Shown here one piece after another: positions 1 to 64,000 of a stretch of DNA of 64,000 bases (position 1 is its first letter; every line of letters begins with the position of its first letter). The notes under the pieces were generated by a model that searched no databases, was not told where the DNA came from, and was given only the letters and a program-made list of their open reading frames with translations. The position numbers and the translations under genes are program-made. Source of the DNA: Janthinobacterium sp. TB1-E2 (GTDB lineage: Bacteria; Pseudomonadota; Gammaproteobacteria; Burkholderiales; Burkholderiaceae_D); contig NZ_CP142523.1 in NCBI RefSeq assembly GCF_036885605.1, positions 5,952,001 through 6,016,000 of the forward strand. The letters are read 5' to 3'.

Positions 1-2
1 CG

Positions 3-410
3 ACGCGCCTGGCCGATGGCAGTTTCCGCGGCTTGACGGCCAGTTCCTTCAATTCCGTCTCGCTGTCGCCGCCGCTGGTGCTGTGGAGCCTCGGTTCCGT
101 GGCGAACAGCATGCCCATCTTCAGCGGCAACTCGCATTACGTCATCAACGTGCTCGGTGCCGAGCAGGCGGAACTGGCCACGCGCTTTTCACGCCGCACC
201 CCGAACCCGTTCGACGACGTCGAATACGAACTGTCGCGCACGGGCCAGCCCATCCTGAAAGGCGCGTCGGCCTGGTTTGAATGCCACAACCGCAGCCGCT
301 ATCCGGAAGGCGACCACGTCATTTTCGTGGGCGAAGTGGAACAATGCGCGTTTGCCGCGCAACCGCCCTTGATCTTCCACAATGGGAAGTTCAATACACC
401 GCCAGCCTGA
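3..410 (+). CDS. Flavin reductase-like protein, 5' truncated by window edge
   Basis: The reading frame is open from the first complete codon, so the gene starts upstream of the window. The visible protein carries the GLTASSFNSVSLSPPLV stretch typical of the FMN-binding split-barrel flavin reductase family (the small partner of two-component monooxygenases). A later DHVIFVGEV segment matches the family's usual H-x-I-x-x-G-x-V strand. Known role of the family: NAD(P)H-dependent reduction of free flavin, usually supplied to a monooxygenase. The partner, if any, lies outside the window. It ends at TGA and runs into a bidirectional terminator. The specific substrate pathway cannot be told. Confidence 0.85.
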   Translation, partial: TRLADGSFRGLTASSFNSVSLSPPLVLWSLGSVANSMPIFSGNSHYVINVLGAEQAELATRFSRRTPNPFDDVEYELSRTGQPILKGASAWFECHNRSRYPEGDHVIFVGEVEQCAFAAQPPLIFHNGKFNTPPA

Positions 411-416
411 GCGGGA

Positions 417-447
417 CAAAAAAAATCCGCCGAGGCGGATTTTTTGT
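417..447. terminator. Bidirectional rho-independent terminator
   Basis: An A-rich run leads into ATCCGCC-GA-GGCGGAT followed by a T run, giving a 12-bp stem with a 2-nt loop. It lies between the convergent flavin reductase and ompW genes, with a U tract on either transcript, so it can serve both. Confidence 0.85.
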
Positions 448-448
448 T

Positions 449-1135
449 TTACAGGGTAAAGTTATACCCGATGCTGACACTCACGGCGAGCGGGTCGAGC
501 GTGATGCTCTGCGTCTGCCCCGTCGAGAATTTCGCCTTGGTTTTCAGGAAAGTCTTGACCACGGCCACGTCGGCAAACCAGCGCTCGTTGATCGCCAGGG
601 TGCTGCCAACCACCAGGCTGCCTGCCAGCTTGTTGTCCAGGCGATAGGTGACCGGTTTTCCACCCGGATCGAGCAAGGCCGTCATCTGGCCCGAGCCTTT
701 TTCTTTCTGGAAATAGGCATATGTCAAACCCGCGCCCACGTAAGGACGGATCATCGCATTGGGCTGGAAGAAACGGTACTGGATGAAGGCCGTCGGCGGC
801 AAGGCTTCCGCCGTCCCCAGCTTGCCCGTACCCTTGATGGAACCATCGCCGACCAGCTCATGCTTGTACGGCACGCCCAGGATCATTTCAGCGGAAATAT
901 TGTCCGTGATCATGTAGGCAAAGGTCAGGATGGGCTTGGTGTCCGCCTTGACGTCGGCCTTGGTGTTCGGCAATGCCGGCGCGGAAATGTCGCCACTGTC
1001 GACGTGCGGCGTGATCTTGTTGACGCCGGCCTTGACCATCCAGGTGCCTGCGCTTTGCGCCGAAGCGCCCGTCGCCATGGCCATCGCGGCGGCCGCGGCC
1101 AGCACGCGTACAGCGGTATTCAAACGATTCTTCAT
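449..1135 (-). CDS. ompW: OmpW family outer membrane protein
   Basis: A 228-residue protein with an N-terminal signal peptide (KNR start, hydrophobic Ala/Met core, predicted cut after ASA at about residue 26). An 8-stranded beta-barrel of the OmpW/AlkL type follows, showing the family-typical GTWMVKAG start, TFAYMITDNISAEMILGVPYKHEL and RPYVGAGLTY segments. Family members are small outer-membrane channels for hydrophobic molecules. The ATG at 1135 was chosen because AGGAGA lies 6-7 nt upstream and the signal peptide begins there; an upstream in-frame extension is not supported. It is a single gene ending at a bidirectional terminator. The last residue is Leu rather than the more usual Phe of barrel proteins. 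Confidence 0.9.
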   Translation of the reverse strand: MKNRLNTAVRVLAAAAAMAMATGASAQSAGTWMVKAGVNKITPHVDSGDISAPALPNTKADVKADTKPILTFAYMITDNISAEMILGVPYKHELVGDGSIKGTGKLGTAEALPPTAFIQYRFFQPNAMIRPYVGAGLTYAYFQKEKGSGQMTALLDPGGKPVTYRLDNKLAGSLVVGSTLAINERWFADVAVVKTFLKTKAKFSTGQTQSITLDPLAVSVSIGYNFTL

Positions 1136-1233
1136 CTTGTCTCCTGATTCATTGTGTGCGGAGTGTTCCGCTATCGAGTCTTGTCGCTGCCAGCGCCAGC
1201 CGCGCCCCGGAGACGCAGCTGGCACGGCCATCC

Positions 1234-2619
1234 TTACAGCCAGCCGCGCACAACCATGTCCTTGGCCACATAACGTGCCAGCAGCAGGTTGTTGAACGGC
1301 GTAGGATGCACATCATCGGCATACGAGTAGTGGCTGACGTCGCCCGCTTTCAGGTTCGTGCCATTGCAGACCAGCGAGCTGCCCAGAATATTGCCTGGCG
1401 CGCTCAAGTCGCACGCCGTCTCGCTGACGTTGGTCAAGCCATACGGGCCAGGGTTGGTGGCCTGGTCATGGCTGACGGCAAACACGTCGACCAGCAAGAC
1501 TTTCGCGTTGCCGTTCAGGCCGCCACTGAGTTCGCCGTTGAAAGCGCTGACCATGGCGTTGATGAGCGCCTTGGTATTGGCATCCTTGCTCAGGCCCGAC
1601 GGCGTACCGGCCACGTCAGGCAGATTGTTGACGATGACATAGTTGGCGCCCTTGGCGATGATCTGGTCCTTGACCAGCGCCACCAGTTCGGTACCCGCTT
1701 GTTTCATGGCGGCAACCAGCGTCGGTCCCTGAGCCACGGCGTAATCGGCACCGGCCTTGGCGCCGGCAGCGTTACCCGTCACCGTCGCATCGGCTTGCGC
1801 CTTGGCGGCCAGGGCGGGGGCCAGGGTTGGGGCATTCGTATTGCCGGCAATCACGGCGGCTTGCACGGCGGCGCCGACGATGGTCGTCGACGTGGCGCCC
1901 GGCGCGGCGCTGGCCGTCTTGATGGCGGCGCCGATGGCAGCTGCTGCCGTCGCAGGGGTGGTGGCGCCAGCGGCCAGAGCCATGGCCAGGTTGGTGGCGA
2001 AAGCCTGGGCGCCAGCGGCCGCGCCGGCAGCCTGGCCAGCAGCGGTCGCGCCTGCTTGCAATGCGCCCAGCTGGAACAGCACGTCATTGCCGCCGGCCAT
2101 CACGAAAACGGCTTCCGTGCCGCTGAACTTGCCGCCGGAAACGGCCAGGTGGTTCGCGATCTGCGTCACCACGGGGACGGTCAGGGCGCCCAGCGGACTG
2201 CCCGTCAATTTGTTGTTCGGACCGACGGGGTTGGTGACGCGCGAACCGCCCATGGCGTAGCCGTAGCAGCCGGCATGCTTGACGCGCGGTACGGAAAGGC
2301 CTTGCGACGCATTCCCCTCCAGACCCGTCTCGGCGGCGCATGGCGCGGCCAGGCCGAATTGCGCGGCCAGGTGCTCGGTCCAGTTCTTGCCCGTCAGTTC
2401 AGGATTGATCTTGGTATTGTCGCCATTGATGGTGAACTTGCCGCCACCTTTGGCCTGCACCGTACCCACGGCATACGAGCCGACATCGGACAGGCTGTCG
2501 CCGAACGACACCTGCGCCGTGTATTTGACTTTCAAGGCTTGATCACCGCCACTGGCGCCGCCGCAACCTGCCAGGACAGCCGCAGCCAGCACGGCCAGCG
2601 CGAATTTTGTTTGATGCAT
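1234..2619 (-). CDS. GDSL/SGNH esterase-like lipoprotein with Ala-rich insertion
   Basis: A 461-residue protein with a lipoprotein signal (LAGC, lipidated Cys19). Block I is FGDSLSD (nucleophile Ser42), a G-x-N-D block lies in VMAGGNDVLF, and a C-terminal D-x-x-H (Asp435, His438) completes the triad, so a lipid-anchored esterase/lipase of the SGNH superfamily is the best call. Residues of about 190-295 form an unusual Ala/Gly/Thr-rich low-complexity stretch between the oxyanion-hole block and the C-terminal part. CCGAGGAGA precedes the ATG, a strong ribosome site. About 100 nt separate it from ompW, which has its own ribosome site. The natural substrate is unknown. Confidence 0.85.
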   Translation of the reverse strand: MHQTKFALAVLAAAVLAGCGGASGGDQALKVKYTAQVSFGDSLSDVGSYAVGTVQAKGGGKFTINGDNTKINPELTGKNWTEHLAAQFGLAAPCAAETGLEGNASQGLSVPRVKHAGCYGYAMGGSRVTNPVGPNNKLTGSPLGALTVPVVTQIANHLAVSGGKFSGTEAVFVMAGGNDVLFQLGALQAGATAAGQAAGAAAGAQAFATNLAMALAAGATTPATAAAAIGAAIKTASAAPGATSTTIVGAAVQAAVIAGNTNAPTLAPALAAKAQADATVTGNAAGAKAGADYAVAQGPTLVAAMKQAGTELVALVKDQIIAKGANYVIVNNLPDVAGTPSGLSKDANTKALINAMVSAFNGELSGGLNGNAKVLLVDVFAVSHDQATNPGPYGLTNVSETACDLSAPGNILGSSLVCNGTNLKAGDVSHYSYADDVHPTPFNNLLLARYVAKDMVVRGWL

Positions 2620-2836
2620 TTTGTCTCCTCGGTCTTTTTTCTGGTTTCTAAACGAACGGGCGTGCTATTCGCTACCCAACTAATATGCCATCGTTCCTCA
2701 GGCTTGTATAGAAAATATGTTTTAAAAATCAACGAAATAACAACATCGCCAGCGCCCTGTCACGAGCGGCCGATCTGCTGAATTATGGAGGATTTACTAT
2801 GTTTCGTGGCAAGCATTGCTATTGCGCTGCATCAAT

Positions 2837-2861
2837 AAAAAGCCCCTTGCGGGGCTTTTTT
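2837..2861. terminator. Terminator downstream of tsaC/sua5
   Basis: AAAAAGCCCC and GGGGCTTTTT arms with a 4-nt loop sit directly at the stop codon of the threonylcarbamoyl-AMP synthase gene. Runs of A and T on both sides allow function on either strand. It ends the minus-strand purine operon. Confidence 0.85.
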
Positions 2862-3880
2862 CAGACGGACAGGAATTGCTGCAAGATACCACTTGAGCCG
2901 AACGCGGCACGCCGCAAACGGTCATTGACGCCCAGCCACTCAGGGCCGGTCGGAGGCGCTTCGACGAGTATCAGTTCGGCGCCGACCTGGTCCATCGTGC
3001 GCAGCGAGGCATACAGCGCATGTGCGTAGTTTTCCGGCTTGGCGGCCAGGCGCACGCTGGCGCTGGCCGGCGGCAGATCCGAGTAATGGATCAGGGCCAC
3101 GCGGCGCCCGTCGTTGAGCAGGCGGTTCAAGGTGGCGCTCACGTCATCGCTGTGCTGCATCGCAACAGGCGTATGTGGCGCGTAATGCGATTCCAGGGTA
3201 CCCGAGGCGCGCGGCGCGGCTGCATCGGCAACAGCCGGTGCGCGGCCGATGACGGCGGCGATCTGCTCGCTGCTGATATGGCCGGGACGCAACAATACGG
3301 GACCATGTGTGGCCAGGCGCGACAGGTCGACGATGGTCGACTCGATGCCCACGTCGCTCTGCCCGCCATCGAGCACCGCGCCCAGCAAGCCGCTGTCGAG
3401 TTCCGCCGCGAATTCATCGCGCACGTGCTGCGCCGTGGTGGGGCTGACGTTGCCGAATTTGTTTGCCGACGGCGCGGCCAGGCCGCCCTTGCCGCCCTTG
3501 AAAGTGCGTAGCAATTCGATAGCCACCGGGTGCGACGGGCAGCGCAAACCCACCGTATCCTGGCCGCCGGACACGGCGTCGGGGATATGCGCGGCGCGCT
3601 TGACGATCAGGGTCAGCGGACCGGGCCAGAAAGCGGCCACCAGTTGTTCGGCCTCGACAGGAATATCGTCGGACCAGTGCGCCAGGTCGGCCCCAGGCGC
3701 CACGTGCACGATCACGGGGTGGTCCGAGGGACGGCCCTTGGCTTCATAGATGCGCGCCACGGCGGCCGGGTTTTCCGCATCGGCGCCCAGGCCATACACG
3801 GTTTCCGTCGGGAAGGCGACGAGGCCGCCCTCTTCCAGCACGGCAGCGGCCGCCGCCAGGTCTTGTGCGGGCACGCTCAC
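2861..3880 (-). CDS. tsaC: L-threonylcarbamoyladenylate synthase (Sua5/YrdC/YciO)
   Basis: A 339-residue protein of the long Sua5 type: YrdC domain ([36 protein letters not shown]) followed by the C-terminal Sua5 extension. It makes threonylcarbamoyl-AMP from Thr, bicarbonate and ATP, the first step of the t6A37 tRNA modification. The start is GTG at 3880, whose bases overlap the purK stop (GTGA), so translation is probably coupled. Frames running further upstream are only the shadow of purK. It is the last gene of the purC-purE-purK-tsaC unit and is followed by a strong terminator. Confidence 0.92.
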
Positions 3881-5073
3881 GGCGCGATTCCCAGGATCAG
3901 GCAAGCGTCGCGCAACCGCTGCTGCGCCTGCGGCAACGTGGCGGCGATGAAGGTCAAATGGCCCATCTTGCGGCCACGGCGCGGATCGTCCTTGCCATAT
4001 AGATGCAGACAGGCGCCCGGCAACGCCAGCACCTGGTCCCACGCCGGTTCAGTGACCACATCGCTGTCGCCGGCAAACCAGGCGTCGCCGAGGATGTTGA
4101 GCATCACGGCCGGCGAATGCTGGCGCACGTCGCCCAGCGGCAAGCGCGCCATGGCCCGCACCTGCTGCGCGAACTGGCTCGTAACGCAGGCATCCATCGT
4201 GTAGTGGCCGCTGTTATGCGGGCGCGGCGCCATTTCATTGACCACCAGGCTGCCGTCTTCCAGCACGAAAAATTCGATGCACAGCACGCCGACGTAACCG
4301 AGTTCGGCCACCATGGCTTGCGCCGCGCGCTGCGCCTTGGTGGCGCAATCGTCGGACACGTTCGGGCCCGGCACGGTGGTGGTAAACAAGACGCCGTCGC
4401 GGTGCACATTCTCGGCGATCGGATAGACGACCGATTCGCCATCCACGCCGCGCGCCGTCAGCACGGACACTTCATACGCCAGCGGCAGCATCTTTTCCAA
4501 CAGGCAAGTTACTTGTCCCATTTCCGCAAAGGCGGCGCGCACCTCGTCGCGCGTGCGCACGCGGAACTGGCCCTTGCCGTCATAGCCCATGCGCACGGTT
4601 TTCAAGATACCCGGCAACAAGTCGTCGCCGATGGCGTCGATATCGTCTTGCGTGGCGATCACCATGTGCGGCGCCGGCAGCACGCCCGACTTGGCCGCGC
4701 AGTCGACAAAGAAACGCTTTTCCGCGATGCGGTTCTGCGCCACCGATACGCCATGGGCGTTCGGCGCCACGAACACGCGTTCGGCCAGGCGCGACAGGCT
4801 GTCGGCCGGCACATTCTCGAATTCCGTGGTGACGGCCAGGCATTGCGCCGCCAGAGCGTCGAGACCGGCTGCATCGCTGTAGCCAGCATTGATGAGGCGC
4901 TGCGCCACCTGCCCCGCAGGGCAGGCGTCCGATGGTTCCAGTACGGCCACCTGATAGCCCATGCTCTGGGCCGCCTGGGCAAACATGCGGCCGAGCTGGC
5001 CGCCACCCATCACGCCCAGCCACGCCGGTGGATTGGCGGCGGGCAGCAATGGGGAAGTCGATTTACTATTCAT
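3877..5073 (-). CDS. purK: 5-(carboxyamino)imidazole ribonucleotide synthase
   Basis: A 398-residue ATP-grasp enzyme that converts AIR, bicarbonate and ATP to N5-CAIR in purine synthesis. Visible hallmarks are the N-terminal [11 protein letters not shown] loop, [11 protein letters not shown], the ATP-grasp lysine region [15 protein letters not shown], and C-terminal [12 protein letters not shown]. It follows purE by 15 nt on the same strand and overlaps tsaC at its stop. Length and motifs are as expected for the family. Confidence 0.96.
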
Positions 5074-5088
5074 TATTTTTCAAACACA

Positions 5089-5586
5089 TTAATCAGGCAA
5101 GACCATGGCCTTGGCGGCGGCCGTTTGCGTGGCACGGAACGCTTCCAGGCGCTCGGCCAGGGCGTCGTCATTGGCGGCAAGCATCGCTACCGCCGTCAGC
5201 GCCGCATTCGCCGCGCCCGCTTCACCGATGGCGAAGGTGGCCACTGGCACGCCCTTGGGCATTTGCAGGATGGACAGCATGGAATCTTCGCCGCGCAAGT
5301 ATTTCGACGGCACGGGCACACCCAGCACGGGCACGATGGTCATCGCCGCCACCATGCCAGGCAGGTGGGCCGCGCCGCCGGCGCCGGCGATGATGGCACG
5401 CAAACCGCGCGCGCGCGCGCTTTTCGCGTACGCATACATCTCGTCGGGCATGCGGTGCGCGGAAATGACTTGCGCTTCGTACGGCACGCCAAACTGTTTC
5501 AGCATGGCGACCGCGTTCTGCATCACGTCCCAATCCGAAGACGAGCCCATGATGACGCCGACCAGCGGCTTGTTTTGCTCAATCAT
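5089..5586 (-). CDS. purE: N5-carboxyaminoimidazole ribonucleotide mutase
   Basis: A 165-residue class I PurE that moves the carboxyl group of N5-CAIR to give CAIR for PurC. The GSSSDWDVM phosphate/substrate loop, [10 protein letters not shown] and [12 protein letters not shown] are all present, the last two contributing the catalytic His and substrate contacts. The ATG is one nucleotide after the purC stop, so the genes are tightly coupled. Confidence 0.96.
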
Positions 5587-5587
5587 C

Positions 5588-6481
5588 TCAGGCCTTCAGC
5601 TTCTCGCCCGTCAGGCGTTCGATGGCTTCGAAGTACTTGGCCTGGGTTTTTTCGATGACGTCGGCCGGCAGCGCTGGCGCCGGTGCGGTCTTGCCCCAGG
5701 TCAGCGTTTCCAGGTAGTCGCGCACGAATTGCTTGTCGAACGACGGTGGCGAAATGCCAGGCTGATACGAATCGGCGGGCCAGAAGCGCGACGAGTCGGC
5801 CGTCAGCACTTCATCCATCAAATGCATGACGCCATTGTCGTCCAGGCCGAATTCGAACTTGGTGTCGGCGATGATGATGCCGCGCGTGGCAGCGTATTCG
5901 GCGGCCGTCTTGTAGAGTTGAATGGCGACGTCGCGCATCTTGGCGGCCAGTTCCGCGCCGATGCGCTCTTCCATTTCAGCAAAGCTGATGTTTTCGTCAT
6001 GCTCGCCCAGCTCGGCCTTGGCCGCCGGCGTGAAGATCGGCTCCGGCAATTTTTCCGCCTGTTGCAGGCCCGCTGGCAGCTTGATGCCGCAGATGCTGCC
6101 CGTGTCCTGGTAATCTTTCCAGCCCGAACCGATGATGTAGCCGCGCACGACCGCCTCGACCATGATCGGTTTCAAGCGCTTGGCCACGACGGCGCGGCCC
6201 TTGACTTGTTCCACTTCCTCGGGCGCCACCACGGATTCCGGCGCCACGCCGGTCAGGTGGTTCGGCACGATATGGCCCAGTTTCTCGAACCAGAAATCGC
6301 TCATCTGGTTGAGAACCTTGCCCTTGCCGGGGATAGGCTCGTTCATGACGACATCGAAGGCCGACAGGCGGTCCGTGGTGACGATCAGGATCTTGTCGTC
6401 GCCAACGGCGTAATTGTCGCGGACCTTGCCGTGGCCCAGCAATGGCAGGGAGTGGATGGAAGTCTGATAGAGGCTGTTCAT
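5588..6481 (-). CDS. purC: Phosphoribosylaminoimidazole-succinocarboxamide synthase
   Basis: SAICAR synthetase of 297 residues from the ATG at 6481. It joins CAIR with aspartate using [29 protein letters not shown] is the family N-terminal signature, followed by [15 protein letters not shown] and [12 protein letters not shown] start 13 codons upstream is open but falls inside the preceding hairpin and was rejected. The Shine-Dalgarno region is weak. First gene of the purC-purE-purK-tsaC unit, separated from fba by a terminator. Confidence 0.93.
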
Positions 6482-6509
6482 AGCGGGGGAATAGTTGGAT
6501 GAAACGAAA

Positions 6510-6534
6510 CCGGCAGGCAAGGGGTGCCTGCCGG
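6510..6534 (-). terminator. Hairpin terminator after fba
   Basis: A perfect 10-bp stem CCGGCAGGCA/TGCCTGCCGG with a 5-nt loop is followed on the minus strand by TTTCGTTTC. It separates fba from purC, so purC likely has its own promoter or depends on read-through. Confidence 0.7.
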
Positions 6535-6585
6535 TCGAGAAAATCGGGCACGGAGGATTGCCTCCGGCCCGTTCCAGACAGAATT

Positions 6586-7650
6586 TTACTTCACAATTTG
6601 CGACAGCTCGCCGGCCCTGTAGCGCTCGGCCATTTTTTCCAGTGGCATCGCCTTGATTTTCGACGCCTGGCCTTCGCAGCCGAATGCCTGCATGCGGGCG
6701 CGTACGATTTGCTCTGCAGCAAGACGGGCTGGCTTCAGGTAGTCGCGCGGGTCGAATTTCGACGGGTTCTCGAACAGGTATTTGCGGATCGCAGCCGTCA
6801 TCGCCAGGCGGATATCGGTGTCGATGTTGATCTTGCGCACGCCGTGACGGATGCCTTCCTGGATTTCCTCGACTGGCACGCCGTAGGTTTCCTTCATGTC
6901 GCCGCCGAATTCGCGGATGATGGCCAGCAATTCTTGCGGCACCGACGAGGAACCGTGCATCACCAGGTGGGTGTTCGGGATGCGCGCGTGGATTTCCTTG
7001 ATGCGGTCGATGGCCAGGATGTCGCCCGTCGGCTTGCGCGTGAATTTATAGGCGCCGTGCGAGGTGCCGATGGCGATCGCCAGGGCGTCGCACTGGGTGC
7101 GCTGCACGAAGTCGGCCGCTTGTGCCACGTCCGTCAGTAGTTGCTCGCGGGTCATGGTGCCGTCGGCGCCGTGGCCGTCTTCCTTGTCGCCCTTCATGGT
7201 TTCCAGCGAACCGAGCACGCCCAGTTCCGCTTCCACCGTCACGCCGATGGCGTGCGAGAATTTTACGACTTCACGCGATACTTCCACGTTGTATTCGTAG
7301 GAAGCAACCGACTTGCCGTCCGCTTCCAGCGAACCGTCCATCATCACGGAAGTAAAACCCGAGCGGATGGCGGCCATGCAGACGGCCGGCGACTGGCCGT
7401 GATCCTGGTGCATGACGACGGGGATGTGCGGATACGCTTCGACGGCGGCGTCGATCAGGTGGCGCAGGAAGGCTTCACCGGCGTACTTGCGCGCGCCAGC
7501 GGACGCTTGCATGATCACCGGGCTGTTGAGCGCATCGGCGGCGGCCATGATGGCTTGCACTTGCTCCAGGTTGTTGACGTTGAAAGCAGGAATGCCATAA
7601 CCGTTTTCGGCGGCATGGTCCAGCAGTTGACGCATGGATACGAGAGACAT
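6586..7650 (-). CDS. fba: Class II fructose-bisphosphate aldolase
   Basis: A 354-residue class II (zinc) aldolase of the CbbA/Fba type, cleaving fructose-1,6-bisphosphate to DHAP and glyceraldehyde-3-phosphate. [11 protein letters not shown] carries the metal/catalytic His-Asp-His region, followed by [20 protein letters not shown] and HGSSSVP phosphate-binding loops. GGAG lies about 8 nt before the ATG. Neighbours pyk and pgk are glycolytic on the same strand, but hairpins separate the three genes. Confidence 0.95.
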
Positions 7651-7810
7651 GGTAATACTCCAGATAACAATAGAAACCGTTGCGGCGCTTCGCGGTCAAT
7701 GACCGCGGCGGCGCCTGAATTCTTTCAACCAAACCAGAACGTCCAGCAAACTGCTCAGGGCTAGGCGCGTTGCCGAAGGCAGTACGACTAGTACGACGAG
7801 GCAATGCAAC

Positions 7811-7836
7811 AACGCCCTGGGCGGTTTGTGGGCGTT
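7811..7836 (-). terminator. Hairpin just after pyk stop
   Basis: AACGCCC and GGGCGTT arms (7 bp) are separated by 12 nt and begin 2 nt after the pyk stop codon on the minus strand. There is no clear U tract, so it may be a weak terminator or an mRNA 3' stabiliser. Confidence 0.45.
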
Positions 7837-7837
7837 C

Positions 7838-9286
7838 TTACTCGAATTCGCCGACCGTGACGATTTTTAAGGCATTCGTGCCGCCCACCTGCCCCATCGG
7901 CTCGCCCCAGGTGACGACGATCATGTCGCCCTTGCGGACGATGCCCTGCGCCACCAGCAGCTCTTCCGCCTGCTTCAGCACTTGCGCGCTGGGGGCGTTC
8001 TGCATCAGATGATACGCCCGAACATTGCGATACAGCGCGGCTTTGCGCAAAGTCGTCACACTAGGAGTCAACGCGTAGATTGGCGTGTCGATGCTGTGGC
8101 GGCTCATCCACAAGGCGGTGGAACCGGATTCCGTCAGCGCCACGATGGCTTTGACGCGCAAATGGTGGGCCGTAAACAGCGCGCCGTACGCGATCGACTG
8201 GTCGATGCGGGTAAACGTGACGTTGAGGAAATCGGCATCGAGCTTGTTGTATTCGGACTGTTCTGCTTCCACGCAGATGGCGGCCATCATTTCCACCGTC
8301 TCGATCGGGTACTTGCCCGAGGCCGTTTCGGCCGACGTCATGACGGCGTCCGTGCCGTCGAGCACGGCATTCGCCACGTCGGACACTTCCGCACGGGTCG
8401 GTACGGCGTTGACGATCATCGATTCCATCATCTGCGTGGCAGTAATGGCTAATTTATTCGACGCGCGCGCCATCTTGATCATGCGCTTTTGCAAGGCCGG
8501 CACGGCCGCATTGCCCACCTCGACCGCCAGGTCGCCACGCGCCACCATGATGCCGTCGGAAGCGTCGAGAATCTCTTGCAGCGCAGGAATGGCTTCGGCC
8601 CGCTCGATCTTGGCGATCATCATCGGCTTGTGGTGATACGGTTCGCCAGCGATATTGGCCAGCTGGCGCGCCATTTCCATGTCGGTCGCGCATTTCGGGA
8701 AGGAAATAGCCAGATAGTCGGCCTGGAAACTCATGGCCGTCTTGATGTCTTCCATATCCTTGGCCGTCAGGGCCGGCGCGGACAGGCCGCCACCCTGGCG
8801 GTTGATGCCCTTGTTGTTCGACAACTCGCCGCCTATTTTGACGGTGGTGTGGATTTCGCTGCCGTGGATGCGCTCGACGATCAACACGATGAGGCCGTCG
8901 TTCAGCAGCAAGACGTCACCCTTGTGCAAGTCGCGCGGCAAGGCCTTGTAGTCGAGGCCGACACGTTCCTGGTTGCCCAGTTCACCGTTTTCGCCCCACT
9001 TGGCGTCGAGGATGAAGCGCTCGCCCGCTTCGAGCTGGATGCGCGTGTTTTCAAACTTGCCGACGCGAATCTTCGGCCCTTGCATGTCGGCCATGATGGC
9101 CACTTCGCGGCCGCACTCGGCGGCCGCCAGGCGCACCAGCGCCGCGCGGTCGATATGGTCTTGCGCCTTGCCGTGGGAAAAATTCAAGCGCACCACGTCG
9201 ACGCCCGCACGTATCATTTTGACCAGGATATCGAAGTCAGTGGAAGCGGGGCCGATTGTTGCTACGATTTTTGTACCGCGTGGCAT
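7838..9286 (-). CDS. pyk: Pyruvate kinase
   Basis: A 482-residue pyruvate kinase converting PEP and ADP to pyruvate and ATP. TKIVATIGPAS, VVRLNFSHG and MARGDLAVE signatures are visible, and SFPKCATDME carries the catalytic Lys context. AAGGA lies 6 nt upstream of the ATG. Same strand and pathway as pgk (upstream) and fba (downstream). The length suits the PykA type of beta/gammaproteobacteria; the subtype is inference. Confidence 0.95.
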   Translation of the reverse strand: MPRGTKIVATIGPASTDFDILVKMIRAGVDVVRLNFSHGKAQDHIDRAALVRLAAAECGREVAIMADMQGPKIRVGKFENTRIQLEAGERFILDAKWGENGELGNQERVGLDYKALPRDLHKGDVLLLNDGLIVLIVERIHGSEIHTTVKIGGELSNNKGINRQGGGLSAPALTAKDMEDIKTAMSFQADYLAISFPKCATDMEMARQLANIAGEPYHHKPMMIAKIERAEAIPALQEILDASDGIMVARGDLAVEVGNAAVPALQKRMIKMARASNKLAITATQMMESMIVNAVPTRAEVSDVANAVLDGTDAVMTSAETASGKYPIETVEMMAAICVEAEQSEYNKLDADFLNVTFTRIDQSIAYGALFTAHHLRVKAIVALTESGSTALWMSRHSIDTPIYALTPSVTTLRKAALYRNVRAYHLMQNAPSAQVLKQAEELLVAQGIVRKGDMIVVTWGEPMGQVGGTNALKIVTVGEFE

Positions 9287-9349
9287 AGGAGTCCTTGTGC
9301 GCGAGCGAAGGTGAGCAAGACCTGGCGGCTGAGCCGCCCGGCAAGGTAA

Positions 9350-9373
9350 AAGCGCAGCGGTCAGGCTGCGCTT
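9350..9373 (-). terminator. Rho-independent terminator after pgk
   Basis: AAGCGCAGC/GCTGCGCTT (9 bp, 6-nt loop) is followed on the minus strand by TTTTACC, about 24 nt after the pgk stop. A second short dyad, GGCGGC-TGA-GCCGCC at 9324-9338, lies between it and pyk. Confidence 0.7.
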
Positions 9374-9396
9374 GGTGGCACGACAGTCAGGCCGGA

Positions 9397-10608
9397 TCAG
9401 CCTGCGCGTTGCATCAGGATCTCAACTGCTGGGAGCGTTTTGCCTTCCAGGAACTCCAGGAAAGCACCGCCACCGGTCGAAATATAGCTGATTTTATCGG
9501 TAATATCGTATTTGGCAATCGCCGCCAGGGTGTCGCCACCGCCAGCGATCGAGAAAGCTTTCGAATCGGCAATGGCCAAGGCCAGGGTCTTGGTGCCGTT
9601 GCCGAACTGGTCGAATTCGAATACGCCCACGGGGCCGTTCCACACGATGGTGCCGGCGGCGCCGATCTGCTGCGCCAGCAGGGCCGCCGTTTTCGGGCCG
9701 ATATCGAGGATCATGTCGTCGTCCGCCACGTCGGCCACGTCCTTGACGGTAGCGGCTGCCGTTGGCGAGAATTCCTTGGCGCACACGACGTCGACGGGAA
9801 TCGGCACTTGCGCGCCGCGCTTGGCCATGATCTCGATGATGGCTTTCGCCTCTTCAACGAGCTCCGCTTCCACCAGCGACTTGCCGACGTTCAAGCCGAC
9901 GGCCTTCATGAAGGTGTTGGCGATGCCGCCGCCGACGATCAGGTTATCGACCTTGTCGGACAGCGCTTTCAGAATGGTCAGCTTGCTCGATACTTTCGAA
10001 CCAGCAACGATGGCCAGCAGTGGGCGGGCTGGCGCGTGCAGCGCTTTCCCCAGCGCATCGAGTTCGGCGGCCAGCAGCGGGCCGGCGCAGGCGACGGGCG
10101 CGAACTTGGCGATGCCGTGCGTGGACGCTTCGGCGCGGTGGGCCGTGCCGAACGCGTCATTGACGTAGATATCGCACAATTTGGCCATTTTTTGCGCCAG
10201 CTCATCGCTGTTTTTCTTTTCGCCCTTGTTGACGCGCACGTTTTCCAGCAAGACCACTTGGCCGGCGGCCAGGGATTCCAGGCCGGCGCCATCGATCCAG
10301 TTTTGTTTCAGTGCAACTTCCTGGCCCAGCAGCTCGGACAAACGTGCCGCCACGGGCGCCAGGCTGTCGGCCGGCTTGAACTCGCCTTCCGTCGGACGGC
10401 CCAGGTGCGACGTCACCATGACGGCGGCGCCAGCGTCAAGGGCGGCGCGAATGGCCGGCACCGAGGCGCGGATGCGCGTATCTTCGGTGATCTTGCCACT
10501 GTCATCTTGCGGGACGTTCAGGTCGGCGCGGATAAACACGCGCTTGCCTTGCAGTGCATTTTGGGCGATCAAATCTTGCAGACGGATGAAGTTGAGAACA
10601 GCTGACAT
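9397..10608 (-). CDS. pgk: Phosphoglycerate kinase
   Basis: A 403-residue PGK transferring phosphate from 1,3-bisphosphoglycerate to [20 protein letters not shown], the hinge region and GGGDTLA are visible. The ATG at 10608 ([13 protein letters not shown]) gives the normal family length; the much longer upstream reading frame crosses the azlD region and is not coding. The ribosome site is weak (GGAT). The gene is followed by a hairpin with a U tract. Confidence 0.95.
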
Positions 10609-10685
10609 GGCGATCCAGATGACGAGTGGAAGGAAGTGCGCTATTTTACCGCAAGGACCAGACCAAATCCCCGATTTGTCCTGCT

Positions 10686-11036
10686 TTACTGAAAAACATG
10701 CAACAGTCGCAAGCCCGTGAAAACCAGCATGCCGAAGACGATGGTTTGCAGCATATTGCGGCGAATCACGAAAAAGAGCGTGGCAGCAATACCCGACAAG
10801 AGTTTCAAATTGGATAAGTCGAAGTGCACTTGCTGCCCTTCCATCAGCAGGTCGGGCGCGATGATGGCCGCCAGCGCGCAGGCCGGCGCATAGCGCAGCA
10901 TCTCGCCCACGCGGCGCGGGATGGTGATGTGATGGCCGATCAGCCAGAAGGTGCTGCGTGTGGCGGCCGTTGCCACCACCAGCACGGCGATGGCGATCCA
11001 CACGTCGGCCCTGCCCCAGTCGATGCCGTCAATCAT
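10686..11036 (-). CDS. azlD: AzlD family branched-chain amino acid export subunit
   Basis: A 116-residue membrane protein with about four hydrophobic segments and the family's [10 protein letters not shown] and [14 protein letters not shown] stretches. It is the small partner of AzlC; the pair exports branched-chain amino acids or analogues. The start overlaps the azlC stop by 8 nt, consistent with translational coupling. It is the last gene of the pair, with pgk beginning 78 nt further on. Confidence 0.88.
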
Positions 11037-11763
11037 GGCGTTTTGCCCATTTCTCAGTCAATTCTTCCACGGCCATGGCGCTGACCATGCCCACCACGAC
11101 GGCTACCAGCAAGCCCAGCTTATACGGCAGGCCGAAGGCCAGCACGGCCACCGCGCCCGCCACCAGCACGCCGCACAGGGCGGCGCGGCTGAGGATCAGC
11201 GGCACCGTCACGCACAGGATCGCCAGGGTGCCGGCAAAACCGAGCCCCCATTCGGCCGGCACGACGGCGCCCAGCACGATGCCGATGAAGGAACCGATTT
11301 GCCAGGCCAGCCAGTTGGGGTAGATCAAGCCTTTCAGGAAAGGCAGCTTGGCCGGGTCCGGCGTTTCATGGGGGTAGCGTTGCAGGAACAGGCCCACGGT
11401 GATGTCGCCGGCCACATAGCCGAGCGCAAAGCGCTGGCGCCACGGCAGATGGGAGAAATGGGGGGCCAGCAGCACGGAAAAAATGACAAAACGCAAATTG
11501 ACGACGAGGGCCGTGGCAAAGATCACCCACACGGGCGCCTGCGCGGCCAGCAGGGGCAAGGACGCGAGCTGGGCCGAGCCGGCAAAGACAAACAGGGTCA
11601 TGGCCCCCGCCTGCGCGACAGTCAGGCCGCTTTTCACCATGGCCACGCCCACCACCATGCCCCAGGCGGCGATGCCCAGCAGGGTGGGCGCCCCCAAGTT
11701 CAGGCCGGCGCGCCAGGCATCTTTCAGCAGGGCGTCGTCCTTGGCGGCCGGGACGGCGTTCAC
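11029..11763 (-). CDS. azlC: AzlC family branched-chain amino acid permease
   Basis: A 244-residue integral membrane protein with LGAPTLLGIAAWGMVVG, TLFVFAGSAQLASLPLL and VVNLRFVIFS, characteristic of the AzlC large subunit. It works with AzlD in amino-acid efflux across the inner membrane. The start is GTG at 11763 with CGGAG about 8 nt upstream. The roughly 258-bp gap to the divergent zinc-finger gene must hold promoters for both directions; no operator was recognised there. Confidence 0.88.
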   Translation of the reverse strand: MNAVPAAKDDALLKDAWRAGLNLGAPTLLGIAAWGMVVGVAMVKSGLTVAQAGAMTLFVFAGSAQLASLPLLAAQAPVWVIFATALVVNLRFVIFSVLLAPHFSHLPWRQRFALGYVAGDITVGLFLQRYPHETPDPAKLPFLKGLIYPNWLAWQIGSFIGIVLGAVVPAEWGLGFAGTLAILCVTVPLILSRAALCGVLVAGAVAVLAFGLPYKLGLLVAVVVGMVSAMAVEELTEKWAKRHD

Positions 11764-12021
11764 GCGGCGCTCCGGCGAAGAGAGTGTGGTAACTGCACAA
11801 CAATGGTGCGCGGAGAACGGCTCCGCAACGGTGATACCGGCAAGGCAAATCCAGTCAGGGTGGCGCTACGGCAGCCATATTGTCGCGAAAAACCGCGCCG
11901 CAGCCGAAGATGATCAAGCCGACATTTTAGCCATGATTTTTGCTGTCTGCCTGAATCCGTTAAAATCGTGCTTTTGGCAGCAGCCGACTTCCTTCCATAC
12001 AGCCTCACGGAGCATGACAAG

Positions 12022-12216
12022 ATGACAAAAACCACCCAGCCAGCGGTCGAACTCGACAGTAAAGACTTGCCAGCCCACTGCCCTAACCCGGCCATGCCGC
12101 TGTGGTCGTCGCATCCGCGCGTGTTCCTGGAATTTAACAAGGACGGCGTCGCCAAGTGCCCGTACTGCGGCACGGCCTACACGCTGAAGGAAGGCGCCAG
12201 CGCCGGCCATCATTAA
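12022..12216 (+). CDS. Small zinc-finger domain protein (NDUFS6/zf-CHCC type)
   Basis: A 64-residue protein with a single His (H19), an early Cys (C20), and a C-terminal CPYCGTAY motif, matching the small CHCC zinc-finger family related to the mitochondrial complex I subunit NDUFS6. These conserved proteobacterial proteins have no settled function. The ATG at 12022 was chosen because GGAG lies about 9 nt upstream and homologues are about 60-70 residues; an 18-codon N-terminal extension is possible but unlikely. Monocistronic, ending at a strong terminator. Confidence 0.85.
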   Translation: MTKTTQPAVELDSKDLPAHCPNPAMPLWSSHPRVFLEFNKDGVAKCPYCGTAYTLKEGASAGHH

Positions 12217-12225
12217 ACTGCCCAG

Positions 12226-12252
12226 CGGCGCGCCCCCAGCGCGCCGTTTTTA
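12226..12252 (+). terminator. Rho-independent terminator
   Basis: CGGCGCGC/GCGCGCCG, 8 bp with a 5-nt loop, followed by TTTTTATTT, 9 nt after the zinc-finger gene's stop. Confidence 0.9.
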
Positions 12253-12288
12253 TTTGCATCAAGTTATAGCGATCAGCCCGGAGTCGTC

Positions 12289-12714
12289 ATGAAACGTCTG
12301 AAAGAACTCAATGGCAGCGCCGCCGAAGTCGAAGCGGCGTTCTACGATGCCTTGCACCGCGCCGACCTCGAAGCGCTGATGGCGCTATGGGCCGACGATG
12401 AAGAGATCGTCTGCATCCACCCGGGTGGCGCGCGCCTGATCGGCCATGCCGCCATCCGCGCCTCGTGGGAAACCATCCTGGCCGGCGGCGGCCTGCACAT
12501 CGTGCCGGCGCAGCTGCATGAAACGCACAATCTGATGAGTTCGGTGCACACGGTGATCGAAGGCGTGACCCAGGAAGAAGGCGGCCCGGCGCATCTGCTG
12601 GCCACGAATGTGTATGTAAAAACGCCGCGCGGCTGGCGCATCGTGCTGCACCACGCTTCCATCGCCCCCGGTGGCGCACCGGCCGACGCCGCGGGGACGC
12701 AGATCCTGCACTGA
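12289..12714 (+). CDS. Nuclear transport factor 2 / SnoaL-like protein
   Basis: A 141-residue cone-fold protein: an N-terminal helix (EVEAAFYDALHRADLEALMALWADDEEIVCIHPGG), GHAAIRASWETILAG, and a C-terminal strand with WRIVLHHAS. This is the NTF2-like pattern of DUF4440/SnoaL proteins. Such proteins bind small ligands or act as simple enzymes; a specific activity cannot be assigned. Its TGA overlaps the ATG of the next gene, so the three genes at 12.3-14.3 kb are one unit. Confidence 0.8.
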   Translation: MKRLKELNGSAAEVEAAFYDALHRADLEALMALWADDEEIVCIHPGGARLIGHAAIRASWETILAGGGLHIVPAQLHETHNLMSSVHTVIEGVTQEEGGPAHLLATNVYVKTPRGWRIVLHHASIAPGGAPADAAGTQILH

Positions 12715-13739
12715 TGGCTTTGTCTCTTTCCTACACCGCCCCGCTGTGGCTGCCTGGCGGCCACGCGCAAACGATTTATCCGGCCGTATGCCTCGCCAAG
12801 CCGGCCGTGGCCTTCCGCCGCGAACGCTGGCAAGCGCCCGATGGCGATTTCGTCGACGTCGACCTGGTCGACGGCCAGCCTGGCCAGCCCTTCGTGGTGC
12901 TGTTCCACGGTCTGGAAGGCTCGTCGAACAGCCATTACGCGCGCTCACTGATGGCCGAGGTGGCCGCGCGCGGCTGGTCGGGCGCCGTGCCGCATTTTCG
13001 CGGCTGCTCGGGCGAGGCGAACCTGGCGCCCCGTTTTTACCATTCGGGCGATGCGCAGGAAGTGGATTGGATCGTGCAGCGCCTGCGCCCGCGCGCCACG
13101 GGAAAGTTGTATGCGGCCGGCGTCTCGCTGGGCGGCAACGCCCTGCTGTGCTGGCTGGGCCAATCGCAGCACCAGGCCGATTTCATCGATGCGGCAGCGG
13201 CCGTGTCCGCCCCGCTGGACCTGGCGCAAGGGGGCAAGGCCCTGTCTTCCGGCGCCAACCGGCTCTACACGCGCATGTTCCTGAACACCTTGAAGCCGAA
13301 ATGCCTGGCCAAGCTCGAGCAGTTTCCCGGCCTGTTCGCGCGCGACGCCATGCTGGCCGCGCGCGATCTGCACGCCTTCGATAATGTCGTCACGGCACCG
13401 CTGCACGGCTACCGCGACGCCGACGACTACTGGCACCGCGCCAGCGCCAAACACGTCTTGCAAGATATCACCGTGCCGACCCTGGTGCTGAATGCGCAAA
13501 ACGATCCTTTCCTGCCCGGGCGCTTCTTGCCGCGCAGCGCCGCGCCGAAGGTCACGCTCGAGTATCCGCGCCACGGCGGCCACGTCGGCTTTGCCGCTGG
13601 CAAGCTGCCGGGAAGCTTGTATTGGCTGCCGCAACGGCTGCTTTCCTTCTTTGAAAACGGCAACATGGCGCCGTTCGCACCGCAAAGCTGGCACGCTGGC
13701 GGTGCGCGCACTCACACGGAAAACGCTACACATGGATGA
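12714..13739 (+). CDS. YheT-type alpha/beta hydrolase
   Basis: A 341-residue member of the YheT/ABHD1-3 subfamily. LWLPGGHAQTIYP at the N terminus, FHGLEGSSNSHYAR, HFRGCSGE, the nucleophile elbow GVSLGGNAL, and the late histidine in PRHGGHVGF are all visible. These cytosolic hydrolases are thought to act on esters; the substrate is unknown. ATGA overlap with the upstream NTF2-like gene and an 8-nt overlap with the downstream gene indicate coupled translation. Confidence 0.9.
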   Translation: MALSLSYTAPLWLPGGHAQTIYPAVCLAKPAVAFRRERWQAPDGDFVDVDLVDGQPGQPFVVLFHGLEGSSNSHYARSLMAEVAARGWSGAVPHFRGCSGEANLAPRFYHSGDAQEVDWIVQRLRPRATGKLYAAGVSLGGNALLCWLGQSQHQADFIDAAAAVSAPLDLAQGGKALSSGANRLYTRMFLNTLKPKCLAKLEQFPGLFARDAMLAARDLHAFDNVVTAPLHGYRDADDYWHRASAKHVLQDITVPTLVLNAQNDPFLPGRFLPRSAAPKVTLEYPRHGGHVGFAAGKLPGSLYWLPQRLLSFFENGNMAPFAPQSWHAGGARTHTENATHG

Positions 13740-14328
13740 ACTCGTCAAGCAAGCCCTGGTCAAATGGCCGAACGTACCCCACTGCTACGGCTGGCTGGGC
13801 CTGGACGCGCGCGGCCAATGGCGCATGCGCGACCAGCAGGCGCAACAGCAACAACTGCCCGGCGACAAGATCGCCCACGCGGCCCTGTTGAATTTCATCA
13901 ACCGCAATTACGCCCAGGATGAACGCGGCTGCTGGTTTTTCCAGAATGGCCCGCAGCGCGTGTATGTGAACCTGGAAGCGACGCCGTACATCGCCCGCAG
14001 CGACCCGCAACACGGTTTTGTCTTGCAGACGGGCGCGCCACTATCGAGAATCGAGCAGGTTTACCTGTGCGACAACGGCGCGCTGATCTTGCGCCACGCC
14101 GATATCGTGGCGCAGGTCGACGACCGCGACATGGCGCAAGTGCTGGCGTCGCTGCGCGTTGATGGGCTGGCCTTGAGCGACGAGACCCTGCTAGCCTGGC
14201 TGGAGCATGCTCAAGGCAATTTGATGTTATTGCATGACAGCAAGGAGATCGCCGTGCAGCCGCTGGGCTATGACTCCGTGCCGCAGACCTTCGGCTTCCA
14301 GCGGGCGCCGCAAGCCGATAAAAACTAG
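13732..14328 (+). CDS. Conserved protein of unknown function
   Basis: A 198-residue soluble protein with no signal peptide or membrane segment. WPNVPHCYGWLGLDARGQW and GCWFFQNGPQRVYVNLEATPYI suggest a known betaproteobacterial DUF family with beta-rich structure, but I do not recognise a function. The ATG at 13732 overlaps the hydrolase stop by 8 nt. Its TAG shares the tetramer CTAG with the stop of the convergent bepA-like gene. Confidence 0.8.
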   Translation: MDELVKQALVKWPNVPHCYGWLGLDARGQWRMRDQQAQQQQLPGDKIAHAALLNFINRNYAQDERGCWFFQNGPQRVYVNLEATPYIARSDPQHGFVLQTGAPLSRIEQVYLCDNGALILRHADIVAQVDDRDMAQVLASLRVDGLALSDETLLAWLEHAQGNLMLLHDSKEIAVQPLGYDSVPQTFGFQRAPQADKN

Positions 14329-16004
14329 CCCTTCTGGTCCTTGATCTGCTCGCGGCGCTTTTCCTGCAGTTCACGCTCGCGCGCATCGATCACGGCCTGG
14401 TCATAAAAAGTTGCGTCCGTCGATTTGCGGGCGATCGTCAGCTGGTCCAGCGCGGCCATGGTGGCGCCCTGCAGCACGTAGGATTCAGCCAGCGCCATGT
14501 GCTGCAAGGTCATCTTGCCCTGGTCCGCATAGGCTTTCGCCAGCAAGTCGTACAGTTCCGGCTCTTCCTTGTACAGCTGCACCTGCTCGCGCAAATACAC
14601 GGTCGATTGCTCCAGCTTGCCGGCAGCCATCAGCGCTTCCGCATACTGGTGGGCAATGCCGCGCGAGAGGGGAAATTGCTGGCGCGCAGCATCGGCCGCC
14701 TTCAGGGCTTGCTGCGCCACTTCCTTCTTTTGCGCCGGCATCAACAGCACTTCCAGCCCCATCGCCGTCAGCAAGGAATTGGGCGCCTGCGTGCCGCCCG
14801 AGGTAAACACATTCGGCCCGACGGGCTGGTGCAGGGCCGCATTGGCCGCATCGAGTTCCTTTTGCGCCTCCGCCGGCTTGCCCTGCTTGACAGCGACAAA
14901 GGACAAACCGTAATGGGCGGCCGTCACCTGGAAGCGGCTTTGCTGCTCCAGCTGCGTCTTGAAGACGGCCTTGGCGTTCAACAGGCCTTGCACGCTTTCA
15001 TCCTGCAGCACGCGGGCGCGCGCACGGGCCAGATGGAAACTCAGGCTGTCCGCACGCTGCTTGTACGGCTGCTCGCGGATGCGCGCCTGGATGTCGGCGA
15101 TGCGCTCCGTCGTCAGCGGATGGGTCTGCAGATAGGCGGGCATCAAGTCGCTGTACGAGCGGCTGGCCGCCTGCATGCGGCCAAAGAAGGCCACCATGCC
15201 GGTGGTGTCGAAACCGGCTTCGCCCATGATCTGGAAACCGATGCGGTCCGCCTCGCGTTCGGCGTCGCGGCCGAAATTGAGCTGGCGCTGGATGGCCAGG
15301 CCCTGGCCGGCGGCAAACACGCCCATGGCCACGTCGCCGCCCGCCCTCGAAGCGAGCGCCGCCAGCAGCATGGCGGCCAGCGGCATCAGGGCGTCCTGGC
15401 GCTGCTGGCCCAGCATGCGCGCGATATGGCGCTGCGCCACGTGACCGATCTCGTGCGACAGCACGGACGCCAGTTCCGCCTCCGTTTGCGCCGCCAGCAC
15501 CAGGGCCGAGTGCACGCCGATGAAGCCGCCGGGCAAGGCAAACGCGTTCAACTGGGGATCGCGTACGGCAAAGAAGAAATAGTCGTAATTCGTTTCACCG
15601 CGCACGCTGGGGCGTGCCGCCACGAGCGCGTTGCCGAAGGTATTCAGGTATTCGAGCAGAGGCGCGTCGTCGAGATAGTCGCGGTCGCCGCGGATGCCGC
15701 GCATGATTTCCTCGCCGATCTTGCGCTCCATCGCCGGCGACAGGTCTTCGCGCGACGTGTCGCCCAAGTTCGGCAGGTTCGGCGCCGGCGGCACGGCCAG
15801 CGGCGTCCAGCCGCTTCCCGGCTTGGCCGCCACGCTGGCGGCCGGCACCGCTGGCGCGGACGTATAGGTTTGCGCCAGCGCACAGGGCGCCGCCAGCCAC
15901 AAGGCAGCCAGCACGGACGCGCGCCGGGAGCCGCGCAGCCATGCCGCAGCGGCATTTTCAACGATGATCGGAAGGGGAGTTTTTGAATTCACGGGTGCTA
16001 TCAT
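14325..16004 (-). CDS. bepA: BepA-like M48 metalloprotease with TPR domain
   Basis: A 559-residue secreted protein. A signal peptide ends near ALAQ (about residue 45), an M48 domain carries HEIGH (residues 184-188) and the downstream Glu region (RDAEREADRIGF), and a long TPR-type helical half follows (PAEAQKELDAANAAL, AYADQGKM). BepA-type proteins act in the periplasm in assembly and quality control of outer-membrane proteins such as LptD. The start at 16004 leaves about 20 residues before the signal peptide core, so a later start is possible. Divergent from moaC. Confidence 0.88.
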   Translation of the reverse strand: MIAPVNSKTPLPIIVENAAAAWLRGSRRASVLAALWLAAPCALAQTYTSAPAVPAASVAAKPGSGWTPLAVPPAPNLPNLGDTSREDLSPAMERKIGEEIMRGIRGDRDYLDDAPLLEYLNTFGNALVAARPSVRGETNYDYFFFAVRDPQLNAFALPGGFIGVHSALVLAAQTEAELASVLSHEIGHVAQRHIARMLGQQRQDALMPLAAMLLAALASRAGGDVAMGVFAAGQGLAIQRQLNFGRDAEREADRIGFQIMGEAGFDTTGMVAFFGRMQAASRSYSDLMPAYLQTHPLTTERIADIQARIREQPYKQRADSLSFHLARARARVLQDESVQGLLNAKAVFKTQLEQQSRFQVTAAHYGLSFVAVKQGKPAEAQKELDAANAALHQPVGPNVFTSGGTQAPNSLLTAMGLEVLLMPAQKKEVAQQALKAADAARQQFPLSRGIAHQYAEALMAAGKLEQSTVYLREQVQLYKEEPELYDLLAKAYADQGKMTLQHMALAESYVLQGATMAALDQLTIARKSTDATFYDQAVIDARERELQEKRREQIKDQKG

Positions 16005-16100
16005 ACCTTGTTAGCGGCGCCCATTCCCACGCGTCATGCCAGTGGCATGAGGTCGTGACAGGGAGTGCCGCGCTTCCCTTTTCTTACCTATTTTGACGCC

Positions 16101-16607
16101 ATGACAACAGTAGACAAGCAAGCCCCCGCCGGAGAACTGACCCATTTCGACGCCACGGGCCAGGCCCATATGGTCGATGTGGGCAGCAAGGAAGACACGC
16201 GGCGCAGCGCCGTGGCCGCCGGCACCATCCGCATGCAGCCGGCCACCCTGGCATTGATCATTTCCGGCAATGCAAAAAAAGGCGACGTGCTGGGCATCGC
16301 CCGCATCGCCGCCATCATGGGTGCCAAGCGCACGAGCGACCTGATTCCCCTGTGCCACCCGCTGGCCCTCACGCGCGTCACCGTCGATTTTGAAGTGGAT
16401 GAAGCGGCCAACAGCGTGCACTGCCGCGCCCAGGTCGATACGACGGGCAAGACGGGCGTGGAAATGGAAGCGCTCACTTCCGTGCAAATCGGCTTGTTGA
16501 CGATCTACGACATGTGCAAGGCCGTCGACCGGGGCATGGTCATGACGAATGTGCGCGTGCTGGAAAAGCATGGCGGCAAGTCGGGCGATTGGCACGCCGA
16601 GGTGTAA
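16101..16607 (+). CDS. moaC: Cyclic pyranopterin monophosphate synthase
   Basis: A 168-residue MoaC, which with MoaA converts GTP to cyclic pyranopterin monophosphate in molybdenum cofactor synthesis. [29 protein letters not shown] and [23 protein letters not shown] are the family signatures, including active-site His and Lys/Asp regions. The ATG at 16101 gives the usual length; a GTG 12 codons upstream is open. No other moa gene is in the window. Confidence 0.95.
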
Positions 16608-17018
16608 TTATTTTGCGTGGCGCGCAAGATGGCCTTGGACGCGGCGCAAGTCGCGCAGCAGCCAGACGGCACTGGCCAGGCACAGTACGATGATGGCCAT
16701 GGACAGGGGCAAGTGGAATTGCTCCAGCCCTGCCAGCGCAAAGCCGGCGTGGATCAGGAACGTTCCCACGCCCAGCGCGGCGCAGACACAAGCGTACAGG
16801 GGCGCCCGCGCGGTGGCCAGCAGCACGTGCCGGTAACCGGCCAGCACCAAGGTAATCGCCGCCAGGTTAAACACGAGAAAACCCTGCACGCCGCCCGGCA
16901 GATGAAACATCTCCCACTCTTTCCAGTAGGCAGCGTCGATTTGATGCAAGATCAGGAACAACATGGTCCAGAAGTAGCTGCGCGGCATAAGATTTACATT
17001 CGTCAATATTGATCTCAT
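16608..17018 (-). CDS. Small multi-pass membrane protein
   Basis: About 136 residues with four hydrophobic segments, a short HQIDAAYWKEWEMF motif after the first helix, and a basic C terminus. This arrangement resembles the DUF6713 family of uncharacterised membrane proteins. An ATG at 16988 (MPRSYFW) is an alternative start that places the first helix at the N terminus; the ATG at 17018 has AGG 7 nt upstream. It is convergent with moaC with no spacer. Function unknown. Confidence 0.7.
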   Translation of the reverse strand: MRSILTNVNLMPRSYFWTMLFLILHQIDAAYWKEWEMFHLPGGVQGFLVFNLAAITLVLAGYRHVLLATARAPLYACVCAALGVGTFLIHAGFALAGLEQFHLPLSMAIIVLCLASAVWLLRDLRRVQGHLARHAK

Positions 17019-17150
17019 TGTAAAGCCTGCACCGCGCACCGGCATGTGCCTATGGCACTTTCGATGTAAAAATGAATTTCATTGATATAAATGCTTTTTC
17101 ATCAAGAAATCATGCATACTGCGAGTCGTCCATATCCACATGAGCATCGC

Positions 17151-17873
17151 ATGACAAGCAACAGACCCGCCGCGGAAACCAAGCTCCAGGACTTCGACTT
17201 CGAGGCCATGAATCTGCAGGTGGGGGGACGCATCCAGTTCATCACGCACCGCACCATCAAACCCATCCAGCATTTCTCGACCGTGATCGGCTATGTGAAA
17301 GACGAGTACCTGATCGTCAAGATTCCCATGGAAAACGGCGCGTCCATCATGCTCAACGAGGGCGACAAGCTGACCATCCGCGTATTTTCCGGTGTCACCG
17401 TCTGTTCGTTTTCCTGCAGCGTGCTGCGCATCTTCGGCCGCCCGCTCAACTATGTCCACCTGAGCTTTCCCGATGCCATCCAGGGCACCAGTCTGCGCAC
17501 GGCCATGCGCGTCAAGGTGGACATTCCGGCGCAGCTGAGCTACCGCGACGTGGCGGCCGTGCCCGTGTTCATCGTCAACCTCAGCGTCTCGGGCGCGCTG
17601 ATCGAGGCGCCCAGCATGCTTACGCCCGATGACGAAGGCGTGGCGCTGAGCTTTACCCTGCTGGTGCAGCCGAACAAGCATCAGATGCGCGTCAACACGC
17701 GCGCCCGCATCCAGAACGTGAGCGTGGGCAAGCCGTCGAATGGCCACGCCACCGGGGTAGCTGAAATTCATACGTACGGCGTGCAATTCATCGACCTGGA
17801 ACCGACCCACTACACCCTGCTGCAAAACCTCACGTATGAAGCGCTGATCGCGGACCGGCAAAAAATCGTCTGA
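17151..17873 (+). CDS. PilZ domain protein, YcgR-like flagellar brake
   Basis: A 240-residue protein with an N-terminal YcgR-type domain (FEAMNLQVGGRIQF, VKIPMENGASIMLNEGDKLTIRVF) and a PilZ domain with the c-di-GMP-binding RTAMR (R-x-x-x-R) and NLSVSG (N-x-S-x-x-G) motifs. Known members bind c-di-GMP and slow flagellar rotation or otherwise act in motility. Two earlier in-frame ATGs at 17091 and 17112 exist; 17151 was preferred by family length, although its ribosome site is weak. It faces the pilin gene convergently. Confidence 0.85.
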   Translation: MTSNRPAAETKLQDFDFEAMNLQVGGRIQFITHRTIKPIQHFSTVIGYVKDEYLIVKIPMENGASIMLNEGDKLTIRVFSGVTVCSFSCSVLRIFGRPLNYVHLSFPDAIQGTSLRTAMRVKVDIPAQLSYRDVAAVPVFIVNLSVSGALIEAPSMLTPDDEGVALSFTLLVQPNKHQMRVNTRARIQNVSVGKPSNGHATGVAEIHTYGVQFIDLEPTHYTLLQNLTYEALIADRQKIV

Positions 17874-17894
17874 TACCCAACTGGCAAACGCCAC

Positions 17895-18359
17895 CTACAG
17901 CGTCGATGTCACGTCGGGAATGTTGCTTTTGGTAATCGCTTCCTTCGCTGCCGGATTCGTCACGGTGGTGCTATTGAACCAGGTCAGGCTGCTGGTGCCC
18001 GGCTTCATGGTCATCGTCACGGTTTGTCCACCGATACCCGTGCCCAGGTCGGCCGCCAAGGTCAGCACGATATCGCCCTTGTCGACCTTTCCGCTGGCCA
18101 CTTCGCGCGTGGCACTGAACACGGGAATGGCGCTGGGCACGGCCGGGGTCGGCGTGCTGCAGGCAGCCGCTTCGCCGCCATTTTCCTGCACGCACAGGGC
18201 CACGGCCGTTTTCAATGGTGCAGCGGCCGCCAGCACATTGCTGACCTTGGCCCGCATCGTATAGTCGCCGTACTGGGGAATGGCCACGGCCGCCAGGATG
18301 CCGGCGATGGCCACCACGATCATCAGTTCTATCAGGGTAAATCCGCTTTGCGCGCGCAT
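17895..18359 (-). CDS. Type IV pilin (PilA-like)
   Basis: A 154-residue prepilin with a short basic leader (MRAQSG), the prepilin peptidase site G|FTLIE, and the hydrophobic [16 protein letters not shown] helix with Glu5 in place. A small globular domain carries two Cys (VALCVQENG and AAACSTP) that could pair. It would be assembled into type IV pili in the envelope. GGGAGG lies before the ATG. No pilus assembly gene is adjacent; neighbours are a PilZ protein and sucD. The long upstream reading frame overlaps sucD and is not real. Confidence 0.93.
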
Positions 18360-18521
18360 CGTATCCTCCCATTGTGCGTTGCTCGTGCCGTGCATGGTGC
18401 AAGCGCCATGCCAGCGGCGCGCCCGGGCAGCGGCGGTACGCCTGGAAAGAAAAGCGACGCATTTGGGCGGGTTCGGACCAGCGCCGTCCCCCCAAGCCGG
18501 GAATTGGCCTGTCTTGCGGAC

Positions 18522-18552
18522 AAAAAAAAAGGAGCCGAAGCTCCTTTTTTGT
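18522..18552. terminator. Bidirectional terminator after sucD
   Basis: An AAAAAAGGAGC-CGAA-GCTCCTTTTTT stem-loop with A and T runs on either side, about 23 nt after the sucD stop. It separates sucCD from the pilin gene. Confidence 0.9.
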
Positions 18553-18574
18553 ACTGCATGAACCAGGCTGAAAA

Positions 18575-19456
18575 TTACAGCATGGCTTTCAGCAGACGCG
18601 CCATTTCCGACGGGTTTTTGGTCACGGTGATGCCGCAAGCTTCCATGATTTCCAGCTTGGCTTGTGCCGTATCGGCACCGCCCGAGATCAGCGCGCCGGC
18701 GTGGCCCATGCGCTTGCCTGGAGGAGCGGTTACGCCAGCGATGAAGCCAACGACCGGTTTTTTCATGTTGTCTTTGATCCAATAAGCCGCGTTGGCTTCG
18801 TCTGGACCACCGATTTCGCCGATCATGATGACCGCGTCGGTATCTGGATCGTCATTGAACATCTTCATGATGTCGATGTGCTTCAGACCGTTGATCGGGT
18901 CGCCGCCGATGCCGACTGCCGACGATTGGCCCAGACCCAGTGCGGTCAATTGACCCACTGCTTCATAGGTCAGGGTGCCCGAACGGGACACCACGCCGAT
19001 ACGGCCCTTCTTGTGGATGTGACCTGGCATGATGCCGATCTTGATTTCGTCTGGCGTGATCAGGCCTGGGCAGTTAGGGCCCAGCAGCAAGGTCTTGCTG
19101 TTGGCTTTAGCCATGCGGTCTTTCAGGGCCATCATGTCGCGGACAGGAATGCCTTCGGTGATGCAAATGGCCAGATCCATTTCAGCTTCGACAGCTTCCC
19201 AGATCGCCGCTGCCGCGCCTGCTGGCGGTACGTAGATCACGGAAACGTTGGCGCCGGTTTCTTTTTTCGCTTCGGTAACGTTAGCGAAAATAGGAATGCC
19301 TTCGAAATCTTCGCCGGCTTTCTTCGGGTTCACGCCTGCCACGAAGGCAGCTTTGCCGTTCGCGTAGTCGCGGCAACCGCGGGTGTGGAACTGGCCGGTC
19401 TTGCCGGTGATCCCTTGGGTAACGACTTTGGTATCTTTATTGATCAGAATGGACAT
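18575..19456 (-). CDS. sucD: Succinyl-CoA synthetase alpha subunit
   Basis: A 293-residue alpha subunit that binds CoA and carries the active-site phosphohistidine ([10 protein letters not shown] region). The N-terminal [15 protein letters not shown] and GPNCPGLI are characteristic. With SucC it interconverts succinyl-CoA and succinate with ATP/GTP formation in the TCA cycle. It follows sucC by 13 nt with its own AAGGA site and is closed by a terminator. Confidence 0.97.
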
Positions 19457-19469
19457 GTTGATTCCTTAA

Positions 19470-20639
19470 TTAAGCTTGACCGGCAGCAGCGGCAACGACG
19501 CTCTTGGCTGCATCTTCCATGGTGTCGGCTGCGATGATAGGCAGACCGGAATCGGCCAGCATCTTCTTGCCCAGGTCTTCGTTGGTGCCCTTCATGCGCA
19601 CGACCAGTGGCACGTTCAGCGAGACGGCTTTCACTGCGGCGATCACGCCTTCAGCGATCACGTCGCAACGCATGATGCCGCCGAAAATGTTCACCAGGAT
19701 GGCTTTCAGGCCTGGGTTTTTCAGCATGATCTTGAACGCTTCGGTGACTTTTTCTGCCGTGGCGCCGCCGCCGACGTCCAGGAAGTTGGCTGGCTCGCCG
19801 CCGAACAGCTTGATGGTGTCCATGGTAGCCATGGCCAGGCCGGCGCCGTTCACCAGGCAACCGATGTTGCCGTCGAGCGAAATGTAGGCCAGGTCGAATT
19901 TCGACGCTTCGATTTCAGCTGGATCTTCTTCGTCCAGATCGCGCAGGGCGACGATTTCCGGATGACGGAACAGGGCGTTCGGGTCAAAGTTGAACTTGGC
20001 GTCCAGGGCGATGACTTTGCCGCTGCCGGTGACGATCAGCGGGTTGATCTCGGCCAGCGAGCAATCGGTTTCCCAGTACGCTTTGTACAGGCCTTGCAGG
20101 TTGACGCGGGCGTCGGCGATGGAACCGGCAGGCACGCCGATTTTGGCGGCGATGTCGTCTGCCTGGGCATCGGTCAGGCCGGTGCCTGGATCGATGGTGA
20201 CGTGATGGATCTTCTCTGGGTGGCTCTCGGCCACTTCTTCGATGTCCATGCCGCCTTCGGACGAAGCCATCAGGACGATTTTCTGGGTGACGCGGTCGGT
20301 GACCAGCGAAACGTACAGTTCTTGTTTGATGTCGGCGCCTTCTTCCACCAGCAGGCGGTTGACTTTCTGGCCTTCGGCGCTGGTCTGGTGCGTGATCAGC
20401 TGCATGCCCATGATCTGGTCAGCGTATTCCTTGACCTGCTCGATCGATTTTGCCACTTTCACGCCGCCGCCCTTGCCGCGGCCACCTGCGTGGATCTGCG
20501 CCTTGACAACCCATACCGGGCCGCCCAGGGTTTCCGCAGCCTTGACGGCTTCTTCGACGGACATGCACGGAATACCGCGTGGTACCGTCACTCCGTGCTG
20601 CCGGAGGATTTCTTTGGCTTGATACTCATGGATTTTCAT
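19470..20639 (-). CDS. sucC: Succinyl-CoA synthetase beta subunit
   Basis: A 389-residue ATP-grasp beta subunit. [52 protein letters not shown] and [14 protein letters not shown] are family signatures. It supplies nucleotide binding in the SucCD complex of the TCA cycle. AAGGGAA lies upstream of the ATG. First gene of the sucC-sucD pair. Confidence 0.97.
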
Positions 20640-20717
20640 GCTGGCTTCCCTTCTGATACTGATTTGTAAAAATACGGTTAGTGGTGCAAAAAAAACAGGA
20701 AAAACAGAGCGCCGGGG

Positions 20718-21278
20718 TCACGCTTTGGCTACCCAGCGCGGGTAATACTGTGCAACTGCCCCACCATCGGTGCGCAGGGCGTGGCATTTGTCGAGTTGAA
20801 ACGGCTTTTCATGCGACAAGTCAGCATTCTCACCGTCACGGGTCGACCAGACATCGCCGGCAAATGCCTGAACCGTCGCAGTCGGCAAGACTTGCGCCAG
20901 TTCGGTCAAATGGGTACAGCCAGCGATTCCCGCCAGGCGCTGTTTCAAGTCGCGGCGGAAATTCTTCAATAAATTCAAACCGATCAGCGCCCTGTAAGCG
21001 GGGCCGATGGTATCGCAAAAATCGGGATAGGGCACGGCATCGGAGGCAGCTTCGGCCTCGACAATGGTCAGTTCGCGATCGACGGTAATACGTAAGTGGA
21101 GGTCATGCAGAGGGGCGCCGGCGGGACGGGGGCCGGAGGCCAGGGTCGCGTCATAGCTTTTGATGTCGGTGATATGGGCGTCAATATCCCACAGGCCGTC
21201 GTCGCGCATATACGCTTGGACGTCGATAACGCGGGAGTGCCGTAGGGCGCGCCGGGATACGGGAGTTGACAGGGGCAT
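20718..21278 (-). CDS. DUF2889 domain protein
   Basis: A 186-residue cytosolic protein with the DUF2889 pattern: VQAYMRDDGLWDIDAHITD, LHLRITVDRELTIVEAEAASDAVPYPDFC and GCTHLTELA. Family members are uncharacterised and often lie in scattered genomic contexts. Same strand as sucC, 78 nt upstream of it, so it could be co-transcribed, but no functional link is evident. The 277-bp region upstream of its start contains short dyads (for example GTTCG-N9-CGAAC near 21338) but no recognised element. Confidence 0.8.
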   Translation of the reverse strand: MPLSTPVSRRALRHSRVIDVQAYMRDDGLWDIDAHITDIKSYDATLASGPRPAGAPLHDLHLRITVDRELTIVEAEAASDAVPYPDFCDTIGPAYRALIGLNLLKNFRRDLKQRLAGIAGCTHLTELAQVLPTATVQAFAGDVWSTRDGENADLSHEKPFQLDKCHALRTDGGAVAQYYPRWVAKA

Positions 21279-21524
21279 AAGACCGATGCCGCTTGCGCGG
21301 CCATAATTAGTAAGCAGCCATGTGCCTAAAGCACTCTGTTCGCAGCTTCTACGAACAGCAACCGCACCTGCGGCGCCGCAAAAACCCTAAAAGTGTAGCA
21401 CACAGGGCGCTAGTTGCGCCGCAACATAATTTTTTATTGGTCGTGCCGTCTGCCGCAAATCATTAACGAAAATCGCAAAATCAATGACAATTATTCACAA
21501 TGCAGATAACTTGAAAGCATGCCT

Positions 21525-21552
21525 GCGGCACCGGCGCACTGGCCGGCGCCGC
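21525..21552 (-). repeat. GC-rich hairpin after the methyltransferase gene
   Basis: GCGGCACCGGC and GCCGGCGCCGC arms, 11 bp with one mismatch and a 6-nt loop, start 3 nt after the methyltransferase stop. No U tract follows, so it is a 3' hairpin rather than a classical terminator. Confidence 0.5.
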
Positions 21553-21555
21553 GCT

Positions 21556-23094
21556 TCAGTCAGCCACACCCAGTGCGCGTAAAACGGGCAAGGTGCGCGC
21601 GGAAAAATATTCCGCGCGCGCCAGCAGTTCGGCCAGGTTTTCCTCTTCCGTCAACAAGGGCTGCCCGTCCTTCGTCAGCAGTTGCTCCAGGCGCAGCAGT
21701 ACCGGCCACGTCGCGCGCACCCATTCTTGCGGCGTTGGACAACCTTGCTGTTTTGCCCACAGGAACAGTTGTTGTAAATGCGATACAACCACGCCGCCGC
21801 CCGTCAGGGGGCTGGCGAGGCTGTGCAAGTCGGTTCTTGCCAGCGCCTGCTCCAGCAAGTGCGCATTCAGCCGCGCCGTCTGCGGCCGCGCCACAGCGAT
21901 GTCGGCCTCGTCCTGGACGGCAAGCACGCTGCCCTTGCTGACCAGCACCAATATGATCTGCAGCAAGGCGGCCAGGCCGGCTTCGCTACCCGCCAGTTGC
22001 AGCTCCAGTTCGCCTATCGTGTACACGCGATGGTCGGCCATGGCGTCGAGCACGGGCGCATACACGCGCTCGTCCATATCGGCGTCGCCCAGCACCCCGT
22101 GCACGCTCAACACCACTTCGTCGCGGGGCACGGCCAGCATCACGCGCACGGCCCGCACGGCGCTGACCTGGGCCAACGGCGTCAGCCTGCGCGCGCCCTT
22201 GACCCAGTAATCCTTGCGGAATTGCTCGTTGACGAGAAAGGCGCGCGTCGTCTCGCGGAAGACGGGATCGGGTATCTCGGCCAGGAATTGCTGGTGTTCG
22301 GCCGTCAGGTTCAGCATGTCGACCAGAGCGGTATAGTTGGCGGACGAGGCGAACTCCAGCTTGGCCTCGCCCAGCATGGCCGCAACGCTGGAAAAGGCCA
22401 TCGGCTGCCAATCCGCATTGAAATATTCGTGTGCAATATAGTTGCGGTCCAGCGCTTTCAGCTTCTCGAAACGGTCCGCCAGCAGGGGATTGGCCTCCAG
22501 GTAGCGCGGTTGCACGGCGATCATCCTGTCGACAAAATCGATGGCGCCGTCGACTCGTGCCAGCACGCCCACGCCGGGCGCGCTCATGACGCGGCTATGC
22601 TCGGCCAGCAAGTCGCGCATCGGCATCATGGCACTCCAGCCCGGCTGCGTGTTATAGCTGATATAGGCGACGCCACCCACTTTCAGCTTGCGCTGCAGGA
22701 AATCGACGATCAAGGCGCGATTTTCTGCCGAGACCCAGCTCCAGATCCCGTGCAGGCAGATAAAGTCGAAATCGGGCAAGTCGTCACGGCGGCAAAACTG
22801 CGCGAACGATTCGTCCGTGAACTGTGCGCCGGCGCCGGTCACGCTGGCCAGCTCCTGCGCAAAGGTGGCCTGGGACGGATTGAAATCATTGCCATGCCAG
22901 CGCGTGGAAGACGCCGCCGCATGGATGTTGGCGCTGATGCCCTGGCCAAAGCCCAGCTCGCAAGCCGTGCCGCTGGCCGGCAAGGCAAGCCCGGCAGCCA
23001 GCAGGGGCAGCCGCAGGCGCAGAGGATTCAATTCTTCGTAATAGCCATAGGTATAGGCGATTTCGGCCACATAGCCGGCATTCCAGTTGCTCAT
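21556..23094 (-). CDS. SAM methyltransferase with methyltransferase-regulatory domain
   Basis: A 512-residue protein. The N-terminal half is a class I methyltransferase (CELGFGQGISANIHAAAS SAM loop, FDFICLHGIWSWVS, VGGVAYISYNTQPGWSAMMPMRDLL). The middle and C-terminal part fits the predicted methyltransferase regulatory domain family. Proteins of this layout modify unknown substrates and are sometimes linked to surface structures. AGGA precedes the ATG at 23094; the longer upstream frame lacks support. It is preceded by recX on the same strand, 157 nt away. Confidence 0.82.
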   Translation of the reverse strand: MSNWNAGYVAEIAYTYGYYEELNPLRLRLPLLAAGLALPASGTACELGFGQGISANIHAAASSTRWHGNDFNPSQATFAQELASVTGAGAQFTDESFAQFCRRDDLPDFDFICLHGIWSWVSAENRALIVDFLQRKLKVGGVAYISYNTQPGWSAMMPMRDLLAEHSRVMSAPGVGVLARVDGAIDFVDRMIAVQPRYLEANPLLADRFEKLKALDRNYIAHEYFNADWQPMAFSSVAAMLGEAKLEFASSANYTALVDMLNLTAEHQQFLAEIPDPVFRETTRAFLVNEQFRKDYWVKGARRLTPLAQVSAVRAVRVMLAVPRDEVVLSVHGVLGDADMDERVYAPVLDAMADHRVYTIGELELQLAGSEAGLAALLQIILVLVSKGSVLAVQDEADIAVARPQTARLNAHLLEQALARTDLHSLASPLTGGGVVVSHLQQLFLWAKQQGCPTPQEWVRATWPVLLRLEQLLTKDGQPLLTEEENLAELLARAEYFSARTLPVLRALGVAD

Positions 23095-23250
23095 CTCGAT
23101 CCTGTCACGGTCAGTGGTGCTGCGCGCATCGCACAGCGTTCGAGCGCCAGAATACCTTATCGCGCGGCGTCGCCATACTGGAAACAAACGGCGTTTGAAA
23201 GCGCAGTTCATGGGGCACGACGGAGGCCGGCCGGCGCGCCATGGCCAGCC

Positions 23251-23706
23251 TCATTCCTCGTCGGGATCCAGCCCCTTCAAGGCCGCTTGCACGGCGCGCT
23301 GGGAAAAGCCGCGCTGCATCAGGAAGCGCATCTGCTTGTTGCGCTGCTCGGCATCCTGCGCTACTTCACCAAACTTGCGGCGCCACACTTCGCAGGCGCG
23401 CGCAACTTCCCCTTCGGCCAGGCCCGCCTTGAGTTCCTGCAGCGCCTCGCCGCCGATGCCATGGCTTTGCAACTCCGCCATGATGCGGCTATTGCCGAAG
23501 CGGGCCGAGCGGCGGTGGATCAGCGACTCGGAAAAGCGCTCCTGCGACAGCCAATTGGCTTGCTCCAGGCTGTCGAGCAAGGCTTCCACGTCATCGCCCT
23601 CCTGCGCATGGCGCTGAAGCTTGCGCCGCAATTCCATGCGGCTGTGTTCCCGCATCGACAAAAAGCGTAGCGCCCTGCCCTTCAGGCTTAGTTGTACTGC
23701 GGCCAT
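23251..23706 (-). CDS. recX: Recombination regulator RecX
   Basis: A 151-residue helical-repeat protein. [51 protein letters not shown] and [16 protein letters not shown] are the three RecX repeats. RecX inhibits RecA filament growth and ATPase. The ATG at 23706 has an AAGGTGGG ribosome site. It lies downstream of recA on the same strand; a 100-bp REP-like palindrome separates the two genes and may lower recX expression relative to recA. Confidence 0.92.
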
Positions 23707-23813
23707 ACACCCACCTTGTCTTTCATTCCACAATCACATCACCCAAACACAATCGCCGCCCGGCGCAACAGCGCGGGACGGCGATCATGGTCCTACCTTG
23801 CGGCAAGCCATGC

Positions 23814-23913
23814 GTAGGTCGGATCAGGGCCCTTGGACCGTAATCCGACAACATTGTTGACGTCTGTGGTGTTGTCGGATTACGCGCGGCTTTGCCGCGC
23901 TAATCCGACCTAC
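23814..23913. repeat. REP/BIME-like nested palindrome at the recA stop codon
   Basis: Outer arms GTAGGTCGGAT/ATCCGACCTAC (11 bp), inner arms CGTAATCCGACAAC/GTTGTCGGATTACG (14 bp) and a third hairpin GCGCGGC-TTT-GCCGCGC nest in one 100-bp element. The sequence style (GTAGGTCGGATTAG..) is that of dispersed extragenic palindromes found in many proteobacteria. On the minus strand the recA TAG stop lies inside the first outer arm. Probable roles, from REP elements in general, are mRNA 3' end protection or transcription attenuation between recA and recX. Confidence 0.8.
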
Positions 23914-25013
23914 TCTGGCTTGGCTTCCGTAGCCTTGGCAGCCTTGTCGGCGGCTTTATCCGCTTTTTCCGGCTTTTCAGCAGCCAGCGGCGGCAGTTCG
24001 CGCACGCCCAGCGAAGCGCGGACCTTGTTTTCGATTTCGCGGGCCAGCGCCGGACGCTCCTGCAGGAAGGCGCGGGCGTTGTCCTTGCCCTGGCCGATAC
24101 GTTCGCCGTTGTAGCTGTACCACGAACCGGATTTTTCCACGATCTTGGCATCCGAGCCCAGGTCCAGGATTTCGCCTTCGCGCGAAGTGCCTGCGCCGTA
24201 CAGGATGTCGAAGTGCGCTTCCTTGAACGGTGGCGCGATCTTGTTCTTGACGACCTTGACCTTGGTTTCGTTGCCGATCACTTCATCGCCGGACTTGATC
24301 GAGCCGGTGCGGCGGATATCCAGACGCACGGAGGCGTAGAATTTCAGCGCATTGCCGCCCGTGGTTGTTTCCGGGCTGCCGAACATCACGCCGATCTTCA
24401 TGCGGATTTGGTTGATGAAGATGACCAGGGTATTGGTGCGGTTGATGGAACCGGTCAGCTTGCGCAGGGCCTGCGACATCAGGCGCGCTTGCAGGCCTGG
24501 CAGGGAATCGCCCATGTCGCCTTCGATCTCGGCGCGTGGCGTCAGCGCGGCCACGGAGTCGATGACGACGAGGTCGACGCTGCCCGAACGCACGAGGGCG
24601 TCGCAGATTTCCAGCGCCTGCTCGCCCGTGTCCGGTTGCGAGATCAGCAATTCGTGCAGGTTCACGCCCAGCTTTTGCGCGTAACCGACGTCGAGCGCGT
24701 GCTCGGCATCGATAAAGGCGCACGTGCCGCCCAGTTTTTGCATTTCGGCGATGGTTTGCAGGGTCAAGGTGGTTTTACCCGACGATTCCGGACCGTAGAT
24801 TTCCACCACGCGGCCGCGCGGCAAGCCGCCCACGCCCAGCGCGATATCGAGGCCGAGCGAACCGGTCGACACGACTTGCACTTCTTCGATCGGTGCGCTG
24901 GCATCCATGCGCATGACCGAACCTTTGCCAAACTGCTTCTCGATCTGCGCCAGTGCGGCGGCGAGCGCCTTGGCTTTTTCCGATGCGGGTACTACAGCTT
25001 TTTTATCGTCCAT
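23910..25013 (-). CDS. recA: Recombinase RecA
   Basis: A 367-residue RecA, the strand-exchange and SOS coprotease protein. The P-loop GPESSGKT is at residues 74-81, with [43 protein letters not shown] (Walker B and loop L1) and the [10 protein letters not shown] region. The C terminus is Lys/Ala/Asp/Glu-rich as usual. The promoter carries a LexA box. The stop codon is embedded in a REP-like palindrome and recX follows. Confidence 0.98.
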
Positions 25014-25111
25014 ATGTTCTTTCAGCCGTTCTACAGTTGCGGATTCACGTGACGCATCTACGTGAACCGTGCAGCCTGCGATAGCGCCAGTGGGTTAAAT
25101 TCTTTACACAG

Positions 25112-25140
25112 ACAGTACTGTATAAAAAAACAGTGATCAA
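25112..25140 (-). promoter_or_regulatory. Putative recA promoter
   Basis: On the minus strand, TTGATC (-35, 25140-25135), a 17-nt spacer and TACTGT (-10, 25117-25112) form a plausible sigma70 promoter about 100 nt upstream of the recA ATG. The LexA box fills the spacer. Confidence 0.6.
25118..25133 (-). promoter_or_regulatory. LexA (SOS) box of recA
   Basis: CTGTATAAAAAAACAG fits CTGT-N8-ACAG, the classic LexA operator with a 16-bp CTG-N10-CAG frame. It lies between the -35 and -10 hexamers of the recA promoter, so bound LexA would block polymerase. Confidence 0.85.
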
Positions 25141-25268
25141 TGCAAGCGGAACGTGGATTTGTTTTGAAACAGATCAATACAAGCCTGGATTTTCACAAAA
25201 ATTCGCCACCTTGCGGAAAATGAAACACAATACAAGCTTCTACCGCCGCAAAGCATAGGAAGTGCACC

Positions 25269-26003
25269 ATGCGTATTTTACTTGCCGAAGATGACAGCGT
25301 GCTGGCCGATGGCCTGACCCGCTCGCTGCGCCAGTCCGGTTATGCGATCGACTACGTCAAGACAGGTCAAGAGGCCGATACGGCCCTGTCCACCCAGGAA
25401 TTCGACTTGCTGATCCTCGACCTGGGCCTGCCAAAAATGTCCGGCCTGGAAGTGCTGCGCCGCCTGCGCGCGCGCGCTTCGCTGCTGCCGGTGCTGATCC
25501 TGACGGCCGCCGATTCCATCGAACAACGCGTGAATGGCCTCGACCTCGGTGCCGATGATTATATGGCCAAGCCGTTCGCCTTGTCGGAACTGGAGGCAAG
25601 AGTGCGCGCCCTGACGCGCCGCGGCGCCGGCGGCGGCGCCACCATCATCAAGCACGGCCCCCTCAGCTACGACCAGGTGGGGCGCAGCGCCTACATCAAC
25701 GACCAGATGCTCGACCTGTCGGCGCGCGAACTGGGCTTGCTGGAAATCCTGCTGGGCCGCACCGGCCGCCTCGTCTCGAAAGAGCAGCTGGTCGACCACT
25801 TGTGCGAATGGGGCGAGGAAGTGTCGAACAACGCCATCGAAGTGTATGTGCACCGCCTGCGCAAGAAGATCGAAGTAGGCGGCGTGCGCATCGCCACCGT
25901 GCGCGGCCTCGGCTATTGCCTGGAAAAATATTCGGAAGCGGCGCGCCTGAACGCTGAAGCGGGCGAGTCGGCAAGCCCGGCCAGCGGACCCGCCAGCAAG
26001 TGA
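25269..26003 (+). CDS. OmpR-family response regulator
   Basis: A 244-residue regulator. The receiver domain has the acidic pocket EDD (residues 7-9), phospho-acceptor Asp51 in LLILDLGLPKMSG and Lys in DDYMAKPF. The C-terminal winged helix ends with the EVYVHRLRKKIE recognition region. AGGAAG precedes the ATG. Its TGA overlaps the GTG start of the histidine kinase, and the operon continues with a two-part sodium/solute symporter, so it probably controls that transporter. The subfamily looks like TctD/QseB. Confidence 0.92.
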   Translation: MRILLAEDDSVLADGLTRSLRQSGYAIDYVKTGQEADTALSTQEFDLLILDLGLPKMSGLEVLRRLRARASLLPVLILTAADSIEQRVNGLDLGADDYMAKPFALSELEARVRALTRRGAGGGATIIKHGPLSYDQVGRSAYINDQMLDLSARELGLLEILLGRTGRLVSKEQLVDHLCEWGEEVSNNAIEVYVHRLRKKIEVGGVRIATVRGLGYCLEKYSEAARLNAEAGESASPASGPASK

Positions 26004-27541
26004 AGGCGCGCGAGGCGCCAGCGGACGAGCCGGACGACGACGACTGGTTCGAGCCGCCCACCACGGAGCAGGATGACACGATCGAGCACTCGCTGTTCGG
26101 CGAAATCCTCGACTGGATGCTGGCGCCCCTGCTGCTGCTGTGGCCGATGAGCATCGCCATCACCTATCTGGTGGCCAAGGGCATCGCCAATCAGCCGTTC
26201 GACCATGCGCTGGAAGACAGCGTGACCGTGCTCACGCAGCAAGTCAAGCAGGCCGATGGCGCCATGTTGCGCCGCGCGCCGGACAAGAACAGCAGCAATA
26301 ATAATGGCCGCGACTTGCTGCGCGGCGACGATGTCGACACCCTGTATTACCTGGTGGTGGGTCCGCGCGGCGAATACCTGGCCGGCGACCGCGATTTGCC
26401 GCCGCCGCAGGATCCCGACAAATACCGCAGCGGCATGGTGCTGTTTCGCAACGACACCATCCACGGCACGCCCGTGCGCGTGGCGTTCAGCTATCTCGAC
26501 ATTCCTGCCGACAACGACGATGAGCCGCACCGCGCGCTGGTACAAGTTGCCGAAACCCTGGAGAAACGCGCCCAGCTGGCCAATGAAATCATCAAGGGCG
26601 TGATTTTGCCGCAGTTCATCATCCTGCCCGTGATCCTGGCTCTCGTCTGGTTTGCCCTGGCGCGCGGCCTGTCGCCGCTGGCGCAATTGCAGGAGCGCAT
26701 ACGCGCCCGGCCACCCGACGATTTATCTCCCATCGAATCGGGCCAGGTACCCGAGGAAATCACGCCGCTGGTCGGTTCGCTCAACGAGATGCTGGCGCGG
26801 CTATCGCTGTCGATCGACATGCAGAAACGCTTCATCGCCGATGCCGCGCACCAGATGAAAACGCCGCTGGCCGGCATGCGCATGCAGTCGGAACTGGCCC
26901 TGCGCCAGACCGACCACGACGAGATCCACCGCTCGCTGCTGCAACTGGCGAAAAGTTCGGAAGCGGCCACGCGCCTCGTCAACCAGTTGCTGGCCCTGGC
27001 GCGCGCGGAAAACCAGCCGCAGGCGGGCACGGCGTTCGAGCCGATCGAGCTGAGCGAACTGGCGCGCGGCGTGGTGCAGGACTGGGTGCAAGCTTCGTTT
27101 GCCCAGCATATCGACCTGGGCTTCGAGCAGCCCGCGTATTCGATCATGATTTCCGGCAATGCCATGATGCTGCGCGAGCTGCTGAGCAACCTGATCGACA
27201 ACGCCCTGCGCTACACGCCGTCGGGCGGCAGCGTCACGGTGCGCGTGCGCAGCACCCTGGAACTGGCCATCCTGGAAGTGGAAGATACGGGTCCCGGCAT
27301 TGCGCCGGCCGAGCGGGCCCACGTGTTCGAACGCTTTTACCGCATTCTCGGCAGCAATGTCGACGGTAGCGGCCTGGGCCTGGCCATCGTGCGCGAAATT
27401 GCGCAGCAGCATGGCGCCGAAGTCGATATTTTTAACAATCCGCGCGCGCAGTCGCCGAAGCTGCCGGGCACCCTGCTGCGCCTGAGCATCGCCCTGCTGT
27501 TGCCGGACGCGCCAGAAGAGGATGACATCACGTATGGATAA
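26000..27541 (+). CDS. Sensor histidine kinase (TctE-like)
   Basis: A 513-residue inner-membrane kinase. An acidic N-terminal cytosolic tail precedes TM1 (about 41-61). A periplasmic sensor of about 140 residues is followed by TM2 (about 201-221), HAMP-like linker, phospho-acceptor His284 in DAAHQMKTPLAG, N-box NLIDNALRYTP and G-boxes DTGPGIAP and GSGLGLAI. It starts with GTG overlapping the regulator's stop and overlaps the DUF4212 gene by 8 nt. The unusual acidic DDDD tail before TM1 has no assigned role. The ligand may be the organic acid moved by the co-transcribed symporter (inference). Confidence 0.9.
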   Translation: MKAREAPADEPDDDDWFEPPTTEQDDTIEHSLFGEILDWMLAPLLLLWPMSIAITYLVAKGIANQPFDHALEDSVTVLTQQVKQADGAMLRRAPDKNSSNNNGRDLLRGDDVDTLYYLVVGPRGEYLAGDRDLPPPQDPDKYRSGMVLFRNDTIHGTPVRVAFSYLDIPADNDDEPHRALVQVAETLEKRAQLANEIIKGVILPQFIILPVILALVWFALARGLSPLAQLQERIRARPPDDLSPIESGQVPEEITPLVGSLNEMLARLSLSIDMQKRFIADAAHQMKTPLAGMRMQSELALRQTDHDEIHRSLLQLAKSSEAATRLVNQLLALARAENQPQAGTAFEPIELSELARGVVQDWVQASFAQHIDLGFEQPAYSIMISGNAMMLRELLSNLIDNALRYTPSGGSVTVRVRSTLELAILEVEDTGPGIAPAERAHVFERFYRILGSNVDGSGLGLAIVREIAQQHGAEVDIFNNPRAQSPKLPGTLLRLSIALLLPDAPEEDDITYG

Positions 27542-27848
27542 GCCGAGCCCACCCGTTGCCCCGGCGCAGCCCGCGCGCACGCCCAGCCCCGAGCTGCAGG
27601 CGCGCCGTGATATGCACTGGCGCAAGACGCGGCGCCTGACGGCCATCCTGCTGCTGGTCTGGCTGCTGACGGGTTTTCTGACCGTGTTCTATGCGCGCGA
27701 GCTGCTGCACCTGAACCTGTTCGGCTGGCCGCTGCCCTTCTATATGGCGGCCCAGGGCGCCTCGCTCGTGTACCTGGCCATCATCGCCTTCTATGCCTGG
27801 CGCATGCGGCGCCTCGACCGGGATTTCCATACCGAGGAGCAAGCATGA
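27534..27848 (+). CDS. DUF4212 small subunit of sodium/solute symporter
   Basis: A 104-residue protein with a Pro-rich cytosolic N terminus, the conserved HWRKTRRLTAILLLVWLLTGFLTVFYARELL helix and a second helix (FYMAAQGASLVYLAIIAFYAW). DUF4212 proteins pair with VC_2705-type SSS transporters. It overlaps the kinase stop by 8 nt and its TGA overlaps the symporter ATG (ATGA). Confidence 0.9.
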   Translation: MDKPSPPVAPAQPARTPSPELQARRDMHWRKTRRLTAILLLVWLLTGFLTVFYARELLHLNLFGWPLPFYMAAQGASLVYLAIIAFYAWRMRRLDRDFHTEEQA

Positions 27849-29893
27849 GCGGCCAGCGCAGTTTCTTTGCGCGGCTGAGCCGCTACTACCTGCTGTTTAC
27901 GGCCGGTTTCGCCGCCTTCCTGCTGGCTTTGTCCGTGCTGGAACAGGAAGGCATGCCGCGCGCGTGGATCGGCTACCTGTTCATGCTCGTCACCATCACC
28001 CTGTACGCCACCATCGGCGTCATCAGCCGCACCTCGAACGTCACCGAATACTATGTGGCGGGGCGCCGGGTGCCAGCCATGTTCAACGGCATGGCCACGG
28101 CCGCCGACTGGATCTCGGCCGCCAGCTTCATCAGCCTGGCCGGCGGCCTGTACCTGAACGGCTTCGACGGCCTGGCCTTCATCATGGGCTGGACGGGCGG
28201 CTATTGCCTGGTGGCGCTATTGATCGCGCCCTACCTGCGCAAGTTCAGCCAGTACACGATTCCCGATTTCCTCGCCGCCCGCTACGGCAGCGGCACCGAC
28301 AAGCGGGGCGCCAGCGTGCGCGTGGTGGCCGTGGCCGCCACCATCATCGTGTCGTTTACCTATGTGGTGGCGCAGATCTACGCCGTCGGCCTGATCGCCT
28401 CGCGCTTCACGGGTGTGGATTTTTCCGTCGGCATCTTCCTGGGCCTGGCCAGCATCCTCGTCTGCTCCTTTCTGGGCGGCATGCGCGCCATCACCTGGAC
28501 GCAGGTGGCGCAGTACATCATCATCCTCGTCGCCTTTCTGATTCCCGCCATGTGGCTGTCGGTCAAGCATGCGGACAATCCCGTGCCGCAGATCGCCTAC
28601 GGCAAGGTGCTGACGCAACTGAGCGCGCGCGAACACGTGCTGGAAACGGACCCGAAAGAGAACGAAGTGCGCGCCATCTTCCGCCAGCGCGCGCAAAGCT
28701 ACCAGGCGCGCATCGACGGCTTGCCCGGTTCCTGGGAACAAGGCCGTCTGGCGGCCCAGCGCCAGCTCGACAGTTTGCGCCAGCGCAATACCTCGCTGTT
28801 CGACATCCGCAACGCAGAGCGCTACCTGATCGCCTATCCGAAAAGCCCGGACGAGGCACGCGTGTTGTGGCAGGCAGCGCAGGCGCAGAACCAGAAACGC
28901 GCCGAACCGATCATTCCGCATGCGCAGCCGTTTCCCGCTGCGGACCGCGAACAGTCCGACATCAAGCGCAACAATTTCCTGGCCCTCGTGTTTTGCATGA
29001 TGCTGGGCACGGCCGCCCTGCCGCATATCCTCATGCGATCGTACACCACGCCCTCGGTGCACGAAACGCGCGTGTCCGTGTTCTGGACCCTGTTCTTCAT
29101 CTTGTTGATCTATCTCACGATTCCCGCGCTGGCCGTGCTGGTCAAGTACGATATTTATTCGGCGCTCGTGGGCACGCAATACGCGAACCTGCCCACCTGG
29201 GTGTCGTACTGGGCCAACGTGGACAAGCTCAGTCCCCTGATCAGCATCGTCGACGTCAACCGCGACGGCATCGTGCAACTGGCGGAAATTTCCATCGATG
29301 CCGACGTGCTGGTGCTGGCCACGCCCGAGATCGCCGGCCTGCCCTACGTCATTTCCGGCCTGGTGGCGGCAGGCGGCCTGGCCGCCGCCCTGTCGACGGC
29401 CGATGGCTTGCTGCTGGCCATCTCCAACGCCCTGTCGCACGACGTCTATTACAAGGTGGTCGATCCCACGGCTTCGACGCAAAAGCGCGTGACGATTTCA
29501 AAATTGCTGCTGCTGGCCGTGGCCTTCATCGCCGCCTATGCGGCCTCGCAAAAGCCGGCGGACATTTTGTCGCTGGTGGGCGTGGCCTTTTCCCTGGCCG
29601 CCTCGACCCTGTTCCCGCCGCTGGTGCTGGGCGTCTTCTGGCAACGCGCCAACTACCAGGGCGCACTGGCCGGCATGCTGACGGGCTTTGGCGTATGCCT
29701 GTATTACATGCTGCACACGAGCACCATGCTGGGCGGCAATGCCAGCGGTCAATGGTTCCATATCGCGCCCATCTCGGCCGGTATCTTCGGCGTGCCGGCC
29801 GGCCTGGCCGCCGCCATCCTCGTCAGCTGGCTGACGCCGGCGCCGGGACGCCGCAGCACAGGGCTGGTCGAACATATCCGGGCGCCGGAGTGA
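27845..29893 (+). CDS. Sodium:solute symporter, VC_2705-type large subunit
   Basis: A 682-residue SSS-family transporter related to ActP/PutP. TSNVTEYYVAGRRVPAMFNGMA, ATAADWISAASFISLAG and GLAAALSTADGLLLAISNALSHD are family hallmarks. A hydrophilic segment of about 130 residues (roughly 245-375) is inserted between two transmembrane helices, rich in Arg, Gln and Glu, likely a soluble domain. Probable cargo is acetate, lactate or another short organic acid, by family analogy. The two-component system immediately upstream is the likely regulator. Confidence 0.9.
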   Translation: MSGQRSFFARLSRYYLLFTAGFAAFLLALSVLEQEGMPRAWIGYLFMLVTITLYATIGVISRTSNVTEYYVAGRRVPAMFNGMATAADWISAASFISLAGGLYLNGFDGLAFIMGWTGGYCLVALLIAPYLRKFSQYTIPDFLAARYGSGTDKRGASVRVVAVAATIIVSFTYVVAQIYAVGLIASRFTGVDFSVGIFLGLASILVCSFLGGMRAITWTQVAQYIIILVAFLIPAMWLSVKHADNPVPQIAYGKVLTQLSAREHVLETDPKENEVRAIFRQRAQSYQARIDGLPGSWEQGRLAAQRQLDSLRQRNTSLFDIRNAERYLIAYPKSPDEARVLWQAAQAQNQKRAEPIIPHAQPFPAADREQSDIKRNNFLALVFCMMLGTAALPHILMRSYTTPSVHETRVSVFWTLFFILLIYLTIPALAVLVKYDIYSALVGTQYANLPTWVSYWANVDKLSPLISIVDVNRDGIVQLAEISIDADVLVLATPEIAGLPYVISGLVAAGGLAAALSTADGLLLAISNALSHDVYYKVVDPTASTQKRVTISKLLLLAVAFIAAYAASQKPADILSLVGVAFSLAASTLFPPLVLGVFWQRANYQGALAGMLTGFGVCLYYMLHTSTMLGGNASGQWFHIAPISAGIFGVPAGLAAAILVSWLTPAPGRRSTGLVEHIRAPE

Positions 29894-29934
29894 GCGTCCA
29901 TAGGTCAATTTTTTATTCCAGGTTACAACACACC

Positions 29935-31956
29935 ATGCCCCAGGCTTTCTTGCGTCTGCTACATATCCTGGCCGCCTGCGCCAGCCTGTTTGCCCTTTCC
30001 GCACAAGCGCACACGGCCATCGCGCCGCCACCACTGTCGGCCTTCTTCGCCAACCCCGAATTCAGCGGCCCCCAGTTGTCGCCCGATGCGCGCCATCTGG
30101 CCGTGAAGGTGAGCGGCGCGAACAATCGCGAACGGCTGGCCATCGTCAACCTGCTCGATAACAGCATCAAGGTCGTGGCGCAATTCAGCGATGTCGACGT
30201 GGGCGACGTCGAATGGGTCAATAACGAACGCCTGATCCTGAACACGCGCGACCGCCAGACGGCGCCCGGCGACATGCGTTTCGGGCCGGGCCTGTTTGCC
30301 GTCAACCGCGACGGCGGCAACTTTCGCCAGCTGGCCGCCCGCAGCGCCATGCCCGATGCCTCCACCTCGATCTATAAACTGCTGCCCTGGCATACCTACC
30401 TGACGGGCCAGCGCGGTGCGCAGGATACCCAGGCCGTGTATGTGCGCAGCACCGTGTACGCCTCGACGGGCGAAGTCGACTACGAAGGCTTGCGGCAGCT
30501 CGATACGCTCACGGGCCGCAGCACGGCCGTCAAGCCGCCAGGCAAGGTGCGCCGCTGGCTGCTCGACCAGCATGGCGAACCGCGTCTGGCCGTGACCCGG
30601 GAGCGCAATATCGAAAGCGTGCAGTACCTTGATCCGGCCAGCGGCGCCTGGCGCACGCTGGCGCAGTTCGACGCCTACCTCGGCGGCCCCGACGCCTTCA
30701 CCCCGCTCTCCTTCGGCCCGGACGGCACCCTGTATGTGAGCGCCCGCATGGGCAGCGATACGCTGTCCGTGCATGCCTACGACCTGGCCAGCAGCCGCAT
30801 CGTGCCCACGCCCATCATCTCGCTCGACGGCTATGACTTCAGCGGCAGTCTGATCGTCGGGCAAGGCAAGCTGCTGGGCGTGCGCCACCTGAGCGATGCG
30901 CGCGCCACGCGCTGGTTCGACCCGGCCATGACGGCCACCCAGGCGCGCATCGACGCCCTGCTGCCATCGACCATCAACCTGGTTTCGCTGGCGGCCCGCC
31001 CCGCCACGCCCTTCATGCTGGTGACCTCGTATTCCGACCGGCAGCCGGGCAAATTCTCGCTGTTCAACAGCGATACGGGCAAGCTGAGCATCATCGGCGA
31101 AGCGCAGCCGCTCATCAAGCCGGCGCAGATGAGCGAGCAGCAGCTGGTGCGCTACAAGGCGCGCGATGGCCTGTCCATTCCCGCCTGGCTCACCGTGCCC
31201 GCCGCGACTTCCGGCAAGCAGCTGCCGCTGGTCGTGCTCGTGCATGGCGGCCCGTATGTGCGCGGCAGCTCCTGGCAATGGAATGCCGAAGTGCAATTTC
31301 TTGCCTCGCGTGGCTATGCCGTGCTGCAACCGGAATTTCGCGGCAGCACAGGCTTTGGCGCCAAGCATTTTCGCGCCGGCTGGAAACAATGGGGCTTGAA
31401 GATGCAGGACGATCTCGCCGATGGCGCGCGCTGGGCCATCGCCGAAGGAATCGCCGATCCGCGCCGCATCTGCATCGCCGGCGCCAGCTATGGCGGTTAT
31501 GCCGCTTTGATGGGCCTGGTCAACGATCCCGACCTGTTCCGCTGCGCCATCGACTGGGTGGGCGTGACCGACATCAACCTGCTGTATAGCGGCCACTGGA
31601 GTTTCAAGTCCGACCTCGGCGATGACTGGAAACAGTACGGCATGCCCGAGCTGATTGGCGACCGGACGGCCAACGCGGCCCAGTTCCAGGCCACCTCCCC
31701 CATCGCCCAGGCGGCGCGCATCACCCAGCCCCTGCTGCTGGCATACGGCGCCGCCGACCAGCGGGTGCCGCTGTACCACGGCAAGCAGTTTTACGCGGCC
31801 GTCAAACAGCACAACCGCGATGTCGAATGGGTGGTCTACGACGAGGAAGGCCATGGCTGGACATTGCCGAAGAACCGCATCGACTTCTGGGGTCGGGTGG
31901 AGAAATTCCTCGACAGGACTATCGGAAAAGACAGCGTCCCGACAAAAAAGGAGTAG
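29935..31956 (+). CDS. S9 family prolyl oligopeptidase-like peptidase
   Basis: A 673-residue exported serine peptidase. A signal peptide ends at about ALSAQA, a beta-propeller-like domain follows (SPDARHLAVKVSG and later WD-like strands), then a C-terminal alpha/beta hydrolase with nucleophile GASYGGYAAL, Asp in YGAADQRVPL and His in DEEGHGWT. This is the DPP IV/acylaminoacyl peptidase group, acting on short peptides in the periplasm. It starts 41 nt after the symporter stop on the same strand; whether it belongs to that operon is unclear. A much longer reading frame extending upstream is only a shadow of the symporter. Confidence 0.92.
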   Translation: MPQAFLRLLHILAACASLFALSAQAHTAIAPPPLSAFFANPEFSGPQLSPDARHLAVKVSGANNRERLAIVNLLDNSIKVVAQFSDVDVGDVEWVNNERLILNTRDRQTAPGDMRFGPGLFAVNRDGGNFRQLAARSAMPDASTSIYKLLPWHTYLTGQRGAQDTQAVYVRSTVYASTGEVDYEGLRQLDTLTGRSTAVKPPGKVRRWLLDQHGEPRLAVTRERNIESVQYLDPASGAWRTLAQFDAYLGGPDAFTPLSFGPDGTLYVSARMGSDTLSVHAYDLASSRIVPTPIISLDGYDFSGSLIVGQGKLLGVRHLSDARATRWFDPAMTATQARIDALLPSTINLVSLAARPATPFMLVTSYSDRQPGKFSLFNSDTGKLSIIGEAQPLIKPAQMSEQQLVRYKARDGLSIPAWLTVPAATSGKQLPLVVLVHGGPYVRGSSWQWNAEVQFLASRGYAVLQPEFRGSTGFGAKHFRAGWKQWGLKMQDDLADGARWAIAEGIADPRRICIAGASYGGYAALMGLVNDPDLFRCAIDWVGVTDINLLYSGHWSFKSDLGDDWKQYGMPELIGDRTANAAQFQATSPIAQAARITQPLLLAYGAADQRVPLYHGKQFYAAVKQHNRDVEWVVYDEEGHGWTLPKNRIDFWGRVEKFLDRTIGKDSVPTKKE

Positions 31957-31989
31957 GCTGGAGGGCCGTTCCACTTACGAGGAAATCCC

Positions 31990-33204
31990 ATGCCGTCTGG
32001 AAAAATTCTTGTTGCCCAGGGAGGCGGTCCCACCGCCGTCATCAACCAGTCGCTGGTGGGCGTGGTGCTCGAATCGCGGCGCTTTCAGCATGTCACGCGC
32101 GTGTATGGCGCGCTGCACGGCGTGCGCGGCATCGTCAATGAAGAATTCGTCGATCTGACGCAGGAAACCAGCCACAACCTGGAACTGGTAGCCGCCACGC
32201 CATCGTCGGCCCTCGGTTCCACGCGCGACAAGCCCGACATCGCCTACTGCCAGCAAATCTTCGAAGTGCTGCGCGCGCACGAGATCGAACATTTCTTTTA
32301 TATCGGCGGCAACGACTCGTCCGACACGGTGCGCATCGTCAGCGAGGAAGCGCACAAGGCCGGCTATCCGCTGCGCTGCATCCACATCCCGAAAACCATC
32401 GACAACGACCTGGTGGGCAGCGACCATACACCGGGTTTCCCCTCGGCCGCGCGCTTCGTCGCGCAAGCGTTCGCCGGCGCCAACCTCGACAACGCGGCCT
32501 TGCCCGGCGTGTACGTGGGCGTGGTGATGGGCCGCCACGCGGGCTTCTTGACGGCCGCCTCGGCGCTGGGCAAGAAGTTCCCCGACGATGGCCCGCACCT
32601 GATCTACCTGCCCGAGCGCGTCTTCGTGCTGGAACAGTTTCTTGCCGACGTAAAGGCGACCTATGAAAAATATGGCCGCTGCGTGATCGCCGTCTCGGAA
32701 GGCATCCACGACGCCTCGGGCGAACCGATCGCCAGCCTGCTGGCGAAAGAAGTCGAACGCGATGCGCATGGCAATGTGCAATTGTCGGGCACGGGCGCGC
32801 TGGCCGACCTGCTGTGCGACGAAATCAAGGCGAAACTTGGCATCAAGCGCGTGCGCGGCGACACCTTCGGCTATCTTCAGCGTTCCTTCATCGGCTGCGT
32901 TTCCGACGTGGACCAGCGCGAAGCCCGCGAAGTGGGTGAAAAGGCGGTGCAATTCGCCATGTGGGGCGACCGCGACGGTTCCGTGGCCATCAAGCGCACG
33001 GGCTTTTATTCCGTCGATTACGAGCTGCTGCCGCTTACCGAGGTTGCGGGCAAGACGCGCACCATGGAAGACGAATTCATCAGCGCCAGCGGCACGGACG
33101 TGACCGATGCTTTCAGGCTGTATCTGCGCCCGCTGCTGGGCTCGGGCATGCCCGATGCCTTCCGCCTGCGCGCGGCGAAAGTGGCGAAGGTGCTCAAACC
33201 CTAG
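31990..33204 (+). CDS. pfp: Pyrophosphate-dependent 6-phosphofructokinase
   Basis: A 404-residue phosphofructokinase of the PPi-using group. AQGGGPTAVINQSLVG at the N terminus, YIGGNDSSDTV in the donor site and IPKTIDNDLVGSDHTPGFPSAARF in the acceptor site place it in this group. The Lys of PKTIDND is the residue generally diagnostic of PPi rather than ATP use. It interconverts fructose-6-phosphate and fructose-1,6-bisphosphate reversibly. GAGGAAAT lies before the ATG. It is convergent with the iclR gene and shares CTAG across both stops. Confidence 0.9.
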   Translation: MPSGKILVAQGGGPTAVINQSLVGVVLESRRFQHVTRVYGALHGVRGIVNEEFVDLTQETSHNLELVAATPSSALGSTRDKPDIAYCQQIFEVLRAHEIEHFFYIGGNDSSDTVRIVSEEAHKAGYPLRCIHIPKTIDNDLVGSDHTPGFPSAARFVAQAFAGANLDNAALPGVYVGVVMGRHAGFLTAASALGKKFPDDGPHLIYLPERVFVLEQFLADVKATYEKYGRCVIAVSEGIHDASGEPIASLLAKEVERDAHGNVQLSGTGALADLLCDEIKAKLGIKRVRGDTFGYLQRSFIGCVSDVDQREAREVGEKAVQFAMWGDRDGSVAIKRTGFYSVDYELLPLTEVAGKTRTMEDEFISASGTDVTDAFRLYLRPLLGSGMPDAFRLRAAKVAKVLKP

Positions 33205-34037
33205 CTGTTTTCCGCCAGCAACAGCGGCCGTAGTTTCACGGCCGCCTCCTTGAGCTGCGGCACGTGCTGCATCAATTGCTCCACGGATTTGCGTGCCACG
33301 GGCGCGTGGCAGGCGACAGCCGCCACGATGCGCCCGTCGGCCGCGCAGATGGGCACGGCCACGGCCACCATGCCGTGCACGAATTCCTCGTCGTCGATGC
33401 CGATGCCCAGCCTGGCGATGCGCACGATCTCGCGCTCGAGCAACACGGGGTCGGTAATGCTTTTCGGCGTGCGCGCTTCCAAGGTCAGCATGGCCAGCAG
33501 CTCGCGCCGCTCCAGCAAACTCATGTGCGCAAGGAATAACTTTCCGCTGGCCGTGCAATGCATGGGCGCCCGGCTGCCCAGCACCAGATGCAGGCGCAGC
33601 GGTTCCTGCGTTTCCACGCGGTCCACGTAGACGATCGCATTGCCTTCGGGAATGGCCAGGTTGCACGTCTCGCCCGTGATGGCCACCAGGCTGCCCAGGA
33701 TGCTGCGACTGACGCGGATCAGGGCATTGTTGCGCAGGGTCGCCAGCGCCAGGTTGGTCGAGGCGGCACCGGGCACATAGCCGCGTCCCACGGGCGTGCG
33801 CAGCACATAGCCATGCTGCTCCAGGGTATCGAGCAAGCGCATCATGCTGGCCTTGGGCACTTGCATGCGCGCGGCCAGCTGCGACAGGGTCAGGGGCTGG
33901 CTGGCGCTGGCCAGATGCTCGATCAAACGCAGCACGCGCAATCCCCGCGCCTCGTCGCCATGGCTCGCCGTCGTGCCGGTCTCCACTTGACCACCCTCTT
34001 CGGCCTCGCCCGGCCGTTTTTGAAACGCATCATGCAT
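33201..34037 (-). CDS. IclR family transcriptional regulator
   Basis: A 278-residue regulator with an N-terminal winged helix (LRVLRLIEHLASASQPLTLSQLAARMQVPKASMMRLLDTLEQHGYV) and a C-terminal IclR effector domain (GETCNLAIPEGNAIVYVDRVE, HCTASGKLFLAH, GIDDEEFVHGMVAVAVPI). It is divergent from the GMC oxidoreductase/MHS transporter pair and is the likely regulator of that catabolic unit. The ATG at 34037 has AGAGGTGAA about 10 nt upstream; a longer N-terminal frame crosses the operator and is rejected. Confidence 0.9.
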   Translation of the reverse strand: MHDAFQKRPGEAEEGGQVETGTTASHGDEARGLRVLRLIEHLASASQPLTLSQLAARMQVPKASMMRLLDTLEQHGYVLRTPVGRGYVPGAASTNLALATLRNNALIRVSRSILGSLVAITGETCNLAIPEGNAIVYVDRVETQEPLRLHLVLGSRAPMHCTASGKLFLAHMSLLERRELLAMLTLEARTPKSITDPVLLEREIVRIARLGIGIDDEEFVHGMVAVAVPICAADGRIVAAVACHAPVARKSVEQLMQHVPQLKEAAVKLRPLLLAENS

Positions 34038-34103
34038 GTTCTGTTTCACCTCTCGCGTATGCGGCTGTTTCCGCTTGTCCCGGTGCCGCACGTCTTTTAT
34101 AAA

Positions 34104-34120
34104 TGGAACCAGACGTTCCA
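34104..34120. promoter_or_regulatory. Putative IclR operator
   Basis: TGGAAC-N5-GTTCCA is a perfect 6+6 dyad in the divergent gap between the iclR and GMC oxidoreductase genes, 67 bp from the regulator start and 81 bp from the oxidoreductase start. TGGAA..TTCCA half-sites are typical of IclR-family operators, so this is the probable binding site of the adjacent regulator. Confidence 0.6.
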
Positions 34121-34200
34121 AAAATAACCAATAAAGACCAGTGTATCGCAAAAAACGCCCGCCGAGGCGGTGCGATACCGCAACGCAGGAGACAAGAACA

Positions 34201-35817
34201 ATGTTGCAAATACACTACGATTACATCGTTGTCGGCGCCGGTTCCGCCGGCTGCGTGCTGGCCAACCGCCTGTCGCACGACAGCAACAATCAGGTATTGC
34301 TGCTGGAAGCGGGCGGCAAGGACAACAATCCTTGGATACACGTGCCGGTCGGCTATTTCAAGACCATGCACGATCCCAAGCTCGACTGGTGCTACCGCAC
34401 GGAAGCGGACGCCGGCATCGCCGGGCGCCAGTTGCAATGGCCACGCGGCAAGGTACTGGGAGGCTCCAGCTCGCTCAACGGCTTGCTGTACGTGCGGGGC
34501 CAGAAGGAAGACTACGACCGCTGGGCCGAACTCGGCAATGCAGGCTGGAGCTATGCCGAGGTGCTGCCCTATTTTAAAAAATCGGAGGACCAGGAACGCG
34601 GCGCCAGCGATTACCATGGCGTGGGCGGTCCGTTAAAGGTGTCGGACCTGCGGCTGCGCCGCCCCATCGCCGAGCATTTTATTGCGGGCGCCACGGAAAG
34701 CGGCATCCCCTTCAATGCCGATTACAACGGCGCCACGCAGGAAGGTGTCGGCTATTTCCAGCAGACAGCCAGCAAGGGCTTGCGCTGGAGCACGGCGAAA
34801 GCCTTTTTGCGCCCCGCCCGCAAGCGCGCCAACCTGCGCGTGGAAGTGCGCGCACAAATCACGCGCGTGCTGTTCGAGGGCAAGCGCGCCGTCGGCATCG
34901 AATATCAGCAGGATGGCCAGCTGCGCCAGGCGCGCGCCAGCGGCGAAGTGATACTCTGCGCGGGCGCCATCGGCTCGCCGCAAATCCTGCAATGCTCGGG
35001 CGTGGGACCGCGCGCCCTGCTCGATGAAGTGGGCGTGCCGCTCGTGCACGACTTGCCCGGCGTGGGACAGAATCTGCAAGACCATCTGCAAATCCGCCTC
35101 GTCTTCAAGACGCGGCTGAAAACCCTGAACGATGAAGTCAACAGCCTGTGGGGCAAGCTGTGGGTGGGCATGCAATATGTGTTTTCCCGCTCGGGGCCAT
35201 TGACCCTGGCGGCCAGCCAGGTGACAGTGTTTACCAAGTCGTCGCCCGACGTGGAACGGCCCGACATCCAGTTCCACATGCAGCCGCTGAGCGCCGACAA
35301 GCCGGGCGAAGGCGCGCATCCGTTTTCCGCGTTCACGTCGTCCGTGTGCCAGTTGCGCCCGCACAGCCGCGGCCACGTGTCGATCAAGTCCGCCGATCCA
35401 CTCGCTTATCCTGGCATCTACCCGAACTACCTGTCCGACCCGCGCGACCAGCAGACGGCGGTTGCCGCCCTGCGCGTGGCCCGAAAAATCGCCGCCGCCC
35501 CGTCGCTGGCGCCGCACATCATTTCCGAGTTCGTGCCCGGCCCGCAGTTCCAGAGCGATGAGGAACTGCTGGACGCGGCGCGGCGCTTCAGCCAGTCGAT
35601 CTACCACCCGAGCGGCACCTGCAAGATGGGGCATGACGCCATGGCCGTCGTCGACGAGCGTCTGCGCGTGCACGGCATGCAGAACCTGCGCGTGGTCGAC
35701 GCGTCGATCATGCCGGAAATCGTCTCGGGCAATACGAACGCGCCCACCATCATGATCGCCGAAAAAGCGGCCGACATGATACTGGCGGACGCCGTGCGCC
35801 TGCCCAAGGCGGCTTGA
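34201..35817 (+). CDS. GMC family FAD-dependent oxidoreductase
   Basis: A 538-residue GMC oxidoreductase (choline/alcohol dehydrogenase group). The FAD-binding GAGSAG loop is at residues 12-17, followed by [22 protein letters not shown], the second signature [16 protein letters not shown], and active-site His in [11 protein letters not shown] and the late Asn in GNTNAPTIM. It oxidises an alcohol to an aldehyde; the substrate is not readable from sequence. The AGGAGA-preceded ATG at 34201 was chosen. It is followed by an MHS transporter, suggesting uptake and oxidation of one substrate. Confidence 0.92.
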
Positions 35818-35944
35818 CTCTACCCCATTCCGTTCCCAAAGGAGGATGCCAGCGGCGGGCAGAGCGGCCCGCCCCTCAATGACTTGGCAATCAGCCAGGC
35901 ATCAGAAAAAACACATAATCGATATCGATAGGAGACTAGATATT

Positions 35945-37276
35945 ATGGATAACAATACGAGCAATCCGAAAAAGGCCAAAGAGCTACGGAAAGTCGTGAT
36001 GGCCAGCGTGATCGGCGCCACCATCGAATGGTATGACTTCTTTTTATACGGCGTCGTGGCCGGCATCGTGTTCAGCAAGCTGTATTTCCCGGGCGGCGAT
36101 CCGCTCGTCTCGACCATGCTGGCCTACGGCACCTTCGCCGTGGGCTTTCTGTCGCGCCCCATCGGCGGCGTGATCTTCGGCCACTTCGGCGACAAGATCG
36201 GCCGCAAGAGCATGCTGGTGATGACCCTGATGATCATGGGCATATCCACCTTCCTGATCGGCGTGCTGCCGACCTACGACCATATCGGCTACTGGGCCCC
36301 TGGCCTGCTGCTGTTCCTGCGCGTGCTGCAAGGTATCGGCCTCGGTGGCGAATGGGGCGGCGCCGTGCTGATGGCGTATGAATATGCGCCGCCAAAGGAG
36401 CGCGGCTTCTATGCCAGCCTGCCGCAGATCGGCCTGGCCATCGGCCTGTGCCTCGCTTCGGGCGTGGTGGCGATCCTGTCGTACACGCTGACGGATACGC
36501 AATTCCTGTCCTGGGGCTGGCGCGTCGCCTTCATCCTGTCGGCGGCCCTCGTCTTCATCGGCATGTGGATACGTTTGAACGTGATGGAAACGCCCGAGTT
36601 CCAGGCCGTCAAGGAAAAGAACGCGGAGACGCAGATTCCATTCTTCGACCTGCTGAAACGCTATCCGGGCAATGTCTTGAAGGGCATGGGTGCGCGCTAT
36701 ATCGACGGCGTATTCTTCAATATCTTCGGCGTGTTTTCCATCACTTACCTGACCAACACCATCAAGATCGACCGCACGGAAGCGCTGATGGGCGTGATGG
36801 CGTCGGCCGTCGTGATGTGCTTCTGCATTCCGTTCTTCGGCAGGCTGTCGGACCGCATCGGCCGCAGCAAGGTGTTTTTCTGGGGTTCATTGATCACGGG
36901 CCTCTCGTCGATTCCCGCCTTCTGGATCATGCTCAACCATGCCGACAATCCGCTGCTGCTGTGGTGTTCCGTGATCATCCCGCTGGGCGTGCTGTATTCG
37001 GCCGTGTACGGCCCGGAAGCGGCCCTGTTCTGCGACCTGTTCGACGCCAAGGTGCGCTACACGGGCATCTCCTTCGTCTACCAGTTCTCGGGCATCTTCG
37101 CCAGCGGCCTGACACCCATCATCGCCACCTACCTGCTCAAGACGGGCAATGGCGAGCCGTGGCACATCGTCGGCTACATCCTGTTCGCCTCGCTCGTCTC
37201 GGCCGTCAGCGTGGCCATGATCGGGAAAGGAGGCTCGCAGCCGGATGTCCACATGAAGACGGCGCACGCAAGGTAA
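35945..37276 (+). CDS. MFS transporter, metabolite:H+ symporter family
   Basis: A 443-residue, 12-TM transporter. ASVIGATIEWYDFFLYG at TM1, SRPIGGVIFGHFGDKIGRKSML between TM2 and TM3, and LQGIGLGGEWGGAVLM in TM4 are the MHS signatures shared with the proline/betaine and citrate/alpha-ketoglutarate transporters. AGGAG lies about 10 nt before the ATG. It lies 127 nt downstream of the GMC oxidoreductase on the same strand and probably imports its substrate. Confidence 0.92.
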   Translation: MDNNTSNPKKAKELRKVVMASVIGATIEWYDFFLYGVVAGIVFSKLYFPGGDPLVSTMLAYGTFAVGFLSRPIGGVIFGHFGDKIGRKSMLVMTLMIMGISTFLIGVLPTYDHIGYWAPGLLLFLRVLQGIGLGGEWGGAVLMAYEYAPPKERGFYASLPQIGLAIGLCLASGVVAILSYTLTDTQFLSWGWRVAFILSAALVFIGMWIRLNVMETPEFQAVKEKNAETQIPFFDLLKRYPGNVLKGMGARYIDGVFFNIFGVFSITYLTNTIKIDRTEALMGVMASAVVMCFCIPFFGRLSDRIGRSKVFFWGSLITGLSSIPAFWIMLNHADNPLLLWCSVIIPLGVLYSAVYGPEAALFCDLFDAKVRYTGISFVYQFSGIFASGLTPIIATYLLKTGNGEPWHIVGYILFASLVSAVSVAMIGKGGSQPDVHMKTAHAR

Positions 37277-37290
37277 GACATCGGGACGTA

Positions 37291-37325
37291 AAAAAGGCAG
37301 GCCTCTCGCGAGTGCCTGCCTTTTC
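37291..37325. terminator. Bidirectional terminator between MHS transporter and purM
   Basis: AAAAGGCAGGC/GCCTGCCTTTT, 11-bp stem with an 11-nt loop, A run and T run on either side, between two convergent genes. Confidence 0.88.
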
Positions 37326-37340
37326 CATTCAAGCTACAAC

Positions 37341-38384
37341 TTAGATGACGATAGTCTGATGCTCGTCGCCCACGCGAGCGCGGATCGTGCCGATGCGCGA
37401 CACGGTTTCGCCGGCCGCTTGCAGCTGGGCGATGGCGGCGTCCGCGTTCTCTTGCGAGACGATGACGGTCATGCCGATGCCGCAGTTGAAGACGCGGTGC
37501 ATTTCGGCGTCAGCCACGCCGCCGTGCTGTTGCAGCCACGTGAACAGCGGCGGCATGGTCCATGCCTTCGAATCCAGCTCGGCCACCAGGCCAGGCTGCA
37601 GCACGCGCGGGATGTTTTCCACCAGGCCGCCACCGGTGATGTGCACCATGCCCTTGACTTCCATGGCATCCATCAGCGCCAGCAGCGGCTTGACGTAGAT
37701 GCGCGTCGGCTGCATCAGCACGTCGGCCAGTTTACGGCCGTGGAAGTCGCCTTCCAGGTCAGGTTTCGCCACTTCGATGATCTTGCGCACCAGCGAGTAA
37801 CCGTTCGAGTGCACGCCCGACGAGGCCAGGCCCAGCACCACGTCGCCCGGGGCGATCTTGGTGCCGTCGATGATTTTCGATTTTTCCACGGCGCCGACGG
37901 CAAAACCTGCCAGGTCGTATTCGCCGGCCGGGTACATGCTCGGCATTTCCGCCGTTTCGCCGCCGATCAGCGCGCAACCGGCTTGTTCGCAACCTTGGGC
38001 GATGCCCTTGATGACGTCGGTGGCAATGGCCACGTCCAGCTTGCCGCAAGCGAAGTAGTCGAGGAAGAACAGCGGCTCGGCGCCTTGCACCAGGATGTCG
38101 TTGACGCTCATGGCGACCAGGTCAATGCCGACCGTGTCATGGCGGTTCAGTTCGAACGCCAGGCGCAATTTGGTGCCGACGCCGTCGGTACCCGAGACCA
38201 GCACCGGTTCCTTGTACTTCTTGCTGATTTCAAACATGGCGCCAAAACCGCCCAGGCCGCCCATCACGCCTTCGCGCAGGGTGCGCTTGGCAAACGGCTT
38301 GATTGCTTCGACTAAAGCGTCGCCTGCGTCGATATCGACGCCAGCGTCACGGTAGGAAAGGGAAACATTAGAAGTCTGGTTCAT
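37341..38384 (-). CDS. purM: Phosphoribosylformylglycinamidine cyclo-ligase
   Basis: A 347-residue AIR synthetase converting FGAM and ATP to [65 protein letters not shown] and [15 protein letters not shown] are family signatures. The ATG at 38384 lacks a clear Shine-Dalgarno. It is not clustered with purCEK but makes the substrate of PurK. Confidence 0.96.
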
Positions 38385-38503
38385 GGTGTGGTGGCAGCGG
38401 AGGCGGTAAAATAGAAGGCGGATACCCGCCGGCACGCGCGCGCAAGCATGTTTTTCAACATCGTGCGGCAGGGCGCCAGCGGGTGAATTCGGTCGATCAA
38501 GTC

Positions 38504-38521
38504 GCTATTTTATCAAATAGC
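38504..38521. promoter_or_regulatory. Dyad in purM/perM divergent promoter region
   Basis: GCTATTT-TATC-AAATAGC is a perfect 7-bp inverted repeat in the divergent gap between purM and the AI-2E family transporter gene. It could be an operator for either gene; PurR was considered but the PurR consensus is not matched. Confidence 0.35.
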
Positions 38522-38572
38522 CCCGCTATTTCGTAATTAACTGCCTTTTTTTAACGCAACAGTACAAACTAC

Positions 38573-39655
38573 ATGCCATTCGCCATCACCGCCGAACAGA
38601 AGCAAACAGCATTTTGGATCGCGGTCTGGCTGGCATTTTTGCTGCTGCTGGTCAGCCTCGGCCCCATCCTGACGCCCTTCCTGGCCGCCGCCATCCTCGC
38701 CTACGTGCTCAATCCCGGCGTCGACCGCTTGCAGCGCCTCCATTACAAGCGCTTTTATGTGCCCCGTCCGCTGGCCGTGCTGGTCGTCGTAGTGTTGTTT
38801 TTCCTCGCCATTACGGCGCTCGTGCTGATCGTCGTGCCCGTGTTGCAAAAGGAAATCCCGCTGCTGCAGGCGCAAATCCCGCAATTCCTCAGCAAGGCGA
38901 ACGAATTCCTGGCGCCAAAACTGCGCGACCTCGGTATCCGCGTGCGCCTGGACGGCACGGGCATCAAGCGCATGCTGAGCCAGCAGATGGCCACCAGCGG
39001 CGATGAAATCTGGAGCACCGTGCTCGCCTCGGCCCGCATCGGCGGCACAGCCGTGCTGGGCTGGCTGGCCACCGTGGTGTTGATTCCCGTGGTGCTGTTT
39101 TATTTGTTGCTGGACTGGCATCCGATGCTCGCGCGCATCGCCGGCGCCGTGCCGCGCCGCTGGGTCGGCCGCACGGTGGGCATGGCACAGGAAGTCGACA
39201 CCCTGCTGGCGCAATACCTGCGCGGCCAGTTGCTCGTCATGCTGGTGCTGGCCACGTATTACTCGGTGGCACTGGCCATCGCCGGTTTTGAAGTGGCATT
39301 GCCTGTAGGCATCATCACGGGCTTGCTGGTGTTCATCCCCTACCTGGGCTTCGGACTGGGCCTGATGCTGGCGCTGATCGCCGCCCTGCTGCAGTTTGCC
39401 GACTGGAGCGGCGTCATCGCCGTGGCCGTCATCTACGGCTGCGGCCAGGTCATCGAAGGCTTTTTCCTCACGCCGCGCCTGGTGGGCGAGCGCATCGGTT
39501 TAAATCCGCTGGCCGTGATCTTTGCCTTGCTGGCTTTCGGACAATTGTTCGGTTTCGTCGGCGTTTTGCTTGCTTTACCCGCTTCTGCCGTCCTGATGGT
39601 CGCTTTTAAGCATCTAAGACGCCACTACCTCTCCAGCAGCTTCTATAATACCTAG
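38573..39655 (+). CDS. AI-2E family transporter (PerM-like)
   Basis: A 360-residue membrane protein with about 8 TM helices. The LGPILTPFLAAAILAYVLNPGVDRL start, YLRGQLLVMLVLATYYSVALAIAGFEVALPVGIITGLLVFIPYLGFGLG and the C-terminal PRLVGERIGLNPLAVIFALLAFGQLFGFVGVLLALPASA are characteristic of the PerM/TqsA family. Members act in efflux of AI-2 or other small molecules or Na+/H+ exchange; cargo here is unknown. It lies upstream of hda in the same direction, as is common in proteobacteria. Confidence 0.9.
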   Translation: MPFAITAEQKQTAFWIAVWLAFLLLLVSLGPILTPFLAAAILAYVLNPGVDRLQRLHYKRFYVPRPLAVLVVVVLFFLAITALVLIVVPVLQKEIPLLQAQIPQFLSKANEFLAPKLRDLGIRVRLDGTGIKRMLSQQMATSGDEIWSTVLASARIGGTAVLGWLATVVLIPVVLFYLLLDWHPMLARIAGAVPRRWVGRTVGMAQEVDTLLAQYLRGQLLVMLVLATYYSVALAIAGFEVALPVGIITGLLVFIPYLGFGLGLMLALIAALLQFADWSGVIAVAVIYGCGQVIEGFFLTPRLVGERIGLNPLAVIFALLAFGQLFGFVGVLLALPASAVLMVAFKHLRRHYLSSSFYNT

Positions 39656-39731
39656 TAAAAGCGGATATCATATCAACCTAGCAATACCACGATGCACATG
39701 CAGTAATGAAAAACAGGACAAGGCGTACGCC

Positions 39732-40400
39732 ATGAAACAACTGGTGCTCGATTTAGGCACAGACCAGGCGCACAGCCTCGATACCTTCGAGGTGGGACAG
39801 AATGCCGAAGTGGCGCAGCTGATGCGCCAGTTCGCCGCGCGCACTTCGCGCGAACATTTTGCCTACCTGTGGGGCGAACTGGCCGCCGGCAAGAGCCACC
39901 TGCTCAAGGCCCTGGCCAGCACCGAGCGCGCGCGCTACATTTCGCCATTCTCGATCGAGTCCGAATTCGTATATTCGCCTGACGTCGACCTGTACCTGCT
40001 CGACGACTGCGAAAAACTGTCGCCGCTGGCGCAGATCGATGCCTTTGCCCTGTTCAATGAAATCCGCGCCAACAAGGCATTCATGGTCTGCAGCGGCGCC
40101 GTGCCGCCCGCCGTGCTGCCCGTACGCGAAGACTTGCGCACGCGCATGGGCTGGGGCCTGATCTACCAGATCCACGGCTTGACCGACGAAGAAAAAATCG
40201 CCGCCCTGACCCAGGCGGCCACCACCCGCGGCTTGACCTTGTCGCCCGGCGTGTTACCCTATCTGCTGTCCCATTTCCGGCGCGACATGCGTTCGCTGTC
40301 GACGATGCTGGACTCTCTCGACCTCTACTCCCTTGAAACCCAACGCCCGATCACCTTGCCATTGTTGCGCGAGTTGCTGCAGGCGGAAGCGAAAGAATGA
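39732..40400 (+). CDS. hda: DnaA regulatory inactivator Hda
   Basis: A 222-residue AAA+ protein homologous to the ATPase domain of DnaA. The N-terminal KQLVLDLG fits the beta-clamp-binding motif (Q-L-x-L-x-L). LWGELAAGKSHLLKAL is the P-loop, and LYLLDDCEKLSPLAQIDAFALFNEI is the Walker B/sensor region. With the clamp it triggers hydrolysis of DnaA-bound ATP and limits re-initiation. Its TGA overlaps the next ATG, starting the hda-HAD-pcnB-folK-panB series. Confidence 0.92.
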   Translation: MKQLVLDLGTDQAHSLDTFEVGQNAEVAQLMRQFAARTSREHFAYLWGELAAGKSHLLKALASTERARYISPFSIESEFVYSPDVDLYLLDDCEKLSPLAQIDAFALFNEIRANKAFMVCSGAVPPAVLPVREDLRTRMGWGLIYQIHGLTDEEKIAALTQAATTRGLTLSPGVLPYLLSHFRRDMRSLSTMLDSLDLYSLETQRPITLPLLRELLQAEAKE

Positions 40401-41071
40401 TGAATCTGGCCCTGTTTGACCTCGACCACACCCTGCTGCCCATCGACTCGGATCACGAGTGGGGCGAATTCCTGGTACGCATCGGTGCCGTGGACGCCGC
40501 CGAATTCACCCGCCGCAACGACGAATTTTTCGCGCAATACCAGGCCGGCACGCTCGATCCGGTGGAATACCTGGAATTCTCGCTCGGCACGCTGGCGCAA
40601 TTCCCGCGCGAGCGCCTGGAAGCGCTGCACCGGCAATTCATGGCGGAAGTGGTCATGCCGGTCATCCGTCCGGAAGTCGTGGCCCTGCTGAAACAGCACC
40701 AGGACGCGGGCGACCTGCTGGCCATCGTCACGGCCACCAACCATTTCATCACCAAACCCATCGCCGATGCGCTGGGCGTCGAGCATCTGCTGGCCGCCAT
40801 GCCCGAATATGACGACGCAGGCAACGTCACGGGCAAACTGGTCGGCACGCCGACCCTGGGCGCGGGCAAGCTGACCCACACCCACGCCTGGCTGGAAAAG
40901 ATGGGCAAGGAACTGGGGCAGTTCGAGCGCAGCTATTTTTACAGCGATTCGCACAACGACATTCCCCTGCTGTCGGTCGTGACCCACCCGGTCGCGACCA
41001 ACCCCAACACCGCTTTGAGCGCACACGCATCCCTCCACGGCTGGCCATCACTTCACTTATTCAATGATTAA
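40397..41071 (+). CDS. HAD-IB family phosphatase (SerB-like)
   Basis: A 224-residue HAD hydrolase with motif I FDLDHTLL (nucleophile Asp8, acid Asp10), motif II VTATN, and motif III/IV YFYSDSHNDIPLL. The helical cap after motif I resembles phosphoserine phosphatase-like HAD-IB proteins, but the substrate is unknown. It overlaps hda and pcnB by 4 and 8 nt, so it is translationally coupled to both. Confidence 0.88.
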   Translation: MMNLALFDLDHTLLPIDSDHEWGEFLVRIGAVDAAEFTRRNDEFFAQYQAGTLDPVEYLEFSLGTLAQFPRERLEALHRQFMAEVVMPVIRPEVVALLKQHQDAGDLLAIVTATNHFITKPIADALGVEHLLAAMPEYDDAGNVTGKLVGTPTLGAGKLTHTHAWLEKMGKELGQFERSYFYSDSHNDIPLLSVVTHPVATNPNTALSAHASLHGWPSLHLFND

Positions 41072-42440
41072 AAAATTCATCCGCAAGATCCTCGGCGTTA
41101 AAAAAGAGGCAGCGCGCGACACCACGGCACCCATCGTGCTCGGTCCTGCGCAACACGGAATCGACCCGAAACTGGTGTCGTCGAATGCCATCCGCGTCAC
41201 CAGCAGCCTGCAGGAAGCGGGCTTCGAGGCCTTCGTCGTCGGCGGCGCCGTGCGCGACCTGCTGCTGGGCGTGAAACCGAAAGACTTCGACATCGCCACC
41301 AACGCCACGCCGGAACAGGTCAAGCGTTTGTTCCGCCGCGCCTTCATCATCGGCAAGCGCTTCCAGATCGTGCACGTGATGTTTGGCCAGGATTTGCTGG
41401 AAGTGACGACCTTCCGCGGCGCCGGTGCCGACTCCGCGCCCAAGGATGAACATGGCCGCGTCCTGCGCGACAACACCTTCGGCTTGCAGCACGAAGACGC
41501 GCTGCGCCGCGACTTCACGATCAACGCCATGTATTACAACCCGGCCACGCAGGAAGTACTCGACTACCACGGCGGCGTGGAAGACATCCGCGCCAAGACC
41601 TTGCGCATGATCGGCAAGCCGGAAGAACGCTACCGCGAAGATCCCGTGCGCATGCTGCGCGTCGTGCGCTTCGCCGCCAAGCTGAAATTCACCATCGAGC
41701 CGCATACGGCCGCTCCGATTCCCGTCATGGCGCCGCTGATCAACAACGTGCCCGCGCCGCGCGTGTTCGACGAAATGCTCAAACTCCTGATGAGCGGCCA
41801 CGCGCTGGCTTGCCTGCAGCAGCTGCGCAAGGAAGGCTTGCATCACGGCCTGCTGCCGCTGCTCGACGTGGTGCTGGAACAGCCGCTGGGCGCGAAATTC
41901 GTCACGCTGGCGCTGGACGCCACGGACCAGCGCATCGCCGCCGGCAAGACCGTCTCGCCAGGCTTCTTGTTTGCCTCGCTGCTGTGGCACCAGGTACTGG
42001 AAAAATGGACGGCCTACCGCGCCGCAGGCGAATCGACGATTCCCGCGCTGCACCTGGCGGCCGACGACGTGCTCGACTCGCAAACGGAAAAACTGGCCTT
42101 GCAGCGCAAGATCGGTTCCGACATGCGCGACATCTGGTCGATGCAGCCGCGCTTCGAGCGCCGCGTCGGCAAGGCGCCGTACAAACTGCTTGAGCACCTG
42201 CGCTTCCGCGCCGGCTACGACTTCCTGCTGCTGCGCTGCGCCTCGGGCGAGATCGACATGGACATCGGCGAATGGTGGACAGCCTTTTATGAAGGCGACG
42301 AGGAAACGCGCGAAGCGCTGCTTGTCAGCGCCAATGCCGCACCGGGGGCCGTCAAGAAGAAGCGCCCGCCACGCCGCAGCACGCGCAGCAAGACCAGCAC
42401 GGGCGGAGGTTCGACCACCGGCAGCACCAGCGGCAAATAA
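41064..42440 (+). CDS. pcnB: Poly(A) polymerase I
   Basis: A 458-residue nucleotidyltransferase. AFVVGGAVRDLLLGVKPKDFDIATNATPEQVKRLF holds the GG and D-x-D catalytic residues, EDALRRDFTINAMYYN and RMLRVVRFAAKL are the RNA/nucleotide-binding regions, and the Lys/Arg/Ser-rich tail is typical of PcnB. It adds poly(A) tails that promote RNA decay. It overlaps the HAD gene by 8 nt and folK by one base (TAATG). Confidence 0.95.
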   Translation: MIKKFIRKILGVKKEAARDTTAPIVLGPAQHGIDPKLVSSNAIRVTSSLQEAGFEAFVVGGAVRDLLLGVKPKDFDIATNATPEQVKRLFRRAFIIGKRFQIVHVMFGQDLLEVTTFRGAGADSAPKDEHGRVLRDNTFGLQHEDALRRDFTINAMYYNPATQEVLDYHGGVEDIRAKTLRMIGKPEERYREDPVRMLRVVRFAAKLKFTIEPHTAAPIPVMAPLINNVPAPRVFDEMLKLLMSGHALACLQQLRKEGLHHGLLPLLDVVLEQPLGAKFVTLALDATDQRIAAGKTVSPGFLFASLLWHQVLEKWTAYRAAGESTIPALHLAADDVLDSQTEKLALQRKIGSDMRDIWSMQPRFERRVGKAPYKLLEHLRFRAGYDFLLLRCASGEIDMDIGEWWTAFYEGDEETREALLVSANAAPGAVKKKRPPRRSTRSKTSTGGGSTTGSTSGK

Positions 42441-42916
42441 TGACGGTCACCGCCTACATCGGCATCGGAGCCAACCTGGGCGACGCACGCGCCAACGTGC
42501 AGGATGCGATCGCGCGCCTGGCGCGCCTGCCCGGCGCATCGCTGGTCGACGCCTCGGCCAGCTACCGCACGGCGCCCATCGATTCGAGCGGTGACGACTA
42601 CATCAACGCCGTGGCGCGCATCACAACCACCTTGCCGGCTGAAGAACTGCTGCTGGCGCTGCACGCCATCGAGGCGGCGCACGGGCGCGAGCGGCCTTAC
42701 CGCAATGCCCCGCGCACGCTGGACCTGGACTTGCTGCTGTACGGCGATGAACAGATCGCCAGCGCCACCCTGACGGTGCCGCATCCGCGCCTCACCGAGC
42801 GCGCCTTCGTGCTGGTGCCGCTGCTGGCCCTGACGCCCGCCATCGTCGTGCCCGGACGCGGGCCGGCGCAAGCCTTCCTGGCAAGCGTCGCCGACCAGGC
42901 CATCAGCCAGCTCTGA
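42440..42916 (+). CDS. folK: Dihydropterin pyrophosphokinase
   Basis: A 158-residue HPPK, which transfers pyrophosphate from ATP to 6-hydroxymethyl-dihydropterin in folate synthesis. YIGIGANLGDARANVQDAI, SASYRTAPID, ALHAIEAAHGRERPYRNAPRTLDLDLLLYG (the D-x-D metal site) and HPRLTERAFVLVPL are signatures. It follows pcnB, an order seen in many beta- and gammaproteobacteria. Confidence 0.95.
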   Translation: MTVTAYIGIGANLGDARANVQDAIARLARLPGASLVDASASYRTAPIDSSGDDYINAVARITTTLPAEELLLALHAIEAAHGRERPYRNAPRTLDLDLLLYGDEQIASATLTVPHPRLTERAFVLVPLLALTPAIVVPGRGPAQAFLASVADQAISQL

Positions 42917-43025
42917 GCCACGGCGCCGGACATACACTACAATGCCGCCCCTGCAGCACGCCGCATAAAGTACTACACTAGCGGCGTCGCAATCGCATCA
43001 CCCCCTTTCACTCTAGAGAATACCT

Positions 43026-43901
43026 ATGTCCGCTTATTTGCAAGGAACAGATCTGGCAGCCAAAGACAAGGCCGCCACACCGGCGCCGGCGCCAGCCAAG
43101 CCTGTCGCCAACAAGGCCGTGACCATCCACACGCTGGTCACGCTGCGCGCCGCCGGCGAAAAGATCACCATGCTGACCTGCTATGACGCCAGCTTCGCGT
43201 CCCTGATGGACCGCTGCGGCGTGGAGATCCTGCTGATCGGCGATTCGCTCGGCATGGTCTGCAATGGCCACAATTCCACCCTGCCCGTCACCGTGGCCGA
43301 ACTGGCCTACCACACGGCGTCCGTCGCGCGCGGCAGCAAGTCGGCCATGATCATGGCCGACTTGCCGTTCGGCGCGTACGGCACGCCTGAAACAGCCTAT
43401 GCGAACGCCGTCATCCTGATGCAGGCTGGCGCGCACATGATCAAGATCGAAGGCGGCGCCTGGCTGGCCGAAACGGTCCGTTTCCTCACCGAGCGCGGCA
43501 TCCCCATCTGCGCCCACATCGGCCTGACACCGCAATCCGTGCACCAGCTGGGCGGCTATAAAGTACAGGGCAAGAGCACGGAAAGCGCGGCCGAACTGAA
43601 GAACGATGCGCTGGCGCTGCAAAACGCGGGCGCCGCCATCGTACTGATGGAAGCGATGCCGACGCAGCTGGGCAAGGAAGTGACGGACATGCTGACGATA
43701 CCGACGATCGGCATCGGCGCAGGCCCCGACTGCTCGGGCCAGGTGCTCGTCATGCACGACATGCTGGGCGTCTTCCCAGGCCGCAAAGCGCGCTTCGTGC
43801 GCAACTTCATGGAAGGCGCCGCCAGCATCGACGACGCCGTCACCGGCTATGTGAAAGCCGTCAAGGATGGCAGCTTCCCGGCGCTGGAACACTGCTTCTG
43901 A
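43026..43901 (+). CDS. panB: 3-methyl-2-oxobutanoate hydroxymethyltransferase
   Basis: A 291-residue ketopantoate hydroxymethyltransferase: it transfers the one-carbon unit of methylene-THF to 2-oxoisovalerate in pantothenate synthesis. [68 protein letters not shown] and [21 protein letters not shown] are signatures. A roughly 25-residue Ala/Pro/Lys-rich N-terminal extension precedes the barrel. Its stop abuts the first copy of the dispersed palindrome. Confidence 0.96.
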
Positions 43902-43902
43902 T

Positions 43903-44065
43903 CCAAGTAACCCCCATAAATTATTGTGATTTCTGACTTCCATAACCGGCACTCTGCGACGTTGCCCACCGCTCGCAGTGCTCGCACTGCGTCGCGGCGG
44001 ACGCCTTGCATAGCATCCGGCTATGTTCGTCATAATTTCACAATAATTTCCTGAGGATTACTTAG
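43903..44065. repeat. Dispersed long palindrome (MITE-like), copy 1
   Basis: A ~163-bp element whose two halves are imperfect inverted repeats. The outer end is AAGTA../..TACTTAG, then AAATTATTGTGA (43918-43929) pairs with TCACAATAATTT (44038-44049), and the centre is GCAGTG-CTCG-CACTGC. It matches copy 2 at 47394-47557 in the same orientation over the full length. The left end begins 2 nt after panB and the right end is 1 nt beyond the hipB stop. There is no open reading frame inside, so if mobile it is non-autonomous. It may act as a 3' hairpin of hipB mRNA. Confidence 0.82.
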
Positions 44066-44066
44066 C

Positions 44067-44399
44067 CTATTGAGGCGATATCGCCCCGGTACTTGCCGGG
44101 GCGATTTTTTTTTCGCGCAGCGTTTCTGTCCGTACAAACGCCACCTCCAGTCCAAAGAACTGTCCTATGCGGTTCAGCGTCTGGATGGTTGGATTGCCCT
44201 TGCCGCTCTCGATTTCCTTGATGACCTTTGTGCTCACGCCCCGGTGCGTCGCAAACTCTGCCTGCGTCATGCGCGAGATGGCGCGCATTTCCTTGACGGC
44301 GTGCTGTAGCGTGATGGCTCCTGCTTCAATGGCTTCGTAAAGCACCGCCCTGCGCTGCCGCAGCTCCTCCTTGTCAACGGTCTTTTTGGTACGCGCCAT
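44067..44399 (-). CDS. hipB: HipB-like antitoxin, XRE-type HTH
   Basis: A 110-residue DNA-binding protein with a charged N-terminal helix and an XRE helix-turn-helix (MTQAEFATHRGVSTKVIKEIESGKGNPTIQTLNRIGQFFG). It follows the hipA-like gene with a 1-nt gap (TGACATG), so the toxin gene comes first, opposite to E. coli hipBA. Presumed role: neutralise the HipA-like kinase and repress the AT-rich promoter upstream of hipA, where inverted repeats are present. The TAG stop is 1 nt from palindrome copy 1. Confidence 0.88.
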   Translation of the reverse strand: MARTKKTVDKEELRQRRAVLYEAIEAGAITLQHAVKEMRAISRMTQAEFATHRGVSTKVIKEIESGKGNPTIQTLNRIGQFFGLEVAFVRTETLREKKIAPASTGAISPQ

Positions 44400-44400
44400 G

Positions 44401-45693
44401 TCAGTGCTCCCCCAATGTCTTGAGCTGTTCGAGCTGCCCGGCTATATGTGGCCGAAGGAAAGCAATGATGTCATCATCCACGCCTGCCTCCTGCATATGC
44501 TGTTCCAGCGCAGTCAGTTGCTGGGCAAATCCGTATAGCGCGAGGCGAACCTGCTCGCGCTCGACGTCCGTCATGCCGATCGTAGCCAGTATCGTCGTCC
44601 AGTCATGCAGCTCGTTTTGGGTATCCGGGTGATACCAGCGCGCCGCGCGTGGTATGCCATCCGGGTCCAGATACATCGGTGCAAAATCGAACAGCGGCGT
44701 GAGGCGCACCTCGGCACCCACTTGTTGTACCGCCGTATTGCGTGCGTGATTATCGGTATTGCGCATGGCTAGGTTCAAGATATCGCGTTTGAGAAATTCA
44801 ATGGTTTCCGCAGTCTTGTCACTGACGACGGCGCGCAGCGCCTGCAATAATACAAACTGGCTGGGCGTGGCTTCAAAGCCAACGATACCTGCCAGCGAAG
44901 CGGCGCTTTCCTGATGCAGTCGCAGCACTTTTCCATCGCGGATGCGGCGGTCAAAACGGGGAATGAACAAGGTATCGTCCTGGTAGCGCAGTTGGCCTTC
45001 GGTGCGCAAGCCCACCGCGCGCGCCACAGTCATGTATGCGGCTTCATTTCTCAATACCTTGGCGTCGCTGGCGGTCTTTCCGCGCGGACGCTTGACGATG
45101 AAATGTGCAGCCGCATACTTGTCCGCCAGAGCGCCATCGGCATGCCAGAGACCAGCATGGTCCGTGGTCAGCAAATATTTCGGCGCCGCTCCTTGTACCC
45201 CCAGACTGCCAGCGGCCAACATGCTATGCATCAGCATGCGCTCATTGAAGGCATCGCCGCGACCTATAATCTCCTCCAGTGAAAAGCCGGTCTGCGGCTT
45301 GCCCTTGTCGTGGCGATTCATATGGTGTGCGTAGTACTGCACGGCCTCGGCGATGCGCACGCGCCCGACTGGATTGAATGCACCGGCACACGCAAGCGGA
45401 AAATCGGCAGCCGGACCATCGGCCAGTTGAAGCTGCCCAAGCAGATATGTCCGGCCGCTTCCCTGGGGAATCAGGTCAAAGATAAAAGCTGGCCATTGCG
45501 CCAGCTTCTGCATTTCTGCCGTGACGGGGAACCGCAGCGAGACAGGTCCACTCTCAAGCTTGAAGAAGGCATAATCGAGGTCATACTCGAACAGGGTACC
45601 GGTGCGTGGATTGCCGCCTGCAGGATCAAGCAAAGTCAGCGATGCGCAATCGTGCCATGCATCATCATGAAAAATTTGAAAATGGCAGTGCAT
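44401..45693 (-). CDS. hipA: HipA-like serine/threonine kinase toxin
   Basis: A 430-residue HipA-family protein. The N-terminal region has LRFPVTAEMQKLAQWPAFIFDLIPQGSGRTYLL, the central region AAGSLGVQGAAPKYLLTTD and HFIVKRPRGK (nucleotide site), and the catalytic core LAMRNTDNHARNTAV followed by LTPLFDFAPMYLDP fits the HipA D-x-H/DFxP motifs. E. coli HipA phosphorylates GltX and causes growth arrest and persistence; the target here is unknown. GGAG lies 6 nt before the ATG. The gene lies upstream of its antitoxin and downstream of a strongly AT-rich region. Confidence 0.9.
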   Translation of the reverse strand: MHCHFQIFHDDAWHDCASLTLLDPAGGNPRTGTLFEYDLDYAFFKLESGPVSLRFPVTAEMQKLAQWPAFIFDLIPQGSGRTYLLGQLQLADGPAADFPLACAGAFNPVGRVRIAEAVQYYAHHMNRHDKGKPQTGFSLEEIIGRGDAFNERMLMHSMLAAGSLGVQGAAPKYLLTTDHAGLWHADGALADKYAAAHFIVKRPRGKTASDAKVLRNEAAYMTVARAVGLRTEGQLRYQDDTLFIPRFDRRIRDGKVLRLHQESAASLAGIVGFEATPSQFVLLQALRAVVSDKTAETIEFLKRDILNLAMRNTDNHARNTAVQQVGAEVRLTPLFDFAPMYLDPDGIPRAARWYHPDTQNELHDWTTILATIGMTDVEREQVRLALYGFAQQLTALEQHMQEAGVDDDIIAFLRPHIAGQLEQLKTLGEH

Positions 45694-45868
45694 GACGGCT
45701 CCAATTGGATCTTATAGTAACTAATTGTGTTCAGTTTATCCTTAAATTAGCACTTATACGATCCAATTTCTAAAAAAATACATCGCCATGAAAACTTTAA
45801 TGGATCCTAAAAGAACTATTTTAATCCATTAATACCATAAATTAGTCCTTTTAAGTTCTATTTTAAAA
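45694..45868 (-). promoter_or_regulatory. AT-rich control region of hipA-hipB
   Basis: This gap is far more AT-rich than its surroundings. It contains AATTGGATC (45703-45711) inverted as GATCCAATT (45760-45768), each followed outward-to-inward by a TATA-containing extension, and a second dyad TTAATGGAT (45797-45805)/ATCCATTAA (45824-45832). These are good candidates for HipB operators; the first half-site touches the hipA ribosome site. Composition suggests transfer from a lower-GC source. Confidence 0.6.
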
Positions 45869-45869
45869 A

Positions 45870-47357
45870 TTATCCCACCTGTATCCACGTCGTCTTCAAT
45901 TCCGTGTACTTGTCCAGCGCGTGCAATGACTTGTCGCGCCCGTTGCCCGACTGTTTATAACCGCCAAATGGCACGGTGATGTCATCGCCATCGTACTGGT
46001 TGACGTGCACGGTGCCCGCACGCAGGGCGCGCGCCGTCTGGATGGCCTTGGTGATGTCGGACGTCCACACGGCCGCCTGCAAGCCGTACGGCGTGGCATT
46101 GGCCTGCTTCACCGCTTCGGCGATATCCGTAAAGCCCAGCACGGACAGGACAGGGCCGAAGATTTCTTCGCGCGCGATCGTCATGCTCGTATCCACGCCG
46201 AAGATGGTCGGCTGCACATAGTAGCCGCCCGTCTCCGCGCGCACGGCCTCGCCGCCGCCCAGCAGCTGCGCACCCTCCTGCTTGCCGGAAGCGATGTAGC
46301 CCATGACAGTCTTCATCTGCGTGGAGTCAACGATCGCGCCCATGACGGTGGCTTCGTCGAGCGGGTCACCGGGCTGGAAGCGGGGCAGCATGGCCTGCGC
46401 CTTGGCGATAAATTCTTCCCTGATCGATTCTTCCACGAACAGGCGCGAGGGCGCGTTGCAGCTTTCGCCCTGGTTGAAGAAAATGGAATCGACGGCAGCC
46501 GCCACGGCCTTGTCCAGGTCCGGGCAATCGGCGCACACGATGTTGGCGGACTTGCCGCCCAGTTCCGTCCACGCCCGTTTCAGGTTCGACTGGCCCGCCA
46601 TCTGCACGATCAATTTCCCCGTGCGCGTGGAACCCGTAAAGCCTATGCAATCGACGTCCATGTGCAGCGCCAGCGCGGCGCCGGCCTCGTTGCCGTAACC
46701 TGGCAGCACGTGGAAGACGCCCGCCGGCACGCCCGCTTCCAGCGCGATGTCGGCCAGGCGCAGCGCCGTCAGCGGCGATTTTTCGGACGGTTTCAATATC
46801 ACGCTGTTGCCGGCCGCGAGGGCGGGAGCGATCTTCCAGGCGGCCATGATCATCGGATAGTTCCACGGCACGATGGCGGCGACGACGCCCACCGGTTCGC
46901 GCGTGATCAAGGCCAGGCTGTTGGCGGGGGTCGGTGCGATTTCATCGTAGACTTTATCGATCGCCTCGCCATACCAGCGCAGGCAGTTGGCCGTGGCGCC
47001 CACGTCCACGCTCTGGCTGTATTTGATCGGTTTGCCCATGTCCAGGGTTTCCAGCAGGGCCAGCTCGGGACCGTATTTCTGCACCAGGTCGGCGAACTTG
47101 ATCAACACGCGCTTGCGCTGCGCGGGCGATTTTCCTGCCCAGCGGCGGTCGTCAAAGGCGGCGCGGGCGGCCTGCACGGCCGCATCCACATCCGCACCAT
47201 CGCAGCGGGCCACCTGCCCCAGCAAGCGCCCGTCGATGGGCGACAGATTGTCGAAAGTCTGGCCGGATGTGGCCCAAACGCGCTCGCCGTTGATGAAGGC
47301 GCGGCCATCGATCGTGAGCGCTGCGGCCCGCGCATGCCAGCTGGTGTTTTCCGTCAT
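45870..47357 (-). CDS. puuC: Aldehyde dehydrogenase, PuuC-like
   Basis: A 495-residue NAD(P)-dependent aldehyde dehydrogenase. FINGERVWATSGQTFDNLSPIDG, PWNYPMIMAAWKIAPALAAGNSVILKPSEKSP, ELGGKSANIV (general base Glu), QGESCNAPSR (nucleophile Cys) and EIFGPVLSV are visible. In this context it probably oxidises gamma-glutamyl-gamma-aminobutyraldehyde in putrescine breakdown. The ATG at 47357 has AGGAGA 6-7 nt upstream. Palindrome copy 2 lies between it and potI, within what may once have been one operon. Confidence 0.9.
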   Translation of the reverse strand: MTENTSWHARAAALTIDGRAFINGERVWATSGQTFDNLSPIDGRLLGQVARCDGADVDAAVQAARAAFDDRRWAGKSPAQRKRVLIKFADLVQKYGPELALLETLDMGKPIKYSQSVDVGATANCLRWYGEAIDKVYDEIAPTPANSLALITREPVGVVAAIVPWNYPMIMAAWKIAPALAAGNSVILKPSEKSPLTALRLADIALEAGVPAGVFHVLPGYGNEAGAALALHMDVDCIGFTGSTRTGKLIVQMAGQSNLKRAWTELGGKSANIVCADCPDLDKAVAAAVDSIFFNQGESCNAPSRLFVEESIREEFIAKAQAMLPRFQPGDPLDEATVMGAIVDSTQMKTVMGYIASGKQEGAQLLGGGEAVRAETGGYYVQPTIFGVDTSMTIAREEIFGPVLSVLGFTDIAEAVKQANATPYGLQAAVWTSDITKAIQTARALRAGTVHVNQYDGDDITVPFGGYKQSGNGRDKSLHALDKYTELKTTWIQVG

Positions 47358-47393
47358 GGTCGTCTCCTGCAAGGTGAAAACGCCAGCTTACTC

Positions 47394-47557
47394 CTAAGTA
47401 GGGCGTAATAAATTATTGTTATTTCTGACTTCCATACCCGGCGCTCTGCGGCGTTGCCCGCTGCTAGCAGTGCTCGCACTGCGTCGCAGCGGGCGCCTTG
47501 CAGAGCATCCGGTTCTGTTCGTCATAACTTCACAATAATTTCCCACGACCTACTTAG
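47394..47557. repeat. Dispersed long palindrome (MITE-like), copy 2
   Basis: A 164-bp element with outer ends CTAAGTAGG and its inverse (..CCTACTTAG less one mismatch). Inside, AAATTATTGT.. (47410-47421) pairs with TCACAATAATTT (47530-47541), the CCCGCTGC/GCAGCGGG arms match perfectly, and the centre GCAGTG-CTCG-CACTGC is identical to copy 1. On the minus strand the potI stop TAA is part of the terminal CTAAGTA. It separates potI from the puuC-like gene. Confidence 0.85.
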
Positions 47558-48399
47558 TCTTCCAAATACGCTGCGGACAGTTGCTTGCGGCGTCTGCGGT
47601 CGGCGCGCGCCAGCATCACGGCATACGCGATCACGGCGAGCGTCACGACGAGGATGGTCAGCGCAGCGATGGCGTTCACACGCGGATCGAGCCCCAGGCG
47701 CGCGCGCGAGAAGATCACCAGCGGCATCGTCGTCGAACCGGGGCCGGACAGAAAAGCCGAGAGCACCACGTCGTCGAGCGACAAAGTAAACGTCAGCAGC
47801 CAGGCGGATGCCAGCGCTTGCGTGATGTTCGGCAGGGTCACGAGGAAGAACACCTGGTGCGCGCGGCAGCCCAGGTCCATGGCCGCTTCGGCCAGCGATT
47901 TACTCATCTCCTGCAGGCGCGATTGCACCACCACGGCCGCATACGCCATGCCCAGCAGGGTGTGGCCGAGCCAGATGGTCAGCACGCCCCGTTCGGGAAA
48001 ACCGAAGACCTTTTGCATGGACACCAGCATCAGCAGCAGGGACAGGCCGATGATCACTTCCGGCATCACCAAGGGCGCGCTGACCATGGACGAGAACAAG
48101 GTACGGCCACGGAAGCGCTGGTAGCTCGTCAAGGCAAAGGCGGCAAACGTGCCGAGGATGACAGACGAGGTGGCCGACATGAAGGCGATCTTCAGTGACA
48201 AACCGAAGCCCGAGATGATCTCCGTATCGCTCATCAACTCGCTGTACCAGCGCAGCGAAAAACCGCTCCACACCATGTCCTGGCGCGAGCTGTTGAACGA
48301 AAAGACGATCAGCACGATGATGGGCAGGTAAAGGAACAGATAGCCGAGCGAGAGCCAGCCGCGGCCGAACCAGCGCTGCAGGAAAGTACGTCCGTTCAT
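47554..48399 (-). CDS. potI: Putrescine ABC transporter permease PotI
   Basis: A 281-residue inner-membrane permease, about 6 TM, with the ABC-coupling EAA loop in EAAMDLGCRAHQVFFLVTLP. YLPIIVLIVFSFN and SLDDVVLSAFLSGPG are typical of the PotC/PotI group. It works with PotH and PotG in polyamine import. Its ATG overlaps the potH stop (ATGA). Its TAA stop lies inside the end of palindrome copy 2, so the original C terminus may have been changed by insertion. Confidence 0.92.
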   Translation of the reverse strand: MNGRTFLQRWFGRGWLSLGYLFLYLPIIVLIVFSFNSSRQDMVWSGFSLRWYSELMSDTEIISGFGLSLKIAFMSATSSVILGTFAAFALTSYQRFRGRTLFSSMVSAPLVMPEVIIGLSLLLMLVSMQKVFGFPERGVLTIWLGHTLLGMAYAAVVVQSRLQEMSKSLAEAAMDLGCRAHQVFFLVTLPNITQALASAWLLTFTLSLDDVVLSAFLSGPGSTTMPLVIFSRARLGLDPRVNAIAALTILVVTLAVIAYAVMLARADRRRRKQLSAAYLED

Positions 48400-49325
48400 G
48401 TGCGCTCCTCCGCGTCCTGCTCCGTCTTGTATTTGTTAAAAATGGCCATCGGCACGAGGATCAGCAAGACCACCAGCACCGTCACCGACGACGCCATGGC
48501 CCAGTCGTTATTGGTGAAATATTCATCCCACAGCACGCGGCCGATCATCAGGGTTTCCGGGCCGCCCAGCAGCTCGGGAATCACGTATTCGCCCACGGAC
48601 GGAATGAATACCAGCATGGCGCCGGCGATGATGCCCGACTTCGACAGGGGCACGGTGATGCGCCAGAACGCCTGCAAGGGCGTGGCGCCCAGGTCGGCCG
48701 CCGCTTCCAGGTAGCGCATGTCCATTTTCACCAGGTTGGCGTACAGGGGCAAGATCATGAACGGCAAATAGGCGTATACCATGCCGACGACCAGCGAGAA
48801 CGAGGTATTCATCATGTGCAGCGGTTCGCTCACCACGCCCAGCGCGATCAGCAGGTCATTGAGCAAGCCGTGGTTGGCCAGGATGCCCTTCCACGCATAC
48901 ACGCGCAGCAGGAACGAGGTCCAGAACGGCAGCATCACCAGCATCATCAGCACGGGGCGGATCGACGGCTTGGCGCGCGCCATGAAGTAGGCGAACGGAT
49001 AGCCGATGAACAGACAGATGGCCGTGGTAATCGTCGCGTACTTGATGGAACTGAGGTAGGTGAGCAGATACAGTTCATCTGCGGCGATGAACAGGTAGTT
49101 GGCGATTTTCACCTTCAGCACGATGATGCCGTCAACGTACGACAGCAAGCCGCCGAACGGACTGCCCGCCGTGTCCATGTCGGACAGGCTGATGCGCAGC
49201 ACGATCAGGAAGGGCACGAGGAAGGCGGCCGCCAGGAACAGCGACGGCACGGCGATGACGGCGTTACGCCCTGTGACCCAACGCAGGGTGACCAAGTTAC
49301 GCAGCGATTGCAGGAGGGACGTCAT
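48396..49325 (-). CDS. potH: Putrescine ABC transporter permease PotH
   Basis: A 309-residue permease with RISLSDM at the first periplasmic loop, YPFAYFMARAKPSIRP and the EAA loop EAAADLGATPLQAFWRITVPLSKSG. It pairs with PotI to form the channel. 7 nt separate it from potG and it overlaps potI, so the three form one translational unit. Confidence 0.92.
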   Translation of the reverse strand: MTSLLQSLRNLVTLRWVTGRNAVIAVPSLFLAAAFLVPFLIVLRISLSDMDTAGSPFGGLLSYVDGIIVLKVKIANYLFIAADELYLLTYLSSIKYATITTAICLFIGYPFAYFMARAKPSIRPVLMMLVMLPFWTSFLLRVYAWKGILANHGLLNDLLIALGVVSEPLHMMNTSFSLVVGMVYAYLPFMILPLYANLVKMDMRYLEAAADLGATPLQAFWRITVPLSKSGIIAGAMLVFIPSVGEYVIPELLGGPETLMIGRVLWDEYFTNNDWAMASSVTVLVVLLILVPMAIFNKYKTEQDAEERT

Positions 49326-49332
49326 GATGGCC

Positions 49333-50481
49333 TCAGCTGGTCAGCACGACGATGTCGGCGCCATCCCACCACACCCACACGCGCTGTTCGCGCTCGAGGC
49401 GCGCGGCGTCGTGGCGGGCCGCGTTGGTGCGCGACACCTTCACCACAGTGCCGCTGTCGAGGCGCACGTGGTAGCTGGTTTCATTGCCAAAATACGCCAT
49501 GGCGACGATCACGCCCTGGGCGCAGTTGTAGCCGTGTTCATTTGGTGACGCACGCTCCTCCAAAGCGGGTGGCGCGATCTGGATGCCGATTTTTTCGGGG
49601 CGCACGGCCACCGAGACATCCATGCCCAGGTTGCCCGTGATGCCGTGCGAAACATAGTGCTCGCCATCGGGCGTGGCGATCACCACGTGATCGGCTTCGT
49701 CCTGCGTGATGCAGCCGTCGAACAGGTTGACGCTGCCGATGAAATCGGCCACGAAACGGCAATTCGGCGTCTCGTAGATTTCGCCAGGCGCGCCCACCTG
49801 CAGGATGCGCCCTTCGCTCATGACGGCGATGCGCGTGGCCATGCTCATGGCTTCGTCCTGGTCGTGCGTGACCATCACGCAGGTCACGCCCACCTGCTCG
49901 ATGATGTTCACCAGCTCCATCTGCGTGCGCTCGCGCAGTTTCTTGTCCAGTGCACCCAGCGGCTCGTCGAGCAGCAGTAATTGCGGCCGCTTGGCCAGGC
50001 TGCGCGCCAGCGCCACGCGCTGCTGCTGCCCGCCCGACAGCTGGTGCGGCTTGCGCTTCGCGTATTGGCCCAGTTGCACCAGCGCCAGCATCTGCTCGAC
50101 CCGCGCCGCCACTTCCGCTTTCGGCAAGCCGTCACGGCGCAGGCCGAAGGCGATGTTGTCCCACACGGATAAATGGGGGAACAGCGCGTACGACTGGAAC
50201 ATCATGTTGATGGGACGCTGGTGCGGCGGCACATCGACGATGCTGTTGCCCGCCAGGGCGATGCGCCCCGACGTCGGCGTCTCGAAACCGGCCAGCATGC
50301 GCAGCAGGGTCGACTTGCCGCAACCTGAACTGCCCAGCAGAGCGAAAATCTCGCCCTTGTTGATCGTCACGGAAATATCATTGACGGCGCGTACGCCATC
50401 GAATTCCTTGACCAGTTGATCAATCAGCAAGAAAGGCGCTGGGGCGTCGCTGGCCGACGCGGCTGGTGTTGCTATCGTCAT
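49333..50481 (-). CDS. potG: Putrescine ABC transporter ATP-binding protein
   Basis: A 382-residue ATPase. Walker A GSSGCGKST, signature LSGGQQQRVALARSL, Walker B LLLLDEPLGALD, the H-loop in VTHDQDEA and a C-terminal TOBE domain (VRPEKIGIQI, VAMAYFGNETSYHVRL). It energises the PotHI permease. No periplasmic PotF-type binding protein is encoded nearby, so one must be supplied from elsewhere or lie outside the window. Confidence 0.93.
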   Translation of the reverse strand: MTIATPAASASDAPAPFLLIDQLVKEFDGVRAVNDISVTINKGEIFALLGSSGCGKSTLLRMLAGFETPTSGRIALAGNSIVDVPPHQRPINMMFQSYALFPHLSVWDNIAFGLRRDGLPKAEVAARVEQMLALVQLGQYAKRKPHQLSGGQQQRVALARSLAKRPQLLLLDEPLGALDKKLRERTQMELVNIIEQVGVTCVMVTHDQDEAMSMATRIAVMSEGRILQVGAPGEIYETPNCRFVADFIGSVNLFDGCITQDEADHVVIATPDGEHYVSHGITGNLGMDVSVAVRPEKIGIQIAPPALEERASPNEHGYNCAQGVIVAMAYFGNETSYHVRLDSGTVVKVSRTNAARHDAARLEREQRVWVWWDGADIVVLTS

Positions 50482-50631
50482 GTGTGGGTAGCTTCTGGGT
50501 AAGAGGGTGTCAAAATGAAAAACTGGCCGCTACAAAGAGCGGCCAGGATGGAAGTTTAGCGGAACTGCCGCCATTGCGGTCCAAAAAATGCATAGATGCT
50601 GCTTATTTGGGTGAAAACCCAACGGCAAAGG

Positions 50632-50662
50632 CTGGGGTCAGACCCGGCGGGTCTGACCCCAG
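50632..50662. repeat. Perfect 14-bp palindrome (GGGGTCAGACCC type)
   Basis: CTGGGGTCAGACCC-GGC-GGGTCTGACCCCAG, arms of 14 bp with a 3-nt loop, 20 nt after the stop of the aminotransferase gene on the minus strand. The motif is a dispersed palindrome common in beta- and gammaproteobacteria. No long U tract follows, so it probably acts as a 3' hairpin rather than a standard terminator. Confidence 0.75.
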
Positions 50663-50681
50663 TATTTAAGCAAGCTCAGAG

Positions 50682-52142
50682 CTATACCCAGCCCTTCGCT
50701 TTCACATCCGCATACGTCTTGTCCAGGCACAGCCGTATCAAGCCCACCATTTCATCGATCTGCGCGCGCGTCATGACCAGTGGCGGGGCGACGATCATGC
50801 GTTCGCCCACGGCGCGCATGATGACGCCGTTGTCGAACATGTGGCCGCGGCAGATCATGCCCACGCCCTGACCCTCGTCGAACAGCTCGTTCTCGTGCAC
50901 GGTGGCGCCCTTCTTGCGCACCAGGTTCAGGCCCGCGACCAGGCCACAGCTGTCCGCATAGCCGACCAGCGGGTGTTCGCCCAGGCTGGCGAAGCACTGC
51001 TGCAGGTACGGTCCCGTATCCTCGGCCACCTTCGCCACCAGTTGCTCTTCCTCGATGATGCGGATGTTTTCCAGCGCCGCCGCGCAGGCGACGGGGTGGC
51101 CCGAATACGTAAAGCCGTGGGTGAATTCGCCACCCTGCTCGATCAGCACCTTGGCGACACGGTCTCCCACCAGCACGCCGCCCAGCGGCACATAGCCCGA
51201 GGTGACGCCCTTGGCAAACGTGATCAGGTCGGGCTTGATGCCGAACAGTTCGGAGCCGAACCAGCGCCCCAGGCGGCCGAAGCCGCAGATGACTTCATCG
51301 GCGATCAGCAAGATGCCGTACTTGTCGCAGATGCGCTGGATTTCGGGCCAGTAGGTCGAGGGCGGAATGATCACGCCGCCCGCGCCCTGCACCGGCTCGC
51401 CGATGAAGGCGGCCACCTTGTCGGCGCCGATTTCCAGGATTTTGTCTTCCAGCCAGCCGGCCGCCTTCAGGCCGAACGCTTCCGGGCTCAAGCCGTGGCC
51501 CGACTCCAGATAATTGGGCTGGCCGATATGCGCGATGCCCGGTATCGGCATGCCGCCCTGCGCATGCATGCCATCCATGCCGCCCAGCGACGCTCCCGCC
51601 ACCGTGCTGCCGTGATACGCGTTGTGGCGGCTGATGATGGTGTGGCGTTCCTTGTGGCCGAGGATGTCCCAGTAGCGGCGCACCATGCGCAAATTCGTGT
51701 CGTTGCCTTCGGAACCGGAACTGGTGAAGAACACGTGCTGGAACTGCGGCGGCGATATCTGCGCCAGCTTGGCCGCCAGCTGCGCGGCCGGCACGTTCGT
51801 CGTGCCAAAGAAACTGTTATAGAAGGGCAGCGTCTCCATCTGTTTGTACACGGCTTGCGAGATCGACGTGCGGCCGTAGCCCACGTTCACGCACCACAGG
51901 CCCGACATGCCGTCGACGATCTTCTTGCCCTGGCTATCCCACAGGTAGACGCCGTCGCCGCGCACCATCACCCTGGCGCCCTTGCTTGCCAGATCTTTAA
52001 AATCGGTAAATGGATGCAGGTAGTGGGCCGAGTCCATCTGCTGGATGGCGTTTGTATCGTACACCTGCGGCGCCGCGTTTTTCTGCGCCACGGAGGCAAC
52101 CAGGGCGGCGCTTGGCGCCAGCGGATTATTGGATGTGCTCAT
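50682..52142 (-). CDS. spuC: Putrescine-pyruvate aminotransferase, SpuC-like
   Basis: A 486-residue class III PLP aminotransferase. YLWDSQGKKIVDGMSGLWCVNVGYGR, SGSEGNDTNLRMVRRYW, LLIADEVICGFGR (PLP-binding Asp) and LITFAKGVTSGYVPLGG (PLP Lys) are the signatures. SpuC-type enzymes transfer the amino group of putrescine to pyruvate. AAGGA lies upstream of the ATG. It lies between the puuA-like gene and potG, on the same strand, so it is part of the polyamine cluster. Confidence 0.9.
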   Translation of the reverse strand: MSTSNNPLAPSAALVASVAQKNAAPQVYDTNAIQQMDSAHYLHPFTDFKDLASKGARVMVRGDGVYLWDSQGKKIVDGMSGLWCVNVGYGRTSISQAVYKQMETLPFYNSFFGTTNVPAAQLAAKLAQISPPQFQHVFFTSSGSEGNDTNLRMVRRYWDILGHKERHTIISRHNAYHGSTVAGASLGGMDGMHAQGGMPIPGIAHIGQPNYLESGHGLSPEAFGLKAAGWLEDKILEIGADKVAAFIGEPVQGAGGVIIPPSTYWPEIQRICDKYGILLIADEVICGFGRLGRWFGSELFGIKPDLITFAKGVTSGYVPLGGVLVGDRVAKVLIEQGGEFTHGFTYSGHPVACAAALENIRIIEEEQLVAKVAEDTGPYLQQCFASLGEHPLVGYADSCGLVAGLNLVRKKGATVHENELFDEGQGVGMICRGHMFDNGVIMRAVGERMIVAPPLVMTRAQIDEMVGLIRLCLDKTYADVKAKGWV

Positions 52143-52154
52143 TGAGATCCTTTC

Positions 52155-53525
52155 TTAAACGTGGAGCAGAAGATGTTCGCGCTCCCACGGGCTGATGACG
52201 GTCATGAACTCCTGGTGCTCGAGGTCCTTGATGGCCGCATACACGTCGATGAAGCGCTCGCCCAGCACCGTGCGCAGCTTGTCTTCCGCGCGCAGCAGTT
52301 GCAGAGCCTCGGGCAAGCCTTGCGGCAATTCGAACTTCATGTCGTAGGCGCTGCCCACCATCATCGGCGTCGCTTCCAGCTGCTCCGTCATGCCCAGGTA
52401 GCCGCAGGCCAAAGTGACGGCCAGGGCCAGGTAGGGATTCGCATCGGCGCCGATGATGCGGTTTTCCACGCGGCGGTCCTGCACGCCCGATTCGGGCACG
52501 CGGAAGCCCACCGTGCGGTTGTCCAGGCCCCACTGGATGTTGATCGGCGCGGCCGTGTGGCGCACGATGCGGCGGTAGGAATTCACATAGGGCGCGACGA
52601 TAGCCATGGCCGACGGCATGTAGCGCTGCAAGCCCGCGATGTAATGCTTGAAGATGGGCGCGGCCGAGCCGTCCTCATTGCTGAAGATATTCAAGCCCGT
52701 CTTCGCGTCGACGACGCTCTGATGCACGTGCATGGCGGACCCCGGCTCGCCCGCCATGGGCTTGGCCATGAAGGTGGCATACATATCGTGTTTCAGGGCC
52801 GCTTCGCGCAGGGTGCGCTTGAAGAAGAAGACCTTGTCTGCCAGGCCCAGAGGATCGCCGTGCAGGAAGTTGATTTCCATCTGCCCCGCGCCGATTTCGT
52901 GGATCAGGGTGTCGACGTCAAGGTTCATCAGTTCGCAGTAATCGTAGATATCCTCGAACAGGGGATCGAACTCGTTGACGGCATCGATGCTGTACACCTG
53001 GCGGCTCGTCTCGGCCCGGCCGCTGCGCCCGATGGGCGGTTTCAATGGCAAGTCCGGGTCCGTGTTTTTCGCCGTCAGGTAGAACTCCAGCTCGGGCGCC
53101 ACGACAGGTTTCCAGCCCTTGTCCGCATACAGTTTCAGCACACGCCGCAGCACGGAGCGTGGGGCGAAATCGACCAGCGCGCCGTCGGAAAAATAGCAGT
53201 CGTGGATGACTTGCGCGGTGGGGTCCGTGGCCCACGGCACCATGGTGATGGTGGTGGGATCGGCCTTCAAAATCATGTCGCGGTCGGTGCTGGAAATGGC
53301 GCGGTCGTAGCCGCCATCGTCGACCGGATAATTGCCCGTCACCGTCATGCCCAGTACCGCTTCCGGGATGCGCATGCCGCGCTCCTGGGTGAATTTCCCG
53401 CGCGGCAGGATCTTCCCCCGCGCCACGCCCGTCAAGTCGGGGACCAGGCATTCAATTTCCGTGACGCGCTTTTCATTGAGCCACAAATCCATGTCCGTAT
53501 AAGTGAAATTTTCGCGTATTGCCAT
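52155..53525 (-). CDS. puuA: Glutamate-putrescine ligase, PuuA-like
   Basis: A 456-residue glutamine-synthetase-fold ligase. EIGAGQMEINFLHGDPLGLADKV and KPMAGEPGSAMHVHQSV hold metal- and ATP-site residues, and RHTAAPINIQWGLDNRTVGFRVP with NRIIGADANPYLALA the glutamate site. It joins glutamate to putrescine as the first step of the gamma-glutamylation route. It starts 56 nt after the puuD-like stop and ends 12 nt before the aminotransferase start. Confidence 0.9.
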   Translation of the reverse strand: MAIRENFTYTDMDLWLNEKRVTEIECLVPDLTGVARGKILPRGKFTQERGMRIPEAVLGMTVTGNYPVDDGGYDRAISSTDRDMILKADPTTITMVPWATDPTAQVIHDCYFSDGALVDFAPRSVLRRVLKLYADKGWKPVVAPELEFYLTAKNTDPDLPLKPPIGRSGRAETSRQVYSIDAVNEFDPLFEDIYDYCELMNLDVDTLIHEIGAGQMEINFLHGDPLGLADKVFFFKRTLREAALKHDMYATFMAKPMAGEPGSAMHVHQSVVDAKTGLNIFSNEDGSAAPIFKHYIAGLQRYMPSAMAIVAPYVNSYRRIVRHTAAPINIQWGLDNRTVGFRVPESGVQDRRVENRIIGADANPYLALAVTLACGYLGMTEQLEATPMMVGSAYDMKFELPQGLPEALQLLRAEDKLRTVLGERFIDVYAAIKDLEHQEFMTVISPWEREHLLLHV

Positions 53526-53581
53526 GTTTCCCTCTCGCTGGTCTTGATCAAACGCCGCGTGCTACGCGTGCGGCGCGCCGG

Positions 53582-54349
53582 TCATTCTTTCTTTCGGTGC
53601 TGCTGTTCCTGGTAATCGCGGCATGCCTGGCCGAAGGCGCCAAACAGGCGCATGGACTGCGGGTTGTCTTCCACCTGCCACTCGGGGTGCCATTGCACGG
53701 CCAGGGCAAAGCCGGCGGCGCTGGCCACGCTATACGCCTCCACCAGGCCGTCGTCGGCCAGCGCTTCCACCAGCAAGCCATCGGCCAGCCGGGCGATGCC
53801 CTGGCCATGCAGGGAATTGACCATCATCTCGCTCTCGCCGCCCAAGAGGCGCGACAGCAGGCCGTCGGGCATCAGCTTGATGCGGTGCGCGGGCCCGTAC
53901 TGGCGCTCCAAAGGATCGAGCACGTTCTCGCGGTGGTCCTGCATGCCCGGCACCGCATGCACGGCCTGGTGCAGGCTGCCGCCCAGGGCCACATTGACTT
54001 CCTGGAAGCCGCGGCAAATGGCGAGCAAGGGCAGCTGGCGCGCCAGCGCGACGCGGATCAGGGGCAAGGTGGTGGCGTCGCGCGCGGAGTCTTGCGGCAG
54101 GTCGGGATGCAGGATGTCTTCGCCATACAGGCGCGCATCGACGTTCGAAGCGGAGCCGGTCAGCATGACGCCGTCGGCGATGTGCAGTGCCGCTTCCAGG
54201 TCCGCGTCCGCGCCCAGGGCGGGCAGCAGCAGCGGCATGCTGCCGGCGCCGTGCAGCACGGCGTGCAGGTATTTGTCCTGCGCCATGTGCCAGGCGTGGC
54301 TGCCAAGCTGGCGCTGGCAGGCGGGAACGAGAACGATGGGACGGCGCAT
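53582..54349 (-). CDS. puuD: Gamma-glutamyl-GABA hydrolase, PuuD-like
   Basis: A 255-residue class I glutamine amidotransferase-fold hydrolase. The nucleophile elbow is PLLAICRGFQEVNVALGG, and the catalytic His/Glu lie in AVQWHPEWQ. It releases GABA from gamma-glutamyl-GABA, the last step of the Puu route. GAGGT precedes the ATG. First gene of the polyamine cluster; the 282-bp region upstream, shared with a divergent MFS gene, likely holds its promoter but no operator was recognised. Confidence 0.92.
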   Translation of the reverse strand: MRRPIVLVPACQRQLGSHAWHMAQDKYLHAVLHGAGSMPLLLPALGADADLEAALHIADGVMLTGSASNVDARLYGEDILHPDLPQDSARDATTLPLIRVALARQLPLLAICRGFQEVNVALGGSLHQAVHAVPGMQDHRENVLDPLERQYGPAHRIKLMPDGLLSRLLGGESEMMVNSLHGQGIARLADGLLVEALADDGLVEAYSVASAAGFALAVQWHPEWQVEDNPQSMRLFGAFGQACRDYQEQQHRKKE

Positions 54350-54631
54350 AGAGCTACCTCGCTGGCGTGACGATCCAATGACAACGCCATGACAGCGCTG
54401 CCGCTCGCTTCACTGTACAGCAGAGCCGCAGGCAGCGGCCACACCGATGGGCATGGCCATCGATGGCACACATCGCCTACACTACGGCTTTGCAATATTG
54501 CTCTTGATAAAATCATCATATGCCCGTCCGGCGCCAAACACCAGCGCCGCAGGCAAAGTCCCTTACTTTCCCATGCATCCACACCGTTTTTCAGCCTTTT
54601 CAGGCACCTTTTTCACCCCGAGGGGGCGGCC

Positions 54632-55777
54632 ATGAAGCACATGCCATGGCGCGACTTCTTCGCCCTCGTGGTCAGCATCGGCGTGGTGGGCCTGGGCCTG
54701 GGCGCCACCATGCCGCTCACCGCATTGACCCTGCACCAGCGCGGCGTGGGCACGGACATCATCGGCATGATCACGGCCGTCAGCGCCCTCGGCATCCTGG
54801 CCGCATCGCCATTCGTTTCGCGCTGGGTGGGGCGTTTCGGCGCGCGCGCCACCATGCTGGGCGCCGTGTGGGTGGCGTCGCTGGCGACGATCGCCATGCA
54901 GTGCACCGACCACCTGCTGGCGTGGAGCGTGCTGCGCTTCCTGTTCGGCGGCGCCATGGGCGTGCTGTTTACCATCGGCGAGGCGTGGGTCAACCGGCTG
55001 GCGCCCGACAATTCGCGGGGCCGCGTAGTGGCCATGTACACCACCAGTTTTACGTTTTTCCAGCTGATCGGCCCCGCCCTCGTGGCGCTGTTCAACGACA
55101 AGATTTCGTGGAGCTTCGCCGCCTGCGGCCTGCTGTTCTTGCTGGCCGTGCCGGGCCTGATGCTGATCTCGAACAGCGGCCCGGAAAGGGAGCCGGAAGA
55201 ACATGGCGTGAAGTGGACCCTGATCCTGCCGCGCATGCCGATGATCGTGCTGGGCGCCGCCTTCTTCGCCCTGTTCGATACCCTGGCATTGAGCCTGCTG
55301 CCGCTGTACGCGATGGAGCACGGCATCGGCACCGACCTGGCCCTGCTGTCGGCCACCGTGGTGCTGGTGGGCGACACGGGCCTGCAATTCGCGCTGGGAT
55401 GGATGGCCGACCGCTACGGCCGCGCCAAAGTCCACGCGGGCTGCGGCGTGGCCGTCTGCCTGCTGCTGCCGCTGCTGCCGTTTGCCGTCGGCACGCCGTG
55501 GCTGTGGTGGACCTTGCTGCTGTTGCTGGGCGCGGCGGCGGGCGGCATCTACATGCTGGCGCTGGTGGCCTGCGGCGAACGGTTTACGGGCCTGTCGCTG
55601 ACCAGCGCCAGCGCCATCGTCAACGCCACCTGGGGCGTGACAAGTGGCGGCGGCCCCCTGCTGACGGGCGTCCTGATGCAATCGGTGGGCGTGAACGCCC
55701 TGCCGGCCGTGATGTGGGTATGCGCCGCCATTTTCGTCGGCAGCGCCGTGTGGGAACGCAGGAAGGGGATCGTTTAA
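54632..55777 (+). CDS. MFS transporter, YcaD/drug-resistance-like
   Basis: A 381-residue, 12-TM transporter. FALVVSIGVVGLGLGATMPLTALTLHQRG, FVSRWVGRFGARATML in the TM2-3 loop and WMADRYGRAKVHA in the second half are the MFS motif-A positions, and LRFLFGGAMGVLFTIGEAWVNRLAPDNSRGRV resembles the YcaD subgroup. Cargo is not known. The ATG at 54632 follows AGGGGGCGG; upstream in-frame codons lack support. It is convergent with the anti-sigma-like gene. Confidence 0.88.
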   Translation: MKHMPWRDFFALVVSIGVVGLGLGATMPLTALTLHQRGVGTDIIGMITAVSALGILAASPFVSRWVGRFGARATMLGAVWVASLATIAMQCTDHLLAWSVLRFLFGGAMGVLFTIGEAWVNRLAPDNSRGRVVAMYTTSFTFFQLIGPALVALFNDKISWSFAACGLLFLLAVPGLMLISNSGPEREPEEHGVKWTLILPRMPMIVLGAAFFALFDTLALSLLPLYAMEHGIGTDLALLSATVVLVGDTGLQFALGWMADRYGRAKVHAGCGVAVCLLLPLLPFAVGTPWLWWTLLLLLGAAAGGIYMLALVACGERFTGLSLTSASAIVNATWGVTSGGGPLLTGVLMQSVGVNALPAVMWVCAAIFVGSAVWERRKGIV

Positions 55778-55781
55778 CCCG

Positions 55782-56606
55782 CTACTTTTTTTCCAGCCGC
55801 TGCCGCAGTTCCTCGGCCACCGGATAGTCGGGATAGGCCTGCCGGAACGCCGTCCACTCCTCGCGCGCCAGTGCGTCCTCGCCGGCCTTGAGCAGGGCGT
55901 CGATCTTCACCAGCCACACGCCAGCGTCGAGTTTTGCGGCCGGCGGCAACGGCGCGGAGCGAGCCGCGACGGGCGCGGGCATGGCCAGCGCGCGCTGCAC
56001 GGGTGCCTGGCGCTGCAGGCTGGACTCGGCCTGCATGGCCGCTTGCTGCTCCATCGCCTCGCTCATCGCCGTGGCAGGCGCCGGTGGCGGCGGCGGTGCT
56101 GGCGGCGCCGGTGGGGCAACTGCTACCGCCTGCGGCGTGGGAAACGAGGCTGGCGCCGGCGGCGCTGGCTTGGCTGCCATTTTGGCCATGGCGCGCGGCG
56201 CTGGCGCAGCTGCGGTCGATTCGGCAGCCTGCGGCACTGGCGCCGCTGCCGGCACCACCTCCTGCGTGACCGGTTCCCCCACCACAGGAAATTGCGCTGG
56301 CTTCGAGCCGAACCAGTCCACGCCGATCAGGTTCACGGTCAGCAGCACGGCTGCGGCCAATCCCAGCGGAACGCGCCAGCGCTGCAGGTAATCCGGCGAT
56401 TTCTTGGCCGGCAAGGTGCGCAGCACGCCATCGGCGCTGTCGTTCGCGGCTGCCGGCTGCTGCAAGGCTTTTTCCGCATCCGCCAGAATGGCCGCATCGA
56501 GCGCGCTGGAAGGCGCGGGCTGCGGCAGGCTGGCCAGCAGCGCGTTCAACTCCTCGTCAATCGGTGCGTCGTTCGGTTTGTCGTTATTTTGATCGTGCGT
56601 ATTCAT
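55782..56606 (-). CDS. Anti-sigma-like single-TM protein with Pro/Ala-rich linker
   Basis: A 274-residue protein. The cytosolic N terminus (acidic, DEELNALLASLPQPAPSSALDAAILADAEKAL) could hold a sigma factor. One transmembrane helix lies at about 79-96. A long Pro/Ala-rich stretch (about 105-215) reaches the periplasm. A C-terminal helical hairpin (LDAGVWLVKIDALLKAGEDALAREEWTAFRQAYPDYPVAEEL) resembles a TPR-like unit. Its ATG overlaps the sigma factor's TGA (ATGA). The anti-sigma role is inferred from position and topology; no named anti-sigma domain is recognised. Confidence 0.75.
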   Translation of the reverse strand: MNTHDQNNDKPNDAPIDEELNALLASLPQPAPSSALDAAILADAEKALQQPAAANDSADGVLRTLPAKKSPDYLQRWRVPLGLAAAVLLTVNLIGVDWFGSKPAQFPVVGEPVTQEVVPAAAPVPQAAESTAAAPAPRAMAKMAAKPAPPAPASFPTPQAVAVAPPAPPAPPPPPAPATAMSEAMEQQAAMQAESSLQRQAPVQRALAMPAPVAARSAPLPPAAKLDAGVWLVKIDALLKAGEDALAREEWTAFRQAYPDYPVAEELRQRLEKK

Positions 56607-57169
56607 GCCTGTCCTCCCGCGCCAGCGGCGCTGTCCAAGCCCGCGCGCAATTTCTGCATGGCGTAGCGCAGCCGGCTCTTGACGGTTTCCGCTTCCGCCC
56701 CCGTCACGACGGCGATCTCGAGAATGCTCATGCCGCTGAACTGCTGCAGCACCAGCGCTTCCTTCTGCTCGGCCGGCAACGCGGCGATGGCCGCATGCAG
56801 CAACGCATGCTGCTGTTTCTGCTCCAGCGATTGCGGCGGCGATGCGTCCTCGTCCGCCAGTTCGCCCGCAGCGTCGATTTCCTGTCCTTCCCGCTGGCGC
56901 AGCAGGTCGATCAGGCGGTTGCGCGCGATCTGGTACAGATAGGTGCGGAACGCCGCCTGCGGCTGGTAGCCGGCGCGCGCCGCATGCAGGCTGGCCCACG
57001 CATCCTGCACGATCTCGTCCACCCACGCGCGGCGCGGCGAACGCCAGGCCACGAAGCGGTACAGGCCCTGGCTGTGGCGCCGGTACAGTTCGCGAAACGA
57101 CGGCAGGTCGCCGGCGCCGTAGCGCAGCATCAGGTCTTCATCCGTCGCGGTCATCAGGGTGTCGGGCAT
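56603..57169 (-). CDS. ECF-like RNA polymerase sigma factor
   Basis: A 188-residue sigma factor. Region 2 (SFRELYRRHSQGLYRFV, DEIVQDAWASL, FRTYLYQIARNRLIDLLRQ) and region 4 (LPAEQKEALVLQQFSGMSILEIAVVTGAEAETVKSRLRYAMQKLR) are present and regions 1 and 3 absent, as in ECF sigmas. The start at 57169 lies 50 nt downstream of the beta-propeller gene's stop; MTATDED five codons further in is an alternative. It is followed by a coupled anti-sigma-like gene, so it is presumably held inactive until an envelope cue. Confidence 0.9.
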   Translation of the reverse strand: MPDTLMTATDEDLMLRYGAGDLPSFRELYRRHSQGLYRFVAWRSPRRAWVDEIVQDAWASLHAARAGYQPQAAFRTYLYQIARNRLIDLLRQREGQEIDAAGELADEDASPPQSLEQKQQHALLHAAIAALPAEQKEALVLQQFSGMSILEIAVVTGAEAETVKSRLRYAMQKLRAGLDSAAGAGGQA

Positions 57170-57218
57170 GCGGACCAGTGTAGCCGAACTACGCGGCAGC
57201 GGCAATTTCACTACGCCG

Positions 57219-59105
57219 TCAACGTGCAGTGGGTGCATAGCTGATGCGGCGCACTTCGCGTATCTGTCCATCACTGAGCGCCCCTTCCACCAGTTCATAG
57301 CCGAGCAAAGCGAAGACCCGGCCCTGCAGGAACAGGGGCCGCGCATTGCCATACCAGTCCACGCAGGACGCGCGGCAGCCGTCGTCCGGCGCCTGGCCCG
57401 GCCGCGCGGCCAGCGCACCCAGTTCCGTCAAAGTCAAACCGCTGTTGCGCAAGTAGAGTACGGAGGCGGCTGGCTTGTTGAGCCCGGGCCGCTCATCCAC
57501 GCCCAGGATGGGCAAGCCGATCACGCCCTCACCGGCCGCTTGCGGCTTGTAGAAAAAGCCGTGGCTGCGCGACTCGCCCTGCGCCGCGTCGGCGCGGATG
57601 TAGCGCGTGGCAATCGCCGCCTGCGCCCCCAGGCCGATGGTGCTGAAGTGCAGATCCCTGCCCTGCGCGCCGATCACCACGGCGTCATTGCCCAGCGCCT
57701 CGATGCGCTCCACGCCGTGCGGCAGGGACAAGGCTTGCACATTGCCCGCATCGGCCCAGCGCACGGCGTACAGGGGCTGGCGCGGCCAGGCCTGGTCCGC
57801 CTTGCGGCGTCCCGGATTGCCCGGATTGCCGTACAACAGATAGGACCCCACATAGCGGTTCTGCAAGCCGTAGCCGCCGCCACCGGGCAGCGCCTTGTAG
57901 CTGCTGGCGGGCGCGCTGTCGCGGCCATCGGAAAACGACGCCAAGGGTACGCGCAGCAAGGCCATGTCGCCCCGCCCTCTTGCACCATCCCACATGGCGT
58001 CGCCCTGGCCCTCGGCACGCAGCAGCACGTTCAGGTGGCCGTCAGCGCTTTCCAGGAACGAGAGCTGGTCGACGGGCGCGCCGGCCACCTTCAGGGCGCT
58101 GGGCGCGCTGCCGTCGAGGGGAATGCGGAACACGCCCGAGTCACTGCCGCGCCGCGTCGTCCACACGAAAACGGATTCGCCCGACACATAAAATACGCGG
58201 CCCTGCGGCCCCATCACGGCCGTCGCTTCGCAGCGCATGTCGCGCTGCGCCAGGTCGCACACGGTGACCGTATGCAGGGTCAGGCCGAAGCCCGTTTCAG
58301 GTTCTTCATCGGTACGGTAGATGCGCGTGGCCGGGGCGATGCGCTTGAAGTCGGACGGCACGGCGTCAGGACGCCAGCGGCGCAGCGCGGGGAAGCCGCC
58401 GAACGGGTCGCCCCGGCGCAAGTTCAGCGACAGGGGCGAATAGAACACCAGTTTGCCGCCGACCAGGCGGCTCGCGTAATTGCGCGACGAGTAATAATCG
58501 TTGGAGCGCAAGTGATAGGTGGAACGGTAGGCCAGCTTGCCGTCCCCATTGACGTCGAACAGGCCGATCTCCGTGCCGCCACGGCTGTAGCTGTAGCCGA
58601 TCACCACGACCGTGTCGCCATCGATCAGCATTTCGTCATACCAGCTGCCGGAAGGATCGCTGCCCGGCGCGAACGCGTCGAGCGAGGACACGGGCTGCAG
58701 GGCATTGCCCCCCACCGCCACCGTAAACAGCTTGCCGCGCCGGAGCATCACCAGGTGCTTGCCATGCAGCTTGACGATGCCGCCTTCGTCCACGCCCGCC
58801 GTCTGCACATTGGTGACGGATTCCGCCGCTTCTGCCGATGGCGCGGGGGCAGCCTTGGCCGCCATCGGCGCGGGAGGGGCGGGAGGAGCGGGTGGAGCCG
58901 ACATGGACTGCGCCGTGGCGCGCTGCAGTTTCTGCTGCTCCCGCAGCAAGGCCGCCTGGCGCGCCTGCAGCTGCTGCAGGTAGCTGCTCAAGGCCTGCTC
59001 GCTGGCGAACGGCGCCAGGGTCTTGCGCGGCGCCGTGCCGGCGGCGTGGCTGCCTGCCGACAGCAGCAGGGACAGTGTCAATGTGATCTTGAGGGCGCTG
59101 GACAT
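57219..59105 (-). CDS. Secreted beta-propeller domain protein
   Basis: A 628-residue protein with a Sec signal peptide (LLLSAGSHAAG), a Gln/Arg-rich coiled segment (SYLQQLQARQAALLREQQKLQRAT), an APPAPPAPPAP linker and then a beta-propeller. The NVQTAGVDEGGIVKLHGKHLVML start is the hallmark of the C-terminal-propeller family PF09826. Two Cys near the C terminus (DDGCRASCVDW) may form a disulfide. The role of the family is unknown. GGAGAAG precedes the ATG. It is the first gene of the propeller-sigma-anti-sigma set and may be its sensor or target. Confidence 0.87.
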   Translation of the reverse strand: MSSALKITLTLSLLLSAGSHAAGTAPRKTLAPFASEQALSSYLQQLQARQAALLREQQKLQRATAQSMSAPPAPPAPPAPMAAKAAPAPSAEAAESVTNVQTAGVDEGGIVKLHGKHLVMLRRGKLFTVAVGGNALQPVSSLDAFAPGSDPSGSWYDEMLIDGDTVVVIGYSYSRGGTEIGLFDVNGDGKLAYRSTYHLRSNDYYSSRNYASRLVGGKLVFYSPLSLNLRRGDPFGGFPALRRWRPDAVPSDFKRIAPATRIYRTDEEPETGFGLTLHTVTVCDLAQRDMRCEATAVMGPQGRVFYVSGESVFVWTTRRGSDSGVFRIPLDGSAPSALKVAGAPVDQLSFLESADGHLNVLLRAEGQGDAMWDGARGRGDMALLRVPLASFSDGRDSAPASSYKALPGGGGYGLQNRYVGSYLLYGNPGNPGRRKADQAWPRQPLYAVRWADAGNVQALSLPHGVERIEALGNDAVVIGAQGRDLHFSTIGLGAQAAIATRYIRADAAQGESRSHGFFYKPQAAGEGVIGLPILGVDERPGLNKPAASVLYLRNSGLTLTELGALAARPGQAPDDGCRASCVDWYGNARPLFLQGRVFALLGYELVEGALSDGQIREVRRISYAPTAR

Positions 59106-59173
59106 CGCTTCTTCTCCGGTTGGCTGGGGTGTCCAACATGAAACGCGGCAGCGCAGAAAAAGGGGTTAAATAC

Positions 59174-59191
59174 GCGTGAAAATAATCACGC
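59174..59191 (-). terminator. Hairpin after the TRIC gene
   Basis: GCGTGA-N6-TCACGC lies 12 nt after the TRIC stop on the minus strand and is followed by GTATTT. It may separate the TRIC gene from the beta-propeller operon. Confidence 0.4.
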
Positions 59192-59202
59192 AGCGTTTTA
59201 CC

Positions 59203-59826
59203 TTATTCAAAACCCCGTATGCGGTCGCCATTGAAATTCGGCAGCCGCCACTCGAAGTGCAGTGCCAGGAAGCGGAACAGGAAACCGGCGCCGATGGACG
59301 CCAGCTGCGCCACGGAGCTGTCGACCTTGAAGTACAGCAGGCCCACGTACAGGCTGCCCGTGAACAGCGCCACGGTGGCATACACTTCGCGCTGCAGCAC
59401 GAGGGGAATCTGGTTGCACAGGATATCGCGCAGCAGGCCGCCAAAGACACCCGTGATCATCCCCGCCAGCACGACGATGGCCGGATGCATCTTGGCCGAC
59501 ATGGCGATGTCGCAGCCGATCACGCAAAACGCCACCAGGCCCAGTCCGTCGACCAGCAGGAAGATGGCGCGCAGATGGTGCAGATAGCGAGCGACGAAGG
59601 CCGTGACAATGGCCGCGCCGATGGTAAACAGCAGGTACTCGGGATGCGCGATCCAGCCCAGCGGATAGTGCCCCAGCAGCACGTCGCGCACGGTACCGCC
59701 GCCGAGTGCCGTGACGGTGCCGATCATGCAGATGCCGAACAAGTCCATGCCGCGCCGCATGCCCATGATGGCGCCGGACATCGCTTCGGCGACGATCGCC
59801 ACCAGGTAAATCGTATATAGCAGCAT
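59203..59826 (-). CDS. TRIC-family trimeric intracellular cation channel homologue
   Basis: A 207-residue membrane protein of the YadS/UPF0126 family, built as two repeats, each ending with the signature GGGTVRD and FGGLLRD. About seven TM helices are visible. Prokaryotic TRIC homologues conduct K+/Na+. The start is 4 nt after the stop of the PBP1 gene, so it is the distal gene of that unit. Confidence 0.9.
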   Translation of the reverse strand: MLLYTIYLVAIVAEAMSGAIMGMRRGMDLFGICMIGTVTALGGGTVRDVLLGHYPLGWIAHPEYLLFTIGAAIVTAFVARYLHHLRAIFLLVDGLGLVAFCVIGCDIAMSAKMHPAIVVLAGMITGVFGGLLRDILCNQIPLVLQREVYATVALFTGSLYVGLLYFKVDSSVAQLASIGAGFLFRFLALHFEWRLPNFNGDRIRGFE

Positions 59827-59830
59827 GGTC

Positions 59831-62260
59831 TTACTCTTCCGAAAATGATTTGAGAATTTGTTCGCGTTCGCGCGCTTCGCTCAGGGTGCGCGCTTCGTTC
59901 GTGCCCGTGCTCGAGCCGCCATCGCCGGCGTCACCGTGCGCCATGCGCGTATCCGCATCGCCGCTGCCGCAGCCGACGCTGCTGTGGATAAAGGCAAAGT
60001 TATCCTTCAGGCAGTCGCCAGCCAGGTATTCGGCATACACGTAATCGCCGTCGAGCAGGGCCAGGCCAGGCGGTTCGGCCAGCACCTGCTCGCGGCGGCC
60101 CTGCACGGCCACCTGCATGTAGTCGCGCCAGACGGGCAGCGCCAAAGTCCCCCCCGTGGCATTGCCCAGGCTTTTCGGCTGGTCGTAGCCGAGCCAGACG
60201 ACGGAGACGAGGCCGGACGAGTAGCCGGCGAACCAGGCGTCGTAGGCGTTATTCGACGTGCCCGTCTTGCCGGCAGCGTCGCCGCGTCCCAGCGCCAGCG
60301 CGCCGCGGCCCGTGCCGCTCTTGACGACGTCGCGCAGCATGCTATCCATGACGTAGGCATTGCGCGTGGAGATGACTTGGGTGCCCGGCGCCGGCGCATC
60401 CTTGGCGCGTGGCGCCGCATCGCTGAACAGCACTTCGCCGCTGCGGCTGCGCACTTCCTTGATCAGTTTCGGCGGCATCTGCATGCCGCCATTGGCGAAT
60501 ACGGCATACGACTGCGCCAGCTGCAGCGGCGTGACGGCGCCCGCGCCCAGCGCCAGCGGCAGGGAGACGGGATTGCGCGCGCCCTCGAAGCCGAAGCGCG
60601 TGGCGTAGTGCTGCACGTAGCCGGGGCCGGCCGCCTGCATCAGGCTCACAGCCACCAGGTTTTTCGAGCGCACGAGACCACGCCGCACGCTGATGAAGCC
60701 TTCATAGTTGTTGCCGTAATTGCGCGGACGCCATGGCCGTGCGCCCGTTTCCTGCGGCAGCAGCAAGCGCTGCGTGTCATCGACGGCCGTGCCCGGAAAA
60801 TAGCCCTTTTCCAGCGCCGCCGAATACACGAAGGGCTTGAAGCTGGAACCGGGCTGGCGGTAGGCCTGCATGGCGTGGTTGTAGTGGTTGCGGTAAAAAT
60901 CAAAGCCGCCCGCCATGGCGACGATCTCGCCGCTGTGCGCCTCGACGGAAATGAGCGCGCCTTCCATCTCGGGCAGCTGGCTCACCAGCCAGCCCTTTTT
61001 CGCCGCGTCGCGCACCACGCGGATCACGCTGCCCTCGGCGATGGCGCGCTTGCCATCCCACTGCAGCTTGCCACCCAGGCGCGCTTCCGATGCCGTCAGC
61101 ACGATCTCGTCGCCATTGCGCAGCTGCGCCATCACCTGGCGCTTGCCGGCGGTATCGACCTTGCGCACGAGGGCGGCGCGCAATTCTCCACTGTCCGGGT
61201 AGGCGGCCAGCTGGCGCGCCACGCTGTCTTCGGAGGCGGCCAGGCGCGCTTCCGGGCCACGGTAGCCACGGCGCGCCTGCGCATTCAACAGCCCATTGCG
61301 CAGCGACTTGTCGGCTGCCCGCTGCGGCGCCATGCGGATGGTCGTCGTCACGTCCAGGCCCATGCTGTAGGCGCCTTCGGGATAGCTTTGCAGGATCAGC
61401 TGGCGCGCTTCCTCGACCGCATATGCGGCCGCATGCACGGAGCTGTTGCGGTCCTTGTTCAGGGCCAGTTTTTCCGCCACGGCCGCGTCGTATTCGGCCG
61501 GCGTGATGTAGCCGAGTTCGCGCATGCGCTGCAGGATGTAATGCTGGCGCACGGTGGCGCGCTGGGGATTGGCGACGGGGTTGTAGGCCGACGGGGCCTT
61601 CGGCAAGCCGGCCAGCATGGCCGCCTCCGCGATGCTGACGTCGGCCAGCGGCTTGTCGAAATAAATGTTCGAGGCGGCGGAAAAACCGTAGGAACGCTCG
61701 CCCAGATAAATCTGGTTCATATACAGTTCCAGCAGCTTGTCCTTGCCGTAGTGCTGTTCCAGCTTGTAGGCGAGCAGCATCTCCGTCAGCTTGCGCTGCA
61801 CGGTCTTTTCGCGCGACAGGAAGAAGTCGCGCGCCACTTGCATGGTGATGGTGCTGGCGCCCTGCGCATGGTGGCCCGTGACGACGTTGGCCAGGGTGGC
61901 GCGCGTCAAGCCATAGAAATCGACGGCGCCATGCTCGTAGAAACGCGCATCCTCGATGGCCAGCAAGGCCTGGCGCATGCGCAGGGGGATTTCCTTGAGG
62001 GGCAGGAATTCGCGGCGCTCTTCGCCGTATTCGGCCAGCAGCTCGCCTTCGCTCGAGAAAATACGCAGCGGCAGTGCGGGCTTGTACTGGGCCAGGTGCT
62101 CGACGGCCGGCAAATCCTGCCACGCCTGGCGCAGCCACCAGCCGCCCGCCAGCGCGGCGGCCATGCCCAGGCCCAGGGTCAATCCCAGGCCGAATTTCAG
62201 ATTGCGCGCCAGCTTAGACTGGGGCTTGCGGGTGCTGCTGTCGTTCGCTTGTGCTTCCAT
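59831..62260 (-). CDS. mrcA: Penicillin-binding protein 1A, bifunctional
   Basis: An 809-residue class A PBP. A cytosolic tail and TM helix (about 24-45) precede the GT51 glycosyltransferase (EDARFYEHGAVD, GASTITMQVARDFF, RKLTEMLLAYKLEQHY, GERSYGFSAASNIYFDK), then the transpeptidase with PGSSFKPF (nucleophile Ser), SKN and GKTGTSNN. It polymerises and cross-links peptidoglycan in the periplasm. AAGGAA precedes the ATG at 62260. It is divergent from the argP-like gene. Confidence 0.94.
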   Translation of the reverse strand: MEAQANDSSTRKPQSKLARNLKFGLGLTLGLGMAAALAGGWWLRQAWQDLPAVEHLAQYKPALPLRIFSSEGELLAEYGEERREFLPLKEIPLRMRQALLAIEDARFYEHGAVDFYGLTRATLANVVTGHHAQGASTITMQVARDFFLSREKTVQRKLTEMLLAYKLEQHYGKDKLLELYMNQIYLGERSYGFSAASNIYFDKPLADVSIAEAAMLAGLPKAPSAYNPVANPQRATVRQHYILQRMRELGYITPAEYDAAVAEKLALNKDRNSSVHAAAYAVEEARQLILQSYPEGAYSMGLDVTTTIRMAPQRAADKSLRNGLLNAQARRGYRGPEARLAASEDSVARQLAAYPDSGELRAALVRKVDTAGKRQVMAQLRNGDEIVLTASEARLGGKLQWDGKRAIAEGSVIRVVRDAAKKGWLVSQLPEMEGALISVEAHSGEIVAMAGGFDFYRNHYNHAMQAYRQPGSSFKPFVYSAALEKGYFPGTAVDDTQRLLLPQETGARPWRPRNYGNNYEGFISVRRGLVRSKNLVAVSLMQAAGPGYVQHYATRFGFEGARNPVSLPLALGAGAVTPLQLAQSYAVFANGGMQMPPKLIKEVRSRSGEVLFSDAAPRAKDAPAPGTQVISTRNAYVMDSMLRDVVKSGTGRGALALGRGDAAGKTGTSNNAYDAWFAGYSSGLVSVVWLGYDQPKSLGNATGGTLALPVWRDYMQVAVQGRREQVLAEPPGLALLDGDYVYAEYLAGDCLKDNFAFIHSSVGCGSGDADTRMAHGDAGDGGSSTGTNEARTLSEAREREQILKSFSEE

Positions 62261-62387
62261 GGTGGTATTCCTTGCTGCCAGGAGGCCGTACGCTGGCGCG
62301 CGGCACTCCATCAAAGAGGCATTGTGCACTGCAACATCCTCATCCTTATGAAAAGTAAGTATTATTTAGTATTGATAAATTTTTCTT

Positions 62388-63290
62388 ATGCAGGCGATGA
62401 CCATGGATCTCAATCCCAAACATACGGAAGCATTCCGCGCCGTCGTCGAAACGGGCAGTTTCGAACAGGCGGCGCTGCGGCTGCACCTGACCTCCCCCGC
62501 CATTTCCCAGCGGGTGCGGGCGCTGGAAAGCCAGCTGGGCAATTCGCTGATCGTGCGCAGCCGTCCCGCGCGCGCCACGCGCATGGGCCAGCGGCTGATG
62601 CAGTATCTGAAACGGGCCAAGCTGCTGGAAGCGGACTTGCAGGCGGAACTGGCAGTGCAGCAGGATGCGCCGCTGACCCTGGTGCTGGCGCTGAATGCCG
62701 ATTCGATGGGCACCTGGTTTTTCCCGGCCCTGTCCGAGGTGCTGATACGCGAGCGCGTGCTGCTGGACCTGACCGTGGAAGACCAGGATCACACCTACAC
62801 CTTGCTGGAAACGGGCATGGCGATCGGCTGCATCAGCACGGAGCCAAAACCCATGCGCGGCTGCACGGCCGAGCCGCTGGGCGTGATGCGCTACTGGCTG
62901 GTGGCCACGCCCGCGTTCCGCCAGCAGTGGTTTGCGCACGGGCTGACGCGCAAGGCGGCGCGCACGGCGCCCGTCGTCGCGTACACGCGCAAGGACACCC
63001 TGCAATCGTCGTTCCTGCAAGAAGCGCTGGGGCTGCCAGAAGGGGCCTACCCCTGCCATTACGTGCCGGGCGCCACCTCGCACTTCAACGCCATCCGCTA
63101 CGGCCTCGGCTACGGCATGGTGCCCGAGTTGCTGCTGAAAGCGAATACGGATGGCGAACTGGTGGAAATGCTCACGCCCAAGACGCCGGCCGACGTGGCC
63201 CTGTACTGGCACACGTGGAAGGTGCAGTCGCCGCGCATGGAGCAGCTGTCGCGGCAAATCATCGCGGCGGCGCGCAGCATGCTGAAATAA
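62388..63290 (+). CDS. argP: LysR family regulator, ArgP/LysG-like
   Basis: A 300-residue LysR regulator. The N-terminal HTH is HTEAFRAVVETGSFEQAALRLHLTSPAISQRVRALESQLG, then a periplasmic-binding-like effector domain with LTLVLALNADSMGTWFFPAL, HFNAIRYGLGYGMVPELL. ArgP-type regulators sense lysine/arginine and control exporters; none of those exporters is adjacent here. ATGs at 62397 and 62403 (AGG about 8 nt upstream) are alternative starts. It is divergent from mrcA across an AT-rich gap likely holding both promoters. Confidence 0.87.
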   Translation: MQAMTMDLNPKHTEAFRAVVETGSFEQAALRLHLTSPAISQRVRALESQLGNSLIVRSRPARATRMGQRLMQYLKRAKLLEADLQAELAVQQDAPLTLVLALNADSMGTWFFPALSEVLIRERVLLDLTVEDQDHTYTLLETGMAIGCISTEPKPMRGCTAEPLGVMRYWLVATPAFRQQWFAHGLTRKAARTAPVVAYTRKDTLQSSFLQEALGLPEGAYPCHYVPGATSHFNAIRYGLGYGMVPELLLKANTDGELVEMLTPKTPADVALYWHTWKVQSPRMEQLSRQIIAAARSMLK

Positions 63291-63302
63291 TTATCGTGAC
63301 AA

Positions 63303-64000
63303 CTACCGTTGCATGCCCCAGCGTTTCAAGGTGACGCGCTCCAGGCTGCGAAAACCGATGTTTTCCACCAGCAAGCCGATGACGATGACGGCCGCCAGAC
63401 CGGCAAACACCTTGTCCGTGTACAGCTCGTTGCGGTTCTGGAAGATGTACCAGCCCAGGCCGCCCTGCCCCGACGTCGTGCCGAACACCAGCTCGGCCGC
63501 GATCAGGGTGCGCCAGGCAAACGCCCAGCCTATCTTCAAGCCCGAGACGATGGAAGGCAAGGCGCCCGGCACGAGGATGTGAAGCACCAGGCGCAAGCCG
63601 TTCAAGCCATAGTTGCGGCCCGCCATGCGCAGGGTCTCGGGCACGCCCTGGAAGCCCGCGTATGTGTTCAGGGCCAGCGGCCACATCACGGAATGGACGA
63701 TGACGAAGATCAGGCTGGCGCGCCCCAGGCCGAACCACAGCAAGGCCAGCGGCAGCAGGGCGATCGCCGGCAAGGGATTCAACATGGCCGTCAGGGTTTC
63801 CAGCAGGTCGCGCCCGATGCGGCTCGACACGGCCAGCAAGGTCAGCACGAAGGCGGCCAGCACGCCCACCGCATAGCCTTGCAGCAAGACGACGAGGGAG
63901 GCGGCTGTTCGCGTAAGCAATTCACCGCTGGCGATGCCGCCGATAAACGCCTGCGCCGTCTGCAAAAAACTGGGCAGCAATAAATCGTTCTGCGTCCAGC
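63303..64000 (-). CDS. ABC transporter permease, SsuC/TauC-like, 5' truncated
   Basis: The frame is open to the end of the window, so the N terminus is missing. At least five TM helices are visible, with the ABC-coupling loop in MAGRNYGLNGLRLVLHILVPGALPSIVSGLKIGWAFAWRTLIAAELVFG. This is the nitrate/sulfonate/taurine permease group. ATP-binding and substrate-binding partners are not in the window and probably lie upstream. The cargo is unknown. Confidence 0.88.
   Translation of the reverse strand, partial: WTQNDLLLPSFLQTAQAFIGGIASGELLTRTAASLVVLLQGYAVGVLAAFVLTLLAVSSRIGRDLLETLTAMLNPLPAIALLPLALLWFGLGRASLIFVIVHSVMWPLALNTYAGFQGVPETLRMAGRNYGLNGLRLVLHILVPGALPSIVSGLKIGWAFAWRTLIAAELVFGTTSGQGGLGWYIFQNRNELYTDKVFAGLAAVIVIGLLVENIGFRSLERVTLKRWGMQR

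Follow-up and report, generated by a model that had tools for sequence, protein, structure and literature searches.

Three genes packed on one strand, for a secreted beta-propeller, an ECF sigma factor and a protein with a single transmembrane (TM) segment, raise the question of whether they form a conserved envelope signalling unit and, if so, whether the propeller acts as its sensor, as a co-anti-sigma factor or as its output. We analyzed this locus within a 64,000-nt stretch of Janthinobacterium sp. TB1-E2 DNA (hereafter the window) and compared it with related loci in other genomes. On the evidence presented below, we consider it likely that the locus encodes an autoregulated cell-envelope ECF switch with the propeller as its regulon output, whose gene in Janthinobacterium forms part of the operon itself.

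The features of the locus are listed in Table 1. The layout proposed by the initial annotation proved accurate in its coordinates, its strand and the ATGA overlap (56603–56606) of the sigma stop with the start of the TM-protein gene. The close packing of the propeller and sigma genes was likewise found, although the distance from the propeller stop (57219) to the sigma ATG (57169) is 49 nt and not 50 nt as originally given. No Rfam family was detected between positions 50000 and 64000 of the window.

Table 1. Features of the propeller/sigma/TM-protein locus (positions in the window)
Feature	Position	Strand	Description
ECF-type promoter TTAACCC-N17-CGTTT	59141-59169	minus	35 bp between CGTTT and the propeller ATG
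PF09826 beta-propeller gene	57219-59105	minus	628 aa, first gene of the unit
Signal-peptide-like N-terminus of the propeller	59040-59105	minus	~22 residues; hydrophobic, then SHAAG; judged by eye
ECF sigma factor gene	56603-57169	minus	188 aa
One-TM protein gene	55782-56606	minus	274 aa; probable anti-sigma factor
Cytoplasmic conserved helical segment, residues 18-49	56460-56555	minus	LPQPxPSxxLDAAILAxAExAL; from the alignment
Transmembrane segment, residues 79-98	56313-56372	minus	Hydropathy maximum; helix in the structure model
Periplasmic C-terminal helical hairpin, residues 228-272	55791-55925	minus	Best-conserved part in the alignment

A contig scan for propeller relatives confirmed 379 stretches, and the best 80 of these 379 were examined. 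Among these 80, the sigma and TM-protein genes lie directly downstream of the propeller in all Janthinobacterium loci (17/17), and the same three-gene order recurs in one metagenome-assembled genome (MAG) of a sister genus (L031, seen too as L006 and L169). The comparison set includes draft genomes and MAGs, and gene starts were called mechanically. The gene order itself is read directly from these loci and, judged by sequence comparison, is more than a chance arrangement, being kept in the genus and in the sister-genus MAG. This survey of PF09826 neighbourhoods therefore takes the unit beyond a single genome, and the idea of a conserved envelope-type ECF unit is borne out by the comparison of loci. 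The sigma was detected in 31 of the 40 Janthinobacterium genus members; the other nine showed no orthologue (G687, G691, G704, G705, G709, G710, G711, G714 and G720).

The propeller is a member of the PF09826 family, which it matches with 55.4 bits (Pfam gathering cut-off, 22.4), and its AlphaFold2 model is all-beta and propeller-like (pTM 0.82), so that by prediction it has a propeller fold. Besides this likeness in family score and predicted fold, it differs from the family in that the match is restricted to the first half of the model (positions 2–272 of 495) and in that it belongs to a distinct subfamily, whose members, among the relatives listed, are at least 53% identical from Betaproteobacteria to Acidobacteriota. 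Its start is signal-peptide-like, and its four cysteines are retained without exception across 40 homologues. Foldseek retrieved generic multi-propeller proteins only, with a TM-score of about 0.2, and thus pointed to no specific structural relative, and a sequence search of solved structures returned nothing useful for either the propeller or the TM protein. PF09826 propellers had been described as lacking a settled role; in agreement with this, our literature search found no functional work on PF09826 or COG4880, the former being named only in protein-family pipeline work.

The second gene product is an ECF sigma factor, comprising Sigma70 regions 2 and 4 (Sigma70_r2, PF04542, E 2e-13; Sigma70_r4_2, PF08281, E 4e-12; both over cut-off) without region 3, and matching TIGR02937 with 101.5 bits (cut-off 42.9). 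Its best NCBIfam model is NF009166 (PRK12513), with a score of 187.7 bits that is far higher than those of unrelated ECF sigmas (at most 130) but below the curated cut-off of 206; we therefore regard it as a neighbour of this equivalog and have not filed it as a member. The propeller-linked sigmas group together in the sigma tree as a single supported clade, whose neighbour is a sigma linked to a VIT protein (G028). An ECF group number for this sigma was not found in the literature.

The third gene product contains a single hydrophobic segment (about residues 78–98), a cytoplasmic segment for which two helices are predicted with moderate confidence, and a C-terminal hairpin modelled with a pLDDT of about 94 over most of its length; its alignment comprised 20 relatives. 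A resemblance of the hairpin to TPR obtained with Foldseek was not significant and was set aside. As the initial annotation had it, this protein carries no recognised anti-sigma domain: Pfam and NCBIfam scans returned no family over cut-off, none of the three scanned relatives contained a recognisable anti-sigma domain either, and there was no match to a class I anti-sigma (ASDI) or zinc-binding anti-sigma domain that would place it in that class. Linkage to ASDI proteins is reported for only about one-third of ECFs (PMC7406223). Gene order, overlap, the single TM segment and co-conservation with the sigma make the protein a probable anti-sigma factor. Adjoining sigma/TM pairs of such kind are usually sigma/anti-sigma pairs. 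It might instead be another membrane protein that is merely co-expressed with a sigma controlled otherwise, a reading with which the failure to recognise an anti-sigma domain in it or its relatives and a cytoplasmic part as short as about 78 residues would agree. We consider this improbable, given that the sigma/TM order, usually with overlap, stays constant while the partner gene changes (see below) and that the cytoplasmic helical segment and the TM segment are conserved.

Alignment of the sequences upstream of the propeller gene revealed one conserved block, TTAACCC-N16/17-CGTTT, which is arranged like the -35/-10 pair of an ECF promoter and is kept in the 17 Janthinobacterium loci and in the sister-genus MAG despite differing or replaced flanks; the genus member G048 carries the variant TTGACCCC...CGTTT. 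An exact block is located 1952–2090 bp ahead of the sigma match in 29 of the 31 sigma-bearing genus genomes, and a site so placed is found in none of the nine sigma-less ones. The shared block and its co-occurrence with the sigma are thus direct results of the comparison, and we infer that the sigma recognises this block. Total motif counts per genome were near background, with similar totals given by a reversed-pattern control and by sigma-less genomes; such counts were therefore dropped, and the evidence lies in the position of the sites and not in their number. A regulon beyond the operon in the Janthinobacterium genome itself was not counted either, as the other near-exact sites there fall inside ORFs or ~200 bp before a substrate-binding-like protein.

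Among the best 80 of 379 propeller stretches, 62 lie outside the unit. These show 53–60% identity and derive from Betaproteobacteria, Xanthomonadales, Myxococcota and Acidobacteriota; a related sigma adjoins none of them (0/62), and a distant sigma relative is found kilobases away in three (3/62). Such a distribution, together with neighbourhoods that share nothing among the loci listed, is what would be expected if the propeller were a passenger, inserted by chance next to the sigma and functionally unconnected with it. We regard this as very unlikely, as the unlinked propellers of sigma-bearing genomes carry the same promoter, and as the unit and its conserved promoter have been kept across the genus and its sister genus. 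The promoter comparison covered 50 propeller loci outside the unit, a genome being taken as sigma-bearing if it holds a sigma with at least 150 bits to NF009166; this line is a choice, with the best acidobacterial sigma scoring 149.9 and one counted sigma, cut by a contig end, scoring 151.8. By this definition 33 loci belong to sigma-bearing and 17 to sigma-less genomes, and AACCC-N16-18-CGTT is found close to the start of the propeller gene in 21 of the former versus one of the latter (Fisher p 8e-5, phylogeny ignored). The chance expectation after dinucleotide shuffling is 0.34 of all 50 loci, and one of 578 other sequence windows of the same loci contained the motif.

A recognisable site is missing at 12 of the 33 propellers in sigma-bearing genomes, many of them from Accumulibacter, most of whose propellers are affected, and these may have a diverged promoter or be under another regulator. 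At six Accumulibacter loci (L043, L056, L069, L070, L073 and L083), propeller and sigma are present in the genome and no block was found at the propeller. Loci from Acidobacteriota (e.g. L044, L049 and L053) carry the propeller but have neither the block nor a high-scoring NF009166-type sigma, so that its regulation there must be of another kind.

Sigmas near NF009166 are spread across Beta- and Gammaproteobacteria. The next gene, which usually overlaps that of the sigma, encodes a one-TM protein with a common layout: a conserved helix within a short cytoplasmic part, the TM segment, a variable linker rich in Pro and Ala, and a C-terminal hairpin with the pattern W..I..L...G....A...F...YPDYP. 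The gene preceding the sigma varies, encoding a YfbK-type vWA lipoprotein, a secreted protein with a GTGHGR...FVPDP ending or the PF09826 propeller, and a VIT/DUF2135 protein is transcribed divergently from the sigma unit in G028 (same family) or lies downstream of it in G540. The partner swap can be read off these loci directly. By sequence, then, the sigma/TM pair is not new but a member of an ECF group near NF009166/PRK12513 that is widespread in Beta- and Gammaproteobacteria. Of the suggestion that the locus is an undescribed signalling system, the conserved unit stands, whereas a sigma/TM pair peculiar to propellers does not, the group being widespread and its partner variable. The Janthinobacterium unit shares with this group the sigma score, the adjoining one-TM protein and the promoter block; it differs in having a PF09826 propeller where the others have vWA, VIT or GTGHGR proteins, and in a sigma that scores below the cut-off.

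Of 20 relatives, 17 carried the block, in most cases at the operon. A looser form, AACY-N16-20-CGT, precedes the vWA partners in 12/12 cases and the GTGHGR partners in 9/12, with 0.1–0.2 expected per locus. Extra exact copies lie before a VIT protein (G540), a DUF4139 protein (G458) and a GTGHGR-like protein (G171), and before a protein in G114 whose end, by eye, resembles DUF4139. The ending GTGHGR...FERAS...YYDS..NLVA.GVI...PFPG.FVPDP marks a recurrent secreted partner in Burkholderiales (L134-L154, L225 and L236-L238), encoded by the first gene before the sigma; the one such protein scanned had no Pfam or NCBIfam match. At L202 (G144:C58, site 18418-18446), the block stands before an RnfD/NqrB-like membrane protein followed by a secreted protein, both assigned by eye.

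These partner swaps bear on the role of the propeller. Were it a periplasmic sensor or co-anti-sigma factor, setting the activity of the sigma by binding to the TM protein at its C-terminal hairpin, the operon would be a whole sensory chain and expression from its own promoter would be feedback. Its place in one operon with the sigma and the TM protein would fit such a role, as would its secretion, which it has in common with the conserved C-terminal region of the TM protein; moreover, regulators are often autoregulated. However, relatives of the sigma/TM pair manage without a propeller and have unrelated partners instead, and the propeller gene mostly lies apart from the sigma but still carries the promoter, as a target would. 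Because related switches do without it and because it is mostly unlinked, a role as sensor or co-anti-sigma factor appears unlikely, although the propeller could, as an output, feed back on the switch. Among the three roles that had been put forward for the propeller, output is thus strengthened by a promoter common to different partners and to unlinked propellers, and the other two are weakened.

Taken together, these results suggest a model in which the propeller is a regulon output. The one-TM protein would hold the sigma at the membrane until an envelope signal, acting on the periplasmic part of the TM protein, frees it; the freed sigma would then transcribe its own operon from TTAACCC-N17-CGTTT at 59141-59169. 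The secreted propeller would be the first product and the effector of the switch, and the presence of the sigma and the TM protein on the same transcript would provide feedback. In most proteobacteria that have it, the propeller would be a target in trans, and its gene would occupy, in Janthinobacterium and a single sister genus, the operon slot that in relatives is taken by secreted proteins of the vWA, VIT or GTGHGR type. We would tentatively extend this to a scheme in which one promoter and one sigma/TM pair stay fixed and the secreted client (YfbK-vWA lipoprotein, VIT, DUF4139, GTGHGR protein or PF09826 propeller) is exchangeable, which we see as possible but somewhat doubtful. If the clients were functionally equivalent, together they would make up a single, so far unrecognised envelope function, with the propeller as one of its forms. 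Overall, a cross-phylum subfamily of secreted propellers gains from our analysis a probable regulator, promoter and role within an envelope response. Further secreted families about which little is known (YfbK-vWA, VIT/DUF2135, DUF4139 and GTGHGR) are linked to the same switch.

FecI/FecR-type cell-surface signalling combines an ECF sigma with a one-TM regulator that responds to an envelope signal, and the likeness to our unit lies in this combination of sigma and one-TM regulator. The unit was not assigned to this type, since Pfam gave no match to a FecR domain in the TM protein and no adjoining TonB-dependent receptor was recognised by eye among the adjacent ORFs. The nearest described system, by analogy, is SbrI/SbrR of P. 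aeruginosa (SbrI = PA2896). According to the part of the published account used here, this ECF sigma, which has an anti-sigma, is induced by envelope stress and activates the envelope-related muiA, and no propeller is reported in that part (PMC10418997). The DUF4139 protein found behind the promoter block in G458 is weakly MuiA-like (37.8 bits, below the family-model cut-off of 112.6). The likeness of the proposed Janthinobacterium switch to SbrI/SbrR, as far as the part used here describes the latter, lies in an ECF sigma with an anti-sigma factor and an envelope-related target, and is one of analogy.
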